From: Candidatus Gastranaerophilales bacterium
Lineage (GTDB): Bacteria > Cyanobacteriota > Vampirovibrionia > Gastranaerophilales > Gastranaerophilaceae
DNA: 64,000 nt
Reading direction: 5' to 3'
NCBI GenBank assembly: GCA_944326915.1
Contig: CALVFT010000001.1
Location: 186,001 to 250,000, forward strand
A program made the position numbers and the translations under genes. A model generated the notes under the pieces. It was not told where the DNA came from and ran no database searches. It saw only the letters and a list, made by a program, of their open reading frames with translations. Of the stretch, positions 1 to 64,000 are shown piece after piece; the first letter of the stretch is position 1; each line of letters starts with the position of its first letter.

Positions 1-40
1 TTACGAATAAAAAACTAAGAACCAGAAATAACTTTTTCAT
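1..40 (-). CDS. Start of a probable secreted protein, cut by window edge
   Basis: The first 40 bases, read on the minus strand, start with ATG and give MKKLFLVLSFLFV, which is a typical beginning of a signal peptide (two lysines followed by a hydrophobic run). The ATG lies 2 nt after the stop of the upstream TPR gene, and a GGAAAAA stretch inside the end of that gene could serve as ribosome binding site, so the two are probably cotranscribed. Only 13 codons are in the window, so no function can be given. Confidence 0.5.
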   Translation of the reverse strand, partial: MKKLFLVLSFLFV

Positions 41-42
41 AA

Positions 43-2097
43 TTATTTTTCCAATGTTTGAATTCTTTCCTGAACAGCTTTTGCAGTAGCTGCATCTTTA
101 TTGTGAACTAGGAAAATTTTATAATTTTTTACTGCTTCAATCTTATTTCCACTCTGTTCATAAGCAAGTCCTAATGCATAATAAGCATAACCATAGTTTG
201 GATCAAGAGTGATTACTCTATGAAATGCTTCCTTTGCCCCTGAAAGATTTTTCAAATTAGCATATACCAGACCCAAATTGAACCATCCGTCAGCATAATT
301 TGGATTTATGAAAACCGCTTTTTTATAATAATCTTGAGCCTTTAAATTGTCATTTTTTATTTTATAAATATTACCCAATTTCAAAAGAGTTTCAGAATCT
401 TTAGCATTAATTTTCAAAGCATCTTGGTAATTGTTTATTGCAACATCATAATTTTTCTTTTTATAATTTTCATCACCAATAGCAATCAAATTTTTATTAT
501 GTTCTAATTCTTGTTTTGTTATTGCATCTTCTGAATCCACAGACAATTTTACTTCTGAAATATTTTTACTGCCAGTCTCTGCATTCACATTAACGTCAGA
601 CTGATATGAGCTTGAAATAAACTCAGCAAATTCCTCACTATATTCTTTTCTTTCCGGAGCCATGGAAATTGCTTTTTCATAAAACTCAGAAGCCTTATCA
701 TTTACACCTGAACCTCTATATGCTTTAGCAAGTCCAAAGTATGCATTACTATCTTGAGTTTTTCTCTCAATTGCTCTTTCAAAACAACCTGTTGCAAGAG
801 AATAATTCTTTTCGTCTAAAAAGACATAACCCTGTGCGATTAATGCAGATGTCAAATTGTTCTGTACAGCTGCATTATCCTTTGTTTTTAACAAATCAGT
901 ATACAAAGCAATACAATCATTATATTGCTTCATTGCATGCAAAACCAAAGCTTTGTTTAACTTTACATCATAATCATTTGGCTTCACTGCAAGGACTTGA
1001 TTATAGAACTTTAATGCATTTGGAAAATCTTTTTGCAAATGATAACATTCTGCCATATCAAGCATCAAATCAACATCCTTTGAAGACTCAGCATTCAAAG
1101 CAATAGCTTTTTCAAAATTTATAATAGCATTTGGAATATCACTTTTTCTTTTATAGACAATACCTAAATTTCTGTATGCTCTGTAATCTTTAGGGTAATG
1201 CTCAATATACATCTTATAGCTTGCAAGGGCATCATCATTTCTGTCAATGTCGGCCAATAAGTTCGCGTAATCAAGCCTGATTGAGTAAAGATTTGGAGCT
1301 TGTTTGAATACGATATCATATTGAGCAAGTGCTAAATCATTTTTTTCCAGTTCTTGATAAGAAAGCGCCAAAGATACATGTGCGGAAGTATTATCAGGAT
1401 TATCCAACACAGCTCTTTCAAGAATTTCTGCAGCTTTATCATATTTTTTTATTTCAAAAAGTGCTAGTCCATACTTTGCAAAATCCTTAAAACTACCCGG
1501 ATTTTTTGCATACAAAGCATCATATTCTTCAACAGCTTTGTCAAACTGGCTATTTGCAAGATAAGCATTAGCTAAATTTTCTCTCGCTTCCCAGTGTTGT
1601 GTATAAGTTGATAAAAACTGATTATAACTATCAATTGAAGATTTATAATCCCTTAATTGATACTGAGCATTCGCAATATTTAAATAATTGTATTTATAAT
1701 TAGGGAAAATACTCATTGCCTTGTTATAAGATTGCAATGCTTCCATATATTTTCCTTGGCTTTCATATATGCTACCAATACTGATATGGACAAAAGCATC
1801 GTCTGGACGAAGTTCTAAAACTTTATTATAAACTTCTAAAGCTTTATCATACTCATCCATCTCACTGTATATTCCGGCAAGTTTTGTCATTAACATCGGA
1901 TCATTATGAGCAATACCTAATGCTTGAATTAGCTTATTTACAGCAGTGTTATAGTCCTGTTGATACTCTGCAGAACAAGCTTGTTGGTATAAAGAATTGG
2001 CCTCAGGTGTCATTGCACAACTTGCAGGCAAAGATGTCAGCGCCAATGATAAAATTGTTGATAATAATAAATACTTTTTAATTTTTATAATCCCCAT
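43..2097 (-). CDS. Exported TPR-repeat protein
   Basis: A protein of 684 aa made almost entirely of tetratricopeptide repeats (34-residue helical hairpins with the W/Y-A/G-P spacing, e.g. AEYQQDYNTAVNKLIQAL and GWFNLGLVYANLKN). TPR arrays are protein-binding scaffolds; no catalytic domain is visible. Residues 1-28 form a signal peptide (lysines, LLLSTILSLALTSL, then PASCA), so the array should be outside the cytoplasm; the Cys has Pro at -3, so it does not fit a standard lipobox and signal peptidase I cleavage after SCA is equally likely. I chose ATG at 2097, with AAAAGG 9 nt upstream; GTG at 2115 is an alternative. A Ser/Glu-rich linker near residues 500-540 divides the array. The next gene downstream starts 2 nt after its stop. 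Confidence 0.85.
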   Translation of the reverse strand: MGIIKIKKYLLLSTILSLALTSLPASCAMTPEANSLYQQACSAEYQQDYNTAVNKLIQALGIAHNDPMLMTKLAGIYSEMDEYDKALEVYNKVLELRPDDAFVHISIGSIYESQGKYMEALQSYNKAMSIFPNYKYNYLNIANAQYQLRDYKSSIDSYNQFLSTYTQHWEARENLANAYLANSQFDKAVEEYDALYAKNPGSFKDFAKYGLALFEIKKYDKAAEILERAVLDNPDNTSAHVSLALSYQELEKNDLALAQYDIVFKQAPNLYSIRLDYANLLADIDRNDDALASYKMYIEHYPKDYRAYRNLGIVYKRKSDIPNAIINFEKAIALNAESSKDVDLMLDMAECYHLQKDFPNALKFYNQVLAVKPNDYDVKLNKALVLHAMKQYNDCIALYTDLLKTKDNAAVQNNLTSALIAQGYVFLDEKNYSLATGCFERAIERKTQDSNAYFGLAKAYRGSGVNDKASEFYEKAISMAPERKEYSEEFAEFISSSYQSDVNVNAETGSKNISEVKLSVDSEDAITKQELEHNKNLIAIGDENYKKKNYDVAINNYQDALKINAKDSETLLKLGNIYKIKNDNLKAQDYYKKAVFINPNYADGWFNLGLVYANLKNLSGAKEAFHRVITLDPNYGYAYYALGLAYEQSGNKIEAVKNYKIFLVHNKDAATAKAVQERIQTLEK

Positions 2098-2132
2098 ATA
2101 ATACAACCTTTTCACAACATTTTAACAAAAAA

Positions 2133-3053
2133 CTAAACTTGTGTAAAGCTATTAGAATATATTTTTCTATTCAATAAAACCTCTGCACATTTTATAATCT
2201 CTTGCTCTTGAAAAGATTCTGAATTAAATTCTACATCATCAATATCAGAAAAATCTCTTACCATATCAGCTAATCTAAAGTATAATCTATCAACATCAGA
2301 TTTTGGTTTTCCATTATCTAACATTCTCAACACTCTTATCAATTCTAAATCGCACGCATCAACAATTGCAGCATCAAGACCCGCACCATAAGCCATAACC
2401 GCATACACTCTGTTAATCAAAGGTCTTAATTCCTTTGGACAACCATTTGAAATATTTGACAATCCAACTATTGTCTTGACTGGAGGATCAAAACTTTCCT
2501 TAATCATCTTGATTGTATTTAAAGCTTCCAATGCCTGACCTTGCTCAACTCCTATAGGCAAAATTAAAGGATCAAAATACAATTTTTCACTATCAATCCC
2601 CAATTCCAAACATTTTTCATACAGTTCAAATGCTATTTCCAAACGCCCATCAGAAGTCTTTGGAATTCCAATATCTTTGCTCAATGTCAAACCGATTAAA
2701 TTGCAATTGTTATTCAATGCAATATCTACCATTTTTGAAAAACGTTCTTCATCCAAAGATACACTATTTAAAAAAGCACTTTCTTTGTTTTGACAAACTG
2801 CGAAACCTTTTTTCATTTCTTGATAATTAGTCGTATCAAAACTTATACCAAGATTTGAATTGCATTGCACAAGTTCAGCTAACCATGGAAGTACACCTTC
2901 CATAGCTCCTTTTGCTGGTCCGACATTCAAATCAATACAGTCCATATCTTTTTGCATATTAACAAGATTGACCAAAAAAGACTCATCTCTACTTAACAGA
3001 GATGCCCTTATTTTCTTTGAAATAACATGAATATTTTCACCAATCAAAATCAT
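2133..3053 (-). CDS. Pterin-binding methyltransferase (MeTr/AcsE-like)
   Basis: 306 aa, one TIM-barrel pterin-binding domain of the dihydropteroate synthase superfamily. The motifs IDLNVGPAKG (residues ~40-50), GISFDTTN and GLSNISNGCP (~195-205) match methyltetrahydrofolate:corrinoid methyltransferases rather than FolP, which is shorter and carries a different pterin loop. Known members pass the methyl of 5-methyl-THF to a corrinoid protein in the Wood-Ljungdahl pathway or in methionine or demethylation systems. No corrinoid protein or acs gene is nearby, so the partner is unknown. The start has no Shine-Dalgarno sequence; instead TGCTAAAAT ends 6 nt before ATG, which predicts a leaderless transcript. 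It follows its own promoter and is read toward the TPR gene 35 nt downstream. Confidence 0.8.
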   Translation of the reverse strand: MILIGENIHVISKKIRASLLSRDESFLVNLVNMQKDMDCIDLNVGPAKGAMEGVLPWLAELVQCNSNLGISFDTTNYQEMKKGFAVCQNKESAFLNSVSLDEERFSKMVDIALNNNCNLIGLTLSKDIGIPKTSDGRLEIAFELYEKCLELGIDSEKLYFDPLILPIGVEQGQALEALNTIKMIKESFDPPVKTIVGLSNISNGCPKELRPLINRVYAVMAYGAGLDAAIVDACDLELIRVLRMLDNGKPKSDVDRLYFRLADMVRDFSDIDDVEFNSESFQEQEIIKCAEVLLNRKIYSNSFTQV

Positions 3054-3059
3054 AAAAGA

Positions 3060-3068
3060 ATTTTAGCA
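3060..3068 (-). promoter_or_regulatory. Extended -10 (TGCTAAAAT) of the pterin methyltransferase
   Basis: TG-C-TAAAAT lies with its last base 7 positions from the ATG at 3053 (6-nt gap), so transcription should begin at or next to the start codon. There is no good -35 at 16-18 bp; the TG extension can replace it. The same nine bases occur before purB and ribE. Confidence 0.55.
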
Positions 3069-3110
3069 TAAATATTTCAATTTAGAATAATATATGATAC
3101 TATAACTATA

Positions 3111-3758
3111 ATGATTAAAGTTTTCGCATACAACAGCAATATTTGTTACGACGGTCAAAATTTGAAAAAAAATTCTGACACAATTAATTTGGCTCTTGAA
3201 GAAATCAAAAAAGTTAATTTTTCTGAAAATGATATAAATTACGTAAAAAAAATAGGGGCAAAACCTCCATTTAAAAATGGGAAAGAAGCGTATGACTTTA
3301 TAAAAAAATCAAACATAAAAGTAAAATTTGCACCTATGCCATCAAATGACACACATGCACAATGGGATATTGATGAAAATACTATAAAAATTAATGAAAT
3401 ATATAAAAATAACAAAAATAAAGCAGTAATACTTGCAATATCAGAAGCTATTATACATGAAGCAGGACATGCAAAAGACAATGATGGAGAAAGTTCTATA
3501 CAAGAAGAACTAAACTGTCTGTCTCTAAATGCGATGGCTCATAGAGATTACAACAGAAAATATCCTGATATTTATAACAGCAATACTCAAGAAAGCATAG
3601 TAAAAAACGGAGTTACATTATATTCAGAAGCCTACTTTGAAACAAACCCATATAAACTTATAAAAAAAGTCCAAAAATCATATTCTCATTTACCAACAGG
3701 TGATGTCCTTCATCCCGCAAGTTACCTTGCTTATACAATTAAATACAACCATTTTTAA
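3111..3758 (+). CDS. Putative zinc metallopeptidase-like protein (HEAGH motif)
   Basis: 215 aa with no recognised family. The visible feature is AIIHEAGHAKD at residues 113-123, an HExxH zinc-binding helix, followed by EEL at 132-134, which could supply a glutamate ligand as in gluzincins. An alpha-rich N-terminal part precedes it. No signal peptide or membrane segment is present, so it should be cytoplasmic unless exported by another route. It is transcribed alone, divergent from the methyltransferase with 57 bp between the starts; the ATG directly follows an AT-rich TATAAC-containing stretch and has no clear ribosome binding site. Function is inferred from one motif only, and the motif could be fortuitous. 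Confidence 0.6.
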   Translation: MIKVFAYNSNICYDGQNLKKNSDTINLALEEIKKVNFSENDINYVKKIGAKPPFKNGKEAYDFIKKSNIKVKFAPMPSNDTHAQWDIDENTIKINEIYKNNKNKAVILAISEAIIHEAGHAKDNDGESSIQEELNCLSLNAMAHRDYNRKYPDIYNSNTQESIVKNGVTLYSEAYFETNPYKLIKKVQKSYSHLPTGDVLHPASYLAYTIKYNHF

Positions 3759-3935
3759 TTAAACAAACATTCTTCATAAAACTTTATTACCTGATGTTCA
3801 ATAATATCAAGAAATCTTTGAGTACTAATTCTCAAGAATAATGAAAAATATAAAGCAATGAGTTATAATTTATACAAGAATTATATATGGGTCGATAATG
3901 CAACAATGGGAAACGGAATCAAAAGGAGAAGGTCT

Positions 3936-4097
3936 ATGACAGTTTTAGCATCAAAAGCAGTAAAATCAAAAAGAATGAAATCAAAATTCAATGATGAGTT
4001 TGAAAATTATTTAAAAAATCAATGCCTTAAAACAACTTTTAACGGCTTAGAAGTAGAAACTTTTTCTTGGTATAAAAAGGTTCTAGGACTTATTTAG
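3936..4097 (+). CDS. Small basic hypothetical protein
   Basis: 53 aa if started at the ATG at 3936, which has AAGGAGAAGG centred about 10 nt upstream; the longer frame from 3858 has no such site. The protein begins MTVLASKAVKSKRMKSKF and has a basic N-terminal half and a hydrophobic tail (WYKKVLGLI). I do not recognise it. The strong ribosome binding site is the best reason to believe it is translated. Confidence 0.5.
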   Translation: MTVLASKAVKSKRMKSKFNDEFENYLKNQCLKTTFNGLEVETFSWYKKVLGLI

Positions 4098-4118
4098 GAG
4101 AAACAGAAAAACTTTTTT

Positions 4119-4154
4119 AACACAAACCGACCATTTAGGCCGGTTATTGTGTTG
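4119..4154. terminator. Hairpin between convergent genes
   Basis: An imperfect inverted repeat (AACACAA-ACCG against CCGGTT-TTGTGTT) lies between the 53-aa gene and the convergent TPR gene. The flanking T and A runs are short, so termination is plausible in both directions but not strong. Confidence 0.4.
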
Positions 4155-4160
4155 TTATAT

Positions 4161-5924
4161 TTATGAAATTCTTCTAATCATTTCCTGAGCTTCTTCACAT
4201 TCAGGGAAAGCATCGGTAATCTTGTCACAAAGTTCAAGAGCTTTGTCATTATTACCTAGTTTTTCGTAGCATTTTGCACTACTCAACAACAAATTAACAT
4301 TCATCGGATTGTCTTTTAACATACTTTCAAAAATGTTATTTGCTTGAGCATAGTCACCCAATTCAAAATAGCATAGACCTAAAAGATTTTCTGCATCATG
4401 AGTTTTTTGACCTTCATATGATTTTATTAAATAGTATTTTGCATCTTCATAATCTTTTTGTAAGAATTTAATTTTACCTGCAACATACTTTAAAAAACTG
4501 TTATGACGATCTTTTTTAATAGCCTTTTCAATTTGTTCAAAAGCTTGATCATATTGTTGCAAATGAATTTTATTCAACGCAGAAAAACCTAATGCATCAA
4601 CATCTTCTGCGTTCAATTCAAGAGCTTTTTTATAAAACTTATCTGCTTCCTGAAAATCGGTTGTTGAATGCAAATAATTTGCGTATTCAAAATTTACATC
4701 AAAATTGTCAGGAGCTATAGCTAAAGCTTTATTAAATTCGTCTTTTGCATAATCAAAAAGTCTTTTGCCAAGATATATAACACCTAAATCCTTATGAGCA
4801 GGTGTAAAGTCAGGATTTAGTTCTATAACTTTTTTCAATATTTTTTCGGCTTTATCCATATCACCGGTTTTTGCGCATATATTAGCGAATTCATAATAAG
4901 TTTCAAAAGAAACAGTTCCACCTAATATAATTTTTTCATAAATTTCTTTTGCATTAAGCGGCTGATTAATTTTCAAATACAAACTTGCAAGTTTTTTTGC
5001 CATAGTAGTTGATTTAGGATTTAGCATAACCAAATGAGCAAGAATACCTATTGCATAAGTGTATTCCCCAATCATTTCGTAACAACAAGCTAAATTATAT
5101 TGAAAATTAGGTTTTTCAGGATGATGAGATACTAAAAGCTTGTAGTGGCTAATTGCTTTATCAAACTTTTTAGATTTCACTTCAGAAAGAGCTAGTGCAA
5201 CAATATAGCTATCTTGAGGTTCGATTGCATAAGCTTTTTCAAAATACCCACAAGCCTCTTCATGTTTGTTTTGTAATTGCAATATAGAAGCTATGTTATA
5301 GTAAGTGATTGAATTTTCAGGATCATACTCACTTGCTTTCATAAAGTTTTCATATGCTTTCTCTAAATTGCCAATAGTAACATATGATGTTCCAAGATTG
5401 TTATACAGCTGTGAATGTTGAGGATTAATTTCAAGAGCTTTTTCCAAATAAAAAACACTTTCCTCAAACTTTTTCATAGACATATAAGCAGTACCGATTA
5501 TGTAATAAAGAGTATAATCATTTTGCTCAAAATCCAAAGCTTTTTTAGCAATCTCAACAGCTTTTTCAGGCTCTTTTGTTTTCACAAAAACAACAGCCAA
5601 ATTTTTATACGCGTCAATATAGCTTTCTCGAAGTCTAATTACCTCTTGGTATGCAGGAATTGCATGGATAAAATCATCCAAATTATCATAACAACTTGCA
5701 AGATAAAACCAACTTGAAGCATCATCTTTATATTTTACGACTGTTTCAAAAGCACTTTTACCTTCCTGAAATTCATTCAAATTTACATGGCACAATCCAA
5801 GAAGTTTCAATGCTTCGATATCTTTTTCATCATTTTGAAGCATATTTTGAAGATATTCTTTTGCTTCAGAAAAATTTTTTTCCGCGATTAATTCATTAAT
5901 TTCATCTAAATTTATATTACTCAT
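4161..5924 (-). CDS. Cytoplasmic TPR-repeat protein
   Basis: 587 aa from the ATG at 5924, consisting of about 16 tandem TPR units from residue ~5 to the C-terminus (for example ASCYDNLDDFIHAIPAYQEV and NNLGTSYVTIGNLEKAYENF). Unlike the first TPR protein of the window it has no signal peptide, so it should stay in the cytoplasm as a scaffold or assembly factor; the partner is unknown. The upstream frame to 5969 adds 15 unlikely residues; ATG at 5924 is preferred because TATAAT ends exactly 6 nt before it, a leaderless layout. No enzyme domain is fused to the repeats. Confidence 0.85.
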   Translation of the reverse strand: MSNINLDEINELIAEKNFSEAKEYLQNMLQNDEKDIEALKLLGLCHVNLNEFQEGKSAFETVVKYKDDASSWFYLASCYDNLDDFIHAIPAYQEVIRLRESYIDAYKNLAVVFVKTKEPEKAVEIAKKALDFEQNDYTLYYIIGTAYMSMKKFEESVFYLEKALEINPQHSQLYNNLGTSYVTIGNLEKAYENFMKASEYDPENSITYYNIASILQLQNKHEEACGYFEKAYAIEPQDSYIVALALSEVKSKKFDKAISHYKLLVSHHPEKPNFQYNLACCYEMIGEYTYAIGILAHLVMLNPKSTTMAKKLASLYLKINQPLNAKEIYEKIILGGTVSFETYYEFANICAKTGDMDKAEKILKKVIELNPDFTPAHKDLGVIYLGKRLFDYAKDEFNKALAIAPDNFDVNFEYANYLHSTTDFQEADKFYKKALELNAEDVDALGFSALNKIHLQQYDQAFEQIEKAIKKDRHNSFLKYVAGKIKFLQKDYEDAKYYLIKSYEGQKTHDAENLLGLCYFELGDYAQANNIFESMLKDNPMNVNLLLSSAKCYEKLGNNDKALELCDKITDAFPECEEAQEMIRRIS

Positions 5925-5930
5925 ACAACT

Positions 5931-5936
5931 ATTATA
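5931..5936 (-). promoter_or_regulatory. -10 TATAAT of the cytoplasmic TPR gene
   Basis: A consensus TATAAT is separated from the ATG at 5924 by 6 nt (AGTTGT), which places the expected transcription start at the A of the start codon. No Shine-Dalgarno sequence is present. Confidence 0.55.
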
Positions 5937-6056
5937 CTCTAAACAAAAAGAAACTTTACAGAAATTCAATAGATATGTTATAATAAGATATCCTTATCGC
6001 TTTAAATTCATTAAATTTTTGTTCTTGTTTGATTATAAAATCAGAAAGGACAAGTT

Positions 6057-6752
6057 ATGGGAAAATCAAGTTATCCTAGCTATTCAGGAGGATCTGTATC
6101 TATAAATGGCAAACAAAAAGCTTCCTCATATAAAAAAGGAAACACTGTATACACAAATTACAATATGTCTAATGCAGAAAAACAGATCTTTGATTATGCA
6201 CAAAACTCTTTATCAGATTCACTTCCAAATGTAAATGTTTTTGATGCGAATACAAAACAAAATATAAATGACCAAATTAAAGCATACACACAAAACGGAA
6301 TGAACATAATCAATGATACATACACCCCTTTGATAAAAGATTTGCAAAATGATATAGCAAGACGATTTGGAAACTTTGATAACTCATCATTTATGGATGA
6401 CTTAAATTCTTTAGAAAGCAAGCGCTCTGATGCAATTAGTGCATTAGCGAATGATGTTATGGCTCAAAGAGATACCCTTGTAAGTAACGAACTAGCACAA
6501 AGATACAATTATTTAAACTTGCTTAGCGGATTACAAAATAACATCTACTCAAACGCACTAAACTACATTGATGCAGCTGCTTCAAACAGTAGTGCAGGCA
6601 ACAATTATAATGCACAAGCTTATGCTGCAAACAGTAGTTCAAGCAACTCATTAGGGAACTACGCAAATTTAGCATCATCTGCTCTTGCAATGATGGGCCC
6701 TTATGGAATGGCTGCAGCTGCAGCTATTCAAGCAGGAAAACAATTTTTATAA
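6057..6752 (+). CDS. Hypothetical Ser/Asn/Ala-rich protein
   Basis: 231 aa, not recognised. Residues 1-50 are low-complexity and Gly/Ser/Tyr-rich (MGKSSYPSYSGGSV), 50-175 are predicted helical with a possible coiled coil (NSLESKRSDAISAL region), 180-200 are a Ser/Asn/Ala linker, and the last 30 residues are a hydrophobic Ala/Met-rich helix. There is no standard signal peptide. The overall composition resembles small structural or virion-associated proteins, but no neighbour supports a prophage. AAAGGACAAGTT precedes the ATG. It is a single gene closed by a strong terminator. Confidence 0.65.
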   Translation: MGKSSYPSYSGGSVSINGKQKASSYKKGNTVYTNYNMSNAEKQIFDYAQNSLSDSLPNVNVFDANTKQNINDQIKAYTQNGMNIINDTYTPLIKDLQNDIARRFGNFDNSSFMDDLNSLESKRSDAISALANDVMAQRDTLVSNELAQRYNYLNLLSGLQNNIYSNALNYIDAAASNSSAGNNYNAQAYAANSSSSNSLGNYANLASSALAMMGPYGMAAAAAIQAGKQFL

Positions 6753-6768
6753 TTGTAAAAATATTGGT

Positions 6769-6803
6769 AAACGGGTTTGTCATAAAAACCCGTTTATTTT
6801 TTT
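6769..6803 (+). terminator. Rho-independent terminator
   Basis: A 10-bp stem AAACGGGTTT / AAACCCGTTT with a 7-nt loop is followed by ATTTTTTT. It ends the 231-aa gene and runs directly into the mnmE promoter. Confidence 0.85.
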
Positions 6804-6807
6804 GATG

Positions 6808-6813
6808 TATAAT
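6808..6813 (+). promoter_or_regulatory. -10 TATAAT of mnmE
   Basis: TATAAT is separated from the chosen mnmE ATG (6820) by the 6 bases AATCGT. There is no ribosome binding site, so a leaderless mnmE mRNA is predicted. Confidence 0.55.
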
Positions 6814-6819
6814 AATCGT

Positions 6820-8154
6820 ATGAATATAATACAAGAATTCGATACAATCGCAGCAATAGCAACACCAATAGGTACAGGCGGAGTAGGTGTTATAAGAATT
6901 TCCGGAGATAAAAGTTTTGAAATTTTGGATAAAATATATTCAAAACACAATCCCAAAGCAGGTATGATTTCTCACGGTTGGATTATGGATGGAGAAAAAG
7001 AAATTGATGAAGTCATCATTCTTCCATTTAAAAAACCAAACAGCTACACAGGCGAAGATGTAATCGAAGTCCACTGCCATGGCGGTATTAATGTTGTACG
7101 AAATATTCTTGAATTAATTATAAAAAATGGAGCTAGAACTGCTGAAAGAGGAGAGTTTACCAAACGAGCATTCTTAAACAAAAAAATGGACTTGTCTCAA
7201 GCAGAAGCTGTTGCAGATTTGATTCACGCAAAAACTCAGAATTTTGCAAAAAAATCTGCCAAAAATTTATCAGGAGTTCTCGGTAACAAAATTAAAGAAA
7301 TTCGGAATGATATATTTAATGTTTTGTCAAAAATAATTGCAGGGATAGATTTTCCTGAAGATGTAGCAGAACCTGAATATGACTATCTTATCCAAGAATT
7401 TGAAAAAGCTATTGATAAAATTGATAGCATACTTGCTTCTGCAAAAGCTTCTAATATCCAAAGACAGGGAATAAAAATTGCAATTGTCGGCAAACCAAAC
7501 GCAGGTAAATCATCTTTATTTAATACTCTTTTGAATGTCGAAAGAGCAATTGTCACAGATATTGCAGGTACGACCCGTGATGTAATAAAAGAAACTCTTG
7601 ATTGGGATGTTGCAATTACCCTGATTGACACAGCAGGCATAAGAAATAATGAAGAAGTAGGCAAAGTCGAAGAAATAGGGATAGAATATTCCAAACAGTC
7701 AGCCGATGAAGCTGATTTAGTACTATTTCTTTATGACGCAGAAAAAGGTATTGATGAACAGGATAAAGAAATTCTTGACCTAATCAAAGACAAAAATCAT
7801 ATAATTATCGCAAATAAATGTGACTTAATCAAAGATAGAGATCCTAATACTTTCTACTTGTCAACAACAACAAAAGAAGGATTAGATGATTTAAAAGAAA
7901 AAATTAAACAAGCTGCATACAATTTTTCAGTTGAAGATACAGAATTTATTACTAATAATCGTCAACAGGATTGCTTGGTAAAATGCAGAGAAAGCTTATA
8001 CCAAGCTCTTGAAGCGGCAAAAATTAACCAACTCCAAGATTTGATTTCGATTGACCTAAAATCAGCTCTGCTATTTTTGGACGAAATCACAGGAGAGGTA
8101 ATCACTGATGAAATACTAAACAATATTTTTGACCATTTCTGTATCGGAAAATAA
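6820..8154 (+). CDS. mnmE: tRNA uridine-5-carboxymethylaminomethyl GTPase MnmE
   Basis: 444 aa, the usual length. MnmE with MnmG installs the cmnm5 group at the wobble uridine of several tRNAs, using formyl/methylene-THF. The N-terminal THF-binding domain begins MNIIQEFDTIAAIATPIGTG; the G domain in the middle shows the P loop VGKPNAGKSS (~residue 220), GTTRD and DTAG, and NKCD; the helical domain ends in the diagnostic FCIGK, whose Cys is conserved in the family. The longer frame back to 6703 overlaps the previous gene and terminator and is rejected. It faces the small wHTH gene tail to tail. Nothing is missing. Confidence 0.97.
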   Translation: MNIIQEFDTIAAIATPIGTGGVGVIRISGDKSFEILDKIYSKHNPKAGMISHGWIMDGEKEIDEVIILPFKKPNSYTGEDVIEVHCHGGINVVRNILELIIKNGARTAERGEFTKRAFLNKKMDLSQAEAVADLIHAKTQNFAKKSAKNLSGVLGNKIKEIRNDIFNVLSKIIAGIDFPEDVAEPEYDYLIQEFEKAIDKIDSILASAKASNIQRQGIKIAIVGKPNAGKSSLFNTLLNVERAIVTDIAGTTRDVIKETLDWDVAITLIDTAGIRNNEEVGKVEEIGIEYSKQSADEADLVLFLYDAEKGIDEQDKEILDLIKDKNHIIIANKCDLIKDRDPNTFYLSTTTKEGLDDLKEKIKQAAYNFSVEDTEFITNNRQQDCLVKCRESLYQALEAAKINQLQDLISIDLKSALLFLDEITGEVITDEILNNIFDHFCIGK

Positions 8155-8160
8155 AATTTC

Positions 8161-8484
8161 CTAATATTGAAAAAATCTGTCAAAATCTACATCATCAAAG
8201 TTACACAAAAGCCTATATACATCGTCGTCTTCATCCATTCTTTGAAAATTGTATTCATCAAACTTCCAATATTTTGGATTGATGCCTTTTACCCTAACTA
8301 TCTCAGCATCTTTTAGAATTTGTAACTTCTTTTTGACAATCTCAATAGGTAATTCAACTCGTTTTGCAAGCTCAACAGCAGTAATACCGTCAGCACTTGA
8401 GCATTTTTCAGGAGTCATAAACATCAGCTCAAGCCCAACCTTTTTTAAATCTGTGTCTTCTATTTCTGTTTCGTAAGCGTACAT
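8161..8484 (-). CDS. Small winged-helix-like protein
   Basis: 107 aa. Residues ~33-75 (GITAVELAKRVELPIEIVKKKLQILKDAEIV, seen as three short helices and a wing) look like a winged helix-turn-helix domain, and the C-terminus is acidic and aromatic (DDDVYRLL, DFDRFFQY). It could be a transcription regulator or a protein-protein adaptor; the family is not recognised. TAAAAT ends 6 nt before the ATG with no ribosome binding site. It lies between mnmE and hydF and is not obviously in an operon with either, so a link to hydrogenase maturation is not claimed. Confidence 0.6.
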   Translation of the reverse strand: MYAYETEIEDTDLKKVGLELMFMTPEKCSSADGITAVELAKRVELPIEIVKKKLQILKDAEIVRVKGINPKYWKFDEYNFQRMDEDDDVYRLLCNFDDVDFDRFFQY

Positions 8485-8490
8485 AACTTC

Positions 8491-8496
8491 ATTTTA
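8491..8496 (-). promoter_or_regulatory. -10 TAAAAT of the winged-helix gene
   Basis: TAAAAT is followed by 6 nt (GAAGTT) and then the ATG at 8484. Same leaderless layout as elsewhere in the window. Confidence 0.5.
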
Positions 8497-8560
8497 CCTT
8501 AAACATTCTACACTTTTTATCATATTTATGTACTAGGTTACGGCATAAAAATAGAAAACT

Positions 8561-9760
8561 TTAAATATTTTTGAAAATTTTTACAGCTCTCGGCAAAATT
8601 CCTAAACAATAAGATATTGTCACTCCATAATTTGTAATAGGAATATTCTTCTTATTTGCTATTAGAATTCGTGATAAAACCTCTCGCCTGTTAGTCATAC
8701 AAGCTCCACAATGGATAATTAGCTTATAATCATCAATCACAGGGAAATCGTGACCTGCATAATTTTCAATTACTAAATCCTTGCCGGTCTTTTTTTTCAA
8801 CCAATTTGGGATTTTTACTCTACCAATATCATCTTCTATTGCATGGTGAGTACAGCTTTCAAGAATTAAGACCTTATCCCCGTCTTTCAAACTTTCTATG
8901 GCTTTTGCACCTTTTACAAATTCGTCCAAATCACCTTTTAATCTCGCAAACAAAATTGAAAAAGAAGTCAAAGGAATATCTTCAGGAACAATTTCATCCA
9001 CCTGTTTAAAAGCCTGACTATCAGTAACAACCAATGTAGGAGGAACTTTCAAACTATCAATTGCAGCCTTCAACTCAGTTTCCTTCACCACATAGCATAG
9101 ACAATCACTGTCCAACAAATCCCTTATTGTCTGAACTTGAGGAAGAATTATTCTACCTTTTGGAGCTTCTTTATCGATAGGTATAACAAGTATCACCGTA
9201 CTGCCTTTTTCAACCAAGTCACCAACTATCTTTGGAGAATTTACAAAATCATCAGGCAACATCTTCACAAGTTGATCCTTAAAGTGATAGATAAAATTGT
9301 CATCATTTACTACAGAAGTCAAAATTATTCTTGAAGTAAAAGATTTTATCTTAGTCAAGGCTTCTTCACTGATATTTTTAACATCAGCTTTATTTACAAT
9401 AACCATATACGGAATTTTCAATTCCTCAAACTGCCTTATCAAATTAATTTCATATTCATCAAAACCATTGAAATCGACAACTACAAGAGCAACATCTATC
9501 CTATTTAAAACTTTCATAGTCTTTTCAAGTCTTTTTTCACCTAATTCGGTACTATCATCAATACCTGCCGTATCCAAAAAAGTTACAGGGCCTACAGGTA
9601 ACAATTCCATAGACTTTTCAACAACATCTGTAGTTGTGCCTGCAATATCAGATACAATGGAAATCTCCTGATTAGTAATTTTGTTCAATAACGAAGACTT
9701 TCCAACGTTAGTTTTACCAAAAACTCCGATATGTAATCTCATTGATTTTAATGCTTTCAT
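8561..9760 (-). CDS. hydF: [FeFe]-hydrogenase H-cluster maturation GTPase HydF
   Basis: 399 aa, normal for HydF, the scaffold on which the 2Fe subcluster made by HydE and HydG is assembled before transfer to apo-hydrogenase. The N-terminal G domain has GKTNVGKSS (residues 15-23), GTTTD, DTAG and NKAD. A dimerisation domain follows. The C-terminal cluster-binding domain carries CTHH at about residue 300 and HCGAC at 350-354, the two halves of the HydF iron-sulfur motif. Its clients are presumably the hydrogenases at 13.8 and 19.1 kb. hydE and hydG are not in the window. The P-loop domain resembles that of MnmE, encoded 400 bp away, but both are complete and distinct. Confidence 0.96.
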   Translation of the reverse strand: MKALKSMRLHIGVFGKTNVGKSSLLNKITNQEISIVSDIAGTTTDVVEKSMELLPVGPVTFLDTAGIDDSTELGEKRLEKTMKVLNRIDVALVVVDFNGFDEYEINLIRQFEELKIPYMVIVNKADVKNISEEALTKIKSFTSRIILTSVVNDDNFIYHFKDQLVKMLPDDFVNSPKIVGDLVEKGSTVILVIPIDKEAPKGRIILPQVQTIRDLLDSDCLCYVVKETELKAAIDSLKVPPTLVVTDSQAFKQVDEIVPEDIPLTSFSILFARLKGDLDEFVKGAKAIESLKDGDKVLILESCTHHAIEDDIGRVKIPNWLKKKTGKDLVIENYAGHDFPVIDDYKLIIHCGACMTNRREVLSRILIANKKNIPITNYGVTISYCLGILPRAVKIFKNI

Positions 9761-9779
9761 CTATAACCCTCTCTATACC

Positions 9780-9810
9780 AAAAAAGGCCGTCAGAAAAGA
9801 CAGCCTTTTT
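9780..9810 (-). terminator. Terminator of rpsO
   Basis: Stem AAAAAGGCCGTC / GACAGCCTTTTT with one mismatch and a 6-nt AGAAAA loop, ending in a T run on the minus strand, 20 nt after the rpsO stop. Confidence 0.8.
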
Positions 9811-9830
9811 GAAAATTGAATTAATTTTGA

Positions 9831-10094
9831 TTAACCTCTGATACCTAGTTTTTTGATTAATTCTCTGTATTCTTCTAGGTTTTGAGATTTCAAATAAGCA
9901 AGTAATCTTTTTCTTTTACCTACCATCATCAAAAGACCTCTTTTTGTAGCGAAATCTTTTTTATTTGATTTTAAGTGTTCAGTAAGTTCAGAAATTTTTT
10001 GGCTCATCATAGCAACTTGAACAGCTGTAGAACCAGTGTCTTTTTCGTTTTTACCGTAAGCTTTAATGATTTCTTGTTTGTTTTTTAAATTCAT
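9831..10094 (-). CDS. rpsO: 30S ribosomal protein S15
   Basis: 87 aa, the standard size of S15, which binds the central domain of 16S rRNA and nucleates assembly of the platform. Diagnostic stretches are [36 protein letters not shown] and LLAYLKSQ. A good AGGAAAAT site precedes the ATG. It is transcribed alone and ended by a hairpin before hydF; in E. coli rpsO is autoregulated through a 5' leader structure, but I see no clear equivalent in the 110 bp upstream. Confidence 0.97.
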
Positions 10095-10206
10095 ATTAAT
10101 TTTCCTTTTCTTGTTGAGTGATTATTGGCGTAAGCACTCTACAAGTTGCATGATAATATGATAAAGAAAAAATTGCAAGCATGAAATTTCAAATATGTTA
10201 AGGTTT

Positions 10207-10686
10207 TTAAACTAATCTATGAGTTTGATAATTAGCAGTTTGCAACGCTGCAATAAATTTTGAATAAGCCTCATTTACAGAACTTGAAGTCTTGTTGTAT
10301 AGACCTTGATCATACAAAGAGTTTTTATCAGCCATAGATGTTAGTAAATCACCCTTATTTGAAACCTGATATTTGGACATTAAACTGCTATTAAGAGAAT
10401 GTTGTTGTTTTAACAAAGCCTCATATTCAGCTTCTAATTGTTTGTAATTAGCAATTAAAGCTTCAGATTGAGCTAAATGTTTATCATATGCTTCCATTCG
10501 CATATTGAAAAAATTCTCTGCGGGATTAGACATATAAGATGGCTGATTTTTTGCAAGAGTATGTATTGACTGCTGCTTTAATTGTTTCATTTGAGCAGTT
10601 AAATAGTTTTCATAAGAGCCATAAGTTGCCTTAAGTTCCTTATTTCCTTCAAATTGTTCTCTTGAAATATTACTAATCTTAGTCAT
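10207..10686 (-). CDS. Hypothetical helical/coiled-coil protein
   Basis: 159 aa, not recognised. It is almost all predicted helix; residues ~70-105 (SEALIANYKQLEAEYEAL region) have heptad spacing of a coiled coil. It is Gln/Asn/Ser rich with no signal peptide and no cysteine. An AAAAAGGGATTGTT stretch upstream of the ATG is a fair ribosome binding site. It stands alone between rpsO and the repeat block. A structural or secreted-substrate role can be imagined but nothing in the sequence shows it. Confidence 0.6.
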   Translation of the reverse strand: MTKISNISREQFEGNKELKATYGSYENYLTAQMKQLKQQSIHTLAKNQPSYMSNPAENFFNMRMEAYDKHLAQSEALIANYKQLEAEYEALLKQQHSLNSSLMSKYQVSNKGDLLTSMADKNSLYDQGLYNKTSSSVNEAYSKFIAALQTANYQTHRLV

Positions 10687-10812
10687 AACAATCCCTTTTT
10701 TATACTCTCTATATATATATAAAGTATTTATTCCCTAAATAATTGCCTTTTATGTAAAGTTTTATTGCAATATAAATATTATCAATATCTCTTAAGCTTG
10801 CATAAATCTATT

Positions 10813-10842
10813 GGTACTTTCTTGTGCCGACAAGAAAGTACC
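10813..10842. repeat. Perfect 13-bp hairpin at the end of a repeat unit
   Basis: GGTACTTTCTTGT and its exact complement ACAAGAAAGTACC are separated by GCCG. It forms the outer end of the inverted repeat unit and corresponds in position to the end hairpins of the other two units. Confidence 0.85.
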
Positions 10843-10985
10843 ACAAAGAAACTCTCGGCAGTCACTTCGTTCACTAATCAATCGTAATTGCTCAACTTAA
10901 GATGAGCAAACTCGCTATCGTTCAAACAATGCTCATCTGGTTATTGTTTCGCAAACATTGATTGTTCACTGCGCTAATTACCGAA
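10813..10985 (-). repeat. Dispersed repeat unit, copy 1a (inverted)
   Basis: Read on the minus strand this stretch aligns with copies 1b and 2: it shares CGAGTTTG/TTGAACGATAGCGAG-type blocks, GCGAAACAATAA and a terminal hairpin. It is more diverged than the other two. With copy 1b it makes a large imperfect palindrome of about 350 bp. Confidence 0.6.
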
Positions 10986-10997
10986 AGCTTTAAAATT

Positions 10998-11160
10998 GCG
11001 GCGATAGCGGAATGAATAATAATTATAATCGAAGTAAATATCAAGGGCATGTATTGTTTGAGTGAAACGAGTTTACACGCCTTTAGGCTGAGATTAAATA
11101 ATTATTAATGAATGGAGCGTGCCGCTGGTTTTGTGGAACTTTGTCCATACAAAGTTCACG
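10998..11160 (+). repeat. Dispersed repeat unit, copy 1b
   Basis: About 162 bp collinear with 44302-44463. Shared blocks in order: CGATAG-G-AATGA, AATAATT, CGAA--AAAT-TCAA, GTTTGAG-GA--CGAGTT, TGAG, ATTATTA--GAATG, CGTG, TGGTTTTG--GAA, then a terminal hairpin GAACTTTGT / ACAAAGTTC. No reading frame is conserved, so it is non-coding. Confidence 0.75.
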
Positions 11161-11227
11161 CTGTCCGCGTAGGACATTATTATTTTAATAAAATATATTT
11201 GTAGATAATATTTATTATGTAATTTTA

Positions 11228-11236
11228 TGCTAAAAT
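11228..11236 (+). promoter_or_regulatory. Extended -10 (TGCTAAAAT) of purB
   Basis: TG-C-TAAAAT is followed by 6 nt (GTAACT) and the purB ATG. No Shine-Dalgarno sequence exists between them. Confidence 0.6.
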
Positions 11237-11242
11237 GTAACT

Positions 11243-12535
11243 ATGATTGAAAGATACTCTCGAGAAGAAATGAAAAAGATATGGGATTTAGAATCTAAAT
11301 TCCAATATTATTTGAATGTAGAAATAGCTGTTGCAGAAGCCTATGCGGAGCTTGGAGAATTTCCTAAAGAAGATATTGCACAACTAAGGCAAAAGGCGAA
11401 GTTCAATATTGAAAGAATTGATGAAATCGAAAAAGAAGTACGTCATGATGTTATTGCCTTTTTAACTTGTGTAAACGAAAGTCTTGGAGAACTTGCCAAG
11501 TATATGCATGTTGGAATGACAAGTTCTGACGTAATTGATACAGCTTTTGCACTACAAATTCAAGACAGCGGGAAAATAATCATTAATGATTTAGACGAGA
11601 CAATTCAATCTTTAAAGGATTTAGCAAACAAGCACAAAAGTACAATTTGCATCGGACGTTCTCACGGGATTCATGCAGAAGTTATGACATTTGGGGTAAA
11701 GATTTGCAGCTGGATTGATATTCTTCAACGTCAAAGAGCTAATTTCATACACGCACTGGAACAAATTAGGGTAGGACAAATATCAGGTCCTGTAGGAACT
11801 TACAGCAATATTTCTCCTGAAGTTGAAAAAGTTACTTGCAAACACCTTAATCTAAAACCTGCAAGAATATCAACTCAAATAATAGCAAGGGATTATCACG
11901 CATACTTTATGCAATCACTTGCTTTAATCGCTAGTGTAATAGAACAATTTGCAACTGAAATAAGACATCTGCAACGTACAGAAGTACTTGAAGTGGAAGA
12001 AGGATTTGGCAAAAATCAAAAAGGATCTTCTGCTATGCCGCACAAAAAAAATCCTGTATTATCAGAAAATTTATGTGGACTTGCAAGAGTAGTAAGAGCA
12101 AATTCTATAGTAGCGTTAGAAAATATTCCACTTTGGCATGAAAGAGACATCTCACACAGCTCGGCTGAGCGTATAATATTCCCTGACAGCCTTACTCTTG
12201 TAGATTTTATGCTAAATAGATTTAATGGAGTCATTAAAAATCTGGTTGTGCATGAAAAAAATATGTTAAAAAATACAGACAAATTCGGTGGCATTGTCTT
12301 TTCACAAAAAGTTCTTTTGACTCTTGTTGAAAAAGGCTTAACAAGAGAAGAAGCTTATCGAATTGTACAACGTAATGCACTTGATGCCTTTGAAAATGAT
12401 GGCGATTTTAGGGTAAACTTACTCAACGACGAAGCTGTTACAAAGCTACTATCACCTGTAGAAATTGATGAAATCTTTAATAAACAAGAATTTTTAAAAA
12501 ACATCAATGAAATATATTCAAGAATTTTGAATTAA
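11243..12535 (+). CDS. purB: Adenylosuccinate lyase
   Basis: 430 aa, typical of the short bacterial PurB. It cleaves SAICAR to AICAR and adenylosuccinate to AMP in purine synthesis, as a cytoplasmic homotetramer. The fumarase/aspartase superfamily signature SSAMPHKKNP is at ~residues 260-270 (catalytic Ser in the mobile loop), TSSDVIDTA at ~95 and GRSHGIHAE with the active His at ~140. Start ATG at 11243 begins MIERYSREEMKKIWDLESKF, matching the family start; a leaderless promoter is placed 6 nt before it. It is transcribed alone and closed by a bidirectional terminator shared with the convergent pseudopilin. Confidence 0.97.
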   Translation: MIERYSREEMKKIWDLESKFQYYLNVEIAVAEAYAELGEFPKEDIAQLRQKAKFNIERIDEIEKEVRHDVIAFLTCVNESLGELAKYMHVGMTSSDVIDTAFALQIQDSGKIIINDLDETIQSLKDLANKHKSTICIGRSHGIHAEVMTFGVKICSWIDILQRQRANFIHALEQIRVGQISGPVGTYSNISPEVEKVTCKHLNLKPARISTQIIARDYHAYFMQSLALIASVIEQFATEIRHLQRTEVLEVEEGFGKNQKGSSAMPHKKNPVLSENLCGLARVVRANSIVALENIPLWHERDISHSSAERIIFPDSLTLVDFMLNRFNGVIKNLVVHEKNMLKNTDKFGGIVFSQKVLLTLVEKGLTREEAYRIVQRNALDAFENDGDFRVNLLNDEAVTKLLSPVEIDEIFNKQEFLKNINEIYSRILN

Positions 12536-12543
12536 ATTATACT

Positions 12544-12570
12544 AAAAAAGAGGTCAATGACCTCTTTTTT
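12544..12570. terminator. Bidirectional terminator, pilin-type copy 1
   Basis: A perfect stem AAAAAAGAGGTCA / TGACCTCTTTTTT serves purB on one strand and pseudopilin A on the other. The same GAGGTCA stem recurs at 17042 and 18040, each time at the 3' end of a pseudopilin gene. Confidence 0.9.
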
Positions 12571-12573
12571 AGC

Positions 12574-13413
12574 TTAGTATGGATAATCTTTTGGAAATTC
12601 CCAACCATTCGTTATAACATCATAGGCGCAGGTAAAACCTAAATCACCCTTTTTACAGTCCGATGTCCCGTCGTAATATGGCTGCAACTTATCATCTTTT
12701 AGCATAAAATAGTAGATATCTCGTCCTACCTGATTTGGTTTTTTAGCACCATTAACATCTATGATATAAAGTATCTTGATATTTTTGTGCCATAAATTCC
12801 AATATACTCCACCACCAGAATTTTCTGCAAATAACAATGCCAATGACGCACCAGAACTCAAATTATATTGATAAGTATAATGATATAATCCTAAATAACC
12901 ACCATACCAGACATTACCCTGAGTACCCTGCCCATTTAACATTTTAAAACTGGTCGCTGGCTTCAAACTAATACAATCAGTAACACCGGCAACACCTGTA
13001 TGTCCACAGTATCTTCCAACCATGTAACTAGCATATGAGTCAGCTATTTTAGTATTTTTACTATTGTCTTTACCTTGGTCAGTTATATAACTAAATAAAA
13101 TCCAATCTTTTGGTTCTCCATTTTCTTCAACAACCCTCAAATGAGCATTTTGGACAGTTGCATAAGCCTTTTTTAATGCAGCTATATATGCCTGATTTTG
13201 AAACTTACTTATTACTGAAGGCAAAGTCAATGCTGCTACAACCCCAATAACTCCTAAAGTAATTAAAACTTCTGCTAAAGTAAATCCATTTTTCTTTTCG
13301 AAGTGATGTTTCATATCACTAGTATAACATTTTTCTAATTTTTTACAAGAGAAAGGAAGATATTCAATTAAGCTTTGAAAAGTGCCCCCCCCCCCGAAAT
13401 TCGTGATTTGCAT
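12574..13413 (-). CDS. Pseudopilin A with poly-G leader, in-frame (11 G)
   Basis: A type IV pilin-like protein. From the internal ATG at 13314 it is 246 aa: a short basic leader KHHFEKKNG, then FTLAEVLITLGVIGVVAALT (residues 11-30), the class III signal with Glu at +5, cleaved and methylated by prepilin peptidase and then anchored in the inner membrane. The globular part has paired Cys (103/114, 220/229), a DVNG motif at 186-189 with KPNQVGRD after it, and ends NGWEFPKDYPY. In this locus the frame is also open upstream to an ATG at 13413 with AAAGGAG 7 nt before it; this adds 33 residues including four Gly encoded by 11 G. Two products are therefore possible: a long form from the ribosome binding site, and a short form from the leaderless promoter before 13314. 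Which is native is unknown. Confidence 0.85.
   Translation of the reverse strand: MQITNFGGGGTFQSLIEYLPFSCKKLEKCYTSDMKHHFEKKNGFTLAEVLITLGVIGVVAALTLPSVISKFQNQAYIAALKKAYATVQNAHLRVVEENGEPKDWILFSYITDQGKDNSKNTKIADSYASYMVGRYCGHTGVAGVTDCISLKPATSFKMLNGQGTQGNVWYGGYLGLYHYTYQYNLSSGASLALLFAENSGGGVYWNLWHKNIKILYIIDVNGAKKPNQVGRDIYYFMLKDDKLQPYYDGTSDCKKGDLGFTCAYDVITNGWEFPKDYPY
13321..13326 (-). promoter_or_regulatory. Internal promoter of pseudopilin A (TTGTAA / TATACT)
   Basis: TTGTAA at 13343-13348, a 16-bp spacer, TATACT at 13321-13326, then 6 nt (AGTGAT) to the ATG at 13314. The layout predicts a leaderless mRNA for the short form. Both boxes are conserved at the two sister loci. Confidence 0.55.
13385..13395 (-). 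repeat. Poly-G tract, 11 G (reading frame open)
   Basis: Eleven consecutive C on the plus strand, so 11 G on the coding strand, starting 18 nt after the upstream ATG at 13413. With 11 G the frame continues into the pilin; 10 or 12 G would stop it within a few codons (TAA or TGA). Confidence 0.9.
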
Positions 13414-13451
13414 ATTTATACTCCTTTCTTTTGCTATTCTTTTACGTACTT

Positions 13452-13480
13452 ATTATAAAAGATTTTTTCAATTTTAGCAA
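13452..13480 (-). promoter_or_regulatory. Promoter of pseudopilin A leader
   Basis: TTGCTA (13475-13480), 17-bp spacer, TATAAT (13452-13457), then about 38 nt to the upstream ATG with AAAGGAG at 13421-13427. The same promoter stands before pseudopilins B, C and D. Confidence 0.75.
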
Positions 13481-13571
13481 ATAAAATCACAATTATTTTA
13501 GTAAAATATTAAAAAAGTATTGAAATACATGCGAAAATAATATAAAATGGTTATTATAGAAAGAGGAAGAT

Positions 13572-13811
13572 ATGCCAAAGGTCAATATAACTGTATGTAT
13601 GGGAAGCTCTTGTTTTGCACGTGGTAATGAACGTAATCTTGAATTTATTGAAGCATATATTCAAGCTCACGACTTACAAGCTAATGTAAATTTAGCTGGG
13701 TCTCGTTGTGAAAATAAATGCGCAAGAGGGCCTGTTGTCATTGTCAACGACGTTGAATACAACAACGTTGATGAAAGAAAGTTGGAAGAAATACTTTCAA
13801 AACTTATTTAA
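13572..13811 (+). CDS. Thioredoxin-like [2Fe-2S] ferredoxin (NuoE C-terminal type)
   Basis: 79 aa. CMGSSC at residues 9-14 and CENKC at 46-50 are the four cluster ligands of the thioredoxin-like 2Fe-2S fold found at the C-terminus of NuoE/HymA and in stand-alone ferredoxins. It should be a small cytoplasmic electron carrier or partner of the adjacent hydrogenase-like protein, 30 bp downstream. AGAGGAAGAT precedes the ATG. It heads a plus-strand operon of four genes ending at 17031, in which a second copy of this type closes the operon; the two differ in sequence and are not a recent duplication. Confidence 0.9.
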   Translation: MPKVNITVCMGSSCFARGNERNLEFIEAYIQAHDLQANVNLAGSRCENKCARGPVVIVNDVEYNNVDERKLEEILSKLI

Positions 13812-13841
13812 TTATCGTTTTCATATATTTAGGAGTCATTA

Positions 13842-15569
13842 ATGAATAATCAATATCCGGTCTACACTCTGACAAATGAATGTCACGACTGTTATAAATG
13901 CATAAGAAACTGTCCAGTAAAAGCTATTAAAATAGAAAACGGTCATGCATCAGTTATTCCGGAACGTTGCGTAGCTTGCGGTAATTGTGTAAAAAGTTGC
14001 CCTACAAACGCAAAACGAGTTCGTAATGATATCGCCAAAGCTAAAAACTTAATTTTAGCTAAAAAAGAGGTGTATGTTTCACTTGCACCTTCTTGGAGCG
14101 GAGTATTTGAACATTCTCCTAAAAAAATGATTACTATTTTGAAAAAGCTTGGCTTCAAAGAAGTTTCAGAAACAGCTCTTGGAGCTCAAGAAGTATCTAT
14201 CAAAACTGCAGAGATACTAAATAGTGCCGAAAAAGGTTTGTTTATTTCAAGTGCCTGCCCTGTTGTTGTAGACTTTATCAAACATTACAGACCTGAGTTT
14301 ATTAAATGTATTACACCAATAGGCTCACCTGCAATGACTCATGCGAAAATGCTTAGAGAAAAATACGGCAACGACATATCAATAGTATTTATTGGGCCTT
14401 GCATAGCTAAGAAAAATGAAACTTCATATACAGATTTAATCGATGTAGCTTTGACGTTTGAAGAATTAAAAATGTGGATTCACGATGAAAACATCGACAT
14501 AGCAGAAATTCAAACAAACCCTGAAAACAAATTCGTTCCATATGATGCTTTTGAAGGTGCTTTGTATCCTATTGATGGCGGAATGAATGAAACTATAAAA
14601 AGAATTGGTGTTAAAGATGGCATTCAATTAATAGATGTATGTGGCTTTCAAGCATTTGAAAATGCATTGAATAATCTTAACCCTGATAAAGTTGAAAAAA
14701 CAATATTTGTGGAAGCTCTTGCTTGTGATGGAGGTTGTATTGCAGGTCCTTGTATTTCAACAACAAAAGCAAGCATATCAGTTGTCTCAGACATTTTATC
14801 TAAAACAAAAAAACGAGATTATATCCCCAAAAAAGCATCAACAACTGTTGATTATGAACTGAAACCTCAAAAAGTTATCAACAAAGAATATCCTTTAGAA
14901 GAAATTCTAAAGACACTTAAAAAAATAGGTAAACATACAGTAGATGATGAACTTAACTGTGGCGGATGCGGATACGCAACTTGTCGAGATCTTGCAAAAG
15001 CACTATTAGATGGTGATGCAGAACCGTCAATGTGTGTTTCTTATATGAGAAAAATTGCAATGAGAAAAGCTGCTGCTATGATTCGATGCATGCCTGCTGC
15101 TGTTGTTATGGTGGATAACAATTTGAATATTCTGGAAGCAAACGACAGCTTTATGAAAATGTTTACCGGTGATATGTATGAAGTCTTTGCAGCACGCCCT
15201 GACGGACTTGCAGGAGCTGCAATAGACAGAATTGTAGATTTTGCAGACATTTTTAGGACAATTCTAAAAACCGGAAAAGATTTACACAAAGAGCACTATC
15301 ATATTAAAAATCGTCTATATGATATTTCCGCATTTACAATCGAAGAAAATGAAATTGTAGGAGCTGTTATCACAGACGTAACTTCTTCAGAAACTAACAG
15401 AGAAAAAATCTCTCAAAAAGCTCAAGAAGTTATTTCAAAAAATATTTCAATAGTACAAGAAATTGCTTGCCTTTTAGGGGAACATATGGTTGAGACAGAA
15501 ACACTTCTAAGCTCAATCGCAAATGATTATGATGACAATGACAACAACGAAACAGAAAATAATAAATAA
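13842..15569 (+). CDS. Sensory-type [FeFe]-hydrogenase with PAS domain (HydS-like)
   Basis: 575 aa. Domains: two 4Fe-4S motifs at residues 14-24 and 43-53 (CHDCYKCIRNC, CVACGNCVKSC); a hydrogenase H-domain at ~75-310; a Cys-rich Fe-S domain at 373-398 (CGGCGYATC...C); a PAS domain at ~410-515. H-cluster ligands are kept: C139 (SSACP), C187 (GPCIAKK), C295 and C299 (ACDGGC). The proton-relay cysteine that precedes C139 in catalytic enzymes (TSCCP) is alanine here, and the partner loop GPC replaces the usual MPC/SPC. This combination is known for putative H2-sensing hydrogenases (groups C/D), which have low turnover. The next gene is a SpoIIE-type phosphatase, the usual output partner. I infer H2 or redox sensing rather than metabolism. 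GGAGTC precedes the ATG. Confidence 0.9.
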   Translation: MNNQYPVYTLTNECHDCYKCIRNCPVKAIKIENGHASVIPERCVACGNCVKSCPTNAKRVRNDIAKAKNLILAKKEVYVSLAPSWSGVFEHSPKKMITILKKLGFKEVSETALGAQEVSIKTAEILNSAEKGLFISSACPVVVDFIKHYRPEFIKCITPIGSPAMTHAKMLREKYGNDISIVFIGPCIAKKNETSYTDLIDVALTFEELKMWIHDENIDIAEIQTNPENKFVPYDAFEGALYPIDGGMNETIKRIGVKDGIQLIDVCGFQAFENALNNLNPDKVEKTIFVEALACDGGCIAGPCISTTKASISVVSDILSKTKKRDYIPKKASTTVDYELKPQKVINKEYPLEEILKTLKKIGKHTVDDELNCGGCGYATCRDLAKALLDGDAEPSMCVSYMRKIAMRKAAAMIRCMPAAVVMVDNNLNILEANDSFMKMFTGDMYEVFAARPDGLAGAAIDRIVDFADIFRTILKTGKDLHKEHYHIKNRLYDISAFTIEENEIVGAVITDVTSSETNREKISQKAQEVISKNISIVQEIACLLGEHMVETETLLSSIANDYDDNDNNETENNK

Positions 15570-15578
15570 AGGTAACTA

Positions 15579-16742
15579 ATGTTCATAGACATCGACTGCA
15601 GTCAAATGAAAAAATATAATCAAAATGCATACGGAGATTATTTTGTATCAAAAAGATATCCGGATGAAGCAATGTTGATTGCGGTTCTATCAGATGGACT
15701 AGGAAGCGGAATAAAGGCAAATATTCTATCCTGTATGACTGCTACAATGCTTTTAAGATTTATTGAAGGTGGTCAAATTCCTATTAGAAAAGCTGCTGAA
15801 ATTATAATGAATTCACTTCCGGTATGCCAAATAAGAAAAATAAGCTACTCAACATTTTCTGCTATCAAAGTTGATGATGACGGGCACGCTAAAATTGTAG
15901 AAGAAGGAAACCCTGAATTTATATGGATTAGAAATAACGAAGTTATACAACCTGACTACGATACAATTCAATCTAAGACTTTTAAAAATAGAAAACTTCG
16001 TCTATACAAAATTAATCTAAAACTCGGAGACAGAGTGATATTCTGCTCAGATGGTGTAACTCAATCAGGACTTGGAAGCGGAAAACTAAAACTTGGTCTG
16101 AGAAGAGAAGGTCTTATCACTTTGGTAAAAGATAAACTTGCAGAACATCCTGATATATCAAGTACAGAACTTTCACAATATATAGTTAATCAAGCAAGAA
16201 ATATCGAAACAGACAGACTCGCAAAAGATGATATCTCAGCCTGTGTTCTATACTTCAGAGAACCAAGAGAAGCTCTGATATTTACAGGTCCTCCATTCCA
16301 TCAAGAAAAAGATGCAGAATATGCACAGATATTTAATAAATTCAAAGGTAAAAAAGCTATTTGTGGAGGAACTACTGCAAATCTTTTATCAAGAGAATTA
16401 AACAAACCAATTACAATGGATACAACAATCAGTATAGGCAAATTACCTGCCTGCTCTTATATGGATGGCGTAGATTTGGTTACTGAAGGTGTCTTGACCC
16501 TTACCAAAGCATTAGAATACTTGGAAAGCGGACTCCCGGATATTGACAACGCCGCAGTAAAGTTGGTAAAATTCTTATTGGATAGTGATTGCATAACTTT
16601 CATGGTCGGGGCAAAACTTAATCAAGCACATTACGATCCCGCACTTCCAGTAGAAATAGAAATCAGAAAAAACATCATAAAAAAAATTACAACAGTCCTT
16701 CAGGACAAATATTTCAAAAAAGTTAATTTACAGTATATGTGA
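15579..16742 (+). CDS. SpoIIE/PP2C-type serine phosphatase
   Basis: 387 aa. The N-terminal ~220 residues are a PP2C-like SpoIIE domain: acidic metal ligands in LSDGLGSGIKA (~residues 36-48), EEGNPEFIWI and FCSDGVTQSG (~154-163), and DDISACVLYF near 215. Such enzymes dephosphorylate anti-anti-sigma or similar serine-phosphorylated proteins. The C-terminal ~160 residues (FTGPPFHQEKD onwards) are a separate domain of unknown role that is also found with this phosphatase in hydrogenase operons. It starts 9 nt after the sensory hydrogenase, so the two are cotranslated and likely form the sensor-output pair. The target protein is not in the window. Confidence 0.88.
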   Translation: MFIDIDCSQMKKYNQNAYGDYFVSKRYPDEAMLIAVLSDGLGSGIKANILSCMTATMLLRFIEGGQIPIRKAAEIIMNSLPVCQIRKISYSTFSAIKVDDDGHAKIVEEGNPEFIWIRNNEVIQPDYDTIQSKTFKNRKLRLYKINLKLGDRVIFCSDGVTQSGLGSGKLKLGLRREGLITLVKDKLAEHPDISSTELSQYIVNQARNIETDRLAKDDISACVLYFREPREALIFTGPPFHQEKDAEYAQIFNKFKGKKAICGGTTANLLSRELNKPITMDTTISIGKLPACSYMDGVDLVTEGVLTLTKALEYLESGLPDIDNAAVKLVKFLLDSDCITFMVGAKLNQAHYDPALPVEIEIRKNIIKKITTVLQDKYFKKVNLQYM

Positions 16743-16773
16743 GGATTTCCCTCTCAGGATAGGAAGGTAAAAA

Positions 16774-17031
16774 ATGGACAAAAAAATTAGTGTTAAAGTT
16801 TGTTTAGGAACAACATGTTTTGTAATGGGCTCTTCAAATTTGCAAGAGTTAATTGAAACAGTACCTGCAAAATACGGTGACAGAGTGGAAGTTTCAGGCG
16901 TTCCTTGTCTTGGACTTTGTTCTATTGATTGGGAATTTTCAAAAGCTCCTTATGTCAAAGTCGACGATGAAGTAATCAAAGAAGCTACCGTTGAAAAAGT
17001 TCTAAAAGCAATCGATGAAAAACTAAAATAA
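16774..17031 (+). CDS. Thioredoxin-like [2Fe-2S] ferredoxin, second copy
   Basis: 85 aa with CLGTTC at residues 10-15 and CLGLC at 45-49, the four ligands of the NuoE-like thioredoxin-fold 2Fe-2S centre. AGGAAGGT precedes the ATG, 31 nt after the phosphatase stop. It is the last gene of the sensory operon and may pass electrons between a donor and the sensor or the catalytic hydrogenase at 19.1 kb. A terminator follows. Confidence 0.88.
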   Translation: MDKKISVKVCLGTTCFVMGSSNLQELIETVPAKYGDRVEVSGVPCLGLCSIDWEFSKAPYVKVDDEVIKEATVEKVLKAIDEKLK

Positions 17032-17041
17032 AATTTTAATA

Positions 17042-17068
17042 AAAAAAGAGGTCAATGACCTCTTTTTT
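17042..17068. terminator. Bidirectional terminator, pilin-type copy 2
   Basis: The same AAAAAAGAGGTCA stem as at 12544, now between the ferredoxin gene and pseudopilin B (convergent). Confidence 0.9.
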
Positions 17069-17069
17069 G

Positions 17070-17852
17070 TTACTTATAAATCTCAGATAGCATTGTAGAT
17101 GTCGATACTCCACCTTTCTCTGGATCCATACAACCACCACCTGAAAGGACTAGCGGGGATTTTATACTGGACTTTGTTTGAAATGAAAATAAATCATATC
17201 CCCATTTATTTGGACCTTTCATGCCATTGACATCTATTGCAAACAATGTTGGAAATGAAAGATATGGTATAAATATAATGCCGTTTTTTAATACATAGAT
17301 AGTTAAATTATTACGAATTTGACTTTCATTAAACGAATAACAACCTAAAGCCAAAGAAGCAGCTTCTTCGTCACTCATGCTACCATCGCTATTTGATTGT
17401 TTAACAGTATCAAAACCCTTATAGGCTGGGATACATCCATCACGATATGCATTGCCTTTACAAGTCTTTATTATTTGTAAATTATTTTTTATACTCTCCA
17501 TAAAAGCACTACAATCAGCCCTTGGGCCATTGATATCACTCGGAATAGGACTTCCATCTTCTAAAGTAGAATGCTTACAAACTCCATACTCATCTCTTTC
17601 TATACATACAGTTTTATAAGGATTGCTCAACCAGTAATAGCATTCAGGTTTTGAGCCAAAATCTACTTCTGCTTTACGCCATGCCTGCTGCATCAAAGAA
17701 TATGCTACTTTAAACTGTTCTTTTAGAACTTGTTTTTGGTAATTTGCGATTAATGGAGGTAAAGTAAGTGCGGCAACGACACCGATAACGCCTAAAGTAA
17801 TTAAAACTTCCGCTAAAGTAAATCCATTTTTCTTTTCGAAGTGATGTTTCAT
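17070..17852 (-). CDS. Pseudopilin B (leader out of frame, 10 G)
   Basis: 260 aa from the ATG at 17852. Leader KHHFEKKNG is identical to pseudopilin A, followed by FTLAEVLITLGVIGVVAALT, the prepilin peptidase site and membrane helix; then the sequence diverges fully. The globular part has several Cys (CYYW, CIERDEYGVC, CSAF, CKGNAYRDGC) and the family motif DVNGMKGPNKWGYD. Upstream, the poly-G leader ORF has 10 G and stops before this ATG, so only the short form can be made in this state, from TATACT placed 6 nt before the ATG. The gene lies inside the plus-strand hydrogenase region but on the opposite strand, with a terminator at each end of its transcription unit. Confidence 0.85.
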   Translation of the reverse strand: MKHHFEKKNGFTLAEVLITLGVIGVVAALTLPPLIANYQKQVLKEQFKVAYSLMQQAWRKAEVDFGSKPECYYWLSNPYKTVCIERDEYGVCKHSTLEDGSPIPSDINGPRADCSAFMESIKNNLQIIKTCKGNAYRDGCIPAYKGFDTVKQSNSDGSMSDEEAASLALGCYSFNESQIRNNLTIYVLKNGIIFIPYLSFPTLFAIDVNGMKGPNKWGYDLFSFQTKSSIKSPLVLSGGGCMDPEKGGVSTSTMLSEIYK

Positions 17853-17905
17853 ATCACTAGTATAACATTTTTCTAATTTTTTACAAGAGAAAGGAAGATA
17901 TTCAA

Positions 17906-17950
17906 TTAAGCTTTGAAAAGTGCCCCCCCCCCGAAATTCGAATTTGTCAT
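17906..17950 (-). CDS. Short leader ORF before pseudopilin B (OFF state)
   Basis: ATG at 17950 with AAAGG 9 nt upstream gives MTNSNFGGGALFKA and TAA. One more G would fuse it in frame to pseudopilin B through 33 codons. Whether the 14-residue peptide itself matters is unknown. Confidence 0.5.
   Translation of the reverse strand: MTNSNFGGGALFKA
17923..17932 (-). repeat. Poly-G tract, 10 G (reading frame closed)
   Basis: Ten C on the plus strand. It starts 18 nt after the upstream ATG, as in copy A, but is one base shorter, so the frame stops at TAA 13 nt after the tract. Confidence 0.9.
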
Positions 17951-18039
17951 AATTACAATCCTTTCTTTTGCTATTCTTTTACAAACTTATTATAAAAGAT
18001 TTTCAAAGTTTTAGCAAGATTAGTTATATATAGTTAAAC

Positions 18040-18066
18040 AAAAAAGAGGTCATTGACCTCTTTTTT
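18040..18066. terminator. Terminator of pseudopilin D, pilin-type copy 3
   Basis: AAAAAAGAGGTCA / TGACCTCTTTTTT stem, differing only in the loop from the copies at 12544 and 17042. It separates pseudopilin D from the promoter of pseudopilin B on the same strand. Confidence 0.88.
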
Positions 18067-18089
18067 ATTAATCCTATATTATTATAAGA

Positions 18090-18797
18090 CTAATAATCCA
18101 TATTCCATCCATTACGCATTAAGTAAAATAAAGGCCATCCTCTAAAATCATCACCATATGAATCACAACCTCCATGTGGATTACCTCCAATAGTACGCCC
18201 GTTTGAACATAATGTAACGTAGAATAAGTCTCTACCAGCAGTATTAGGCTGTTTTTCGCCATTCACATCCATAAATACCATAATAGCATTATAACCAATA
18301 GAAAAATAATATATCATCCCATCCGCTGTATAAAAACCTGTTACTGGGCCAAAAGTATAAGATTCCTGAGAAATTATATTACGGCTAGAAGATGTCCTTA
18401 ATTTACCATTTTCAATATATCCATGGGAATAATATTCTACACCACATTCATTAGCTTTACAGATTTTAACAACATTTAAATATTTAGGAATTATTTCTTC
18501 AAATTTTGATGGGTTACCGTAATTATCCTCACATCCATTTGCGACACCTCCATTCGCCCAGTCTGGTGTACAAATTAAACCTGAAAAAAAATATGACTCT
18601 GCAAAACCTCCCACCCCATCATCTGCTGCAATTTTACTCATCATATTTGTCAAAGTACTGTATGCTTTTTTAGCTCCAGTAACATAAGTCTGTTTTTGAT
18701 AATTTCCTATAACAGATGGTAAAGTAAGTGCTGCTACAACACCGATAATTCCTAATGTAATTAAAACCTCTGCTAAGGTAAAACCTTTTTTATTCAT
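18090..18797 (-). CDS. Pseudopilin D (no poly-G)
   Basis: 235 aa from the ATG at 18797 (GAGAGGGG 5-12 nt upstream). Short leader NKKG, then FTLAEVLITLGIIGVVAALT. The globular part contains CTPDWANGGVANGC, CKANEC, the motif DVNGEKQPNTAGRD and the ending RNGWNMDY that resembles pseudopilins A and C. The upstream region shares the TTGCTA/TATAAT promoter (18963-18968 and 18940-18945) and AAAGGAG with the poly-G loci, but the G tract is absent. A longer frame would need a TTG at 18887; it encodes LLPCKKL, a trace of the CKKL in the poly-G leader, suggesting this locus once had the same leader and lost part of it. Confidence 0.85.
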   Translation of the reverse strand: MNKKGFTLAEVLITLGIIGVVAALTLPSVIGNYQKQTYVTGAKKAYSTLTNMMSKIAADDGVGGFAESYFFSGLICTPDWANGGVANGCEDNYGNPSKFEEIIPKYLNVVKICKANECGVEYYSHGYIENGKLRTSSSRNIISQESYTFGPVTGFYTADGMIYYFSIGYNAIMVFMDVNGEKQPNTAGRDLFYVTLCSNGRTIGGNPHGGCDSYGDDFRGWPLFYLMRNGWNMDY

Positions 18798-18939
18798 ATA
18801 ACCCCTCTCTACATTATACTTATAAACATGACTATTATACACACTACTTAATTTTTTGCAAGGAAGCAAAATTATATTATAATTCAATTCTCGATTTTAA
18901 TTATTGCACTCCTTTATTTTACTATTCTTTTATAAACTC

Positions 18940-18968
18940 ATTATAAAAGATTTTCAAAGTTTTAGCAA
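18940..18968 (-). promoter_or_regulatory. Promoter of pseudopilin D
   Basis: TTGCTA (18963-18968), 17-bp spacer, TATAAT (18940-18945), matching the promoters of pseudopilins A, B and C in both boxes and spacing. The 5' leader is about 135 nt and is otherwise unlike theirs. Confidence 0.7.
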
Positions 18969-19087
18969 GTTATCTAAAAATTTCTTTCATTTTATCTTCT
19001 AACAAATTGTATTTTTGTACAAACTTTGAAAAATTTTCATGTTCATGCCATAATATCTTTATGTGGAATAGCAAAGAGGTGTAGAAA

Positions 19088-20554
19088 ATGGCAATTAATA
19101 CTAATACCCCTAAACAGACATCACACTTGAAAAGAGAGATTTTAGTAAGATTGATTAAAGCCTTTTTAAGTGACAATTTTGAAGAAAATACAAGACTCAT
19201 TCCTTATGATATGCGACCAAAAGGAAGTGATGTACCATACAGATGCTGTATTTATAAAGAAAGAGCAATTCTTAGAGACAGAACTATTGCAGGACTAGGA
19301 TACGCTATTGAAGAAGCAGAAGATAGCACGCCTTTATCTGAAATAGCGAAAAATGCTTTAGATAGAACACAACCTGAAGAGCATCCTCTTACAGTGCTTA
19401 CTACAGCTTGTAAGGGTTGCGTACCTTCAAGAGTTTATGTAACAGATTTGTGCCAAGGCTGTGTTGCAAGACCTTGTGAAAGCACTTGTAAATTTGGTGC
19501 AATTACAGTTAAAAACGGTAAGTCAGTAATCGACCCTGCAAAATGTAAAAATTGCGGAATGTGCGTTCAAGTATGCCCTTACCAAGCTATACAAAAAATA
19601 ATCGTTCCTTGTGAAAATGCTTGCCCTGTGGGAGCAATTGCAAAAGACGAAGAAGGTCATGCAAAAATTGATTTTGACAAATGTATATCTTGCGGCAAAT
19701 GTGCATCAGCTTGTCCGTTCGGTGCGGTACATGAAAAAAGTCAAATTATTGACGTACTAAAAGAAATTAAAGCAGGTAAAAAAGTTATAGCAATGATAGC
19801 TCCTGCTATGGTAGGTCAACTTCCTTGCACTCCAAAACAACTAAAGACTGCAATTCAAAAACTAGGTTTTGCAGATGTATATGAAGTAGCTCAAGGTGCT
19901 GATGTTACTACTAAGAATGAAGCAAAAGAATTTGTAGAAAGATTGGAAAACGGTGCAGAATTTATGACAACATCTTGTTGTGCAGGATACAATGAACTTG
20001 TTGACAAGCATATTCCTGAAATGAAACCGTTCCGTTCTGACACAAAAACTCCTATGTATTATACAGCTGAAATCGTTAAAAAAGAACATCCTGATGCTAT
20101 CACTGTATTCTTTAGCCCTTGTGTTGCTAAAAAACGTGAAGCACTAAACGATTCTCACGTTGATTACGTACTTAACTACGAAGAAATAGGTGCCTGGATG
20201 GTAGCGTTAAACATTCAAGTTGCAGAATGTGATGAAAGTGAATTTGCAGCAGAAAGTTCTGCTGAAGGTAGAAATTTCTGTGTAACAGGTGGTGTTGCAA
20301 AAGCTGTACAAGCACTTTTACCGGAAGAAATTCCTGCTCATCCTGTAGTTATAGATGGACTTACAAAACAATCAGTAAGAGATTTGAAAAAATACGCTAA
20401 AAATGGCGTATGTGACTTAGGAAATCTTATTGAAATTATGGCTTGTACAGGAGGATGCTTGGGCGGTAATTCTACTGTTAACGCATTTAAACCTGCCTTA
20501 AAACAAGTTACAGGCTATGTAAACGAAAGCAAGTCAATTAAAGACCAAGTATAA
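19088..20554 (+). CDS. hydA: Monomeric [FeFe] hydrogenase
   Basis: 488 aa. N-terminal ~105 residues are a family-specific domain; then Cys-rich ferredoxin-like repeats at ~108-210 (CKGC, CVARPCESTC, CKNCGMCVQVC, CENAC, CISCGKCASAC), enough for three or more 4Fe-4S clusters; then the H-domain. All catalytic residues are present: TTSCCAG with C297 (proton relay) and C298, SPCVAKK with C345, MACTGGC with C453 and C457. The architecture and the TSCCAGY form of motif 1 suggest the group B monomeric hydrogenases of gut anaerobes, which evolve H2 from reduced ferredoxin. GAGGTG precedes the ATG. Maturation needs HydE, HydF and HydG, of which only hydF is in the window. It has its own transcription unit between two pseudopilin genes. 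Confidence 0.94.
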   Translation: MAINTNTPKQTSHLKREILVRLIKAFLSDNFEENTRLIPYDMRPKGSDVPYRCCIYKERAILRDRTIAGLGYAIEEAEDSTPLSEIAKNALDRTQPEEHPLTVLTTACKGCVPSRVYVTDLCQGCVARPCESTCKFGAITVKNGKSVIDPAKCKNCGMCVQVCPYQAIQKIIVPCENACPVGAIAKDEEGHAKIDFDKCISCGKCASACPFGAVHEKSQIIDVLKEIKAGKKVIAMIAPAMVGQLPCTPKQLKTAIQKLGFADVYEVAQGADVTTKNEAKEFVERLENGAEFMTTSCCAGYNELVDKHIPEMKPFRSDTKTPMYYTAEIVKKEHPDAITVFFSPCVAKKREALNDSHVDYVLNYEEIGAWMVALNIQVAECDESEFAAESSAEGRNFCVTGGVAKAVQALLPEEIPAHPVVIDGLTKQSVRDLKKYAKNGVCDLGNLIEIMACTGGCLGGNSTVNAFKPALKQVTGYVNESKSIKDQV

Positions 20555-20576
20555 GTACAATATACACAATAATTAT

Positions 20577-20611
20577 AAACGAGCTCTAAAATCAGAGCTC
20601 GTTTATTTATT
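20577..20611 (+). terminator. Terminator of the [FeFe] hydrogenase gene
   Basis: Stem AAACGAGCTCT / AGAGCTCGTTT with a 6-nt loop, followed by a T-rich stretch. Confidence 0.85.
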
Positions 20612-20647
20612 TAAACTTTTTTTATAAACACTATATTAAGAATAAAT

Positions 20648-21340
20648 CTATAAATCACCCCAAGGGTAATCATCTTTAATTTCCCAACCGTTTTGCATAA
20701 TCACATAAGCACAGCCCCAACCTATCCAATTAGTAAAGCCATTCGGATTACTCAAAGTTCTTGTACAAGGTTTCATTCCATACAAATCATCTTTTACAGG
20801 TATTAATCCTTCTTGTTTATTAATTCTGTATATAAAAGCATCCCTCCCAGCTCTATTTGGACCTTTTACTCCATTTACATCCAGTTGAATCTCTACTTGA
20901 GAATCGCTAGCATCAGCTCTTACAGATAATCCAACACCATTACTTAATATTACTGAGTATGCTATAGAATCCCCTGATGTAAATATCTTGCTACACGCAC
21001 CTTTTCTTGGTTCAGTATGTTTTATACCGCAATAATATCCGACATTTAAAAATTCATCAAGATATGTAAAATAAAAATTTTTGGCATCATTCCCCCAATC
21101 ATTAGGATTATCAGGACTGCTATACTCCCAAGAATTAGGATCCCCATTTTTTGCAATAGAATGATCAACCGCATTTGCGAGTATAGAATAAGCTTGCTTT
21201 AACTGAACAACAGTCTGTTTTTTTTGATAATTAGCTATCACAGAAGGTAAAGTCAGAGCTGCAACAACTCCAATCACGCCTAAAGTAATCAGCACTTCAG
21301 ATAATGTGAATCCGCTTTTCTTTCCCAAGTGATATTTCAT
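20648..21340 (-). CDS. Pseudopilin C (leader out of frame, 10 G)
   Basis: 230 aa from the ATG at 21340. Leader KYHLGKKSG, then FTLSEVLITLGVIGVVAALT, a class III prepilin signal with Glu +5. The globular part carries CGIKH, CSKIF, CTRTL, the family motif DVNGVKGPNRAGRD and the ending QNGWEIKDDYPWGDL, close to pseudopilin A. The gene has the shared leader with TATACT 6 nt before the ATG. The upstream ATG at 21441 is followed by 10 G, so its frame closes early. Another frame happens to be open through the tract from a TTG at 21505, but that TTG is the -35 box, so it is not a real start. It is divergent from dxr. Confidence 0.85.
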   Translation of the reverse strand: MKYHLGKKSGFTLSEVLITLGVIGVVAALTLPSVIANYQKKQTVVQLKQAYSILANAVDHSIAKNGDPNSWEYSSPDNPNDWGNDAKNFYFTYLDEFLNVGYYCGIKHTEPRKGACSKIFTSGDSIAYSVILSNGVGLSVRADASDSQVEIQLDVNGVKGPNRAGRDAFIYRINKQEGLIPVKDDLYGMKPCTRTLSNPNGFTNWIGWGCAYVIMQNGWEIKDDYPWGDL

Positions 21341-21393
21341 ATCACTAGTATAACATTTTTCTAATTTTTTACAAGAGAAAGGAGGATGTTCTA

Positions 21394-21441
21394 TTAAGCT
21401 TTGAAAAGTGCCCCCCCCCCGAAATTCACAGTTCTTAACAT
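21394..21441 (-). CDS. Short leader ORF before pseudopilin C (OFF state)
   Basis: ATG at 21441 with AAAGGAG 4 nt upstream gives MLRTVNFGGGALFKA, then TAA TAG. With 11 G it would join pseudopilin C in frame. Confidence 0.5.
   Translation of the reverse strand: MLRTVNFGGGALFKA
21411..21420 (-). repeat. Poly-G tract, 10 G (reading frame closed)
   Basis: Ten C on the plus strand, beginning 21 nt after the upstream ATG. As in copy B, one additional G would open the frame. Confidence 0.9.
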
Positions 21442-21521
21442 TGTACTCCTTTCTTTTGCTATTCTTTTCCACGTTTATTATAAAAGATTTTCTGAATTTT
21501 AGCAAGATTATATATTTGTCA

Positions 21522-21527
21522 TATAAT
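21522..21527 (+). promoter_or_regulatory. -10 TATAAT of dxr
   Basis: TATAAT, then 6 nt (TAAAAT), then the dxr ATG at 21534. Leaderless layout; the -35 region would overlap the start of the divergent pseudopilin C promoter. Confidence 0.55.
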
Positions 21528-21533
21528 TAAAAT

Positions 21534-22685
21534 ATGGAAAGAAATAAGAAGAGAAAAATAAGTATAATCGGTTCCACAGGATCTATCGGAACCCAAGCTT
21601 TGGAAGTAATTGAAAAGTTACAAGATAAATTTGAAATAATAGCACTCGCAGGTGGCAAAAATTCAGAACTTTTAAAACAACAGGCAGAAAAATTTAAACC
21701 AAAATATATATCAAGTTCTTGTGAACCTGAAAAATTGTTAGGAAACCACAATGCCAAAATTCTCCAAGGAGAAGAAGGACTTGAGCAAATATGCTCAAAC
21801 CGTGAAAATGATATTATTTTGATGGCATGTTCAGGGCGCATCGGGCTTAAACCAACGCTTACCGCTATAAAAAACGGTATAGATATTGCTCTTGCAAACA
21901 AAGAAACACTTGTTATGGCAGGTGATATTGTTATGCGTGAAGCAAAAAAACAAGATGTAAAGATTATCCCTGTAGATAGCGAACATTGTGCTATCCACCA
22001 ATGCATAAAGGATATCAACCAAGTTGATAAGCTTATTATTACGGCATCAGGTGGACCTTTTCTACACAAAAGTATTGAAGATATGAAAAAAGCTACCGTA
22101 GAACAAGCTCTAGCTCATCCACGTTGGAATATGGGTAAAAAAATTACTGTAGATAGTGCTACATTGATGAACAAAGGGCTTGAAATTATAGAGGCTCACC
22201 ATTTATTCAATATAGATTATGATAACATTGATGTTGTTGTACACCCTCAAAGTATTGTACACTCAGCTATTGAATACAAAGATGGTAGCGTAATTGCACA
22301 ATTAGGATTGCCAAGTATGCATATTCCAATCCAGTATGCGATTACGTATCCTGAAAGATTTGAGGGAATAAAATCCAAAAGCTTCAGCTTTGCTGAAACT
22401 GCAAGACTAGACTTTATAGCTCCTGATTTTGAAAAATTCCCAACAGTAAAACTAGCATACCAAGCAGGTAGAACAGGTGGAACTTCAACAGTTTGTCTTA
22501 ATGCAGCAAATGAAGAAGCTGTATTTGCATTTTTGGATGGAAAAATTAAACTTTATAACATCTACGAAATTACTAAAAAAATGATGGATGAACATACAGT
22601 TATTCAAAATCCTACAATTGATGAAATCTTTGAAGTCGACAAAAAGGTTCGAGAATTAACTAGAGCTTATATTCAAAAAATGTAA
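21534..22685 (+). CDS. dxr: 1-deoxy-D-xylulose 5-phosphate reductoisomerase
   Basis: 383 aa, normal length. It converts DXP to MEP with NADPH in the non-mevalonate isoprenoid pathway. NADPH-binding GSTGSIGTQALEV is at residues 13-25; the metal-binding acidic residues lie in PVDSEHCA (~residue 147) and the flexible loop SGGPF follows; NKGLEIIEAH is at ~215. Start ATG at 21534; no Shine-Dalgarno, leaderless promoter. It is alone, convergent with priA 13 bp away. Confidence 0.97.
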   Translation: MERNKKRKISIIGSTGSIGTQALEVIEKLQDKFEIIALAGGKNSELLKQQAEKFKPKYISSSCEPEKLLGNHNAKILQGEEGLEQICSNRENDIILMACSGRIGLKPTLTAIKNGIDIALANKETLVMAGDIVMREAKKQDVKIIPVDSEHCAIHQCIKDINQVDKLIITASGGPFLHKSIEDMKKATVEQALAHPRWNMGKKITVDSATLMNKGLEIIEAHHLFNIDYDNIDVVVHPQSIVHSAIEYKDGSVIAQLGLPSMHIPIQYAITYPERFEGIKSKSFSFAETARLDFIAPDFEKFPTVKLAYQAGRTGGTSTVCLNAANEEAVFAFLDGKIKLYNIYEITKKMMDEHTVIQNPTIDEIFEVDKKVRELTRAYIQKM

Positions 22686-22698
22686 TTATTAATCGACA

Positions 22699-24906
22699 TT
22701 ATAAAATATCCAAAGGATCAACATCTACTGCAAGACGTATGTCCTTAGGCATTATGATTTTATTCAAAAAGCTTGAAATAAACTGGTGACCTTTATCAGC
22801 CAGTTTATTTTTTATGATAATTTGAAATCTATACTGACTATTAATCCTTTCAATCACACAAGGAGTTGGCCCTAAGACTTCCAAACGTTCAGAAATTCCG
22901 TATTTTTCAATCATCATAGACATACGCATAGCAATTTCCTGTGCAGATTTTTCTGCACGAAAATTATTTACTGAACTTATTATCAACCTTATTATCTGGC
23001 TGAATGGAGGGTAATCAAACTCTTCACGAGCCACAATTTCTGTTTGGAAAAATTCTCCATAATTTTGAGACTTAGCACTTTCAAGTGCATAAAAATCAGG
23101 GTTATAAGTTTGAAAAAATACAGAACCTGCAAATTCTCCGCGGCCTGCACGACCTGCTACTTGAGTTAATAATTGAAAACCTCTCTCACTAGCACGAAAA
23201 TCAGGCAAATTAAAACTTGCATCTGCAGAAATTACTCCAACCAGCGTCACATTAGGATTGTCCAAACCTTTTGCAATCATTTGAGTTCCGACAAGAATAT
23301 CGATATCCCCTTTTTGAAAACGCTCAAGCAATCGAATATGTTCACCCTTTCTTACCAAAACGTCACTGTCAATTCGTTCAACATTTTTATCAGGAAAAAG
23401 ATCTTTTACATACTGTTCGATTTTTTGAGTACCTGTACCACTATTTTTCAACGCATCAGAACCACATTCAGGGCAAAAATCGGGAAAATATGAAATGTGA
23501 TTACAATAATGACATTTCAGATACTGATCTTTTGCATGCCAGATCATAGGGATTGCACAATTAGGACATTCAATTACATGCCCACATGCTTGACATTGAG
23601 TAAAAGTTGAAAAACCTCTACGATTGATTAGAAGTATAACTTGTTGACCTTTTTCAAGAGTCTTGGTAATTTCTGTCTGTAAGGGTTTTGAAATAACATT
23701 TTTATATGCAGCTCTTCCATGGTCTTGCATATTTATGACAGTTACAGGTGGAACTTTTGCATTATTATATCGATGTTTAAGTTCAAATAAACAATCAGAA
23801 TTCACCGCCCTATAGTATGATGAAATATCAGGAGTCGCAGAGCCTAAAAGCAATGGACAATTATGAAATTCAGCCAGTTTTCTTGCAACTACTCTCGCAT
23901 CATATCTTGGAGCAGGGCTGGTTTGTTTATAAGCACCTTCATGCTCCTCATCTATGATTATCAAACCGATATTTTGCAATGGTGCAAAAACCGCAGAGCG
24001 AGCTCCTGCAAGAATTTTTATTTCATTTCTATACAACTTTTGCCATACATCATATCTTTCACCATCAGAAATACTACTATGCCATATCGCCACATCTTCT
24101 GTACCAAATTTTCTTGCAAGACGCTTAGTTAACTGAGATGCAAGTGCAATTTCAGGTGCTAAAAACAAAACATTTTTGCCTGATTTAATCGTATCATCTA
24201 TAAGCTTGAAATATACTTCTGTCTTACCTGATGCAGTAACCCCATGCAGTAAAATTTGTGGAGCATTATTTTCTTTTATTTTTTTAGAAATTCCTTCATA
24301 AACAGTTTTTTGCTCTCCTGAAAGTTCAAATAACGCCTCTTTTTCTGAAATTCGCAAAATATCCAAAGGATTTCGGTAAAGCTCTTCTTGAGTTAATTTT
24401 ACACAACCGGCATCAGCTAATTTTTTAATAGTAGCACGGGTGGTTTTTGCCATCTTCTCAAATATGATTAATGGGGTCTTGCCCATTTCTTTTAACAACT
24501 CTAAAATCTCTAGCTGACGTTTAGTTGCATTATCAAAACTTACAAACTCTATTGAAAACTCTGTTTTAGATGCCTTTTCTATAAGTTTTAAAGGAATTGC
24601 AGCATTAAGCACTGTCACCAAATCACAACAATAATAATTAGCTACCCATTCAAGTAACTTCAAATAATCAATTGAAAAAAGAGGAGTTTCATCAAGAATT
24701 TTACTGATTTTCTTAACTTTAAAATCCCCAGGTAAATAATCAGAAAACCCAACACAAAAAGCATTAATAAGCCCTTGCCTTCCAAAAGGCACAAGAATAG
24801 CTTGTCCTATTTGGATTTTATCCTTCATTTCTTCAGGAATTAAATAACTAAATGTCTTAACTCCCAAACCTTTTATATTAACAAGAGCTGATGCGTATTT
24901 GCTCAA
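22699..24906 (-). CDS. priA: Primosomal protein N' (replication restart helicase)
   Basis: 735 aa, full-length PriA, which reloads the replicative helicase at stalled forks. The N-terminal DNA-binding domain ends near residue 190; the helicase core has Walker A HGVTASGKTE (~residue 222), DEEH (~320), and motif VI QVAGRAGR. The zinc region is intact: CQACGHVIECPNC, CHYC and CPECG, eight cysteines in four CxxC pairs. The start codon is TTG (residues MSKYASAL), chosen because AAAGGAG lies 7 nt upstream and no ATG fits. It precedes the PC4-like gene region with its own unit. Confidence 0.96.
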   Translation of the reverse strand: MSKYASALVNIKGLGVKTFSYLIPEEMKDKIQIGQAILVPFGRQGLINAFCVGFSDYLPGDFKVKKISKILDETPLFSIDYLKLLEWVANYYCCDLVTVLNAAIPLKLIEKASKTEFSIEFVSFDNATKRQLEILELLKEMGKTPLIIFEKMAKTTRATIKKLADAGCVKLTQEELYRNPLDILRISEKEALFELSGEQKTVYEGISKKIKENNAPQILLHGVTASGKTEVYFKLIDDTIKSGKNVLFLAPEIALASQLTKRLARKFGTEDVAIWHSSISDGERYDVWQKLYRNEIKILAGARSAVFAPLQNIGLIIIDEEHEGAYKQTSPAPRYDARVVARKLAEFHNCPLLLGSATPDISSYYRAVNSDCLFELKHRYNNAKVPPVTVINMQDHGRAAYKNVISKPLQTEITKTLEKGQQVILLINRRGFSTFTQCQACGHVIECPNCAIPMIWHAKDQYLKCHYCNHISYFPDFCPECGSDALKNSGTGTQKIEQYVKDLFPDKNVERIDSDVLVRKGEHIRLLERFQKGDIDILVGTQMIAKGLDNPNVTLVGVISADASFNLPDFRASERGFQLLTQVAGRAGRGEFAGSVFFQTYNPDFYALESAKSQNYGEFFQTEIVAREEFDYPPFSQIIRLIISSVNNFRAEKSAQEIAMRMSMMIEKYGISERLEVLGPTPCVIERINSQYRFQIIIKNKLADKGHQFISSFLNKIIMPKDIRLAVDVDPLDIL

Positions 24907-24967
24907 AAAAATTCTCCTTTAAAAAAAAACAAAATCATGCATAAACCAAAAGAGTAGGTTAAAAAAC

Positions 24968-25201
24968 CTACTCCTCTGCCATAAACTCTTTACGAGCTTC
25001 TTGAATAGCTTCTTCTAGCAAATCTAATTGTTCAGGAGTGAAAGTTACACCCTTTTTAGTAGGAAGCCAAGTAGCTCCATCATCAGTTGTGTAAAATATT
25101 CTCATATTCAAATAACTTCTACCTTTGTATTCACTGATAGAAATTTGTAATTGCTCTGTATCACTTCTTTCAATAGAAGCTAAAATTTTAGCATCTGCCA
25201 T
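24968..25201 (-). CDS. PC4/YdbC-like single-strand nucleic-acid-binding protein
   Basis: 77 aa. The block QISISEYKGRSYLNMRIFY followed by WLPTKKGVTFTPEQLDLL matches the transcriptional coactivator p15 (PC4) domain, whose bacterial members (YdbC) are dimeric single-stranded DNA-binding proteins of unclear role. The fold is four beta strands and a C-terminal helix (EEAIQEARKEFM). AAGGAGAGAAA precedes the ATG. It sits just downstream in map terms of priA on the same strand and 62 bp apart, so both may be coexpressed; a common role in single-strand DNA handling is inference. Confidence 0.8.
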   Translation of the reverse strand: MADAKILASIERSDTEQLQISISEYKGRSYLNMRIFYTTDDGATWLPTKKGVTFTPEQLDLLEEAIQEARKEFMAEE

Positions 25202-25294
25202 ATTTTCTCTCCTTCTTTATCTACATTTGATATTCTATCACAGAAAACTCATTTTTATGATAAAGTTATGTTAATTAAAATAAGGAGAAAAGTT

Positions 25295-26044
25295 ATGATA
25301 AAAGTAGCAGTATGCGGAGCTTTAGGAAAAATGGGACAAGAAGTATGTCAAGCAGTTCTTGACTGTCCTGAAACAGAACTAGTTGCAAAAATTGATATTG
25401 CAAGCTCTGAAATGTATCACCATATTGAAGATGCAAGCAGAGTAGAAGATATAGATGTTTTGGTAGATTTTACTCAACCAAAATCAATTTTTGAAAATGC
25501 AAAATACTGCCTTAATAACGGAATAAAAATCGTTATCGGTACAACAGGATTGAAAGATGAAGAAATTGAATATTTAAAACAGCTTTCAAAAGAAAAAAAC
25601 ACAGGATGTCTTATTGCTCCAAATTTCTCAACAGGAGCAGTTTTGATGATGATGTTTGCCAAACAAGCAGCAAAATACTTTGATAATGCAGAGATTATAG
25701 AACTTCACCACAATCAAAAGAAAGATGCACCTTCAGGTACTGCGATTAAAACTGCAAATATGATGGCTGAAGTAAAATCTGATTTCGCAAAGGACAATTG
25801 TCCTGAAACAGAAACAATTGAAGGGGCAAGAGGTGGAAATTCATATTCTAATATTCATATCCATTCTGTCAGAATGCCTGGTTACATAGCTTCTCAAGAA
25901 GTAATCTTTGGTTCATCAGGTCAAATTATGACAATTCGTCATGACTCAATGGATAGAAAATGCTATATGCAAGGAGTATTACTTGCAGTAAAACATATCG
26001 CAGAAAAAAATGATTTCATCTACGGACTGGATCAAATAATGTAA
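25295..26044 (+). CDS. dapB: 4-hydroxy-tetrahydrodipicolinate reductase
   Basis: 249 aa. It reduces HTPA to tetrahydrodipicolinate with NAD(P)H in lysine and diaminopimelate synthesis. The Rossmann GALGKMGQEV is at residues 7-16, GTTG at ~87, and the active-site block HHNQKKDAPSGTAIKTA (~145-160) is intact. I start it at 25295, with AAGGAG 8 nt upstream; the frame back to 25268 adds nine unlikely residues. It is followed by a terminator and then by asd, the preceding enzyme of the same pathway, read in the same direction. Confidence 0.96.
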   Translation: MIKVAVCGALGKMGQEVCQAVLDCPETELVAKIDIASSEMYHHIEDASRVEDIDVLVDFTQPKSIFENAKYCLNNGIKIVIGTTGLKDEEIEYLKQLSKEKNTGCLIAPNFSTGAVLMMMFAKQAAKYFDNAEIIELHHNQKKDAPSGTAIKTANMMAEVKSDFAKDNCPETETIEGARGGNSYSNIHIHSVRMPGYIASQEVIFGSSGQIMTIRHDSMDRKCYMQGVLLAVKHIAEKNDFIYGLDQIM

Positions 26045-26072
26045 AATAAATAATTAAATTTATACATATATT

Positions 26073-26100
26073 AATAGGACTTAACAAAGTCCTATTTTTT
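26073..26100 (+). terminator. Terminator of dapB
   Basis: Perfect 10-bp stem AATAGGACTT / AAGTCCTATT with loop AACA, followed by a T run. Confidence 0.88.
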
Positions 26101-26182
26101 ATTCGTTATGATATAATTTACACAAATCGCTGTTTTTAGTTGACATGCGAAAAGAAACACAAAATGAGAGGTCAAAAAAAGA

Positions 26183-27199
26183 ATGAGAAAACCAAACATC
26201 GCAATTCTCGGAGCAACAGGTGTTGTAGGCAGAGAAATTACAAAAATCGTTGACGAATTAGGTATTGAATTCAATGAAATTAAGTTTTTATCAAGTGCAA
26301 AAAGTGCCGGAAAACAAATTGAATTTCAAGGTAAGACGTATACGGTAGAAGAAGCTACACCTGAATCTTTTGATGGAGTAAACATAGTTCTTGCTTCTGC
26401 AGGAGGCTCCACATCACAAAAATTTGCACCGGAAATCGTTAAACGCGGCGGTGTTTTAATCGACAATTCAAGCGCTTTCAGAATGGACAAAGATGTTCCG
26501 CTTGTAATTGCTTATGTAAATGATGAAGATTTAAGAAAGCACAAAGGAATTATCGCAAATCCAAATTGCTCTACTTCACAATTAATGCTTGTGCTAAAAC
26601 CTTTGCATGAAAAAGCTAAGATTAAAAGATTAATCGTATCAACATACCAAGCTGTATCAGGTGCAGGACTAGCAGCAATAAATGAACTTACAGCAGATAC
26701 AAAAGCAAATCTTGCAAAAGAAAATTTTGAAAATGTTTGTTTCAAAAAACCAATTTCATTTAACGTAATCCCACAAATAGACATGTTTACAGAAAACGGT
26801 TACACAAAAGAAGAAATGAAAGTTGTAAATGAAACAAAGAAGATTTTACATCTTCCTCAAGATTTGCCAATATCTTGTACCGCAGCAAGAGTTCCTGTAT
26901 ACAACGGACACTCAGAAGCTGTTGATATTGAATTTGAAGACGAAATTTCTCCTGATGAAGTAAGAGAAATTTTGAAAAATTCATTCGGTATAAAAGTTAT
27001 CGACAACCCTGAAAACTTCGAATACCCTACAACTCGTGATGCTTCAGGTGTGGACCCTGTATTTGTAGGACGTATAAGAAAAAATCTAGCATTTAAAAAC
27101 GGTATTTCATTATGGTGCGTGGCTGACAACTTAAGAATAGGAGCAGCTTTAAATACCGTAAGAATATGTCAGAAAGTTATTGAAATGGATTTATTTTAG
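26183..27199 (+). CDS. asd: Aspartate-semialdehyde dehydrogenase
   Basis: 338 aa. It makes aspartate semialdehyde from aspartyl phosphate with NADPH, the branch-point substrate for lysine/DAP, threonine and methionine. NADP-binding GATGVVGREI at residues 9-18; catalytic cysteine in NPNCSTSQL (~residue 130); substrate-binding RVPVYNGHSE at ~235-245. GAGAGGTC precedes the ATG by about 9 nt. It has its own promoter region after the dapB terminator. A small orphan gene follows 60 bp downstream. Confidence 0.96.
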   Translation: MRKPNIAILGATGVVGREITKIVDELGIEFNEIKFLSSAKSAGKQIEFQGKTYTVEEATPESFDGVNIVLASAGGSTSQKFAPEIVKRGGVLIDNSSAFRMDKDVPLVIAYVNDEDLRKHKGIIANPNCSTSQLMLVLKPLHEKAKIKRLIVSTYQAVSGAGLAAINELTADTKANLAKENFENVCFKKPISFNVIPQIDMFTENGYTKEEMKVVNETKKILHLPQDLPISCTAARVPVYNGHSEAVDIEFEDEISPDEVREILKNSFGIKVIDNPENFEYPTTRDASGVDPVFVGRIRKNLAFKNGISLWCVADNLRIGAALNTVRICQKVIEMDLF

Positions 27200-27259
27200 A
27201 TATACTATATACACAAGGAGATGAATATCATCTCTTTGTGTATTTTTAAGGAGAAATTT

Positions 27260-27529
27260 ATGAATATATCTAAAATTACAGTTTTACCCCAAAGTATTGG
27301 AATTAAGAAAGTTGTTCTTGAACAACCAAATCAAGATATCATCAATTCAGTTTTAGAATCTTGCGTAAGCTCAAGACCTCAAAATTTGCCAAGCAAGATT
27401 GTAAAAAAGATTATGAAACAAGATAATATGCCTCAATACGTCAATAAGGACTGCTTTGTAGCTACTACAAATAAGTATGCAGAAGATGCAAGAGTTATTG
27501 GTGGTAGAACCTTTGACTTTTTGAGCTAA
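27260..27529 (+). CDS. Small hypothetical protein
   Basis: 89 aa from ATG at 27260 (AAGGAGAAATTT before it; the longer frame from 27221 lacks a site). It begins MNISKITVLPQSIGIKKVV and has a Ser/Pro-rich middle and a C-terminal DARVIGGRTFDFLS. No signal peptide, no membrane segment. The start resembles that of other orphan proteins in the window (M-x-I-T-P type) only weakly. Not recognised. Confidence 0.6.
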   Translation: MNISKITVLPQSIGIKKVVLEQPNQDIINSVLESCVSSRPQNLPSKIVKKIMKQDNMPQYVNKDCFVATTNKYAEDARVIGGRTFDFLS

Positions 27530-27631
27530 ATAGAATATTTAGCCCCTTTTTAACATTTCTTAATTATTTAGTAATCATAAAAAGAATATTTTTTTATATA
27601 TATAAGAAATATAAAAGAGGAATAAGTTATA

Positions 27632-27769
27632 ATGAAAAAAAATAAAAAAAAGATTTCTTTGGAATCGAAAGAAAAAATTGCAAAGAAACTAAAAAAGTTG
27701 GTGTGTGAAAAAATTAATGTACCAAGATCAACTTCAGATTTTTTAAGTGGTACTTTACAAATAATATAA
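27632..27769 (+). CDS. Very small lysine-rich protein
   Basis: 45 aa with AAGAGGAATAAGTTAT before the ATG and a strong terminator right after the stop. The first 26 residues are highly basic (MKKNKKKISLESKEKIAKKL), followed by VCEKINVPRSTSDFLSG. The combination of ribosome binding site, clean stop and terminator argues that it is a real short gene; the function is unknown. A nucleic-acid-binding role would fit the charge but is a guess. Confidence 0.5.
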   Translation: MKKNKKKISLESKEKIAKKLKKLVCEKINVPRSTSDFLSGTLQII

Positions 27770-27771
27770 AT

Positions 27772-27799
27772 AAAAAACTCTCTAAATAGAGAGTTTTTT
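27772..27799 (+). terminator. Terminator of the 45-aa gene
   Basis: Perfect 12-bp stem AAAAAACTCTCT / AGAGAGTTTTTT with loop AAAT. Confidence 0.88.
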
Positions 27800-27880
27800 A
27801 TTACTTTTTGTTAATATATCAGGATTTTAAGGCATTTTTTTGATAAAATTTTACTGACGTAAAAATTAGTAGGTGAAATA

Positions 27881-28348
27881 ATGCTAATAAAAAGAGAAGA
27901 AGTACGAGCTTTAATTGACAGACTTCATAGTGAAGGTAAAACTGTTGTAACTACAAATGGATGTTTTGATATTCTGCATGTAGGTCATGTCAGATACCTT
28001 GAAAAAACTAAAACTTTTGCTGACAAGCTAATCGTACTACTTAATTCAGACAAATCAGTTCGTTCTATAAAAGGTCCAACAAGACCAATCAACTGCGAAG
28101 AAGATAGAGCTGAAATATTAAGTGCTTTGAGATGTGTTGATTATGTGGTACTATTTGATGAAGATAGTCCGCGAAATCTGCTAGATGAAATGAAACCTGA
28201 TGTTTATACAAAAGGAGCAGATTACAATATGGACACACTGCCTGAGGCAGACATTATGCGTAAAAACAATACAAGAGTAGAGTTTATTGAGTTTGTACCA
28301 GGAAAATCAACAACAAAAACAATTGAAAAAAGTCGTTCACTAAGTTAA
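27881..28348 (+). CDS. rfaE2: D-glycero-beta-D-manno-heptose 1-phosphate adenylyltransferase
   Basis: 155 aa, the size of the stand-alone nucleotidyltransferase half of HldE. The TTNGCFDILHVGHVRYL stretch (~residues 22-38) has the HxGH motif of cytidylyltransferase-fold enzymes; KSVRSIKGPTRPI and DVYTKGADY are typical of the heptose enzyme. It makes ADP-heptose for the LPS inner core. AGGTGAAATA precedes the ATG. It stands 60 bp before lpxD in the same direction, in keeping with an envelope operon. Glycerol-3-phosphate cytidylyltransferase is the nearest alternative but the loop sequences fit less well. Confidence 0.9.
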   Translation: MLIKREEVRALIDRLHSEGKTVVTTNGCFDILHVGHVRYLEKTKTFADKLIVLLNSDKSVRSIKGPTRPINCEEDRAEILSALRCVDYVVLFDEDSPRNLLDEMKPDVYTKGADYNMDTLPEADIMRKNNTRVEFIEFVPGKSTTKTIEKSRSLS

Positions 28349-28408
28349 AAAATTCGAGAATGACAATACATAAAAGACAATGTAACCAGTAAAATAGGGG
28401 AGTATAAT

Positions 28409-29512
28409 ATGAAAACTTTTACAGTAGAAGAAATTACACACATTGTAGGCGGTATGCTTACAAAAGTAGAAGATGCTAAAATTACTCAAATTGCACCTCC
28501 GCTTCTTTCTGATGAAAACACTCTTGCGCTTGCATTAGGAGAAGAAGAAATTGCAAATCTAGCAAAATCAAAAGCTAAAGCAGCACTAGTTCCACTAGGT
28601 GTAAATTTAGATGGGATAACTACTATCGAAGTAGAAAGACCTAGATTAGCTATGATGAAACTACTTCACTTATTCTATACTCCACCTGAAGTTAATCAAG
28701 GAATACATCCTACTGCAACTATTCACCAAACAGCTAAAATCGGAGAAAATGTTCAAATAGGGCCAAACGTAGTTGTATCTCACGATGCAGTAATTGGAGA
28801 TAATACAAAAATTCTTGCTAATACATACATCGGAGGCGGCGCAAAAATTGGTAAAAATTGCTTCTTCCACCCTGGAGTAAATATTGGTGATAGAGTACAA
28901 GTTGGAGATGACGTAATCTTACACCATGGAGTATCATTGGGTGCAGATGGTTTTAGCTTTGTTACAGAAAATCCTGACAACATAGAACAAGCAAGAAAAG
29001 ATGGAGAAATAAAAGAAGCAAATGCCAAACATGTAATCTTTAAAATTCCTTCAATCGGATCTGTTGTAATTGGAAACAATGTAGAAATCGGAGCTAATAC
29101 TGCAATTGACCGTGGGACTATTGAAAATACAACAATCGGCGATAATACAAAAATTGATGACTTAGTAATGATTGGTCATAACTGCCGTATCGGACAAGGT
29201 TGTCTAATTGTATCTCAAGTAGGTATTGCAGGAAGCTGCGTAATTGGAGACAGAGTAGTTATCGCAGGTCAAGCAGGTCTAGCTGATCATATCGAAATCG
29301 GCTCTGATACAATCATCACCGCAAAGGCAGGTGTTACAAAATCATTCCCTGAAAAATCAATTGTTGTAGGTATCCCTGCAGTTCCAAGAAAAGAATTTAT
29401 TAAACAATTAAAGACAATGAAAGATGCACAAGAAATTTTTGCAAAATTCAGAAAATATGAACCACTATTAAAAGAATTTGAGGATAATATAAACAATGAC
29501 CACAATTCTTAA
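28409..29512 (+). CDS. lpxD: UDP-3-O-acylglucosamine N-acyltransferase
   Basis: 367 aa. Third step of lipid A synthesis: N-acylation of UDP-3-O-acyl-GlcN from acyl-ACP. N-terminal uridine-binding domain (~1-100) followed by a left-handed beta helix of hexapeptide repeats (IHQTAKIGENVQIGPNVVV and many more) and a C-terminal helix. The catalytic His is in VMIGHNCRIG (~residue 250). AGGGGAGTATAAT precedes the ATG. The 3' end overlaps the lpxC start by 17 nt, so the two are translationally coupled. Confidence 0.96.
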   Translation: MKTFTVEEITHIVGGMLTKVEDAKITQIAPPLLSDENTLALALGEEEIANLAKSKAKAALVPLGVNLDGITTIEVERPRLAMMKLLHLFYTPPEVNQGIHPTATIHQTAKIGENVQIGPNVVVSHDAVIGDNTKILANTYIGGGAKIGKNCFFHPGVNIGDRVQVGDDVILHHGVSLGADGFSFVTENPDNIEQARKDGEIKEANAKHVIFKIPSIGSVVIGNNVEIGANTAIDRGTIENTTIGDNTKIDDLVMIGHNCRIGQGCLIVSQVGIAGSCVIGDRVVIAGQAGLADHIEIGSDTIITAKAGVTKSFPEKSIVVGIPAVPRKEFIKQLKTMKDAQEIFAKFRKYEPLLKEFEDNINNDHNS

Positions 29513-30317
29513 AGAAATAGAAATTACAGGAAACGGCTTGATGAAAAACAAGCCGTGTACTGTTAAGTTTTGCCCGTCTAAATCAGGAGAAATAAGATAT
29601 TACGTAAAAGGTAACGAATATTTTACTGCTTCTGTTGATAACGTGATTGCTACAGACCATTGCGTTGTTTTGGGAAACAAAAAATCAAAAGCGATGCTTA
29701 CAGAACACCTATCAGCTGCAATGGCTTTTTGTGGAATTGATTCGATAGATATACATATGTCTGAAGAAGAAGTTCCTGCACTGGACGGTAGTTCTAAGCA
29801 GTGGGTAGAACTATTTAAAAAGGCTGGCATTGAAAAACACTTATTTCAAAAAACAGATTATTACACAGTTTCAGAACCGGTTTATTATCTAAACGGAAAA
29901 ACAAGCCTTGTAATTCTGCCTGACAAAGATTTGTATATTTCATATGCAGTAAACTATGACCACCCTGAACTTACAAGAAGATGGGTAGCATATAATCAAA
30001 AAAATCAAGATGAAATTATACAGGCAAGAACTTTCGGATTTTATAGAGATTTGAAAAAGTTCCAAATGCTTGGCTTTGCTCAAGGTGTTACATTGGAAAA
30101 TACTCTGGGACTTAAAGATGATGGTACTTTTACCTCTGATTTAAGATCAGATTTAGAACCTGTTAAACACAAAATATTAGACTTGATTGGAGATTTGTAT
30201 TTAACAGGAGTAAATCCGTTGAATTTGAAATGCCAAATACTTGTAAAAGAAGCTGGACATGCAGTGCATATAAAAACAGCAAAAATATTAAAAGATAAAT
30301 TAATCAAAATTAAATAA
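29496..30317 (+). CDS. lpxC: UDP-3-O-acyl-GlcNAc deacetylase
   Basis: 273 aa, on the short side of LpxC. Zn-dependent committed step of lipid A synthesis. Zinc ligands are H71 (LTEHLSAAM), H225 and D229 (KHKILDLIGD), catalytic E70 and H255 (EAGHAVHIK). Its frame begins inside lpxD. In the pathway it acts before LpxD and both are followed by fabZ, which shares the 3-hydroxyacyl-ACP pool, the arrangement common in diderm bacteria. Confidence 0.96.
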   Translation: MTTILKEIEITGNGLMKNKPCTVKFCPSKSGEIRYYVKGNEYFTASVDNVIATDHCVVLGNKKSKAMLTEHLSAAMAFCGIDSIDIHMSEEEVPALDGSSKQWVELFKKAGIEKHLFQKTDYYTVSEPVYYLNGKTSLVILPDKDLYISYAVNYDHPELTRRWVAYNQKNQDEIIQARTFGFYRDLKKFQMLGFAQGVTLENTLGLKDDGTFTSDLRSDLEPVKHKILDLIGDLYLTGVNPLNLKCQILVKEAGHAVHIKTAKILKDKLIKIK

Positions 30318-30328
30318 GGAGTAAAGAG

Positions 30329-30781
30329 ATGACAGAAGAAACTAAACAAGAAGTTTTGCAATTTGATACAATGCAAATTATGGAAATGATACCTCACAGA
30401 TATCCATTTTTGCTTGTAGATAGAATTACAGAATGTGTTCCTGGCAAATACGCTAAAGGATACAAAAATCTAACTATGAACGAACAATTTTTCCAAGGTC
30501 ACTTCCCAGGAAACCCAATTATGCCTGGAGTATTACAACTTGAAGCTATGGCTCAATGTTCTGCACCAATTTTAATGACAATGCCTGAATTTGAAGGTAA
30601 ATTAACTTTATACGCAGGTGTAGATGGTGTAAGATTTAAAAATATCGTAAGACCTGGCGACAGATTCGATATGGAAGTTGAATTGACAAAGGTAAAAGGG
30701 CCTGTATGCAAAGCTCACGGAATCGGTAAAGTAGATGGAAAAGTTTGCGTAGAAGCTGATATGACTTTTGCCTTAAAATAA
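30329..30781 (+). CDS. fabZ: 3-hydroxyacyl-[ACP] dehydratase
   Basis: 150 aa hot-dog-fold enzyme of fatty-acid elongation. Catalytic H58 in GHFPGNPIMPG and E72 in LQLEAMAQ; HRYPFLLVDRI at 23-33. AAGGAGTAAAG precedes the ATG, 11 nt after lpxC. Its presence in the lpx operon rather than in the fab cluster at 37-43 kb is the usual arrangement and lets the cell balance lipid A against phospholipid from the same precursor. Confidence 0.96.
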   Translation: MTEETKQEVLQFDTMQIMEMIPHRYPFLLVDRITECVPGKYAKGYKNLTMNEQFFQGHFPGNPIMPGVLQLEAMAQCSAPILMTMPEFEGKLTLYAGVDGVRFKNIVRPGDRFDMEVELTKVKGPVCKAHGIGKVDGKVCVEADMTFALK

Positions 30782-30797
30782 GGAATCAAATAAATAT

Positions 30798-30829
30798 AAA
30801 AAAAGACCGAATATTTCGGTCTTTTTTTT
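30798..30829 (+). terminator. Terminator of the lpxD-lpxC-fabZ unit
   Basis: Stem AAAAAAAGACCGAA / TTCGGTCTTTTTTT with a very short loop. It separates fabZ from the following 558-aa gene. Confidence 0.88.
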
Positions 30830-30879
30830 AGCAAAAAAATTTTTTCAGGATTTTTATCAATTTTACAGGAGATTTTATT

Positions 30880-32556
30880 ATGAAAATATACAGTATTACC
30901 CCAAACAAATTTGATAGAAATATTCAACAAAATAACAATATTACAAAAAACAGCATAAACACTAACAGAGAAGAAATTAAAAATAGCAACCTACCTTCAA
31001 CACAGCAATATTTGGCATTCACAGGCGGGTATAGTCTTGACTTGGCTAAAACAATTGAAAGACTTGATATATTGGCAAAGAAAAAATCAAACCTATACCC
31101 TCCAAATGTTAGAGAATGGGCAGGTATGATTCTTGAAGAAGGAAATAAAGCAAAAGAAACTCTAATAGATATACATAAAAAATTCTATTCAAGTCTAAAA
31201 GATTGTTTTTCTATTGAAGAAGTAAAGCAAAAATTCCCGGAATTTAAAGATGTTCTTTCTGATGATGAAGTACAATTTAGCAAGGGCACCATTTTTGAAA
31301 GCTTTAAAAATGGAGAACTAGAGTATTTTGATAAAGATGAAGATTTTTCTCTACAGCTTATAAAATTGTATTGGGGAGAAGGTTTTTCACTAAATGATCT
31401 AAAAAAATATGCAAACGGACAAGACTTGTATTACACAATCAAAAAATTTAACATCCCAACTGTGGATAGAGACTACGGTCACATACTAAAACTATCAGAT
31501 CCTGAATACAATGAACGTTTAACAAAAGAAATGACACAAAAACGTCTTGCAGCTCTTGATAGAAAGGCTCAAATTAATGATGGTGAACCTTTATATATTA
31601 AACGTGGACCAATGTCAGCAGAACAAAAACAAAAAATATCAGAAGGGCTTATAAGACATTACCAAGAGCATCCTGAGCAATTATTGACAATGTCTGAAAG
31701 ACAAAAAGAATTTTATAGAGAAAATCCTGAAAGAGCTGAAATAATCTCAAGAGTTACCCACAAAGCTTGGAATATATTTGGAGCTGACAGGATTAAGGCT
31801 GCTATGAGCAAGTTTATGAAAGAAAAAGGTTTCAAAGATTTTGATATCTCAGAACTTGAGCAACCTTTTAATTTATCAAAACCAAAAACATCAACTCTAA
31901 AACAATTCTGGGCTACTAATGAGTGGGCAAAAAAATCCTTTTCTAAAAATATGGAATTTGCTTGGAAAAAAGTCAAAGAAGAAAATGAACAGTTTTACAT
32001 AATTGATGTAACTCCAAACAAATTCAAAGAAAAGTTCTTCAAATGGGCAAAAGGCAAAGGTATTGACACGAATGATTTAAATTTCGAAATGAAACTATAC
32101 CCACACAAACCTGAAGAAAACGACACTGAAAGAACTCTATTGAGCAAATACACCAGAGATTTTATTGATGATAACTGGGATGTAGATGAAAGCTCTAAAA
32201 TGGCAAATACATATTTTCTTGCAATATGTAATGCAGCTATAGAATTAGCAAAAACTAATACAAATAAACTTTCACCTGATGCAAAAAATTTACGTGAAAT
32301 TCTAAATATGTACTCAAGAGAGTTACTATTTGAAAGTAACGGACAATGTAAAGTGTTAGAAGCACCAGAAGCACAAGCGGCATACACAGACTTACTTAGA
32401 ATATGTTCATTAGCACATAATCAAAAATTACTCGATTTATACAACAAACACCTAAACCTAGCATATGAAACTATTGATAAAACTTGGAAAAAAGGGCAAT
32501 CAATACTTTTACCACCAGAAGTAAATAAATATTTGCTAGGAATAAAGTCTTATTAA
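30880..32556 (+). CDS. Large hypothetical protein of unknown family
   Basis: 558 aa, not recognised. N-terminal ~45 residues are Asn-rich and disordered and end in LAFTGGYS. Residues 50-200 are helical (DIHKKFYSSLKDCFSIEEV). In the middle GPMSAEQKQKISEGLIRHYQ (~245) and MSERQKEFYRENPERAEII (~270) look like short helical repeats of the kind seen next to homing-type nuclease domains (NUMOD-like), but no nuclease motif is visible. The remainder is helical with few Cys and no membrane segment. AGGAGATTTTATT precedes the ATG. It has its own unit between fabZ and lpxA, an odd position in an otherwise standard lpx cluster. Confidence 0.75.
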   Translation: MKIYSITPNKFDRNIQQNNNITKNSINTNREEIKNSNLPSTQQYLAFTGGYSLDLAKTIERLDILAKKKSNLYPPNVREWAGMILEEGNKAKETLIDIHKKFYSSLKDCFSIEEVKQKFPEFKDVLSDDEVQFSKGTIFESFKNGELEYFDKDEDFSLQLIKLYWGEGFSLNDLKKYANGQDLYYTIKKFNIPTVDRDYGHILKLSDPEYNERLTKEMTQKRLAALDRKAQINDGEPLYIKRGPMSAEQKQKISEGLIRHYQEHPEQLLTMSERQKEFYRENPERAEIISRVTHKAWNIFGADRIKAAMSKFMKEKGFKDFDISELEQPFNLSKPKTSTLKQFWATNEWAKKSFSKNMEFAWKKVKEENEQFYIIDVTPNKFKEKFFKWAKGKGIDTNDLNFEMKLYPHKPEENDTERTLLSKYTRDFIDDNWDVDESSKMANTYFLAICNAAIELAKTNTNKLSPDAKNLREILNMYSRELLFESNGQCKVLEAPEAQAAYTDLLRICSLAHNQKLLDLYNKHLNLAYETIDKTWKKGQSILLPPEVNKYLLGIKSY

Positions 32557-32634
32557 AATAATATTAAAATATAGTAAATCCCTCAAATTTGTACTATAAT
32601 TGACCTATAGTATTGAAAGAGAGGGAATTTATTT

Positions 32635-33444
32635 ATGATAGATAAAACTGCAATAATTCACCCATCAGCACAAATAGCTGACGATGCAATTATCGGACCT
32701 TACGTAGTTATAGGCGAAAATGTTAAAATAGGTCATAGAACAAGAGTTATTTCAAATGCTCATATTGAATTTGCTGAAATTGGTGATGATTGCACAATTT
32801 CACCATTTGCAACAATAGGTTCAGAGCCTCAAGACTTAGGCTATAAAGGGGAGGCTACAAAAGTTGTAATTGGTGATGGAACAATTATAAAAGAAAACGT
32901 CACTGTACATAGAGGCGCAGCTTGCGGCGATTTTACAACAAGAATTGGAAAGAAATGTCTTCTTATGGTAGGTTCACATGTTGCTCACAACTGCGTGCTT
33001 GAAGACCAAGTAATCTTAGCTAATTTAGTAACCCTTGGCGGTCATGTGCATGTAGGCTTTGGAGCATTCGTAGGCGGAATGAGCGTATTCCACCAAAATA
33101 TAAGAATTGGTGATATGGCTATTATCAGTGGTTTTTCAGCTTCTCGCCAAGACATTCTTCCATACTCAAAAGGTGAAGGCAGACCTCCTGTACCACGTGG
33201 ACTTAACGTAATTGCGATGAAACGTCGTGGTGTATCTCAAGAAATCAGAACCGCTACAAATGAAGCATTCAAGCTACTTATTTCTGAAGAATACAATACA
33301 ACTCAAGCTATCGAAAAAATTAAAGCAGAAATTCCAATGAACGAATACATTGAAAAAATGATTGAGTTTATCCAAACTTCAAAACGCGGTGTACTTCTCA
33401 AATCACACAAAAGCGGTCATGAATCTTTAGAAAGTGAAGAATAA
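32635..33444 (+). CDS. lpxA: Acyl-[ACP]--UDP-GlcNAc O-acyltransferase
   Basis: 269 aa. First step of lipid A synthesis, transferring a 3-hydroxyacyl chain to UDP-GlcNAc. A hexapeptide beta helix fills residues 1-190 (HPSAQIADDAIIGPYVVIG), with catalytic His in GSHVAHNCVLED (~residue 122-130); a helical C-terminal domain follows. GAGAGGGAATT precedes the ATG. It is expressed apart from lpxD-lpxC-fabZ because of the inserted 558-aa gene and its flanks, and is closed by a strong terminator. Confidence 0.96.
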   Translation: MIDKTAIIHPSAQIADDAIIGPYVVIGENVKIGHRTRVISNAHIEFAEIGDDCTISPFATIGSEPQDLGYKGEATKVVIGDGTIIKENVTVHRGAACGDFTTRIGKKCLLMVGSHVAHNCVLEDQVILANLVTLGGHVHVGFGAFVGGMSVFHQNIRIGDMAIISGFSASRQDILPYSKGEGRPPVPRGLNVIAMKRRGVSQEIRTATNEAFKLLISEEYNTTQAIEKIKAEIPMNEYIEKMIEFIQTSKRGVLLKSHKSGHESLESEE

Positions 33445-33467
33445 TAAAAATACAAAGACAAAATTAT

Positions 33468-33504
33468 ACTCCCTTTTCCCGATTGTGCGAAAAGGGAGTT
33501 TTAT
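33468..33504 (+). terminator. Terminator of lpxA
   Basis: Perfect 11-bp stem ACTCCCTTTTC / GAAAAGGGAGT with a 10-nt loop and TTTTAT after it. Confidence 0.88.
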
Positions 33505-33546
33505 ATTAATATGTAAAAACATTTTATAAAAAGAAGGGAGAAATTT

Positions 33547-34650
33547 ATGAAAACTATTTGGGATAAATACGCAGAAGTTCTGGTAGATTATTCAACAGAT
33601 GTGCAAAAAGGTGATTTAGTTCAGATTAGAGCTACAAGCATCTATGCAAAAGATCTTGTCAAAGCTGTGTACAAAAGAGTCTTAGAAAAAGGTGCACACC
33701 CTATTGTACGTAGTTCTTTTGAAGATATGTCAGATACTTTTATCAAATATGCAAATGATGAACAATTAGATTATGTTGATCCGATAACAAAGCTTGAGTA
33801 TGAAACTGTAGACAAATTCATCTCAATCGGAGCTCCAATGAATACTAAAAATATGGCTCGCGCTGATTTGCAAAAACTAAGCAGAAGAGGCAAAGCAACA
33901 CAAGAATTGTCTAAAAAACTTATGGAACGTTCAGCAAACGGTAGCGCAAAATGGGTTATAGCTGATGTTCCAACTCATGCACTTGCTCAAGAAGCTAAAA
34001 TGTCAATTGATGAATATTCAGAATTCTTGTTCAAATCCTGCTATCTTGATATTGATGATCCTGTCGGCAAGCTACGTGAACTGGACGAAAAACAAACTAA
34101 ATGGGCAAATTATCTTAATAACGTCCAAAAAATTCATATTACAGGCGAGAAAACTGATATAACATTCAATGTTGCCGGACGTAAATGGATTAGCTGTTCA
34201 GGCTTGAACAACTACCCTGACGGTGAAGTATTTACCTCTCCGGTAGAAGATGGAATTAATGGAGAAATTTACTTTGACTTTCCTCAAAACTACCGCGGGA
34301 ACTCTGCAACAGGGGTTCACCTGTGGATTGAAAACGGACAAATTGTAAAATATGAAGCTGATACCGGAAAAGATTTCCTTGAAGCAATGTTAAATATGGA
34401 CGAAGGTTCAAAAGGAATAGGAGAAATTGCAATCGGTACAAATGACAAAATCCAAGAAGTAACAGGTAATATTCTTTTTGACGAAAAAATCGGAGGCTCA
34501 ATCCACATGGCTGTAGGTGCATCATACCCTGAAACAGGTGGAAAAAATGTCTCAGGACTTCACTGGGATATGATAAAAAATATGAAAAACGGTGGCAAAA
34601 TATACGCTGATGATACTCTGATTTACGAAGACGGCAAATTTATTATCTAA
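33547..34650 (+). CDS. M29 family aminopeptidase
   Basis: 367 aa. Belongs to the thermophilic (M29, AmpS/PepS) aminopeptidases, cytoplasmic dimers with a two-metal centre that release N-terminal residues. The metal-binding segments are visible: GEVFTSPVEDGINGEI (~residues 225-240, Glu ligand), IGEIAIGTN (~298), and the C-terminal GGSIHMAVGASYPE and SGLHWDMI with His and Asp ligands. GAAGGGAGAAATTT precedes the ATG. It is a single gene with a terminator. Confidence 0.92.
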   Translation: MKTIWDKYAEVLVDYSTDVQKGDLVQIRATSIYAKDLVKAVYKRVLEKGAHPIVRSSFEDMSDTFIKYANDEQLDYVDPITKLEYETVDKFISIGAPMNTKNMARADLQKLSRRGKATQELSKKLMERSANGSAKWVIADVPTHALAQEAKMSIDEYSEFLFKSCYLDIDDPVGKLRELDEKQTKWANYLNNVQKIHITGEKTDITFNVAGRKWISCSGLNNYPDGEVFTSPVEDGINGEIYFDFPQNYRGNSATGVHLWIENGQIVKYEADTGKDFLEAMLNMDEGSKGIGEIAIGTNDKIQEVTGNILFDEKIGGSIHMAVGASYPETGGKNVSGLHWDMIKNMKNGGKIYADDTLIYEDGKFII

Positions 34651-34680
34651 AAAAAAGAGGCTTATAAAAGCCTCTTTTTT
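34651..34680 (+). terminator. Terminator of the M29 aminopeptidase
   Basis: Stem AAAAAAGAGGCTT / AAGCCTCTTTTTT, loop ATAA. Confidence 0.88.
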
Positions 34681-34778
34681 ATTGAAAACATTTACAGAAA
34701 TGGTTAATCTTGGACTCATCATTGATAAAATAGAAGAAAATACAGATACCTTCAAAGAAATTTATGAACTTTTATAAA

Positions 34779-34816
34779 AAAAGACTGTATTGATTTTCAA
34801 CACAGCCTTTCTTTTT
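34779..34816 (-). terminator. Terminator of pfp
   Basis: On the minus strand a stem AAAGGCTGTGTTG / CAATACAGTCTTT is followed by TTTT, 18 nt after the pfp stop. It may also act on the plus strand. Confidence 0.75.
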
Positions 34817-34834
34817 ATAATCTAGAGATTAATT

Positions 34835-36517
34835 TTATACATTAGCCAATTCTTTAGCTCTTTCTAATTGCAATGTACAAGTAGTTACATCACAAACACT
34901 AGATGGTCCAAAGTATTGAATAGCTCCTGGGAATAAATATCTGTCATTCATAGCCCAATCTTCTCTATTTGCTTCTAACACTTTGAATACAGGTCCATCT
35001 AATCTAACTAATGCTTTTTGGATAACAGGTTTGAATTCACCATGACGTTTTTCCATATTCATCATCATTGTAAGAGGAACACCACCAGCAACCCATTCAG
35101 AAGCTGGAGCTGTAAGATTTCTTACTGATGATAAGTAACCTGTCATACCGAAGTTAATCAATGCAAATGCATTGAAACCTAGTGAATAGCAATAATCAGC
35201 ATCAAAGTTTGATGGGAATGCACATCTTCCTTCATAACCGAAGAAGTGTGATTGTGCATTGAATTTACCAATGTATTCACCTTGAGATTTCAATTCATCT
35301 AATCTTGTAGAAATCATTTCGATTAACAATTTTTCTGTTTCAATTTTAGAAACTTGAACATTACCGTGAGGATCTCTATCTGCTAATAATTGACCCTTGA
35401 TTAGAGCTGGTAATGAAGCATATACTTTTGCATTTGCAGGATCAAGTCTGTTTTCTACGATATCAAATTTTTCTCTGATAGTTGTAGCATTAACAAATGC
35501 TGAATCTGTTTCTAATGTAGCCATGATATCGTTTAAGTTTGCGATCATAGACTTCATTTCAGGAATAAATTCAATTAGACCTTCTGGAATAACTGCAATA
35601 CCGAAGTTTTTACCAGCATTAGCACGTCTTACAATGATATCTGTCATATAGTTTACAACTTGTTCTAATGACATTTTCTTTTCTTCAACTTCTTCAGAAA
35701 TCATTGTAATATTAGGTTGAGTTTGCAAAGCAGCTTCTAGAGCTACGTGAGATGCACTTCTACCCATAATTTTTACAAAGTGCCAATATTTTTTAGCTGA
35801 ATTAGCGTCACGTTCAATATTACCGATAAGTTCAGCATAAGTTTTTGTAGCTGTATCAAAACCGAAAGAAATTTCGATTTGGTCATTCTTCAAGTCGCCG
35901 TCGATTGTTTTAGGGCATCCGATAACTTGAATTCCTGTATTATTTTTTACAAACCATTCAGCTAGAAGAGCTGCGTTAGTATTTGAATCGTCTCCACCGA
36001 TAATTACTACAGCAGAAATATTTAATTTTTTACAAACTTCCAATGATTTTTGGAATTGTTCTTCTGTTTCAAGTTTAGTTCTTCCAGAACCAATAATATC
36101 GAAACCACCAGTGTTTCTGTATGCATTCATGAATTCATCAGTAAATTCAATGTATTTTCCATCAATAATACCTGATGGACCACCTAAGAATCCATAAAGT
36201 TTGTTTGCAGAATTAGCTTGTTTTAAAGCATCATACAAACCTGCAATAACATTGTGTCCGCCAGGAGCTTGACCACCTGAAAGGATTACACCAACATTTC
36301 TTGCAGAAGAAGTTTTTGATTCGTTTCCTGCACTAAAAGTAACAACTGGTTTTCCGTATGTATTTTTAAATAATTCTTTGATTTGTTCTTGATCTCTTAC
36401 TGATTGAGTCGCAGAACCTTCAACCATTTCCAAACAATTAATTCCTTCAGAAAGGCTTTGTGGAAGTTTTGGTTGATACTTTAATCTTTCGATTTGTAAC
36501 GGTGAAAGTTTTTCCAT
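34835..36517 (-). CDS. pfp: Pyrophosphate-dependent phosphofructokinase
   Basis: 560 aa, the long plant/bacterial type. It interconverts fructose 6-phosphate and fructose 1,6-bisphosphate using PPi. The discriminating GGDDS (~residue 175) has the second Asp of PPi enzymes where ATP enzymes have Gly, and PKTIDGDL follows as expected; GYEGR near the C-terminal part is a substrate-binding segment. GGAAGAG precedes the ATG. With tpiA (45 kb) and pgk (59 kb) it supports glycolysis in which PPi saves ATP, common in anaerobes. It is a single gene. Confidence 0.95.
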
Positions 36518-36621
36518 TTTCTCTTCCTTATGTTAAAATACTACATTTTACAATAATATTCTATCATAAAAAGAAGAGTTGAAAAGTTTATCTAGTTGAA
36601 AAGACAAATCTCTGGATTAAA

Positions 36622-37029
36622 TTACAAAATACGTTTTAATTTAGCCAAAAAACCGTTTTCTTGAACAAATTTATGAATATCATTTGAAGAAATAAATTTC
36701 ACAACCTGTTTATTAACAGATGCACTATCATCAGCTAACGAAAAACTTTTTTTAACTGAATAATTTACACCCAATTTATTTAATATGTAATCTACAATAC
36801 CTTCTGTTGTTGATATTTTTAAATCAAGAGTATTAGCATCTTTATTAATTCTTACATTTGTATGATAAGAAGCTAAATTTTGTCCACCTTTAGTAAAAAA
36901 AGGATAACGATAAACAGGTGGAGTACCAGCTTTAAAGCGAACTCTACCAGAATCACCATAGTTTAATGTATTTAATTTTGCCGCTGTTATGTTATTCAAT
37001 ATATCTTTCATAGTTTTTGAAAAACTCAT
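36622..37029 (-). CDS. Hypothetical protein
   Basis: 135 aa from the ATG at 37029. No family recognised. It begins MSFSKTMKDILNNITAAKL and is a mix of beta strands (NVRINKDANTLDLKISTTEG) and helices, cytoplasmic by appearance. TAAAAT ends 5 nt before this ATG, resembling the leaderless starts; the alternative TTG at 37047 lies in the terminator of fabF. It lies immediately beyond the end of the fab cluster but the terminator between them argues for a separate unit. Confidence 0.55.
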   Translation of the reverse strand: MSFSKTMKDILNNITAAKLNTLNYGDSGRVRFKAGTPPVYRYPFFTKGGQNLASYHTNVRINKDANTLDLKISTTEGIVDYILNKLGVNYSVKKSFSLADDSASVNKQVVKFISSNDIHKFVQENGFLAKLKRIL

Positions 37030-37046
37030 AAATAATTTTATTGACA

Positions 37047-37082
37047 AAAAAAGAGAGAATTATTTACAATTCTCTCTTTTTT
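37047..37082 (-). terminator. Terminator of fabF
   Basis: Perfect 15-bp stem AAAAAAGAGAGAATT / AATTCTCTCTTTTTT, loop of 6, placed 17 nt after the fabF stop on the minus strand. Confidence 0.88.
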
Positions 37083-37099
37083 GTTACATATTTATCAAA

Positions 37100-38350
37100 T
37101 TATACTTCTTTAATCAAAATAGAAGCATTTTGTCCACCAAAACCAAATGAATTTGATAAAGCAACATGGACATCAGCTTTTCTTGCTTTATGAGGTACAT
37201 AATCGAGATTTCCTACCTTTTCATCTTGATTATCAAGGTTTATTGTTGGTGGAACTATTTTTTCATTAATAGTTTTTACACAAGCTATACATTCTACTGC
37301 ACCTGTTGCACCCAATAAGTGACCGTGCATTGATTTAGTAGATGTAACCATAAGATCTTTATTTTGATCTTTGTTACCAAACAAAGCTTCAATAGCTTTT
37401 GATTCAGCAATATCACCCAAACCGGTACTTGTACCATGAGCATTGATATACTGAACATCTTCAGGTTTCAAACCTGCATCTTCTAACGCAAACTTCATAG
37501 AATGAGTAGCTCCCTGACCTTCTGGATCAGGTGCAACAACATCATATGCATCTGCAGTTTGACCGTAGCCAACTATTTCTGCATATATTTTTGCTCCACG
37601 TTTTTTGGCATGTTCATATTCTTCCAATACCAAAACTCCAGCACCTTCTGACATTACGAAGCCATCTCTGTCTACATCCCAAGGACGAGAAGCTTTTGTT
37701 GGTTCGTCATTACGTTTTGACAAAGTTCTAGCACTAGAGAATGCTCCAATACCTACATCACAAATAGTTGCTTCAGCACCACCTGTTACCATAATATCAG
37801 CATCACCATATTGAATAGCACGGAATGCATCTCCAATTGAATGAGTACCTGTTGCACATGCTGATACTACAACTTTGTTTATACCTTTGAAGCCATATCT
37901 CATTGAAATTCTTCCTGATGCCATATTTACAATCATCATAGGAATTGTAAATGGAGAACATTTATTAGGACCTTTTTCCAAAATTCTAACATGGTTCTCT
38001 TCAAAAGTTCTAAAACCACCAGCTGCAGAACTAACAATTACACCGATTTTATAAGGATCTACATCTTTTACTTCTTCAAGTTTTGCATCCTTAATAGCTT
38101 CATCAGCAGCTATTACTGCAAACTGAATATATCTATCCATTTTTTTAGCTTCTTTTGGATCTAAATATTCATCAGGATTAAAGTTTTTGCATTCCCCTGA
38201 AATCTTAACAACATGCTTGTCAATATCTATAAGTTCTGATGTACTTATTCCACTTTTTCCTTCAACAAGACTATTCCAAAATTTATCAACACCAACACCA
38301 AATGGTGTAACCGCTCCAAGTCCTGTGATAACTACTCTTCTTTTTGTCAT
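37100..38350 (-). CDS. fabF: 3-oxoacyl-[ACP] synthase II
   Basis: 416 aa thiolase-fold condensing enzyme that extends acyl-ACP with malonyl-ACP. Catalytic C165 in VVSACATGTH, His in NAHGTST and His in SMHGHLLGATGA; Lys in the same segment. AAAGGTAAAGAG precedes the ATG. It is the last gene of the fab cluster, separated from acpP by 127 bp with a GC-rich hairpin, so its level may be set separately from acpP. Confidence 0.96.
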   Translation of the reverse strand: MTKRRVVITGLGAVTPFGVGVDKFWNSLVEGKSGISTSELIDIDKHVVKISGECKNFNPDEYLDPKEAKKMDRYIQFAVIAADEAIKDAKLEEVKDVDPYKIGVIVSSAAGGFRTFEENHVRILEKGPNKCSPFTIPMMIVNMASGRISMRYGFKGINKVVVSACATGTHSIGDAFRAIQYGDADIMVTGGAEATICDVGIGAFSSARTLSKRNDEPTKASRPWDVDRDGFVMSEGAGVLVLEEYEHAKKRGAKIYAEIVGYGQTADAYDVVAPDPEGQGATHSMKFALEDAGLKPEDVQYINAHGTSTGLGDIAESKAIEALFGNKDQNKDLMVTSTKSMHGHLLGATGAVECIACVKTINEKIVPPTINLDNQDEKVGNLDYVPHKARKADVHVALSNSFGFGGQNASILIKEV

Positions 38351-38384
38351 CTCTTTACCTTTTAAATTTGTTCTGATAAATATA

Positions 38385-38418
38385 CGAGGGGAAAATTAAT
38401 ATTCAATTTTCGCCCTCG
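38385..38418 (-). terminator. Hairpin between acpP and fabF
   Basis: Stem CGAGGG...AAAATT / AATTTT...CCCTCG with one bulge. On the minus strand it is not followed by a T run, so it may be an attenuator or RNA-stability element rather than a full terminator. Confidence 0.5.
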
Positions 38419-38477
38419 CAACATTTTAGCATTCTCACTACTACCGTCTATGATAGTTGAAACTACAAAAAGTAGAA

Positions 38478-38708
38478 TTATTTGTGAGAGTCGATATAGT
38501 TAACTGCGTCTTGAACAGTTTGAATTTTTTCAGCTTCTTCATCAGGAATTTCGCAACCGAATTCTTCTTCGAAAGCCATAACTAGTTCAACTGTATCTAA
38601 AGAATCAGCACCCAAATCAGCTGTGAAGCTTGCTTCTGGAGTAACTAATGCTTCATCAACGCTTAATTGATCTACTACAACCTTTTTAACTTTTTCTAAT
38701 GTACTCAT
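38478..38708 (-). CDS. acpP: Acyl carrier protein
   Basis: 76 aa, standard. The phosphopantetheine attachment Ser is S36 in [10 protein letters not shown]; helices II and III follow with the expected acidic surface. It carries acyl chains for the fab and lpx enzymes of the window. GAGGAAAAAAAC precedes the ATG. A promoter with near-consensus boxes lies in the 132 bp before it, so acpP can be transcribed apart from fabG. Confidence 0.97.
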
Positions 38709-38765
38709 GTTTTTTTCCTCATAATTAATTGTATTACTACACTATATTTCTATAATAACTATATA

Positions 38766-38794
38766 ATTATACTTAGTTCAAGATTTTTTTGCAA
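38766..38794 (-). promoter_or_regulatory. Promoter of acpP
   Basis: TTGCAA (38789-38794), 17-bp spacer, TATAAT (38766-38771) on the minus strand, giving a 5' leader of about 50 nt. Confidence 0.65.
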
Positions 38795-38840
38795 GGTATT
38801 TACAATTTCTCAAACCTTTTGTTAAGAAGCTTAAAGCTGA

Positions 38841-39566
38841 TTATAAAATTAGTCCACCATCAACTTCTAATACTTGACCTGTAATGTAATCAGCATCAAC
38901 AGCTAGGAACTTAACTGTTTTTGCGATATCTTCAGGTTCCCCAAGTCTTTTCAAAGGAATGAAATCAGTAAACTTAGAAGTATCTAAATCCTTTGTCATA
39001 TCTGTGTTAATAAAACCAGGAGCAACAGCATTTACTCTGATACCACGAGAACCCAATTCTTTTGCAAGAGTTTTTGTAAGTCCGATTAAACCTGCTTTAG
39101 CTGCTGAATAGTTTGCTTGACCTGCATTACCTGACACACCTACAACACTTGCCATATTAACAATAGCGCCACTTCTTTGTTTCATCATAACTTTCACTAC
39201 AGGCTGTGAAACATAAAAAGCACTTGATAAATTTGTATTAATAACTGCATTCCAATTTTCAGCACTCATTCTCATAAATAAGCCATCTCTTGTAATACCA
39301 GCGTTATTCACTAAAATATCAATTCTGCCGAACTTTTCAAGAATTGCTTCGATACCTTTTGCAGATTCTTCTTGATTTGAAACATCAAATTTAAATGCTG
39401 CAGCATCAACGCCTAATGCTTTAATTTCTTCAACAGTTTTGTTTGCAGCTTCTTCGTTTCCTGCAAAGTTTACAGCTATATCATAACCTGCTTTTGCAAG
39501 TTCAATTGCGCATGCTTTACCAATTCCACGAGATGCACCTGTTACTAATGCTAATTTTTCAGACAT
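38841..39566 (-). CDS. fabG: 3-oxoacyl-[ACP] reductase
   Basis: 241 aa short-chain dehydrogenase. NADPH-binding TGASRGIGKA at residues 9-18, NNAG at ~86, catalytic Ser (ASVVGVSG), YSAAKAG with Tyr and Lys at ~150-155. The start overlaps the fabD stop by 16 nt and AAGGAGATATT precedes the ATG, so fabD and fabG are translationally coupled. Confidence 0.96.
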   Translation of the reverse strand: MSEKLALVTGASRGIGKACAIELAKAGYDIAVNFAGNEEAANKTVEEIKALGVDAAAFKFDVSNQEESAKGIEAILEKFGRIDILVNNAGITRDGLFMRMSAENWNAVINTNLSSAFYVSQPVVKVMMKQRSGAIVNMASVVGVSGNAGQANYSAAKAGLIGLTKTLAKELGSRGIRVNAVAPGFINTDMTKDLDTSKFTDFIPLKRLGEPEDIAKTVKFLAVDADYITGQVLEVDGGLIL

Positions 39567-40501
39567 AATATCTCCTTTAAACCTTCCAAAGTACTATCTA
39601 ATGAAGCTTTATCAAAAATGTTAAAGACTTTAGCTTCCGGAGCAATTTTCTTATTCAATCCTGCAAGAACTTTTCCAGGACCTACTTCGATGAAAATTTC
39701 AACTCCATCTTCTGCCATTTTTTGAATAGTTTGTGTCCAATGAACAGAAGAATAAATTTGTTTTGGCATTTTTTCTCTAAAATCTGCAGCATCTACAGTA
39801 GCAGTAGCATCTACATTTGTAACAACAGGAACAGATGCATTGTTAATATCTAAATCAGCAACAAAGTTTGCGAATTCTTTTCCTGCATTTTCCATGAATT
39901 TAGAATGGAATGCTCCTGATACTGCTAGAGGTACAAATCTTCTTGCACCTTTAGCTAGAACTAATTCACCTGCTTTTGCAACAGCTGCTTCATCACCAGT
40001 TATTACCACTTGTGCTGGAGAATTATAGTTTGCAACATCTACATAACCAATTTTTGATGCTTCTTCTAAAGATTCTTTAAGTGCTTCTTCTGATGCATTT
40101 AATACAGCACCCATAGCACCGCCTTTAGTAGCACCCATTAAATCAGCTCTTTTTTGAATAGCTTTTAATGCGTTTTCTAAAGATAGCACACCAGCTGCAT
40201 ACATCGCACAATATTCACCCAAACTGTGACCTGCAACATAATCAGGTTGTATATCTAATTGAGATTTTAAAGCTTCTAAAGCTGCTATTGACATTGTAAC
40301 AATACAAGGCTGAGTATTTACTGTCTGTTTCAATGCATCTTCTGGTCCTTCAAAACACAATGTTGTCACTGATTTTTCTAAAATTTTATCAGCTGAATCA
40401 AATATGTTTTTTGCGCTCTCATAATTTTCGTATAAATCTTTTCCCATACCTACAGATTGTGATCCTTGTCCAGGGAAAAGAAATGCAATTTTTTTTGTCA
40501 T
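39551..40501 (-). CDS. fabD: Malonyl-CoA:ACP transacylase
   Basis: 316 aa from the ATG at 40501 (MTKKIAFLFPGQGSQ), the family start; the frame back to 40516 adds five residues. Nucleophile S93 in GHSLGEY, His in GAFHSKFM (~residue 200). It supplies malonyl-ACP for FabH and FabF. GAGGGATG lies upstream of the ATG. Unlike in the textbook operon, a strong terminator and a separate promoter with a palindrome stand before it, so fabD-fabG starts a second transcription unit of the cluster. Confidence 0.96.
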   Translation of the reverse strand: MTKKIAFLFPGQGSQSVGMGKDLYENYESAKNIFDSADKILEKSVTTLCFEGPEDALKQTVNTQPCIVTMSIAALEALKSQLDIQPDYVAGHSLGEYCAMYAAGVLSLENALKAIQKRADLMGATKGGAMGAVLNASEEALKESLEEASKIGYVDVANYNSPAQVVITGDEAAVAKAGELVLAKGARRFVPLAVSGAFHSKFMENAGKEFANFVADLDINNASVPVVTNVDATATVDAADFREKMPKQIYSSVHWTQTIQKMAEDGVEIFIEVGPGKVLAGLNKKIAPEAKVFNIFDKASLDSTLEGLKEILCLKN

Positions 40502-40513
40502 AAACACATCCCT

Positions 40514-40533
40514 CATCTTATAACTATAAGATG
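40514..40533 (-). promoter_or_regulatory. Palindromic candidate operator before fabD
   Basis: CATCTTATA and TATAAGATG form a perfect 9-bp inverted repeat with a 2-bp centre. It abuts the -10 box and covers the predicted transcription start, a position from which a bound repressor would block transcription. Confidence 0.5.
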
Positions 40534-40539
40534 ATTATA
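40534..40539 (-). promoter_or_regulatory. -10 box of the fabD promoter
   Basis: TATAAT on the minus strand, with a weak TTTTCA 17 bp upstream, between the 40636 terminator and the fabD ATG. Confidence 0.5.
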
Positions 40540-40635
40540 TAACAAACATGCCGAAATGAAAAGATTTAACAGTTAAATATAAAAATTTATATTATTGTTA
40601 AAACCAGTTTAATAACAGATAATAGTATCCCAAAT

Positions 40636-40672
40636 AAAAAACAATGATACTGTCTAAATATCATTGTTTTTT
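40636..40672 (-). terminator. Strong terminator inside the fab cluster
   Basis: Perfect 14-bp stem AAAAAACAATGATA / TATCATTGTTTTTT with a 9-nt loop, 25 nt after the stop of the 75-aa gene. It ends the plsX-fabH unit. Confidence 0.9.
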
Positions 40673-40697
40673 ATTATATTCTATAATGTTATTTACA

Positions 40698-40925
40698 TTA
40701 TTTTTTTACATTTGCCTGTTTTTGAAAAACATCAGTTAACAAACCTATTTTTTCTTTACAGAATTCACAATCAACTTTCATAGTCGGGTTTACAGTTATC
40801 GTTTTTTTAGATTGAGCAACCATTCTAGATATTACTTCTTTATTACCAAAATCGATAACTTCAGAAAATCCTGTTAATCTATTTATATGGTTTTTAAAAC
40901 CTGTAACGGCATTAATTTTCGACAT
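40698..40925 (-). CDS. Small hypothetical protein in the fab cluster
   Basis: 75 aa, not recognised. It begins MSKINAVTGFKNHINRLTGF; a CEFCKEK pair of cysteines (CxxC, residues ~53-56) near the C-terminus could bind a metal or be redox active, though one pair alone is weak evidence. The ATG lies 1 nt after the fabH stop with GAGAGGG in the end of fabH, so it is cotranslated with fabH and is the last gene before a strong terminator. A gene here is not part of the usual fab operon. Confidence 0.6.
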   Translation of the reverse strand: MSKINAVTGFKNHINRLTGFSEVIDFGNKEVISRMVAQSKKTITVNPTMKVDCEFCKEKIGLLTDVFQKQANVKK

Positions 40926-40926
40926 T

Positions 40927-41937
40927 TTAACAAATTCCCTCTCTTAGTCTAACTATAGCACCGCCCCAAGTCATTCCGGCACCAAAACCACAAAGTACTG
41001 CTGTAGTACCAAGTTTTACATTACCTTTTTCAACACTTTCAGCCAAAGCTATTGGAATAGAAGCTGCTGATGTATTTCCATAGTACTTAATATTAGTAAC
41101 TACTTTGTCATCAGAATATCCTAATCTTTCTTGTACAGCTTGAATAATTCTGATATTTGCTTGGTGAGGAATTAAATAATCAATATCCTCAGCCTTTAAG
41201 CCTGCATTTGTAATTAAATTTTCAACATAATGAGGAAGAATTTTAGCAACAAATGTATATACCCCACGTCCATTCATTCTAATACCCTTTGGTTTTTCTT
41301 CATATTGTTCAACCAACGGACAGTTCTTTCCATCAAATGAAAGCTCAATCAAATTACCATAATTACCATCAGCTTTAATATCGATAGCGATAATATCATC
41401 AATACCATCTTCAGCTTGAGTTACAACCATTGCACCAGCACCGTCTCCAAAAAGAATAGATGTAGCTCTATCTTCCCAGTTAACCAAACGAGAATTGTTA
41501 TCTGTTGCAACAATCAATACATTTTTATACATTCCAGACGCAATGTATGCTTTTGCAATACTCATACCATAAATTAATCCTGAGCATGCAGCTGTTATAT
41601 CAAATGCAGGAATTTGAGCTTTTATACCCAATCTTTGATGAATGTGGCATGCTATCGCAGGATATAAATCAGGAGGTGCTGAAGAAGCAGCAATGATTAA
41701 ATCAATATCATCAGGACTCATTTTTGCCTTTTCCAAAGCTCTTTGAGCTGCTTCAAAACCTAAATCAATTGCATTTTGTTCACCAGAAACAACACGTCTT
41801 TCTTTTATACCAGTACGTGTATAAATCCACTCATCAGATGTTTCATACAACTGAGTTAGATCATCGTTAGTTATTACAGTTTCAGGTAAACTATATCCAA
41901 CACCGGCAATTCTTACCGGAATAACATTATTTGTCAT
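40927..41937 (-). CDS. fabH: 3-oxoacyl-[ACP] synthase III
   Basis: 336 aa from the ATG at 41937, with GAGGAATAAATTG before it; the frame to 41964 runs into plsX. It condenses acetyl-CoA with malonyl-ACP to start fatty acids. Catalytic C119 (DITAACSGL), His in IPHQANIRI (~residue 255) and Asn in YYGNTSAASI (~285). Follows plsX in the same unit, overlapping nothing (chosen start lies 5 nt beyond the plsX stop region). Confidence 0.96.
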   Translation of the reverse strand: MTNNVIPVRIAGVGYSLPETVITNDDLTQLYETSDEWIYTRTGIKERRVVSGEQNAIDLGFEAAQRALEKAKMSPDDIDLIIAASSAPPDLYPAIACHIHQRLGIKAQIPAFDITAACSGLIYGMSIAKAYIASGMYKNVLIVATDNNSRLVNWEDRATSILFGDGAGAMVVTQAEDGIDDIIAIDIKADGNYGNLIELSFDGKNCPLVEQYEEKPKGIRMNGRGVYTFVAKILPHYVENLITNAGLKAEDIDYLIPHQANIRIIQAVQERLGYSDDKVVTNIKYYGNTSAASIPIALAESVEKGNVKLGTTAVLCGFGAGMTWGGAIVRLREGIC

Positions 41938-41941
41938 CAAT

Positions 41942-43000
41942 TTATTCCTCATAAAACTTCGCAATTTTTTCGTTTACGCCTGATTCAACAGCGTCTTTTG
42001 CAACTCTTACGGCATTTTTAATAGCATATGCTTTACTTCTACCGTGAGAAATTACTGTGATACCTTTTACACCAAGCAACAAAGCACCACCAAATTCTTC
42101 ATAGTTAATTTTTGTATAAATTCTTTTCATGAACGGTTTAGCAAGAAGTCCAATAATCTTACCTGCCAAATCACTCTTGAATTCTTGTTTTAACATTCTA
42201 AATAACATAGAAGAAGTACCTTCAGTAACTTTAAGAGCAACGTTACCAACAAAGCCGTCACATACAACAACATCACAAACGCTCAAGAAAATTTCTTTTC
42301 CTTCTATGTTACCAACAAAGTTAATTTTTTCTTGGTGTTCTTCCAATAACTTGTATGTAGCTTGTGCTAACTCATTACCTTTACCAGCTTCTTCTCCGAT
42401 ATTTAAAACCCCAACACGAGGATGTTCTATACCCAAAACATTTTTAGAGAATGTAGAACCCATAATTGCAAATTGATACAACATTTCAGGAGTACAATTA
42501 CTATTTGCGCCACCGTCGATAACTACAATAGGTTTTTTAATTGTAGGCAATGTAACAGCAATCGCAGGTCTATCAATACCAGGAATTCTACCCAACCCGA
42601 ATAAACTTGATGCCATTGCAGCACCTGTAGAACCTGCTGCAACTACTGCATCAGAACTTCCTTTTGCTACTGCATCAACAGCTAAAACAATTGATGACTT
42701 TTTCTTTTTACGTATAGCTTGGCCAGGAGCTTCGCCCATCTCAATAATTTCATTAGCATGGGTAATTTTTATATCTAACTTAGATGTATCTATTTTAATT
42801 CGATACTGTTGTTTTCCACCTTTACCGCAGTCAGAATAAAAACCTTCTTGATTAATTCTATCAAGTTCTTGCTCAATTCTATCTTGTTTCCCAACCAACT
42901 CAATTGCTACGCCGTATTCTTGTGCTGCCCATACTGCACCTGCTACTATTTCGTGCGGAGCGTGGTCGCCACCCATTGCATCAATTGCTATTCTTGTCAT
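41942..43000 (-). CDS. plsX: Phosphate acyltransferase PlsX
   Basis: 352 aa. It makes acyl-phosphate from acyl-ACP, the donor for PlsY in phospholipid synthesis. Signature MGGDHAPHEIVAG at residues 9-21, GEAPGQAIRKKK in the middle and ISHGRSKAYAIKNA near the C-terminus. The insertion around residue 55 (SDCGKGGKQQYRIKIDT) is a little longer than in model enzymes. GAGAGGGAAAG precedes the ATG. TATAAT at 43020-43025 could give it its own promoter after the rpmF hairpin. Confidence 0.95.
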   Translation of the reverse strand: MTRIAIDAMGGDHAPHEIVAGAVWAAQEYGVAIELVGKQDRIEQELDRINQEGFYSDCGKGGKQQYRIKIDTSKLDIKITHANEIIEMGEAPGQAIRKKKKSSIVLAVDAVAKGSSDAVVAAGSTGAAMASSLFGLGRIPGIDRPAIAVTLPTIKKPIVVIDGGANSNCTPEMLYQFAIMGSTFSKNVLGIEHPRVGVLNIGEEAGKGNELAQATYKLLEEHQEKINFVGNIEGKEIFLSVCDVVVCDGFVGNVALKVTEGTSSMLFRMLKQEFKSDLAGKIIGLLAKPFMKRIYTKINYEEFGGALLLGVKGITVISHGRSKAYAIKNAVRVAKDAVESGVNEKIAKFYEE

Positions 43001-43036
43001 CTTTCCCTCTCAAAGTCTTATTATAAAAAAATCTGG

Positions 43037-43073
43037 TTTAAATCACCTCGACAATATGTCGAGATGATTTAAA
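43037..43073 (-). terminator. Hairpin/terminator between rpmF and plsX
   Basis: A 17-bp stem with one mismatch (TTTAAATCA..TCGACA) and a short loop, followed on the minus strand by CCAGATTTTTTT. It sits 11 nt after the rpmF stop and can act as a partial terminator in the cluster. Confidence 0.7.
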
Positions 43074-43083
43074 AAGATATTTG

Positions 43084-43398
43084 TTATTCTTCAGTTTTTT
43101 CTTCTGTTTCTTCAGCTTTAGCTTCTTCTACAACTTCAGCTTTTACTTCTTCAGCTGGAGCTTCTGCTTTCTTAGCTGATTTTTTTGCAGCTTTCTTTTC
43201 TTCTACTGCTGCTGTTTCTTGTCTGTCTTTTAAACTTACAGGTTGTCCTTTATAAGTTCCACATTCTGTACATACTGTGTGAGTTAGTACAGTTGCACCG
43301 CAATTAGGGCATTTTGTAGTTTCTGGTTTTGTTGCTTTCCAGTTACTTCTTCTGTGTCCCTGAGCGGAATGTCCTGTTCTTTTCTTTGGTACTGCCAT
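43084..43398 (-). CDS. rpmF: 50S ribosomal protein L32 with long acidic tail
   Basis: 104 aa; L32 is normally near 57-60 aa. Residues 1-57 are a normal zinc-binding L32: MAVPKKRTGHSAQGHRRSNW, CPNC and CTECG. The last ~45 residues are a Lys/Ala then Glu/Ala/Val-rich low-complexity tail (KKAAKKSAKKAEAPAEEVKA). The tail is in frame, ends in a normal stop and has similar base composition, so it is not a sequencing artefact in any obvious way. Gene order yceD-rpmF-plsX-fabH is the classical linkage of ribosome and lipid genes. Confidence 0.93.
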   Translation of the reverse strand: MAVPKKRTGHSAQGHRRSNWKATKPETTKCPNCGATVLTHTVCTECGTYKGQPVSLKDRQETAAVEEKKAAKKSAKKAEAPAEEVKAEVVEEAKAEETEEKTEE

Positions 43399-43438
43399 TT
43401 TCTCTTTTCCTTTATTTTTTTACTTAACTACTTATATT

Positions 43439-43930
43439 TCAATTTTTATCGTTTTCAATTTTGATATTTTTGAAAACTTCTAGCCGCGGATCAGATAAAT
43501 TTTCTTCTTTTAAAAATTTATCCCCATTACAATTTATACCACAAACTTTTTTATTTGGTATATTTAATATTACAGATTGATACAATAAGTCATAAATGTC
43601 AATTTCATCTGCACCGTCTAAGTCGGTTACAAACTGCCCGTCTTTAAGCTCTATTTCTTGTCCGTATTCTGACATTAGAGAGTGTTTTGCATATAATTCT
43701 TCGATGTCAAAATCAAGATTATAATTAAACTCTTTCAAGCACAAATCACATTCCAGTTTTACAACGCCTTTTACGTTACCTTTGACTTCTATAAATTCTC
43801 CAAGAGAAGTGATTGTCAAATCAGCTTTGATTGGGCCTATTGAATTAACCTCTTTTATTTCTTGCTCAAAATCGCAATAAAGCGTTTTTTCAGCGGAATT
43901 TTCAAGTTCATCTATACTTATTTTATACAT
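43439..43930 (-). CDS. yceD: DUF177 / YceD family protein
   Basis: 163 aa. The position directly before rpmF, the CDLCLKEF motif (~residues 80-87), the acidic middle (DIEELYAK) and the C-terminal CGINCNGD that may bind zinc are typical of YceD, a protein linked to 23S rRNA accumulation in plants and bacteria. Its start overlaps the stop of the preceding 82-aa gene by 8 nt, so translation is coupled. Confidence 0.88.
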   Translation of the reverse strand: MYKISIDELENSAEKTLYCDFEQEIKEVNSIGPIKADLTITSLGEFIEVKGNVKGVVKLECDLCLKEFNYNLDFDIEELYAKHSLMSEYGQEIELKDGQFVTDLDGADEIDIYDLLYQSVILNIPNKKVCGINCNGDKFLKEENLSDPRLEVFKNIKIENDKN

Positions 43931-44171
43931 ACTGTTCTTCTTGAATGGCTACTGCTGCTATTTGGTTTGAAACAAATGAAACTTTTTTCAACGGTCCTTG
44001 TGTTTCTTTTTCAAGAACTACTGCTGACGAACTTTTCATAGCTTGTTGAAGCTCTGCATATAATTCTTCAGGATTTTCAACATACATAACTAAAGGAGCA
44101 GTTGAACCCTTTAGAAATACAAGTACTGAATATCTTTTTTTTATGTTTTGAGCATTAAATTGTTGTGCCAT
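43923..44171 (-). CDS. Small hypothetical protein, first gene of the rpmF-fab cluster
   Basis: 82 aa. It begins MAQQFNAQNIKKRYSVLVFL and is a small alpha/beta protein (strands SVLVFLK, LVMYVEN; helix EELYAELQQAMKS). AAAGGAGTGCGAC precedes the ATG. No family recognised. Because it overlaps yceD by 8 nt it is part of the operon; a housekeeping role connected with translation is possible but not shown. Confidence 0.65.
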   Translation of the reverse strand: MAQQFNAQNIKKRYSVLVFLKGSTAPLVMYVENPEELYAELQQAMKSSSAVVLEKETQGPLKKVSFVSNQIAAVAIQEEQYV

Positions 44172-44242
44172 GTCGCACTCCTTTTTTCTAATAACATCAA
44201 GTATTAAGAATTATAAAATAAAAGCATATATATTGTCAATTT

Positions 44243-44263
44243 AATAACATAATATATGTTATT
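44243..44263. repeat. AATAACAT palindrome left of repeat copy 2
   Basis: AATAACAT and ATGTTATT with a 5-bp centre. The right-hand counterpart at 44533 has the same core. Confidence 0.6.
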
Positions 44264-44301
44264 TACTAAATAGAGCTTCATAAGATATAGAATTATAAAT
44301 T

Positions 44302-44463
44302 CCCACGATAGTGAAATGAGCAATAATTGTTGGCGAAACAAATTTCAAAGAGGCTTTTGTTTGAGCGATAGCGAGTTAAGCCGATTGATGTTGAGCCATT
44401 ACAAATTATTAGCGAATGCAACGTGTGGGTGGTTTTGCAGAAGTTTTTCCACAAAAAGTTCCA
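44302..44463 (+). repeat. Dispersed repeat unit, copy 2
   Basis: 162 bp collinear with 10998-11160 (same length), sharing CGATAG, AATAATT, GTTTGAG-GA---GAGTT, TGAG, ATTATTA, GAATG, CGTG, TGGTTTTG and a degenerate terminal hairpin AAGTTTTT / AAAAAGTT. Not coding. Confidence 0.75.
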
Positions 44464-44532
44464 TATTAAAAATATTGAATAAAATTTTCTAAATTTATGT
44501 ATTAATTTATTATTAATAGTATTTTATAAGCT

Positions 44533-44548
44533 TATAACATATGTTATA
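44533..44548. repeat. Perfect 16-bp palindrome right of repeat copy 2
   Basis: TATAACATATGTTATA is its own complement. With the similar palindrome at 44243 it brackets the repeat unit. Confidence 0.65.
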
Positions 44549-44552
44549 CAAA

Positions 44553-44584
44553 AACGGCAAGATTTCATATTAATCTTGCCGTTT
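44553..44584 (-). terminator. Terminator of tpiA
   Basis: AAACGGCAAGAT and ATCTTGCCGTTT form a 12-bp stem with an 8-nt loop, 26 nt after the tpiA stop on the minus strand. Confidence 0.75.
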
Positions 44585-44609
44585 AATTTTTTATTATTTC
44601 ATTTAAAAA

Positions 44610-45404
44610 CTATTTCATAAGTTTCATAGTTTTTTCAATAATTTCATTTAAGCTGTCAGCTTTCAATGAAGCACCACCGATTAAAGCACCGTCGATATCT
44701 GATTTAGACATTTGTTCTTCGATAGTTGAAGGTTTTACAGATCCACCGTAAAGAATTCTGATAGCATCAGCTGCTTGAGCTCCTGCAACTTCTTTAACAA
44801 CGTTTCTAATCATAGCGATAACTCTGTTTGCTTCATCAGCATCACAAGTTTTACCAGTTCCGATAGCCCAAATTGGTTCATAAGCAATAACTGATTTTGC
44901 AACATCTTCAGCAGAAATTCCTTCTAATGCAGCTTTGATTTGAGATGCGATATGAGCATCTGTAACGCCAGCTTCTCTTTGTTCTAGAGTTTCACCACAG
45001 CAGATGATAGGAATCAATCCACCAGCTAAAATAGCTTTTGCTTTTTTGTTAATCATTTCATCTGTTTCAGAGAAATATTGTCTTCTTTCAGAGTGACCGA
45101 TAATTACATAATCACAACCTGCATCTTTCAACATTTCAACAGAAATTTCACCAGTGAACGCACCTGATTTTTCCCAGTGGCAGTTTTGACCAGCAATAGA
45201 AATTTTGTTACCACCACAACCGCAATCACATCTTACAGATTCTACTGCTGCAATTGATGTAAATACAGGAGCGATTACTACTGTAGGTAATTCTTGAGCT
45301 GTATAATCTTTTACAAAATTTTTAATTCCTTCAAAAACTTCTTTAGCTTCTGAACGGCATAAATTCATTTTCCAGTTTCCTGCAATAATAGGTTTTCTTG
45401 TCAT
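44610..45404 (-). CDS. tpiA: Triosephosphate isomerase
   Basis: 264 aa, slightly longer than the usual 250. Substrate-binding GNWKMN at residues 9-14, electrophile His in IIGHSERRQ (~105), catalytic Glu in AYEPIWAIGTG (~175), and the phosphate loop GGSVKP (~223). A Cys-rich insertion DCGCGG at ~residue 60 explains the length. AAGGAGAGATATC precedes the ATG. It is a single gene, divergent from ribE. Confidence 0.96.
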   Translation of the reverse strand: MTRKPIIAGNWKMNLCRSEAKEVFEGIKNFVKDYTAQELPTVVIAPVFTSIAAVESVRCDCGCGGNKISIAGQNCHWEKSGAFTGEISVEMLKDAGCDYVIIGHSERRQYFSETDEMINKKAKAILAGGLIPIICCGETLEQREAGVTDAHIASQIKAALEGISAEDVAKSVIAYEPIWAIGTGKTCDADEANRVIAMIRNVVKEVAGAQAADAIRILYGGSVKPSTIEEQMSKSDIDGALIGGASLKADSLNEIIEKTMKLMK

Positions 45405-45532
45405 GATATCTCTCCTTTTTCTACCATTTTATAAATATTTGCAATTTTCTCTCTCTATACAGAGGCTTACACCTCATTTTATTAATTAGACATGTATATT
45501 ATATGAAGAAAATATTTTATTGCAATTTTTCA

Positions 45533-45541
45533 TGCTAAAAT
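45533..45541 (+). promoter_or_regulatory. Extended -10 (TGCTAAAAT) of ribE
   Basis: TG-C-TAAAAT, then 6 nt (AAATAT), then the ribE ATG. No ribosome binding site and no FMN riboswitch-like structure is seen in the 140 bp before the gene. Confidence 0.6.
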
Positions 45542-45547
45542 AAATAT

Positions 45548-46153
45548 ATGTTTACAGGGATTGTGGAAGAAATAGGATTTATAAAAAACTTTGATGGCAA
45601 ACGACTCGTAATTGAGTGCTCAAAAGTACTTGAAGGAACTCAATTAGGTGATAGCATTGCAATTGATGGTTGTTGTCAGACCGTTGTAGAGCTTGGGAAT
45701 AACTTCTTCAGTGCAGATGTAAGCAAAGAAACAGTTTCAATAACAACTTTTAAAAACTTCAAATCAGGTAAAAAAGTTAATCTTGAAAGGGCTCTAACTC
45801 CAACAAGCAGGATGGGAGGCCACATAGTTCAAGGACATGTTGACGGTATTGCAAAATACTTAGGAGATATGACTTTTGAAGTTCCTAAAGAACTTGATAA
45901 ATACATCGTATACAAAGGTTCTATTACCGTAAACGGGGTAAGTCTTACTGTTGCAAAAAATGAAAATCAAACTTTCAGTGTTGCAATAATCCCGCATACG
46001 CTTGAAAATACAAACCTTAAGAATTTAAATTTTGGAGATTTCGTGAACATCGAAACCGATATTTTAGGACGATATGTTGAAAAATTTTTATTAACACAAA
46101 ATAATGTAAGTAATATTAACGAAAACTTTTTGAAAGAGAATGGATTTATATAA
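45548..46153 (+). CDS. ribE: Riboflavin synthase, alpha chain
   Basis: 201 aa with two lumazine-binding domains: MFTGIVEEIGFI at the N-terminus and the second GGHIVQGHVDGIA block at ~residues 95-108 followed by SITVNGVSLTV. It dismutates two 6,7-dimethyl-8-ribityllumazines to riboflavin. It lies directly before ribBA, whose ATG is 1 nt after its stop, so the two form an operon. ribD and ribH are not in the window. Confidence 0.95.
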   Translation: MFTGIVEEIGFIKNFDGKRLVIECSKVLEGTQLGDSIAIDGCCQTVVELGNNFFSADVSKETVSITTFKNFKSGKKVNLERALTPTSRMGGHIVQGHVDGIAKYLGDMTFEVPKELDKYIVYKGSITVNGVSLTVAKNENQTFSVAIIPHTLENTNLKNLNFGDFVNIETDILGRYVEKFLLTQNNVSNINENFLKENGFI

Positions 46154-46154
46154 A

Positions 46155-47363
46155 ATGGAAAATTTTAAATTTGATAACATAGAAGAAGCAATAGAAGATT
46201 TTAAAAACGGAAAAATGATAATCGTTGCTGACGATGAAGACCGTGAAAATGAAGGAGATTTGATTTGTTCAGGTCAAATGGTTACTCCTGAAATTATTAA
46301 GTTTATGGCAGAAAATGCTAAAGGCCTTATATGCTTGGCAATTTCTGAAGAAATAGCTGAAAAAATGGAATTACCTCAAATGGTAGAACAAAATTCTGAA
46401 AGCATGAAAACTGCATTTACCATTAGTATTGATGCAGCAGAAAAATATGGTGTAACAACAGGGATTTCTGCATATGATCGTGCAAAAACTATTGAAGTTT
46501 GTATTGCACCTGATGCAAAACCATCTGATTTACGCAGACCAGGGCATTTATTCCCTTGCGTCGCTAGAAAAGGTGGAGTACTTACACGCACAGGACATAC
46601 TGAAGCTGTAGTTGATTTGGCAAGATTATGCGGACATATACCTGCCGGTCCTATGTGCGAAATTATGGCAGAAGACGGGCATATGGCTAAGCGTGACCAA
46701 CTTTATAAATTTGCTCAAAAACATGGGATAAAATTCATCTCTGTAGCCGATTTGATCGCATACAGATTAAAATCAGAAAAAATTGTTACTCGCGAAGCTG
46801 AAGCAAACTTACCGACTCAATTTGGCGAGTTTAAAATTTACGGGTATGTAAATAAAATAACAGGTCAAGAATCTGTAGCTCTTGTTAAAGATGACGGTTC
46901 TGATAAAATTCCACTGGTAAGAGTACACAGTGAATGCCTGACAGGAGATATTTTCCATAGTCTTAAATGTGACTGCAACTATCAATTGCATAGCGCTTTA
47001 GAAATGATTAACGAATATGGTAAAGGCGCACTTGTTTATATGAAAGGTCATGAGGGCAGAGGCATTGGTATAATAAACAAAATAAAAGCATATCACCTTC
47101 AAGAATGTGGACAAGATACAGTAGAAGCTAATTTATCACTAGGTTTTAAAGAAGATCTAAGAGATTACGGCATGGGTGCACAAATCATTAGGGATTTAGG
47201 ATTTAATAACTTTAACTTGATTACTAATAACCCGAAAAAAATCATCGGTTTGAACGGTTACGGACTAACTGTTCATGATATCGTTAAAATAGAGCCGGAA
47301 ATTAATAAGTACAATAAACGATATATGGATACCAAAAGAGAAAAAATGCACCATATGATATAA
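46155..47363 (+). CDS. ribBA: Bifunctional DHBP synthase / GTP cyclohydrolase II
   Basis: 402 aa. RibB domain residues ~1-200: DDEDRENEGDL (27-37) and RPGHLFPC, GHTEAVVDL; it makes 3,4-dihydroxy-2-butanone 4-phosphate. RibA domain ~205-402: RVHSECLTGD, CDCNYQL with zinc cysteines and GHEGRGIGI; it opens GTP. Both domains keep their active-site residues, so both activities are expected. The start at 46155 follows the ribE TAA by 1 nt; the longer frame from 46140 overlaps ribE. Together with ribE it covers three of the steps to riboflavin. Confidence 0.96.
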   Translation: MENFKFDNIEEAIEDFKNGKMIIVADDEDRENEGDLICSGQMVTPEIIKFMAENAKGLICLAISEEIAEKMELPQMVEQNSESMKTAFTISIDAAEKYGVTTGISAYDRAKTIEVCIAPDAKPSDLRRPGHLFPCVARKGGVLTRTGHTEAVVDLARLCGHIPAGPMCEIMAEDGHMAKRDQLYKFAQKHGIKFISVADLIAYRLKSEKIVTREAEANLPTQFGEFKIYGYVNKITGQESVALVKDDGSDKIPLVRVHSECLTGDIFHSLKCDCNYQLHSALEMINEYGKGALVYMKGHEGRGIGIINKIKAYHLQECGQDTVEANLSLGFKEDLRDYGMGAQIIRDLGFNNFNLITNNPKKIIGLNGYGLTVHDIVKIEPEINKYNKRYMDTKREKMHHMI

Positions 47364-47400
47364 TTTGTCAGCTCGTGCAAAAACAATAGGAATTAAGATT

Positions 47401-48390
47401 ATGACAGAAAACAATTTTGAAGCTAGATTACTTACCTCAGATGATTACAAAGGATTTGCATCTGTATATGAAGACTTTCGTTCAAGAGCAGTATCTGAGT
47501 ACAAGTTTGAACTTGATCCTCTTAGTTATGAAGACTTTGTAGAGTCTGTAGAAAAAAAGCTTATTGAATGTCTTGTCTTGTATGAAGACTCAATTCCTTC
47601 TGCTTTTTTGGTATATACAACAGCAATTTCTGAAGCAATAGAACTAAATATCATCCACTGCTTTGATATGGAAAATATTGTAGAAAGAAGTAGTTATTTA
47701 ATAAAAAAATTTCTTGAACTTACAAAAACAGAACGAACTGAAAAAATAGTTTGCTATCCTATGTTAGGTTCTCAAAAATCCTTGATAGGTGAAATTGCAC
47801 GATATGGTTTTAAATTTGTGGGCATAGCAGTTCTACGTTTTATGATGGAAGGAACTAATTCAAGAGAAATTCTTAACCTTACACATCTTGAGCCTCTTGA
47901 ATCATGCTATACAATAGATTCTTGGTCAGAAAAATATTTTGACAGCGCGGTAGAAATAGTTCAAGAATCTTTTGACACAAGTGCAGATGCTTTATTTGAC
48001 CCAAGATTTAAGTCACTAGAAGGGACAAATGATATAATTACAAAAATTGTAAAAGATATCTATGCAGAATTTTTACCGGAAGCTACATCAGTACTTCTTT
48101 GTAATAATATTCCTGTCGGCTTTTGTTTCATGAATTTAACAGGTGGTACAATTGCAAATATCCCAATTGTTGCAATAAAAAAAGAACACCAAGGCAAAGG
48201 CTTATCAAAACATATGTTGAAAAATTCCGTAGAAAAATTAATATCATATGTAGACAACGGAGAAAAACATATTACAGAAGTTAATACGACTACTGAAACA
48301 AATAATTTCCAAGCTTTGAAAATGTATCGCCATCTTGGATTTAAGGAAGATTACAATTATCCTCAATCATATCTTCCTATAAAAAAATAA
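47401..48390 (+). CDS. GNAT-family acetyltransferase
   Basis: 329 aa from the ATG at 47401 (AGGAATTAAGATT before it). The C-terminal ~150 residues are a GNAT domain: motif A in IVAIKKEHQGKGLSKHML (~residues 255-272) with the Q-x-x-G-x-G acetyl-CoA loop, then the NNFQALKMYRHLGFK signature (~297-311). The N-terminal ~170 residues are probably a second, degenerate GNAT-like half (IECLVLYEDSIPSAFLVY). The substrate is unknown. It follows ribBA by 37 nt and may be cotranscribed, with no evident functional tie. Confidence 0.85.
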   Translation: MTENNFEARLLTSDDYKGFASVYEDFRSRAVSEYKFELDPLSYEDFVESVEKKLIECLVLYEDSIPSAFLVYTTAISEAIELNIIHCFDMENIVERSSYLIKKFLELTKTERTEKIVCYPMLGSQKSLIGEIARYGFKFVGIAVLRFMMEGTNSREILNLTHLEPLESCYTIDSWSEKYFDSAVEIVQESFDTSADALFDPRFKSLEGTNDIITKIVKDIYAEFLPEATSVLLCNNIPVGFCFMNLTGGTIANIPIVAIKKEHQGKGLSKHMLKNSVEKLISYVDNGEKHITEVNTTTETNNFQALKMYRHLGFKEDYNYPQSYLPIKK

Positions 48391-48433
48391 CGAAACTTTA
48401 TGGATTTGGTATAGACTTATTTAGAAAAATCAG

Positions 48434-48439
48434 TATAAT
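48434..48439 (+). promoter_or_regulatory. -10 TATAAT before the Pro/Gln-rich gene
   Basis: TATAAT with 8 nt (TACATGAC) before the ATG at 48448; no ribosome binding site. Slightly longer gap than the other leaderless candidates. Confidence 0.45.
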
Positions 48440-48447
48440 TACATGAC

Positions 48448-49539
48448 ATGGCTGATTTAAATTTGGGACATTTGATATCAAAATTCGTAAACTATCAAGC
48501 GTTGAATGCAAATAAAGTCCAAAATTCACCGCAATCACAGTCTGCGTTTAATACTCCACAGCCATCACCTGCACCAACTACCCCAAATTCACCAACGCCA
48601 TCACCTAGCCCACAAATGGGAAATCTTGGCAACACAGGTCAGGCTGCTTACGTAAAAGATTTAATGAAAATGCCACAAAATATGAATGAATTCATTTTCA
48701 TATACCAAAATAAAATGTCTTTTACGCAGTTTAATCAGCAATTTGCAATGCGTATGGATATGTACAGAAACAGCCTTTCACAAACTCAAGCACAAATTCT
48801 TGCGCAATTACAGGGACTTTCTATTACAGAAGCACAAAATTTACTCTTACAAGGTAACAAAACAATACTGAATCAACTTCAATATTCACTAAAAAATTTA
48901 CCACTTTCATCCCAAGGCCTAATAAATCTAAGTGAAATAGCAGCGCTAATCCAAACAAACGGAAAAGATGCCATAGCAAAACTTATTGCAACAATGGCAA
49001 ATTCTGCAAAACTTGGAATTACAGATCTTACACAACTTAAAGAAACTGCAAAATTAATAAACGCAAGTATCGCAGCAGCTTCTCAAAACGATTCTGCTCA
49101 AACAATGAAATTATTACTACTTTTATATCTTCCATGGCTACCGCTACAAGAAGGTACAGGGTTTGATCTAGAAATAGAAGCAAACGAAAAAGGTAATGAA
49201 AGTGATAGTATTCTGATAATTACAATAACAACAATAAACTACGGACAAGTAACTGCAACCCTAATTCTTGAAAGCTCTAATTCTGTACATGTAAATATTG
49301 AATGTACCAAAGAGTTTCCAAAAAATGAACTTATGCAACGAATAGAGGGCGATGAAAAACACTATTCAATGCAGTCAGTAATATCTTTTGAAACAACAAA
49401 ATCATCTAATCCTCAGAAATCGCAAGAAAAACCTGAGGCAAAAATAAATATGTCAAACACCAATGAAATAAATCCGTATCTTCTGCTTATGGCTCATACA
49501 ATTATAAGACATGTAATAGAACTTGATAAAACTACATAG
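48448..49539 (+). CDS. Hypothetical Pro/Gln-rich protein
   Basis: 363 aa, not recognised. Residues ~25-60 are a low-complexity Pro/Ser/Thr linker (PSPAPTTPNSPTPSPSPQ), 60-225 are Gln/Asn/Leu-rich helices (NSLSQTQAQILAQLQGLSI), and 225-320 are beta-rich with acidic residues (GFDLEIEANEKGNESDSI). No signal peptide, no membrane segment. The layout (linker, helical part, beta domain) resembles secreted or structural proteins such as flagellar hook-length type proteins, but no such system is nearby and I make no assignment. Confidence 0.65.
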   Translation: MADLNLGHLISKFVNYQALNANKVQNSPQSQSAFNTPQPSPAPTTPNSPTPSPSPQMGNLGNTGQAAYVKDLMKMPQNMNEFIFIYQNKMSFTQFNQQFAMRMDMYRNSLSQTQAQILAQLQGLSITEAQNLLLQGNKTILNQLQYSLKNLPLSSQGLINLSEIAALIQTNGKDAIAKLIATMANSAKLGITDLTQLKETAKLINASIAAASQNDSAQTMKLLLLLYLPWLPLQEGTGFDLEIEANEKGNESDSILIITITTINYGQVTATLILESSNSVHVNIECTKEFPKNELMQRIEGDEKHYSMQSVISFETTKSSNPQKSQEKPEAKINMSNTNEINPYLLLMAHTIIRHVIELDKTT

Positions 49540-49545
49540 ATATTA

Positions 49546-49764
49546 TCATACAGGTAATAAATTCTTATTCACAGCTACAAATACAGCATGTGTCTTGTTT
49601 CTAACACCCAATTTTTGATAAATACTCTTGCAATAGACTTTTACTGTATTTCGCTTAACTCCAAGTTTTTCAGCTATCTCTGGGTACACAAACCCTTCTG
49701 CAAGCAAAGATAAAACCTCGACTTCCCGATTAGTTAGTATCGAATTTATATTATTCTCAGTCAT
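49546..49764 (-). CDS. Minimal LuxR-type HTH regulator
   Basis: 72 aa, the DNA-binding domain only: LTNREVEVLSLLAEG (residues 10-24), YPEIAEKLGVKRNTVKVY and SIYQKLGVRNKTHAV. LuxR/GerE regulators usually carry a receiver or ligand domain in front; here none is present, as in GerE. AAGGAGAATT precedes the ATG. It is divergent from an XRE regulator 94 bp away, and an inverted repeat lies in the gap. Targets are unknown. Confidence 0.85.
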   Translation of the reverse strand: MTENNINSILTNREVEVLSLLAEGFVYPEIAEKLGVKRNTVKVYCKSIYQKLGVRNKTHAVFVAVNKNLLPV

Positions 49765-49801
49765 AATTCTCCTTTATTAATAGAATATTAAACTAACAGT
49801 T

Positions 49802-49834
49802 ATAATTTTCTATTATAAGTTATTAGAAAATAAT
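49802..49834. promoter_or_regulatory. Inverted repeat between the LuxR and XRE genes
   Basis: ATAATTTTCTA and TAGAAAATAAT (one mismatch in 11) with an 11-bp centre, in the shared promoter region. A candidate operator for either regulator. Confidence 0.4.
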
Positions 49835-49846
49835 TTGTCAATACAC

Positions 49847-49852
49847 TAGAAT
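49847..49852 (+). promoter_or_regulatory. -10 TAGAAT of the XRE gene
   Basis: TAGAAT followed by 6 nt (GTCCAT) and the ATG at 49859. Leaderless layout. Confidence 0.5.
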
Positions 49853-49858
49853 GTCCAT

Positions 49859-50080
49859 ATGGATAGAAATAGTACACAAAAAAAGTTTGGAGCAAAACTT
49901 GCATATATTAGAAAACTAAAAAACATAGCGCAAGAAGAACTTGCCGCAATGGTTGGAATAAGTTTTCAATATATTAGCCAAATAGAATGCGGAGTCGCAA
50001 ACCCCACTCTTGAAAAAATTATAAAACTGGCTGAAGCTCTTGATGTGGAAGTTAAAGATTTATTTGATTTTTCATTCTAA
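49859..50080 (+). CDS. XRE-family transcriptional regulator
   Basis: 73 aa consisting of one helix-turn-helix domain of the Cro/CI type: FGAKLAYIRKLKNIAQEELA, then the recognition helix in SFQYISQIECGVANPTLEKI and LAEALDVEVKDLFDFSF. Stand-alone domains of this size act as dimeric repressors or antitoxin-like regulators. No toxin partner is visible. It starts 94 bp from the divergent LuxR-type gene. Confidence 0.88.
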   Translation: MDRNSTQKKFGAKLAYIRKLKNIAQEELAAMVGISFQYISQIECGVANPTLEKIIKLAEALDVEVKDLFDFSF

Positions 50081-50148
50081 TAAAATTTTTACAAATAGGC
50101 AAAAAATATTTTATGTGTTAAACTATACTCCATAAAAGGAGGTATAAA

Positions 50149-50526
50149 ATGAGATTTGCACATGCAATGATTAGGGTTAAAGATATCGATGCTTCAATGA
50201 AATTCTACACAGAACTTTTGGAAATGAACAGAACAGGAGAAGTAAGACTGGATGATTGCACTTTATATTATCTAAGTGACGAAGATGGCCAAACACAAAT
50301 TGAACTTACATACAATGATGAAACTCCAAAAGAAGGTTATAAAAATGGTAATGCATTTGGACACTTTGCTTTTGAAACAAAATCAATGGCAGAATTTACT
50401 GCAAAAATGAATAAATTCGGATACAAATACTTTTACGAACCGTTTTTTATGCCTGAAGTAAATATGCATGTTGCATTTTTAAAAGATCCTGATGGCAACG
50501 AAATTGAAATTATGTCAAAGTCATAA
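50149..50526 (+). CDS. gloA: Lactoylglutathione lyase-type glyoxalase I
   Basis: 125 aa with two beta-alpha-beta-beta-beta modules. The four metal ligands of GloA are in place: H5 (FAHAMIRV), E52 (QIELTY), H72 (FGHFAFE) and E118/E120 (DPDGNEIEIM). It would detoxify methylglyoxal, using glutathione or another thiol; whether this organism makes glutathione is not shown, and the family also includes methylmalonyl-CoA epimerase-like proteins. AAAGGAGGTATAAA precedes the ATG. A terminator shared with the convergent TPR gene follows. Confidence 0.85.
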   Translation: MRFAHAMIRVKDIDASMKFYTELLEMNRTGEVRLDDCTLYYLSDEDGQTQIELTYNDETPKEGYKNGNAFGHFAFETKSMAEFTAKMNKFGYKYFYEPFFMPEVNMHVAFLKDPDGNEIEIMSKS

Positions 50527-50540
50527 AATTATAAGTTATA

Positions 50541-50570
50541 AAAAAAGAAGGTTTTTACACCTTCTTTTTT
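50541..50570. terminator. Bidirectional terminator
   Basis: Stem AAAAAAGAAGGT / ACCTTCTTTTTT between the glyoxalase gene and the convergent TPR gene. Confidence 0.85.
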
Positions 50571-52114
50571 CATGCTAAAGTACTTAATTTATCATTAATC
50601 TCATTCATTAAATTTACATCATCGGTCTGTCTTGCATAATTTTGAGCTTTTTGCAAAAGGCTTTTAGCTTTAGCAGAATTTCCATATTCCACCATTATAT
50701 CAGCTGCTTTGTTATAATTTTGAGCAACTTTCAAAGGAGCTTCTGCATCGGTATAATGTTTAACAGCCTTGGAATAAGATTTCAAAGCTTCTTGAGGCTC
50801 TCCAAATCTTTCATAAGCACCAGCAAGACTTGAAGAAACAAATCCTTTTACACGAGAATTATCTGTCTGCTCAGCCAAATCACTCGCTATAGAATAATAA
50901 TCCATTGCTTCTTGCTCATACATATCTGTATAAATATTTCCCATTTTTGTCAAAGATGTTGATTGAGCAGCCAAATTGTCAGCAGCACCTGCAAATGCAA
51001 CTGAACTAAAATAGTGATCTAATGCAGGCTTAATTTGATTAACATCATCATAAATTTGAGCCATAGAATAGTGAGCTTTTGTCTTTACATTGCTGTCAGT
51101 TGTATTCTTTACAGCTTGATTATAACTTTTCAAAGCTTGAGCATAATAATCATGGTCATCATAAATTCTGCCTACTTCGTAGAAAATCTTTGATTTTGTC
51201 TCAGTATCCCCGATTTCATTTGCACGGTTGAGAGCTTTTTCAAATGTAGAAATCGCTTTTTCAGGCTCATTTGCATAGGCAAGTTTTTTTGACTGAATAA
51301 ACAAAGACTTAAGCTCTTTATCTTGAGGAACGATTGATGTAACTTTTGAATCTGTCTTAATTTCTTGTTCTACAGGTTCTTGTACAGTTTCATTAACAGT
51401 TGTCTTAGTTTCAGTTTTTTCTTGTTTTTCAGTTGACCCTTCAGGAAATTTAACCAAGAACTGAGGATTTATATCATTTTCATTATATTTAAAATCAATT
51501 TGTTGTAAGAAAAGAGCATCTACCCAATTTTCTACGACTTTTGAATCCTTGTTTAATGTCTTAGAAATAAATCCATCTAAAATAGAAGAAGCATTTTTTA
51601 AATTTGATTTAATCAGCTTAGTGTTAGGATTATCTTTTTTTACTTGAGTTTCAATAAGAGAAAGGTATCCGTTTACTTCCTCTTTTAAGTCTTCAGGGGT
51701 ACCTATAGCAACTGCTGTATTTTTAAAATCTTTTAAAATTTGGGCGATATTAATAGTAGCACTTCTTTGTAAAGAAGCAGAACCTGCCACAGCAGATGTA
51801 GAACTGGTCTGTTGTGAATTTATTGTAGAAGCTGCAGGTTGGAAATTTGTTCTGTGAGATTGAGCCTGATTTTGAATTTGAGCACGCATTTGACGCCAGT
51901 CAACCTGCTCTGAGTTTTGTTGTTGAGCTCTTTGATAAGCAGGAGAGTACACAGGCTTGTTTTGTTCTGTATACTGAAGCCCTTTACTCTTGGAATTCTG
52001 ATCTGTTTGTTGCTCACGATTGGCTGAGCCGGTCTTTTCTTCGTCCTGCTTTTTTTTAACAGAACCTCTACCGTCTTTAACTAAGTATGGTCGTTGAAAT
52101 ACTCCGTTTAACAA
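50570..52114 (-). CDS. TPR protein with disordered N-terminal half
   Basis: 514 aa. Residues 1-110 are disordered and rich in Gln, Ser and charged residues (EEKTGSANREQQTDQNSKSK); 115-245 hold a helical segment; 245-270 a Glu/Thr/Val linker; 270-510 are six or so TPR units (KAISTFEKALNRANEIGDTE, QALKSYNQAVKN). The repeats resemble the Rap/LGN subgroup with about 40-residue spacing. No signal peptide, so it is likely a cytoplasmic scaffold. The start codon is that at 52114; its ribosome binding site is weak (GGAGTATTT lies inside the frame), so a later start is possible. Confidence 0.8.
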   Translation of the reverse strand: MLNGVFQRPYLVKDGRGSVKKKQDEEKTGSANREQQTDQNSKSKGLQYTEQNKPVYSPAYQRAQQQNSEQVDWRQMRAQIQNQAQSHRTNFQPAASTINSQQTSSTSAVAGSASLQRSATINIAQILKDFKNTAVAIGTPEDLKEEVNGYLSLIETQVKKDNPNTKLIKSNLKNASSILDGFISKTLNKDSKVVENWVDALFLQQIDFKYNENDINPQFLVKFPEGSTEKQEKTETKTTVNETVQEPVEQEIKTDSKVTSIVPQDKELKSLFIQSKKLAYANEPEKAISTFEKALNRANEIGDTETKSKIFYEVGRIYDDHDYYAQALKSYNQAVKNTTDSNVKTKAHYSMAQIYDDVNQIKPALDHYFSSVAFAGAADNLAAQSTSLTKMGNIYTDMYEQEAMDYYSIASDLAEQTDNSRVKGFVSSSLAGAYERFGEPQEALKSYSKAVKHYTDAEAPLKVAQNYNKAADIMVEYGNSAKAKSLLQKAQNYARQTDDVNLMNEINDKLSTLA

Positions 52115-52294
52115 TTCAGACTTACCTTCTTCTATCTACCCAAGTACTATCTAGTATTCTAACTATATACTAAATTGCACTTACTGTATTCATTCTTTTG
52201 GATGAAATCTACACAAATTATTTAAGGTTTTTCTCACGAAAGTCAAAAGATAATATATTTAGAATAAAATTTGTCACCAATATCTAGAATAATG

Positions 52295-52300
52295 TATAAT
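52295..52300 (+). promoter_or_regulatory. -10 TATAAT of the alpha/beta hydrolase gene
   Basis: TATAAT followed by 6 nt (ATTGCT) and the ATG at 52307. Leaderless layout; this supports the later of the possible start codons. Confidence 0.55.
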
Positions 52301-52306
52301 ATTGCT

Positions 52307-53038
52307 ATGAAAGAGATTTTCTTAAATACGTGTGACAATATAAAAATTGCAATTAATCACCACAAAACAGGGCATAAAGAAGTAATAGTACTTGTGCATG
52401 GTTGGTTTATGACAAAAGACAGCAAAGCTTTTCGACTAATGGTAAAAGAGTTTAAAAATGATTTTGACGTAATTTCTATGGATTGCAGAGGTCATGGACG
52501 CAGCAGCGGTTTTTATACTTTTACAGCAAAAGAGGTTGAAGATTTAAGAACAGTTGTTAATTATGCTAAAGGGCAATATGAGAAAATTTATTTAATCGGG
52601 TTTTCTCTAGGTGGCGGGCTTGTACTCATACACCAAGCGCTTGAAAATAATGTCGACAAAATTATATCTGTTTCTTCCTACCACAGTTTTGAAAAAATTG
52701 AAAACCACATGTGGAAAAAAGAAGCTTGGATTCCGACACTGAAAAAAATAGAATTAAAACGTTGGTTTTCGATACGTCCATCATGTATTATCAGAGGAAA
52801 AATTAAACCTATTGATATCGTAGAAAAAATTAATATTCCGACACTATTCATTGCTGGCGAAAAAGATCCCACCGTTTACTATTGGCATACAAAAAGTTTA
52901 TATGATAAAGCAGTATGTGAAAAAAAATTTGAACTGTTCAAAAATGGTAAACACGCTGAAGATTTATATCTTGAAGAGCCTGAAAGATTTATGGAACTCT
53001 GCAAAGATTTTCTCAAAGTTCCCGTACATTCTCACTAA
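52307..53038 (+). CDS. Alpha/beta hydrolase
   Basis: 243 aa. Oxyanion-hole motif HGWFM at ~residue 28, nucleophile elbow GFSLGGG (~residue 103-109, Ser), acid in AGEKDPT (~185) and His in KHAEDLY (~222). The fold and length fit serine esterases or thioesterases of the AXE1/monoacylglycerol lipase kind; the substrate is unknown. The start at 52307 is chosen by the leaderless promoter. Its stop codon overlaps the stop codon of the convergent U32 gene. Confidence 0.85.
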   Translation: MKEIFLNTCDNIKIAINHHKTGHKEVIVLVHGWFMTKDSKAFRLMVKEFKNDFDVISMDCRGHGRSSGFYTFTAKEVEDLRTVVNYAKGQYEKIYLIGFSLGGGLVLIHQALENNVDKIISVSSYHSFEKIENHMWKKEAWIPTLKKIELKRWFSIRPSCIIRGKIKPIDIVEKINIPTLFIAGEKDPTVYYWHTKSLYDKAVCEKKFELFKNGKHAEDLYLEEPERFMELCKDFLKVPVHSH

Positions 53039-54846
53039 TTGTGGATAATCATCTCACAATTTTTACAATCAAATTCTAGCGGATATTTTTTACCTTTCTC
53101 ATCTACCAAAAACAAATTTTCTTTTGAACCACACATATCAAATGCATATTTCAAGCAGTGTTTTGTCCTCATAAGCTCTAAAGATTTTGATTTACATTTT
53201 CCACTCTCAAGCGACATCTCACATACTTCACAACCACATTTTTCATAAAATTCTTTAGCTTTCTGGTTGTGAACATTTGCATGGTAATCCAGTTTTTCTT
53301 TAGGGAAAAGAGTATGCTCTAGAGGCTTCTGGTATTCACGCTTATAATTTGAAATACGTTCCTGCATAAGCTTATCTAAAAGCTCACGTCTAAGTTCATT
53401 TATTACAGATATAGGCAAAAACGGCAAATCTGATAGGACTCTAACTTTACGAGCATAAAAATCACTATCACCCATCTTTTCAATTTGTTTGATAAAAGTT
53501 TCTTTCATCTTTTCCGGATTTTTTGGGGCTTCTTGAGATGTTATCTCAACTTTTGCCATATTTTTGTTGTCGTCGATTGCAGTAATCACGCCATCACGAT
53601 AGTTCACTTCAACACCGATACGACGTTTAATTTTTGAAGACGATAGCTGTTTTTCAAACTGCACATCATTGTTTCGATAAATTTCAGTACCTTGTCTAAT
53701 CCCACTCATTCTATTTGGAAAAACACGATACATTGCCCCGACTTTGTCAACACGATTTATCAAACACCCTTCAAGATGGCCACCATTCATAAAACATAGT
53801 CCATCTTGGTTATTTAACTGCAATTTAGTTTTAATCTCAAAAAAATCTTTTCCAGTTTTATTAACAATCCCAAGTCTTTCACCAATAGCTTTTGGGGTAT
53901 CAAAATTAAAGCATTTTTCGCGTTTTTTAAGAAAATATTCCGTAAAACCTCGATTAAAACTCTTATTTACATCTGGCTCAAAATCCATAAAAATCTGACC
54001 GGATGATGCTTTTCTACCCAAATTGTCAAGAATTTTTCTATAATACGCAACAACATTCCTTACATAGTTAGCATCTTTCAAACGACCTTCTATTTTGAAA
54101 GATTTAACACCCGCTTTGACAAGCCTTTCGATATGTTTTGATGCATTAAAATCTTTTAAGCTCAATAAATGTTTGTCTTTAGCAATAATTTTTCCTTCAT
54201 CTGTTATAAGAGAATATTTTTTACGACAAGCTTGTGCACATTCACCTCTATTTGCGGAACGGCCGCCAATGTACTGACTCATATAACATTGACCACTGTA
54301 TGAAACACACAATGCACCATGAATAAAAGTTTCAACCTCTATAGCATTCTCTTTATCTTCTTTTGAAGATACAATAGAACAAATTTCTTCTATATCATCA
54401 AGAGAAAGCTCTCTTGCAAGAATTATTCTCGACACTCCAAGATTTTGAAAAAACTCAGCTTTCTCAAGAGTTCTTGTATCACATTGAGTACTTGCATGAA
54501 TTGGAATAGGCGGTAATTCATTTCGTACAGCAAGTTCAATAATCCCCATATCCTGTACAATAATTGCATCTACTCCAATATCATAAAGTTTGTTGATTAA
54601 TTCCTTTGCCTGAATAAGTTCTTCATCATTCAAAATAGTATTTATTGCGACATGCACTTTTACATTAAATTTGTGAGCATAATCAACGACTTCTTTGATA
54701 TCCTCAACAGAATTTCCAACAGCCTGACGAGCACCAAACTTTGAGGCTCCAATATATATAGCATCAGCGCCACTTTCTATCGCTACTATTGCGGTTTCTT
54801 TATCCCTTGCAGGTGCAAGTAATTCCAATTTTCGTTTCATTGCCAT
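53035..54846 (-). CDS. U32 family peptidase / RlhA-like protein
   Basis: 603 aa from the ATG at 54846. N-terminal U32 domain (ELLAPARDKETAIVAIESGADAIY, then GRSANRGECAQACRKKY at ~residue 190 with the clustered Cys, and KIEGRLKDANYVRNVVAYYR) followed by a C-terminal extension of ~250 residues. Members of this long form include RlhA, which hydroxylates C2501 of 23S rRNA, and tRNA-modifying TrhP; actual peptidase activity is doubtful. Two Cys pairs near the C-terminus (CGCEVC, CKNC) may bind a cluster. TATAAT stands 7 nt before the ATG. It is divergent from a small membrane protein gene. Confidence 0.88.
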   Translation of the reverse strand: MAMKRKLELLAPARDKETAIVAIESGADAIYIGASKFGARQAVGNSVEDIKEVVDYAHKFNVKVHVAINTILNDEELIQAKELINKLYDIGVDAIIVQDMGIIELAVRNELPPIPIHASTQCDTRTLEKAEFFQNLGVSRIILARELSLDDIEEICSIVSSKEDKENAIEVETFIHGALCVSYSGQCYMSQYIGGRSANRGECAQACRKKYSLITDEGKIIAKDKHLLSLKDFNASKHIERLVKAGVKSFKIEGRLKDANYVRNVVAYYRKILDNLGRKASSGQIFMDFEPDVNKSFNRGFTEYFLKKREKCFNFDTPKAIGERLGIVNKTGKDFFEIKTKLQLNNQDGLCFMNGGHLEGCLINRVDKVGAMYRVFPNRMSGIRQGTEIYRNNDVQFEKQLSSSKIKRRIGVEVNYRDGVITAIDDNKNMAKVEITSQEAPKNPEKMKETFIKQIEKMGDSDFYARKVRVLSDLPFLPISVINELRRELLDKLMQERISNYKREYQKPLEHTLFPKEKLDYHANVHNQKAKEFYEKCGCEVCEMSLESGKCKSKSLELMRTKHCLKYAFDMCGSKENLFLVDEKGKKYPLEFDCKNCEMIIHN

Positions 54847-54853
54847 ATGTAAA

Positions 54854-54859
54854 ATTATA
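54854..54859 (-). promoter_or_regulatory. -10 TATAAT of the U32 gene
   Basis: TATAAT on the minus strand, 7 nt before the ATG at 54846; no ribosome binding site in between. Confidence 0.5.
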
Positions 54860-54931
54860 ATACAAAACAGGCAATTTTTATTTTCTTTTACACTTAATAT
54901 TAACAAGTGTGTAATGTAAAGGAATTTTAGT

Positions 54932-55240
54932 ATGCCAATAACTCCAGTAAACTTTAGAGCATCTCAAGCAACTGTAAAAACTAATAATTCAAATAATGAA
55001 ATAAAAAAGCCGAAAAATACATCCCAAGAAGCGTTCAAAAAACTTGGAATTTCTGAACCTCCCCCACTGGTCTTTGGACTTGGCTCAGCTGCAATATGGA
55101 CAGGAGTAGGCATGCTCATGGACAAAGGAATGTCTAAATTGTTTAAATACAAATACGATCCAAAACTATCATTTAGAATGAATGCAATTGTTGGTCTAGT
55201 CGTTGGTACAATTGATTATTTTAGAGCAAGAAAAAATTAG
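54932..55240 (+). CDS. Small membrane protein, paralogue 1
   Basis: 102 aa. It begins MPITPVNFRASQ, then a charged linker of ~35 residues (NNEIKKPKNTSQEA), then two hydrophobic segments (~48-65, PPLVFGLGSAAIWTGVGM; ~82-95, MNAIVGLVVGTI) separated by a basic loop with DKG. It aligns with the next gene over its whole length (ITP start, GVGMLMDK against GFGIVLDR, two helices, basic end). AAAGGAATTTT precedes the ATG. Function unknown. Confidence 0.65.
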   Translation: MPITPVNFRASQATVKTNNSNNEIKKPKNTSQEAFKKLGISEPPPLVFGLGSAAIWTGVGMLMDKGMSKLFKYKYDPKLSFRMNAIVGLVVGTIDYFRARKN

Positions 55241-55314
55241 TACCATATTTTTATTCTTGTAGTATAATTTCGGTGTAATAAAAATTAGAGAGTATAAGAA
55301 AAGAAGAAAATAAA

Positions 55315-55650
55315 ATGATAACCCCAATTACACTGACATTTAAAGGATACGTTAATAAAGACAAATCATTTAGTAAAAAGAAAGACCAAAGCCCAATGGA
55401 AGGGAATATTAAAATAGCTCGTCCAATAGCAAAACCTTTGGTAAATCCATTAAAATCTAGTTTAAGTACAACTGCAAGCTGGTTTGGATTTGGAATTGTT
55501 CTTGATAGAATTACAGGGTTTGCAAGTAAATATATCAAAGCCAGCCCACTTAAAACTTCAATTATAACAAACGGAGTAATCGCTATAGGTGCAGGAGCAT
55601 ACCAGTATTTTAAAGATTCAAAAATTAATAATAAAAAAGCCTCTGAATAA
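55315..55650 (+). CDS. Small membrane protein, paralogue 2
   Basis: 111 aa, related to the preceding gene: MITPITLTFKGYVNKDKSFS, a basic/polar linker, then ASWFGFGIVLDRITGFASKY and NGVIAIGAGAYQYF as two weakly hydrophobic helices, and a Lys-rich end. Tandem position and shared design suggest duplication of one ancestor with strong divergence. AAGAAGAAAA precedes the ATG. Its stop codon lies inside the terminator hairpin. Confidence 0.65.
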   Translation: MITPITLTFKGYVNKDKSFSKKKDQSPMEGNIKIARPIAKPLVNPLKSSLSTTASWFGFGIVLDRITGFASKYIKASPLKTSIITNGVIAIGAGAYQYFKDSKINNKKASE

Positions 55651-55670
55651 TCAAAGGCTTTTTTATTTTT
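55633..55670 (+). terminator. Terminator overlapping the end of paralogue 2
   Basis: Stem AAAAAAGCCT / AGGCTTTTTT followed by ATTTTT; the last codons and the stop of the gene are part of it. Confidence 0.82.
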
Positions 55671-55687
55671 GTTATCTTTTACCTAAC

Positions 55688-56896
55688 TTATAGAGGTTTT
55701 AAAGAATCTCTATAGATAGCTTCTACAACATCACGACCATTGCCTGAAGGAGCAATAGCTAAAAGACCTGCTAAAGATGGTGTTGTGTAAACTAAATCAA
55801 CAAGTTTTTCAACATCTTCTTCTTTAAATCCTTCATCTATAAGTTTTTCAGGAACACCTACTGATGCTAACCAGTTTTGAACTTCTTTAGCAGCTTTTTC
55901 AGCTTCTTGAGGTTCACCCTTTAGTCCAGGAGCAATAGGAGCCAAAATTTCAGCCAATACATGAGGTCTGTCTTTGTATATTGTCTTGATTACAGCTGGT
56001 AATAAAATTGCCAAGCCTAAGCCATGAGATAGATCAGGTTTTACAGCACTTAATGGGTGTTCTAGAGCATGTGTATAATGTAATAAGCCATTGTCAAAAC
56101 TTACTCCACCCATCATAGCCGCATAAGCCAAGAAATATCTTGCCTCTAAATCATCAGGATTTTCCAAAGCTTTTGGTAAGTATTTACCAACCAATTCAAT
56201 TACTTCTTTTGCAAGAGAAATTGAATATGGAGACGCAACAGCTGATGTTGCAGCTTCTACTACGTGATTTACTGCATCAATTGATACATATCTTGTTTGC
56301 TTTGGTGACAATTTTGTCATCAATTGAGGATCGTCAATTGCAAACATTGGATATATACAATCATATGCTATTGCAGGTTTGAAATTCTTTTCAAGATTTG
56401 TAACTACTGCAAATCTGTTAGTTTCAGTACCTGTACCGTGTGTAAGATTGATTGACACAATTGGAGCAGCTTTTTCAGGAGCAAACTTGAATTCATAAAT
56501 ATCATCTGCATTCTTGTCAGGATATTCAAGTAAAATAGCTACTGATTTACCTGCATCTGTAGGAGATCCACCTCCAATAGAAATTACAGCTTTTGCACCG
56601 AAATCTCTTGCCATTTTTGTAGCATCATCTACATGGTGAGTAGTTGGGTTTGGTGTAACTTGGTCAAAGTTTACATATCCAATTCCGTTATCCTTTAATG
56701 CTTTTTCTACATAATCCCAAGCACCTGTAGCTTTGTATGCATTTCTACCTGACATTACAATTACTTTATCAATACCTTTTGTTTTTAGAGTTTTTGCAAT
56801 ATCTTCAATTTTCTTGATTGCTCCAACACCAAAATAAACCGTTGTACGTGTGCGGATTTCTTTAATATCGTTAATGTTAATATCCTTTTCCCACAT
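55688..56896 (-). CDS. Iron-containing alcohol dehydrogenase
   Basis: 402 aa, group III Fe-ADH. NAD(P)-binding GGGSPTDAGKS at ~residues 107-117, SINLTHGTGTE, and the metal ligands Asp and His in DAVNHVVEA (~215), LLHYTHALEHPLSAV (~290) and SHGLGLAILLP (~303). It reduces aldehydes to alcohols at the end of fermentation or detoxifies aldehydes; sequence similarity within the group does not settle the substrate. AAGGAGAGTTTATC precedes the ATG. It is a single gene. Confidence 0.93.
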   Translation of the reverse strand: MWEKDININDIKEIRTRTTVYFGVGAIKKIEDIAKTLKTKGIDKVIVMSGRNAYKATGAWDYVEKALKDNGIGYVNFDQVTPNPTTHHVDDATKMARDFGAKAVISIGGGSPTDAGKSVAILLEYPDKNADDIYEFKFAPEKAAPIVSINLTHGTGTETNRFAVVTNLEKNFKPAIAYDCIYPMFAIDDPQLMTKLSPKQTRYVSIDAVNHVVEAATSAVASPYSISLAKEVIELVGKYLPKALENPDDLEARYFLAYAAMMGGVSFDNGLLHYTHALEHPLSAVKPDLSHGLGLAILLPAVIKTIYKDRPHVLAEILAPIAPGLKGEPQEAEKAAKEVQNWLASVGVPEKLIDEGFKEEDVEKLVDLVYTTPSLAGLLAIAPSGNGRDVVEAIYRDSLKPL

Positions 56897-56965
56897 GATA
56901 AACTCTCCTTTCTTATATATGCATGGCTATTATAAAAAAGGAAAAATAGAATTGCAATACTGAAA

Positions 56966-57148
56966 TTATATTAGACCATTCTCATCTACAAAATTTATCA
57001 TCCATTTTTCAATTTTTAATGTAGGAGTAGTACCATTATCAGCACAAGCTTTTTTGAATAAATCCCACAACTCCTCATTTAACATAATACTTGTCTTTTT
57101 AGTTTTATTTCTTGTCAAATCAATTATCTTATCAGTTTTAGTTCCCAT
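56966..57148 (-). CDS. Small ribbon-helix-helix-like protein
   Basis: 60 aa. KKTSIMLNEELWDLFKKACADNG (residues ~17-39) has the strand-helix pattern of an RHH/CopG-type DNA-binding protein, followed by a second helix (LKIEKWMINFVDENG). AAAGAGGATTTT precedes the ATG. It is divergent from pseudopilin E; the 160 bp between them contain both promoters, so it could regulate the pilin and itself. No toxin gene accompanies it. The size also fits an antitoxin without partner. Confidence 0.6.
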   Translation of the reverse strand: MGTKTDKIIDLTRNKTKKTSIMLNEELWDLFKKACADNGTTPTLKIEKWMINFVDENGLI

Positions 57149-57201
57149 AAAATCCTCTTTTTAATAAATTCGCATATTTTTATGGGAGTTTCAACCGTAA
57201 T

Positions 57202-57230
57202 TTGACAGATACTAAATACCATGATAAATT
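57202..57230 (+). promoter_or_regulatory. Promoter of pseudopilin E
   Basis: Consensus TTGACA (57202-57207), 17-bp spacer, TAAATT (57225-57230). It predicts a 5' leader of about 70 nt before the ATG at 57309 and is different from the TTGCTA promoters of pseudopilins A-D. Confidence 0.55.
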
Positions 57231-57308
57231 ATGGTGTATATTTTGGTATATTCATGTTATTTCTATTAAAAAATAATGCATTACAAGAAAACAAGGAAGG
57301 AGAATTAT

Positions 57309-58055
57309 ATGAAAAAGGCTTTCACACTTGCAGAAGTTCTTATTACATTGGGCGTAATTGGTGTAGTAGCTGCAATGACATTACCATCATTAATCCAAAA
57401 ACATAACGAAAAAGTTATAGTTAATCAACTAAAAAAAGTTTATTCAACATTTGCTCAGGCATACAAGATGGCTGAAGCTCAAAACGGTCCTCTAGAGGAT
57501 TATCTAGCTCAAGCAACTAACACTGGAGAAGGTAGTCAAGCACTTATGAACTACTTTGCCCCTTATTTGAATATTGGAAAAAATTGTGGTCTTAGTGCCA
57601 GAAAGGGTTGTTTCCCTCCAGAAGTAAAATATTTAAGATTAAATGGTAGTACGTATGGAGTACTCGATAATAGTACAGATAGGAGTAAAGGTACATTATC
57701 AGATGGTGCATCTTTTGCATTTTTTGCAAACTCATATGGAGCTGATGCTTGCAAAAAATCTTTCGGAACAGGTCCTTTAGAGGGGAAAGCCTGCGGAAGC
57801 ATATACGTTGATGTCAATGGACGTAAAAATCCAAATATTCAAGGTATAGATTATTTTAGTTTTAGTATTACCAGTGAAACAATACTACCTGATGGTGGAC
57901 AATATTCGATTGGCACAGACTCTTTTGAAGGTGGTTGTAAAGATAAAAAAACACATCAAGGTTGGGGTTGCGCAGCTTGGGTTATAGTAAATGAAAATCT
58001 TGATTATCTTCACTGTGATGACCTCGATTGGAACACAAAAACTAAGTGTAAATAA
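57309..58055 (+). CDS. Pseudopilin E
   Basis: 248 aa from the ATG at 57309, with AAGGAAGGAG before it. Very short leader MKKA, then FTLAEVLITLGVIGVVAAMT; here the residue before the cleavage point is Ala instead of the usual Gly, tolerated by some prepilin peptidases. Globular part with CGLSARKGC, CKKSF, CGSIY, the family motif DVNGRKNPNIQGID and C-terminal CKDKKTHQGWGC. It is the only pseudopilin of the window on the plus strand and lacks the poly-G leader, the TTGCTA promoter and the GAGGTCA terminator. Confidence 0.85.
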   Translation: MKKAFTLAEVLITLGVIGVVAAMTLPSLIQKHNEKVIVNQLKKVYSTFAQAYKMAEAQNGPLEDYLAQATNTGEGSQALMNYFAPYLNIGKNCGLSARKGCFPPEVKYLRLNGSTYGVLDNSTDRSKGTLSDGASFAFFANSYGADACKKSFGTGPLEGKACGSIYVDVNGRKNPNIQGIDYFSFSITSETILPDGGQYSIGTDSFEGGCKDKKTHQGWGCAAWVIVNENLDYLHCDDLDWNTKTKCK

Positions 58056-58057
58056 AA

Positions 58058-58088
58058 AAAAGAGCCTATTCAGGCTCTTTTACTTTAT
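58058..58088 (+). terminator. Terminator of pseudopilin E
   Basis: Stem AAAAGAGCCT / AGGCTCTTTT with loop ATTC. Confidence 0.85.
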
Positions 58089-58111
58089 TATTCAATTAAT
58101 CTAAAACAAAA

Positions 58112-59041
58112 TTATAGAACTGTTTTGAAATATTCTATTGTCTTGAGTAATCCGTCACGAACGTGAACAGTCGGCTCATAACCTAATTTTTCTTTTGCCA
58201 AAGTTAAATCAGGACGTCTTTTGCAAGGATCATCTGATGGTAGAGGTTTGAATACTATTTTAGACTTTGAGTCAGCAAGTTCAATAATCATCTTTGCCAA
58301 TTCTAAAATTGTGTATTCACCATCATTACCGACATTTACAGGGCCCATGAAATTTTCCGTATTCATTAAAGAAATCATACCGCGAACCAAATCATCAACA
58401 TAGCAGAAAGAACGTGTTTGAGAGCCATCACCATAAATTGTGATATCTTCATTTCTTAAAGCTTGAAGAATAAAGTTTGAAACAACTCTTCCATCGTTTT
58501 CTGCCATACGAGGCCCATATGTGTTGAAAATTCTTATAATTCTTATATCAACATTATGTTGTCTATGGTAATCCATCATCAAAGCTTCTGCTACACGTTT
58601 GCCCTCATCATAACAACTTCTAAGACCTATTGGATTAACATTTCCCCAATAATCTTCCCTTTGAGGATGAACTGTAGGATCTCCATATACCTCACTTGTT
58701 GAAGCTTGCAATATTCTCGCTTTAGTCTCATCAGCCAAGTCAAGCATATTGGTAACTCCTAATACATTCGTTTTTATTGTTTTGATTGCATTATATTGAT
58801 AATGAATAGGACTTGCCGGACAAGCCAAATTGTATATCTGATCAACTTCTAAAATAATAGGTTCAATAATATCATGTCTTATCAGTTCAAATTCTTTATT
58901 ATCCATTAGATGTTCAACATTTTTTCTTGAACCGGTAAAAAAGTTATCAAGACAAAGTACGTGATTTCCTTGTTCTAGCAATTTTTCTGACAAATGCGAA
59001 CCTATAAATCCAGCACCACCTGTAATTAAAATATTTTTCAT
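58112..59041 (-). CDS. UDP-glucuronate decarboxylase (UXS-like)
   Basis: 309 aa short-chain dehydrogenase. NAD-binding [12 protein letters not shown] at residues 7-18; [10 protein letters not shown] (~113-122) with catalytic Ser/Glu; YDEGKR (~144-149) with Tyr and Lys; [10 protein letters not shown]. The run [20 protein letters not shown] is characteristic of UXS, which makes UDP-xylose from UDP-glucuronate for cell-surface polysaccharide. A 4-epimerase is less likely because of that run. TATTAT lies 6 nt before the ATG with no ribosome binding site. Confidence 0.9.
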
Positions 59042-59047
59042 AAATCT

Positions 59048-59053
59048 ATAATA
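59048..59053 (-). promoter_or_regulatory. -10 TATTAT of the UXS gene
   Basis: TATTAT followed by 6 nt (AGATTT) and the ATG at 59041, the leaderless layout, 38 nt beyond the pgk terminator. Confidence 0.45.
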
Positions 59054-59090
59054 TCCCTATAATTTCTCTCTCTTGAGAATATACTAACAC

Positions 59091-59124
59091 AAAAAAGCCC
59101 GTTTTGAATAAAACGAGCTTTTTT
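59091..59124 (-). terminator. Terminator of pgk
   Basis: Stem AAAAAAGCCCGTTTT / AAAACGAGCTTTTTT with one mismatch and loop GAAT, 22 nt after the pgk stop. Confidence 0.85.
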
Positions 59125-59146
59125 AGTTATTGAAATATATCTTGAA

Positions 59147-60349
59147 TTAAGCTTCATCAAGAGCATCAACACCAGGCAGAACTTTTCCTTCGATAAATTC
59201 AAGAGAAGCACCGCCGCCTGTTGATACGTGTGTAAAGTCTGCTGCATCACAGAATTTCTTAGCTGCAGAAACTGAATCACCACCACCGATAACTGATACA
59301 GCACCGTTTTTAGTAGCTTCAACAATTGCTTTCAATACAGCTTTTGTACCTTCTGCGAATTTAGGATTTTCGAAAGCACCTACAGGGCCGTTCATCAAAA
59401 TAGTTTTTGAATTTTTAATTACTTCAGCAAAAGCTTTTTGAGTTTCAGGACCAGCATCTACACCTTCAAATCCGTCAGGAATTGCGTTAACAGGAACAAT
59501 TTTGTTTGTGCCGTTGCCTGAGAAATCATCTGTTGCTAATACGTCAGTTGCCATGATAATTTTAACACCTTTATCAGCAGCTTTCTTTTCGATAGCTTTT
59601 GCAACTTCCATTTGGTCATCTTCACAAATTGAGTTACCAATTTTACCACCGTTAGCTTTTACGAATGTATAAGCCATACCACCACCGATAATTAGGTTGT
59701 CTACTTTGTCAATTAAGTTTTCTAATACACCGATTTTTGAAGAAACTTTAGCACCACCAACAACTGCTGTGAATGGTCTTGTTGGGTTATCTAATGCTTG
59801 AGATAGGCATCTCAATTCTTTTTCCATTAATAGACCTGATACTGCAGGTTTTAGGATATGAGCTACTTTAGCTGTTGAAGTGTGTTTTCTGTGAGCTGCT
59901 CCGAATGCATCGTTTACATAGAAATCACCTAATTTTGCTAATTCTTCAGCAAATGTCATATCATCATCTTTTGCTTCTTCTGCTTTGTAGTAACGAATGT
60001 TTTCCAATAAAGCTACTTGACCATCTTTTAAGTCAGCCAATTCTTTATCTGCACCTTCACCAACAGGAGATTTTACAAATAATACATCTTCACCTAAAAC
60101 TTTTGACATATGTTTTGCAACAGGTTCCAATGTAAATTCAGGATTCCATTCTCCTTTTGGTCTGCCTAAGTGAGCCATTAAAATAATTTTAGCTCCTTTT
60201 TCTTGCAAAGCTCTGATTGTTGGAACTATTGCTTGAATTCTTGTGTCATCAGTAACATTTTTGTCTGCATCAAGTGGAACGTTTACATCTACTCTTACTA
60301 GAGCTCTTTTTCCTTTGATGTCACCTAAATCTTTGATTGATTTTTTCAT
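59147..60349 (-). CDS. pgk: Phosphoglycerate kinase
   Basis: 400 aa, standard. It makes ATP and 3-phosphoglycerate from 1,3-bisphosphoglycerate. N-terminal RVDVNVPLD (residues 18-26), HLGRPKG (~60), central GGAKVSSKIGVL, and the C-terminal nucleotide site VIGGGDSVSAAKKF and STGGGASLEF. AAAGGAGATATACAC precedes the ATG. It is a single gene, apart from gap and from the other glycolytic genes of the window. Confidence 0.97.
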   Translation of the reverse strand: MKKSIKDLGDIKGKRALVRVDVNVPLDADKNVTDDTRIQAIVPTIRALQEKGAKIILMAHLGRPKGEWNPEFTLEPVAKHMSKVLGEDVLFVKSPVGEGADKELADLKDGQVALLENIRYYKAEEAKDDDMTFAEELAKLGDFYVNDAFGAAHRKHTSTAKVAHILKPAVSGLLMEKELRCLSQALDNPTRPFTAVVGGAKVSSKIGVLENLIDKVDNLIIGGGMAYTFVKANGGKIGNSICEDDQMEVAKAIEKKAADKGVKIIMATDVLATDDFSGNGTNKIVPVNAIPDGFEGVDAGPETQKAFAEVIKNSKTILMNGPVGAFENPKFAEGTKAVLKAIVEATKNGAVSVIGGGDSVSAAKKFCDAADFTHVSTGGGASLEFIEGKVLPGVDALDEA

Positions 60350-60429
60350 GTGTATATCTCCTTTTTTAAAGTAAAAATCTCTCTCACATGAAATATTACA
60401 AAAAACATGATTTTAAAGCAAAATATTTT

Positions 60430-61773
60430 TTATAAATTCCCACCAAGAGCTTTATACAAACTTATATAATCTATCAATTTTTCAGCTTTTTTGTCAAAAA
60501 CTTCCTGTCTTACTTTGTAAAAATCATTCTCTTTTGAGAGAAAATCCATCTGTGAAACAGTACCATGCCTGTAATTCAGGTTAGTTAATTGAAGATTATC
60601 ATATTCTTTTGAACTTTTTCTGCAAAAAATATTCAAAATTTTCTCATCATCTTCCAATTTCAGTAGAGTTGAACTAACCTCTTTTAATGCAGTCAAATTT
60701 GTTTGTTCATATGTCTGAAAAAGTTGCTCATATTTCATTTTCTTGATTTTTAAATTTGCAACTTTTCTACCTCCAACAAAAATATCCTGTGTAGCACCTG
60801 CAAGAATACTTGCTAAAATAGTATTCCAATTGAAGAAATTTCCCGGTGCAATTGTATTAAATACCCAGAAACCTGTTATTTTAAAACTTGGGAAAAATTC
60901 TTTTCTTGCAATTCTGATATCAATATTTGCTCTTTCCAAATCCTTTTCCGCCGCTAAAATATCAGGACGAGAAAAAATTTTCTCAGACGGAATACTAGCA
61001 GGGACTGACAAATTATTACCAAAATTTTCTATATTTGGAATTTGCAAATCGTTAATACATTCAGGATTTTTACCCAACAAAACAGCTAATTCAAAAAGAG
61101 CATCCCGTCTATTTAGAGATAATTGTTTGATGTTATTTTGAGTGGCATAAATTTTTTCATACATGTTATTCACATCAATTTTAGATGCAATTCCATATCT
61201 ATATCTAAATTCTGTCTTTGACAAAAGCTGTTGTTGATTATGTAGAATTTTTTCTTCTAATTCAAGTTTTTTATTGTACCGCATGATATTTACATAAATT
61301 GCAGCAAGATTAGATACGAGAGTAATATAAGCAGTTTTTTCTTCTAACTGTTTTATTTCACAAGACTTTTTATCAAGTTTTGTTTTATCATGATTTTTTA
61401 ACAGCAAATCTGCCTCATAATTCATAGAAAAAGGCAGCAAAAAACCACTGGCATCAAGTTCAAAGTTATCCAAATCAGGCACTTGTGCCGCAAGGTAAGA
61501 CGGTGCTACTGAAAGCATTGGAAATTCAAAACTACGTGTATATCTTATTTTTTGTTTGAATTCTTCGACCTGATAACTCATTTTTTTTGCATCATGATTG
61601 TTTTTCAATGCTTCTTGAATATATCCGCAAAGAATACTATCTCCAAAATTTGACCAAAAATCCATATTTACATAAGCAGCTTTTTCTTCATAATTTATTG
61701 AAAAATCTTTTGCATAAACAGTAGGAGAAATTATAATTGAAATTAATATTGTAATTATTATTTTTCTAAACAT
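60430..61773 (-). CDS. Outer-membrane efflux protein (TolC/OprM family)
   Basis: 447 aa. Signal peptide residues 1-21 (MFRKIIITILISIIISPTVYA), no lipobox. Two OEP repeats with long heptad helices (QLEEKTAYITLVSNLAAIYVN at ~155 is part of one) and the landmark SRPDILAAEKDLERANIDIR (~265-285), typical of RND-type outer-membrane factors. It would form a trimeric channel through the outer membrane. No inner-membrane pump or adaptor gene is adjacent, so it may be shared among several exporters. It is a single gene with a weak ribosome binding site. Confidence 0.9.
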   Translation of the reverse strand: MFRKIIITILISIIISPTVYAKDFSINYEEKAAYVNMDFWSNFGDSILCGYIQEALKNNHDAKKMSYQVEEFKQKIRYTRSFEFPMLSVAPSYLAAQVPDLDNFELDASGFLLPFSMNYEADLLLKNHDKTKLDKKSCEIKQLEEKTAYITLVSNLAAIYVNIMRYNKKLELEEKILHNQQQLLSKTEFRYRYGIASKIDVNNMYEKIYATQNNIKQLSLNRRDALFELAVLLGKNPECINDLQIPNIENFGNNLSVPASIPSEKIFSRPDILAAEKDLERANIDIRIARKEFFPSFKITGFWVFNTIAPGNFFNWNTILASILAGATQDIFVGGRKVANLKIKKMKYEQLFQTYEQTNLTALKEVSSTLLKLEDDEKILNIFCRKSSKEYDNLQLTNLNYRHGTVSQMDFLSKENDFYKVRQEVFDKKAEKLIDYISLYKALGGNL

Positions 61774-61866
61774 TCCAAAAACATAAATTAATATCTCAAA
61801 ATTGACAATTATCCTACTGTTTATATAAAAAATAATGCGTCAATAATGACGCATTATAAAATTAAA

Positions 61867-62178
61867 CTAGTTATGAGAATATTTATCTCCCCATAGGTGA
61901 TGATATTTTTCTTTATTTTTATTGTGATATTCCTCTGAAGTCCGTCTTTCTGTATCTTTTATATCTCGATTCATTTGTTTAGCTATCATAAGCATTTCAG
62001 AGCGTTTCATATCAAACTTTTTTCGATTTTCTTTATCTTTCATACGTTTATCTAAATCTTTCAACCCCTCTTTATAATGTTCAGATATCTCTTTTCTCCC
62101 AATAAAAGCAAGTATACCCGCAGTAACTACACCGGTTATTGCAATTATGTAGAGTAAATTTTGAAATTTTTTATCCAT
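61867..62178 (-). CDS. Small single-pass membrane protein
   Basis: 103 aa from the ATG at 62178, AAAGGGGTTTG before it. One hydrophobic segment at residues ~7-25 (LLYIIAITGVVTAGILAFIG), followed by a highly charged helical tail rich in Lys, Glu, Arg and Asp (DKRMKDKENRKKFDMKRSE). The topology is N-in anchor with a cytoplasmic or periplasmic coiled tail. Not recognised. Convergent with nothing; it lies in its own unit beside the efflux gene. Confidence 0.65.
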   Translation of the reverse strand: MDKKFQNLLYIIAITGVVTAGILAFIGRKEISEHYKEGLKDLDKRMKDKENRKKFDMKRSEMLMIAKQMNRDIKDTERRTSEEYHNKNKEKYHHLWGDKYSHN

Positions 62179-62356
62179 TATACAAACCCCTTTCATATTT
62201 ACATACTCATAGCGGTATTTAATTATGTCCCCAGCCAGAATACTTTTTCATTATCAAAATTGATAATAATTTATTAATTGGTTAGATAATATTTATGTTT
62301 TATTTCTTGTTTTACATGATAAAATTTTGTCAGGAAATAAATGAAGGGAGATAAAT

Positions 62357-62866
62357 ATGATTAACGAAAAAATGGAAAAAGCCTTTAATGATCAAATCAA
62401 CAAGGAACTTTATTCAGAATATTTATATCTTTCAATGCAAGCTTATTTTGAAAGATTAAACCTAAAAGGTTTCGTAAACTGGATGCAAGTACAAGTACAA
62501 GAAGAACATGCACATGCTTTAGGAATGTTTGATTACCTAAACCAAAGAGGCGGAACTGTTATTCTTGAAGCTATAGACAAACCTCAATCAGAATGGGAAA
62601 GCCCTCTTGCTGTATTTGAACATGTACTTGAACATGAAGAATACGTTACATCAAGAATTAATGCTCTTATGGATGTTGCAGAAGAAGTTAAAGACAGAGC
62701 TGCAATGTCTTTCTTGAACTGGTATTTGAAAGAACAAGTTGAAGAAGAAGATAATGTAGGCAATGTACTTGCTACTTTAAAACTTATCGGAGACGACAAA
62801 AAAGCTCTTCTTATGTTAGATAAAGAATTAGCTACAAGAACTTTCGTAGCTCCGGTTATTGGTTAA
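62357..62866 (+). CDS. ftnA: Ferritin
   Basis: 169 aa non-haem ferritin. Ferroxidase-centre residues are visible: E17 and Y24 (NKELYSEYLYL), E50 and H53 (EEHAHALGMFDY), E94 and Q127 (KEQVEEEDN). It oxidises and stores iron in a 24-mer shell and protects iron-sulfur enzymes such as the hydrogenases against iron-driven damage. GAAGGGAGATAAAT precedes the ATG. Bacterioferritin is excluded by the lack of the haem-binding Met position pattern. Confidence 0.95.
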   Translation: MINEKMEKAFNDQINKELYSEYLYLSMQAYFERLNLKGFVNWMQVQVQEEHAHALGMFDYLNQRGGTVILEAIDKPQSEWESPLAVFEHVLEHEEYVTSRINALMDVAEEVKDRAAMSFLNWYLKEQVEEEDNVGNVLATLKLIGDDKKALLMLDKELATRTFVAPVIG

Positions 62867-62878
62867 AAATAGATTGAT

Positions 62879-62911
62879 AAAAGAGGCCGCAAAAAGCCTC
62901 TTTTATTTTTT
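62879..62911 (+). terminator. Terminator of the ferritin gene
   Basis: Stem AAAAGAGGC / GCCTCTTTT with an 8-nt loop and ATTTTTT. Confidence 0.82.
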
Positions 62912-62926
62912 ATGGTAAGAATTTAT

Positions 62927-63421
62927 ATGACAGATTTTATTAAAGTAGATGAACAAAATTTAAATAATTTAGCTGCTCTTGCATCAGAAATTTGGCATGA
63001 ATATTGGCCTGTAATACTTTCCTCTGAGCAAATAGATTATATGGTAGAAAAATTCCAATCACTTAATGCAATAAAAAATCAAATTGAATTTGAAAACTAC
63101 AGCTATTATTTTATCAAACTTGATGAAGAATATGCAGGATACTTTGGAATATCAAAGAAGGAAAAATATTTATTCCTGTCAAAACTCTATATCAAAAAAG
63201 ATTTTAGACACAAAGGAATAGGTAAACAAGCTTTTGAAAAAATCAAATTAATAGCTCAAGAAAACAATTTCAATTCTATTATACTCACTGTCAACAAGTA
63301 CAATGCAAATACAATTAGTGCATACCAAAAGTGGGGATTTGAAACAATTGATTCAGTCGTCACAGATATTGGAAACGGCTATGTGATGGATGATTATATA
63401 ATGGAATACAAATTTTTATAA
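62927..63421 (+). CDS. GNAT-family acetyltransferase
   Basis: 164 aa from the ATG at 62927; the frame to 62912 adds five residues within the ferritin terminator. Motif A: KLYIKKDFRHKGIGKQAFE (~residues 96-114) with R-x-x-G-x-G for acetyl-CoA; NKYNANTISAYQKWGFETI is the usual C-terminal part. The family resembles the YitI/RimI-like small GNATs; substrate unknown. An AAGAAT element 4 nt before the ATG might be a -10. It may also be reached by readthrough from ferritin. Confidence 0.85.
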   Translation: MTDFIKVDEQNLNNLAALASEIWHEYWPVILSSEQIDYMVEKFQSLNAIKNQIEFENYSYYFIKLDEEYAGYFGISKKEKYLFLSKLYIKKDFRHKGIGKQAFEKIKLIAQENNFNSIILTVNKYNANTISAYQKWGFETIDSVVTDIGNGYVMDDYIMEYKFL

Positions 63422-63427
63422 AAAAAA

Positions 63428-63464
63428 GAAACCCTCGTGTAATGTACAGTATGCGAGGGATTTT
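63428..63464. terminator. Hairpin between convergent genes
   Basis: CCCTCG / CGAGGG stem with a 16-nt loop that can fold further, flanked by A and T runs. It serves the acetyltransferase gene and probably the convergent partial gene. Confidence 0.6.
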
Positions 63465-63501
63465 AAATATAATATAAGAAGGTGTAGAAAATTCATATAA
63501 G

Positions 63502-64000
63502 TTAAGTTAAATTCAAATTGTTTCCGTTTCGGTATCCGACTCCTGCTCTATAACCTGATATGAAATACATAAAAGGTAAAGCAGGCTCAATCCATTTGAA
63601 ACCAGATAAAATTCCCGCAGTAGCAATATCATCAGCATGCAGTGCTATATCTAACGGTTCCGGTTTCCTCTCACAATAAATACCTTTACCTGATTTTTTT
63701 TCTCCAAAAATCGGATTTATACACTTTTTACTAATATAATTTGCGATATAACTGCCCCCAACAATTCCTGTCGCAGTAATACCTGAAAGAATTACCAGCA
63801 ATTTTTGAGTTGGTTTAAGAGGTTTTATTTTTCCATGCTTTTCTAACTGCTCTGAAAAAAATAAGGCTGCACCAGCACCGACGTTACATAGGAAGATATT
63901 AGCAAGATATTGGTACAGCCCCTCTTTGACCTTATTGGCCGTCCTTTTTTTATTATTTGTATGTGTAGAAAAGTCAGCAATCAAACCTCCAGTGACACCT
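63502..64000 (-). CDS. Small membrane protein, cut by window edge
   Basis: At least 165 aa; the frame stays open to the window end (GVTGGLIADF before the first possible TTG at 63984), so the N-terminus lies outside. Two or three hydrophobic segments: LYQYLANIFLCNVGAGAALFF, LLVILSGITATGIVGGSYIA and a last one near FKWIEPALPFMYFISG. The pattern of a basic loop between two Gly/Ala-rich helices resembles the small membrane proteins at 54.9 and 55.3 kb. Function unknown. Confidence 0.65.
   Translation of the reverse strand, partial: GVTGGLIADFSTHTNNKKRTANKVKEGLYQYLANIFLCNVGAGAALFFSEQLEKHGKIKPLKPTQKLLVILSGITATGIVGGSYIANYISKKCINPIFGEKKSGKGIYCERKPEPLDIALHADDIATAGILSGFKWIEPALPFMYFISGYRAGVGYRNGNNLNLT

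Follow-up and report, generated by a model that had tools for sequence, protein, structure and literature searches.

Phase variation through poly-G tracts is a well-known mechanism. Neisseria genomes carry an average of 15-19 poly-G tracts, located over varied genes, and the contingency loci of this type include pilC (PMC5953494). In pilC the tract is located within the part of the gene that encodes the signal peptide. The closest demonstrated case to the loci described here is the sortase-pilus switch of Bifidobacterium breve, in which an upstream ORF that has a Shine-Dalgarno (SD) sequence and is strongly expressed becomes fused to the body of the pilin by G-tract slippage; the assembled strain is in the OFF form (PMC9187656). 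In the pilE/pilS system of Neisseria, variation arises by copying of silent cassettes into a single expression locus.

We analysed a stretch of 64,000 nt (the window) from a Candidatus Gastranaerophilales bacterium, together with its genome and related genomes, in which poly-G tracts lie between start codons and pilin genes. In a taxonomic check a cyanobacterial 16S primer site had no match in any genome, and within the analysis the Gastranaerophilales/Melainabacteria-like placement is an inference. These loci resemble the poly-G loci of Neisseria in that the lengths of G tracts would switch pilus-related genes, in that the OFF alleles are intact, and in that the tract lies, as in pilC, in a leader that would likewise be cleaved. 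They differ in number, with 30 tracts in the genome studied here and up to 117 in relatives, and in their targets. In the dissected genomes most tracts are found on one paralogous pilin family with class III leaders, and each subunit gene would itself be switched. The layout is like that of B. breve, which differs in having sortase-dependent pili, two loci in strain UCC2003, a Sec signal and no large paralogous repertoire. Slippage was measured in B. breve (PMC9187656), whereas it is only inferred for the present loci. With pilE/pilS they share a large repertoire of pilin variants that have common 5' parts and divergent bodies. Antigenic variation of the pilE/pilS type was considered and rejected: each window locus has its own promoter, SD and ATG, and the other dissected copies have an SD and an ATG.

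The lineage, scale and architecture seen here appear to be undescribed, the new elements being the lineage itself, the clustering of tens of switch loci in a single pilin family, the position of the tract in the leader and possibly an attenuator form. An earlier note, made without database searches, had known of no description of such a switch in this lineage, and we found none in the open-access literature searched (subscription journals were not covered).

Three poly-G tracts separate start codons from pilin frames

The window contains only three G or C runs of at least 8 nt, one at each of the loci termed A, B and C (Table 1). Matches to an 8-mer run number 10, compared with a mean of 0.03 in shuffled windows. 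Each run is preceded by an ATG, at a distance of 18 nt (A and B) or 21 nt (C) with the ATG counted, and each ATG by an AAAGGA(G)-type SD and a TTGCTA-17-TATAAT promoter. At these loci a run of 11 G (or of 8 or 14) is the sole length that fuses the SD-ATG frame to the pilin. With its 11 G, the frame of locus A enters the pilin to give a product of 279 aa. A run of 10 G leads to a TAA that starts 15 nt past the run, and 12 G to a TGA soon after it.

The earlier note had reported runs of 11, 10 and 10 G, each behind a promoter, ribosome binding site and ATG, and had read locus A as ON and loci B and C as OFF in this assembly. All of these claims held, exact positions included, as did the predicted stops at TAA and TGA, except that the TAA had been placed about 13 nt after the run. 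The coordinates given in that note span locus A alone, whereas the phenomenon is genome-wide.

Table 1. Features of the three tract loci and of a comparison gene, in window coordinates
Feature	Position	Strand	Basis or remark
Locus A G11 tract (ON length)	13385..13395	-	sequence, run scan, frame analysis
Locus B G10 tract (OFF), ATG 17948-17950	17923..17932	-	sequence, run scan, frame analysis
Locus C G10 tract (OFF), ATG 21439-21441	21411..21420	-	sequence, run scan, frame analysis
Locus A promoter P1, TTGCTA-17-TATAAT	13452..13480	-	consensus scan
Locus B promoter P1, TTGCTA-17-TATAAT	17989..18017	-	consensus scan
Locus C promoter P1, TTGCTA-17-TATAAT	21477..21505	-	consensus scan
Locus A Shine-Dalgarno AAAGGAG	13421..13427	-	sequence
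Locus A start codon ATG	13411-13413	-	18 nt (ATG counted) before run
Locus A prepilin leader, 43 codons MQITNFGGGGTFQSLIEYLPFSCKKLEKCYTSDMKHHFEKKNG, pilin frame (ON)	13285..13413	-	frame analysis
Locus A internal promoter-like block P2, TTGTAA-16-TGTTATACT, 6 nt before internal ATG 13312-13314	13321..13348	-	
Locus B internal promoter-like block P2	17859..17886	-	consensus scan
Locus C internal promoter-like block P2	21347..21374	-	consensus scan
Locus A mature pilin, FTLAEV..., PF07963	12577..13284	-	domain search, model
Locus B mature pilin, intact frame, cut off from upstream ATG	17073..17822	-	
Locus C mature pilin, intact frame, disconnected from upstream ATG	20651..21310	-	
Tract-free neighbouring pilin MNKKGFTLAEV..., comparison gene	18090..18815	-	

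Loci A, B and C (compared within 12577-13560, 17073-18100 and 20651-21590) have 5' modules that are ~75-100% identical over ~250 nt, whereas their bodies are at background identity. From sequence alone, this pattern is inferred to reflect exchange or homogenisation of the switch module.

The plus strand at 13572-20554 carries a cluster that, judged by eye only, is [FeFe]-hydrogenase-like, with ORFs resembling a 2Fe-2S thioredoxin, an Fe-S hydrogenase and SpoIIE. Pilin B and the tract-free pilin sit within this cluster on the opposite strand.

The tract-linked proteins are type IV pilin-like

Four proteins of the window match the N-terminal methylation motif PF07963, with its G/F cleavage site, at 24.3-29.0 bits against a cut-off of 21.2; this motif is the sole Pfam domain found. 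The genome encodes one prepilin peptidase (PF06750, E 3.9e-36). An AlphaFold model of the mature locus A protein (pLDDT 85.6) predicts a helix at residues 3-55, followed by strands and a beta-rich C-terminal part. A profile built from 75 relatives matches PilA, geopilin and GspG in the PDB through the N-terminus only, and a Foldseek search with the model of mature A returned no significant match to the whole fold. Assignment as the GspG major pseudopilin was tried and rejected, the TIGR01710 score of 19.9 bits falling short of the cut-off of 88.85. From their sequence the proteins are type IV pilin-like, with their subtype unassigned.

The arrangement recurs across the genome and the family

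The window's own genome (termed G000; 1.67 Mb in 21 contigs) has 30 runs of at least 8 G, and 27 of these lie between an SD-associated start and a pilin N-terminus. The distance from start to tract is mostly 24 nt, compared with the 18 or 21 nt of the window loci. From tract to pilin, counted to the residue before F, it is mostly 97 or 100 nt; one locus has 73 nt owing to an in-frame deletion of 27 nt. This second distance is 1 mod 3 with L087 as the sole exception, and the length that joins the frames is 8, 11 or 14 in 26 of the 27 loci, L074 being the exception. Tracts of 10 G predominate (n=16), with lengths of 9 (n=2), 11 (n=5) and 12 (n=4) making up the remainder. Four loci are ON, namely locus A of the window, L071, L076 and L090; the predicted OFF product is ~13-26 residues long.

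Genomes of the same family carry 0-117 runs of at least 8 G (median 33), and those of other families of the order 0-10 (median 2). Within the family, the number of tracts follows the number of pilin matches (Spearman 0.89). Of 383 genomes of the order, 129 contain the pattern GGAG-ATG-tract, frequently in tens of copies (overlapping matches counted); a reversed version of the pattern, used as a control, gives counts close to zero in most of the 383, with exceptions that include G057, G103 and G005.

We dissected 218 tract-pilin loci in ten genomes. Flanking DNA, leader sequence and leader length vary between genera, and the architecture is constant: an SD, an ATG, a gap of ~20-30 nt, the tract, a variable leader and a G/F-type cleavage site. 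At some loci the coding strand carries a run of C, which gives Pro in place of Gly. The DNA surrounding the tract in G000, G001, G002 and G008 (e.g. TTTC[Gn]CA..T...AAGCTT) is similar whether the coding strand has G or C. As the flanks are alike in both orientations, a DNA element, and not the peptide alone, seems to be conserved.

Two IMG/VR contigs also show the SD-ATG-tract layout upstream of a pilin, with C10 at 1263-1272 of L290 and G9 at 148-156 of L291. In a further genome, G016, many G10 runs (loci L197-L224) belong to another repeated context, in which TAAACCGCTCA... follows the run and no pilin is adjacent.

The joined frame is under selection and most loci are OFF as assembled

Across the dissected genomes other than G012, which is treated separately below, the pilin frame shows 3 stops in 5485 codons between tract and pilin, compared with 395 in 5304 and 570 in 5423 codons of the other two frames. 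Leaders behind G tracts in G001 have 15 distinct lengths, every one of them 1 mod 3, and the C-tract locus of that genome that does contain stops is the same locus that is out of phase. Because stops are so few in the pilin frame despite widely differing leaders, we conclude that the joined frame is translated and selected. No internal ATG is present in the leader at 42 of 45 loci in G001, 21 of 26 in G009 and 36 of 44 in G011, and the SD-ATG ahead of the tract is therefore the natural start in these genomes. An internal start as the general rule was accordingly rejected for G001, G009 and G011, and could not be fully rejected for G000, G002 and G008.

Only 31 of 196 open loci (16%) are ON in the assemblies, and 84% are OFF. 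This excess of OFF alleles departs from the one third ON expected of random frames (p = 5e-8, without correction for paralogy); paralogues are not independent, so the p-values overstate the case. The median distance to the stop in OFF frames is 1-4 codons, compared with 7.5-13 in shuffles. The OFF alleles are otherwise intact, with pilin bodies mostly of at least 200 aa. The inference of phase variation made in the earlier note is thus supported, and the frame logic and the family-wide nature of the switch hold well beyond the window.

Tract lengths differ between closely related paralogues

The comparison was limited to one genome per species, without reads, and paralogues therefore stand in for isolates. 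Among 26 within-genome pairs of loci whose flanks are at least 85% identical over 150 nt, tract length differs in 12. One such pair has G10 and G12 with 5 flank differences in 150 nt, and another G12 and G9 with 8 flank differences. Divergence in length between paralogues is thus shown; variation between cells rests on these near-identical flanks with unequal runs, and not on reads, which qualifies the inference of a switch. The bodies of such pairs are often only ~50% identical, near the level of unrelated sequences in that alignment. A shared 5' module, from promoter to N-terminal helix, with unshared bodies points to exchange of the 5' module, or to its retention with fast divergence of the body.

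Comparison of orthologues among G000, G001 and G002 was hampered by bodies that are too divergent and yielded one good pair, in which tract lengths are equal. A search for strain-level data in viral contigs returned two contigs with tracts, both from other species, and a single phage match that is unrelated, and a search of genome contigs gave only a chance match to Cytophagales. Genes for MutS and MutL are present in the genome, so hypermutability of the tracts receives no help from a loss of mismatch repair.

Two alternative explanations bear on these differences. The first is that they are errors of sequencing or assembly, and that the true tracts are all of one (ON) length. In its favour, the assemblies are of the metagenome type, some technologies are error-prone at homopolymers, and a modal length is common within a genome (10 in G000, G001 and G008). 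Against it, lengths of 9-12 occur inside one genome, mostly OFF lengths are found in dissected genomes of very unlike quality (~10 to 230 contigs), and paralogues with near-identical flanks are 1-3 bases apart. We consider this explanation very unlikely, with the caveat that some assemblies may miscount homopolymers.

The second is that the tracts are fixed and are read through transcriptional slippage or ribosomal frameshifting, which would give constant low pilin synthesis from all loci and no heritable ON and OFF states. Polymerases can slip on G runs of about 10, and in several genomes the modal length is one base off the ON length. However, a fixed signal would be expected to keep one length, whereas lengths vary among near-identical paralogues and some loci are exactly ON. 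Recoding is therefore judged unlikely.

An internal promoter-like block may make OFF leaky

Leaders in the window's genus include a promoter-like block, P2, which stands six nt ahead of an ATG at each window locus (Table 1). It is possible, though less likely than leader joining, that in this genus P2 drives pilin expression from a (leaderless) start at MKHHFEKKNG/FTLAEV. The tract frame would then add only a second, variable layer, and OFF loci would still be expressed. Several observations favour this view. Every third codon position of TGT-TAT-A(C/A)T-AGT-GAT is T in 26 loci of G000 and G002, and codon position 2 in the P2 core shifts from C to A, which fits a -10 box and is the opposite of coding constraint. 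MKHHFEKKNG would make a canonical short leader. Most loci of G000 have P2 with an ATG, and about half of those in G008 have P2 followed by an SD and ATG, making tract-independent pilin possible. Against this view, no internal start has an SD at 26 of the 27 loci in G000, an internal ATG is missing altogether from 6, and internal ATGs are rare in G001, as counted above. Moreover, P2 alone would not need an extension that is kept open and in frame.

The 'CYTSDM' stretch encoded here is constrained as DNA, and its protein conservation was therefore rejected as proof of coding, being ruled out by the third-position constraint. P2 and the GTGAT...ATCAC palindrome that follows it occur in the fetched DNA almost exclusively at tract loci. 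An RNA hairpin over P2 has more paired cells than slid controls, with covariation barely above that of shuffles and not above all slides. In the G008 loci with an SD after P2, that SD is near or in a predicted hairpin, which is inferred to form only in a transcript from further upstream. Leader joining through the tract remains our preferred reading, with the second qualification that a DNA-conserved, promoter-like block within the leader could make OFF leaky at the window loci.

A possible second form in G012

In G012, the post-tract frames mostly fail to reach the pilin. At all 17 loci examined (within L168-L192 and L283-L286), position 40 after the tract marks the start of a CCTCC, for which pairing with GGAGG, the SD of the pilin ~90-100 nt downstream, is predicted. 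Translation of the leader would end 11 nt after a tract of 11 G and, in most loci, 18 nt after one of 10 G. With 12 G it would end 61-94 nt after the tract, beyond the CCTCC, in 15 of 17 loci; the deviants are L182 and L188, the latter because of the start codon chosen by the script. The tracts in the assembly are G11 in 15 loci and G12 in two.

These features raise the possibility of a translational attenuator set by slippage, in which the frame of the leader could control an anti-SD. This proposal is predicted from paralogous leaders and has no experimental support. In attenuators of the ermC kind, translation of a leader ORF exposes or hides the SD of the downstream gene. The input in G012 would be tract length, and hence frame, and not a ribosome stalled by a drug.

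A model for pilin phase variation

The likely explanation of these loci, strongly supported by the results above, is translational phase variation of a large pilin repertoire through poly-G or poly-C tracts, in which length change between cells and expression are both inferred. The loci would be stand-alone genes for type IV pilins or pseudopilins, each translated from an SD-ATG that precedes, by 18-34 nt, a poly-G (at some loci poly-C) tract placed within the disposable prepilin leader. Replication slippage by one base would join start and pilin (ON) or separate them (OFF). OFF frames would run into early stops and yield a short peptide, and ON cells would make a prepilin with a leader of ~20-55 residues, to be cut off by prepilin peptidase, a step that is itself inferred. 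With the leader removed, the frame alone would count, however many Gly or Pro codons the tract contributes, and the mature protein would be unaltered. Given ~30 loci here and a tract number that reaches ~117 in relatives, many combinations of expressed pilins would coexist in a population, most loci being OFF in most cells. Display of the pilins on the surface, and a role in varying adhesion or in evading phage, predators or immunity, are likewise inferences.

A bolder reading, which we judge slightly more likely to be wrong than right, is that members of one uncultured gut-type family switch tens to about a hundred pilin loci by slippage, and do so in at least two mechanically distinct ways, leader joining and the attenuator proposed for G012.

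If the model is correct, these genomes would hold some of the largest simple-repeat phase-variation repertoires reported, in an uncultured lineage, and centred on one surface-protein family, with the tract in a peptide that is cut away and a bias toward OFF. Metagenome reads that already exist would allow an immediate test. The G012 variant would represent a new coupling of slippage to expression. Contingency loci would then extend from pathogens to a probably non-pathogenic lineage, and strong pressure on pilin display, whether from phage, immunity, predators or adhesion, would be suggested.
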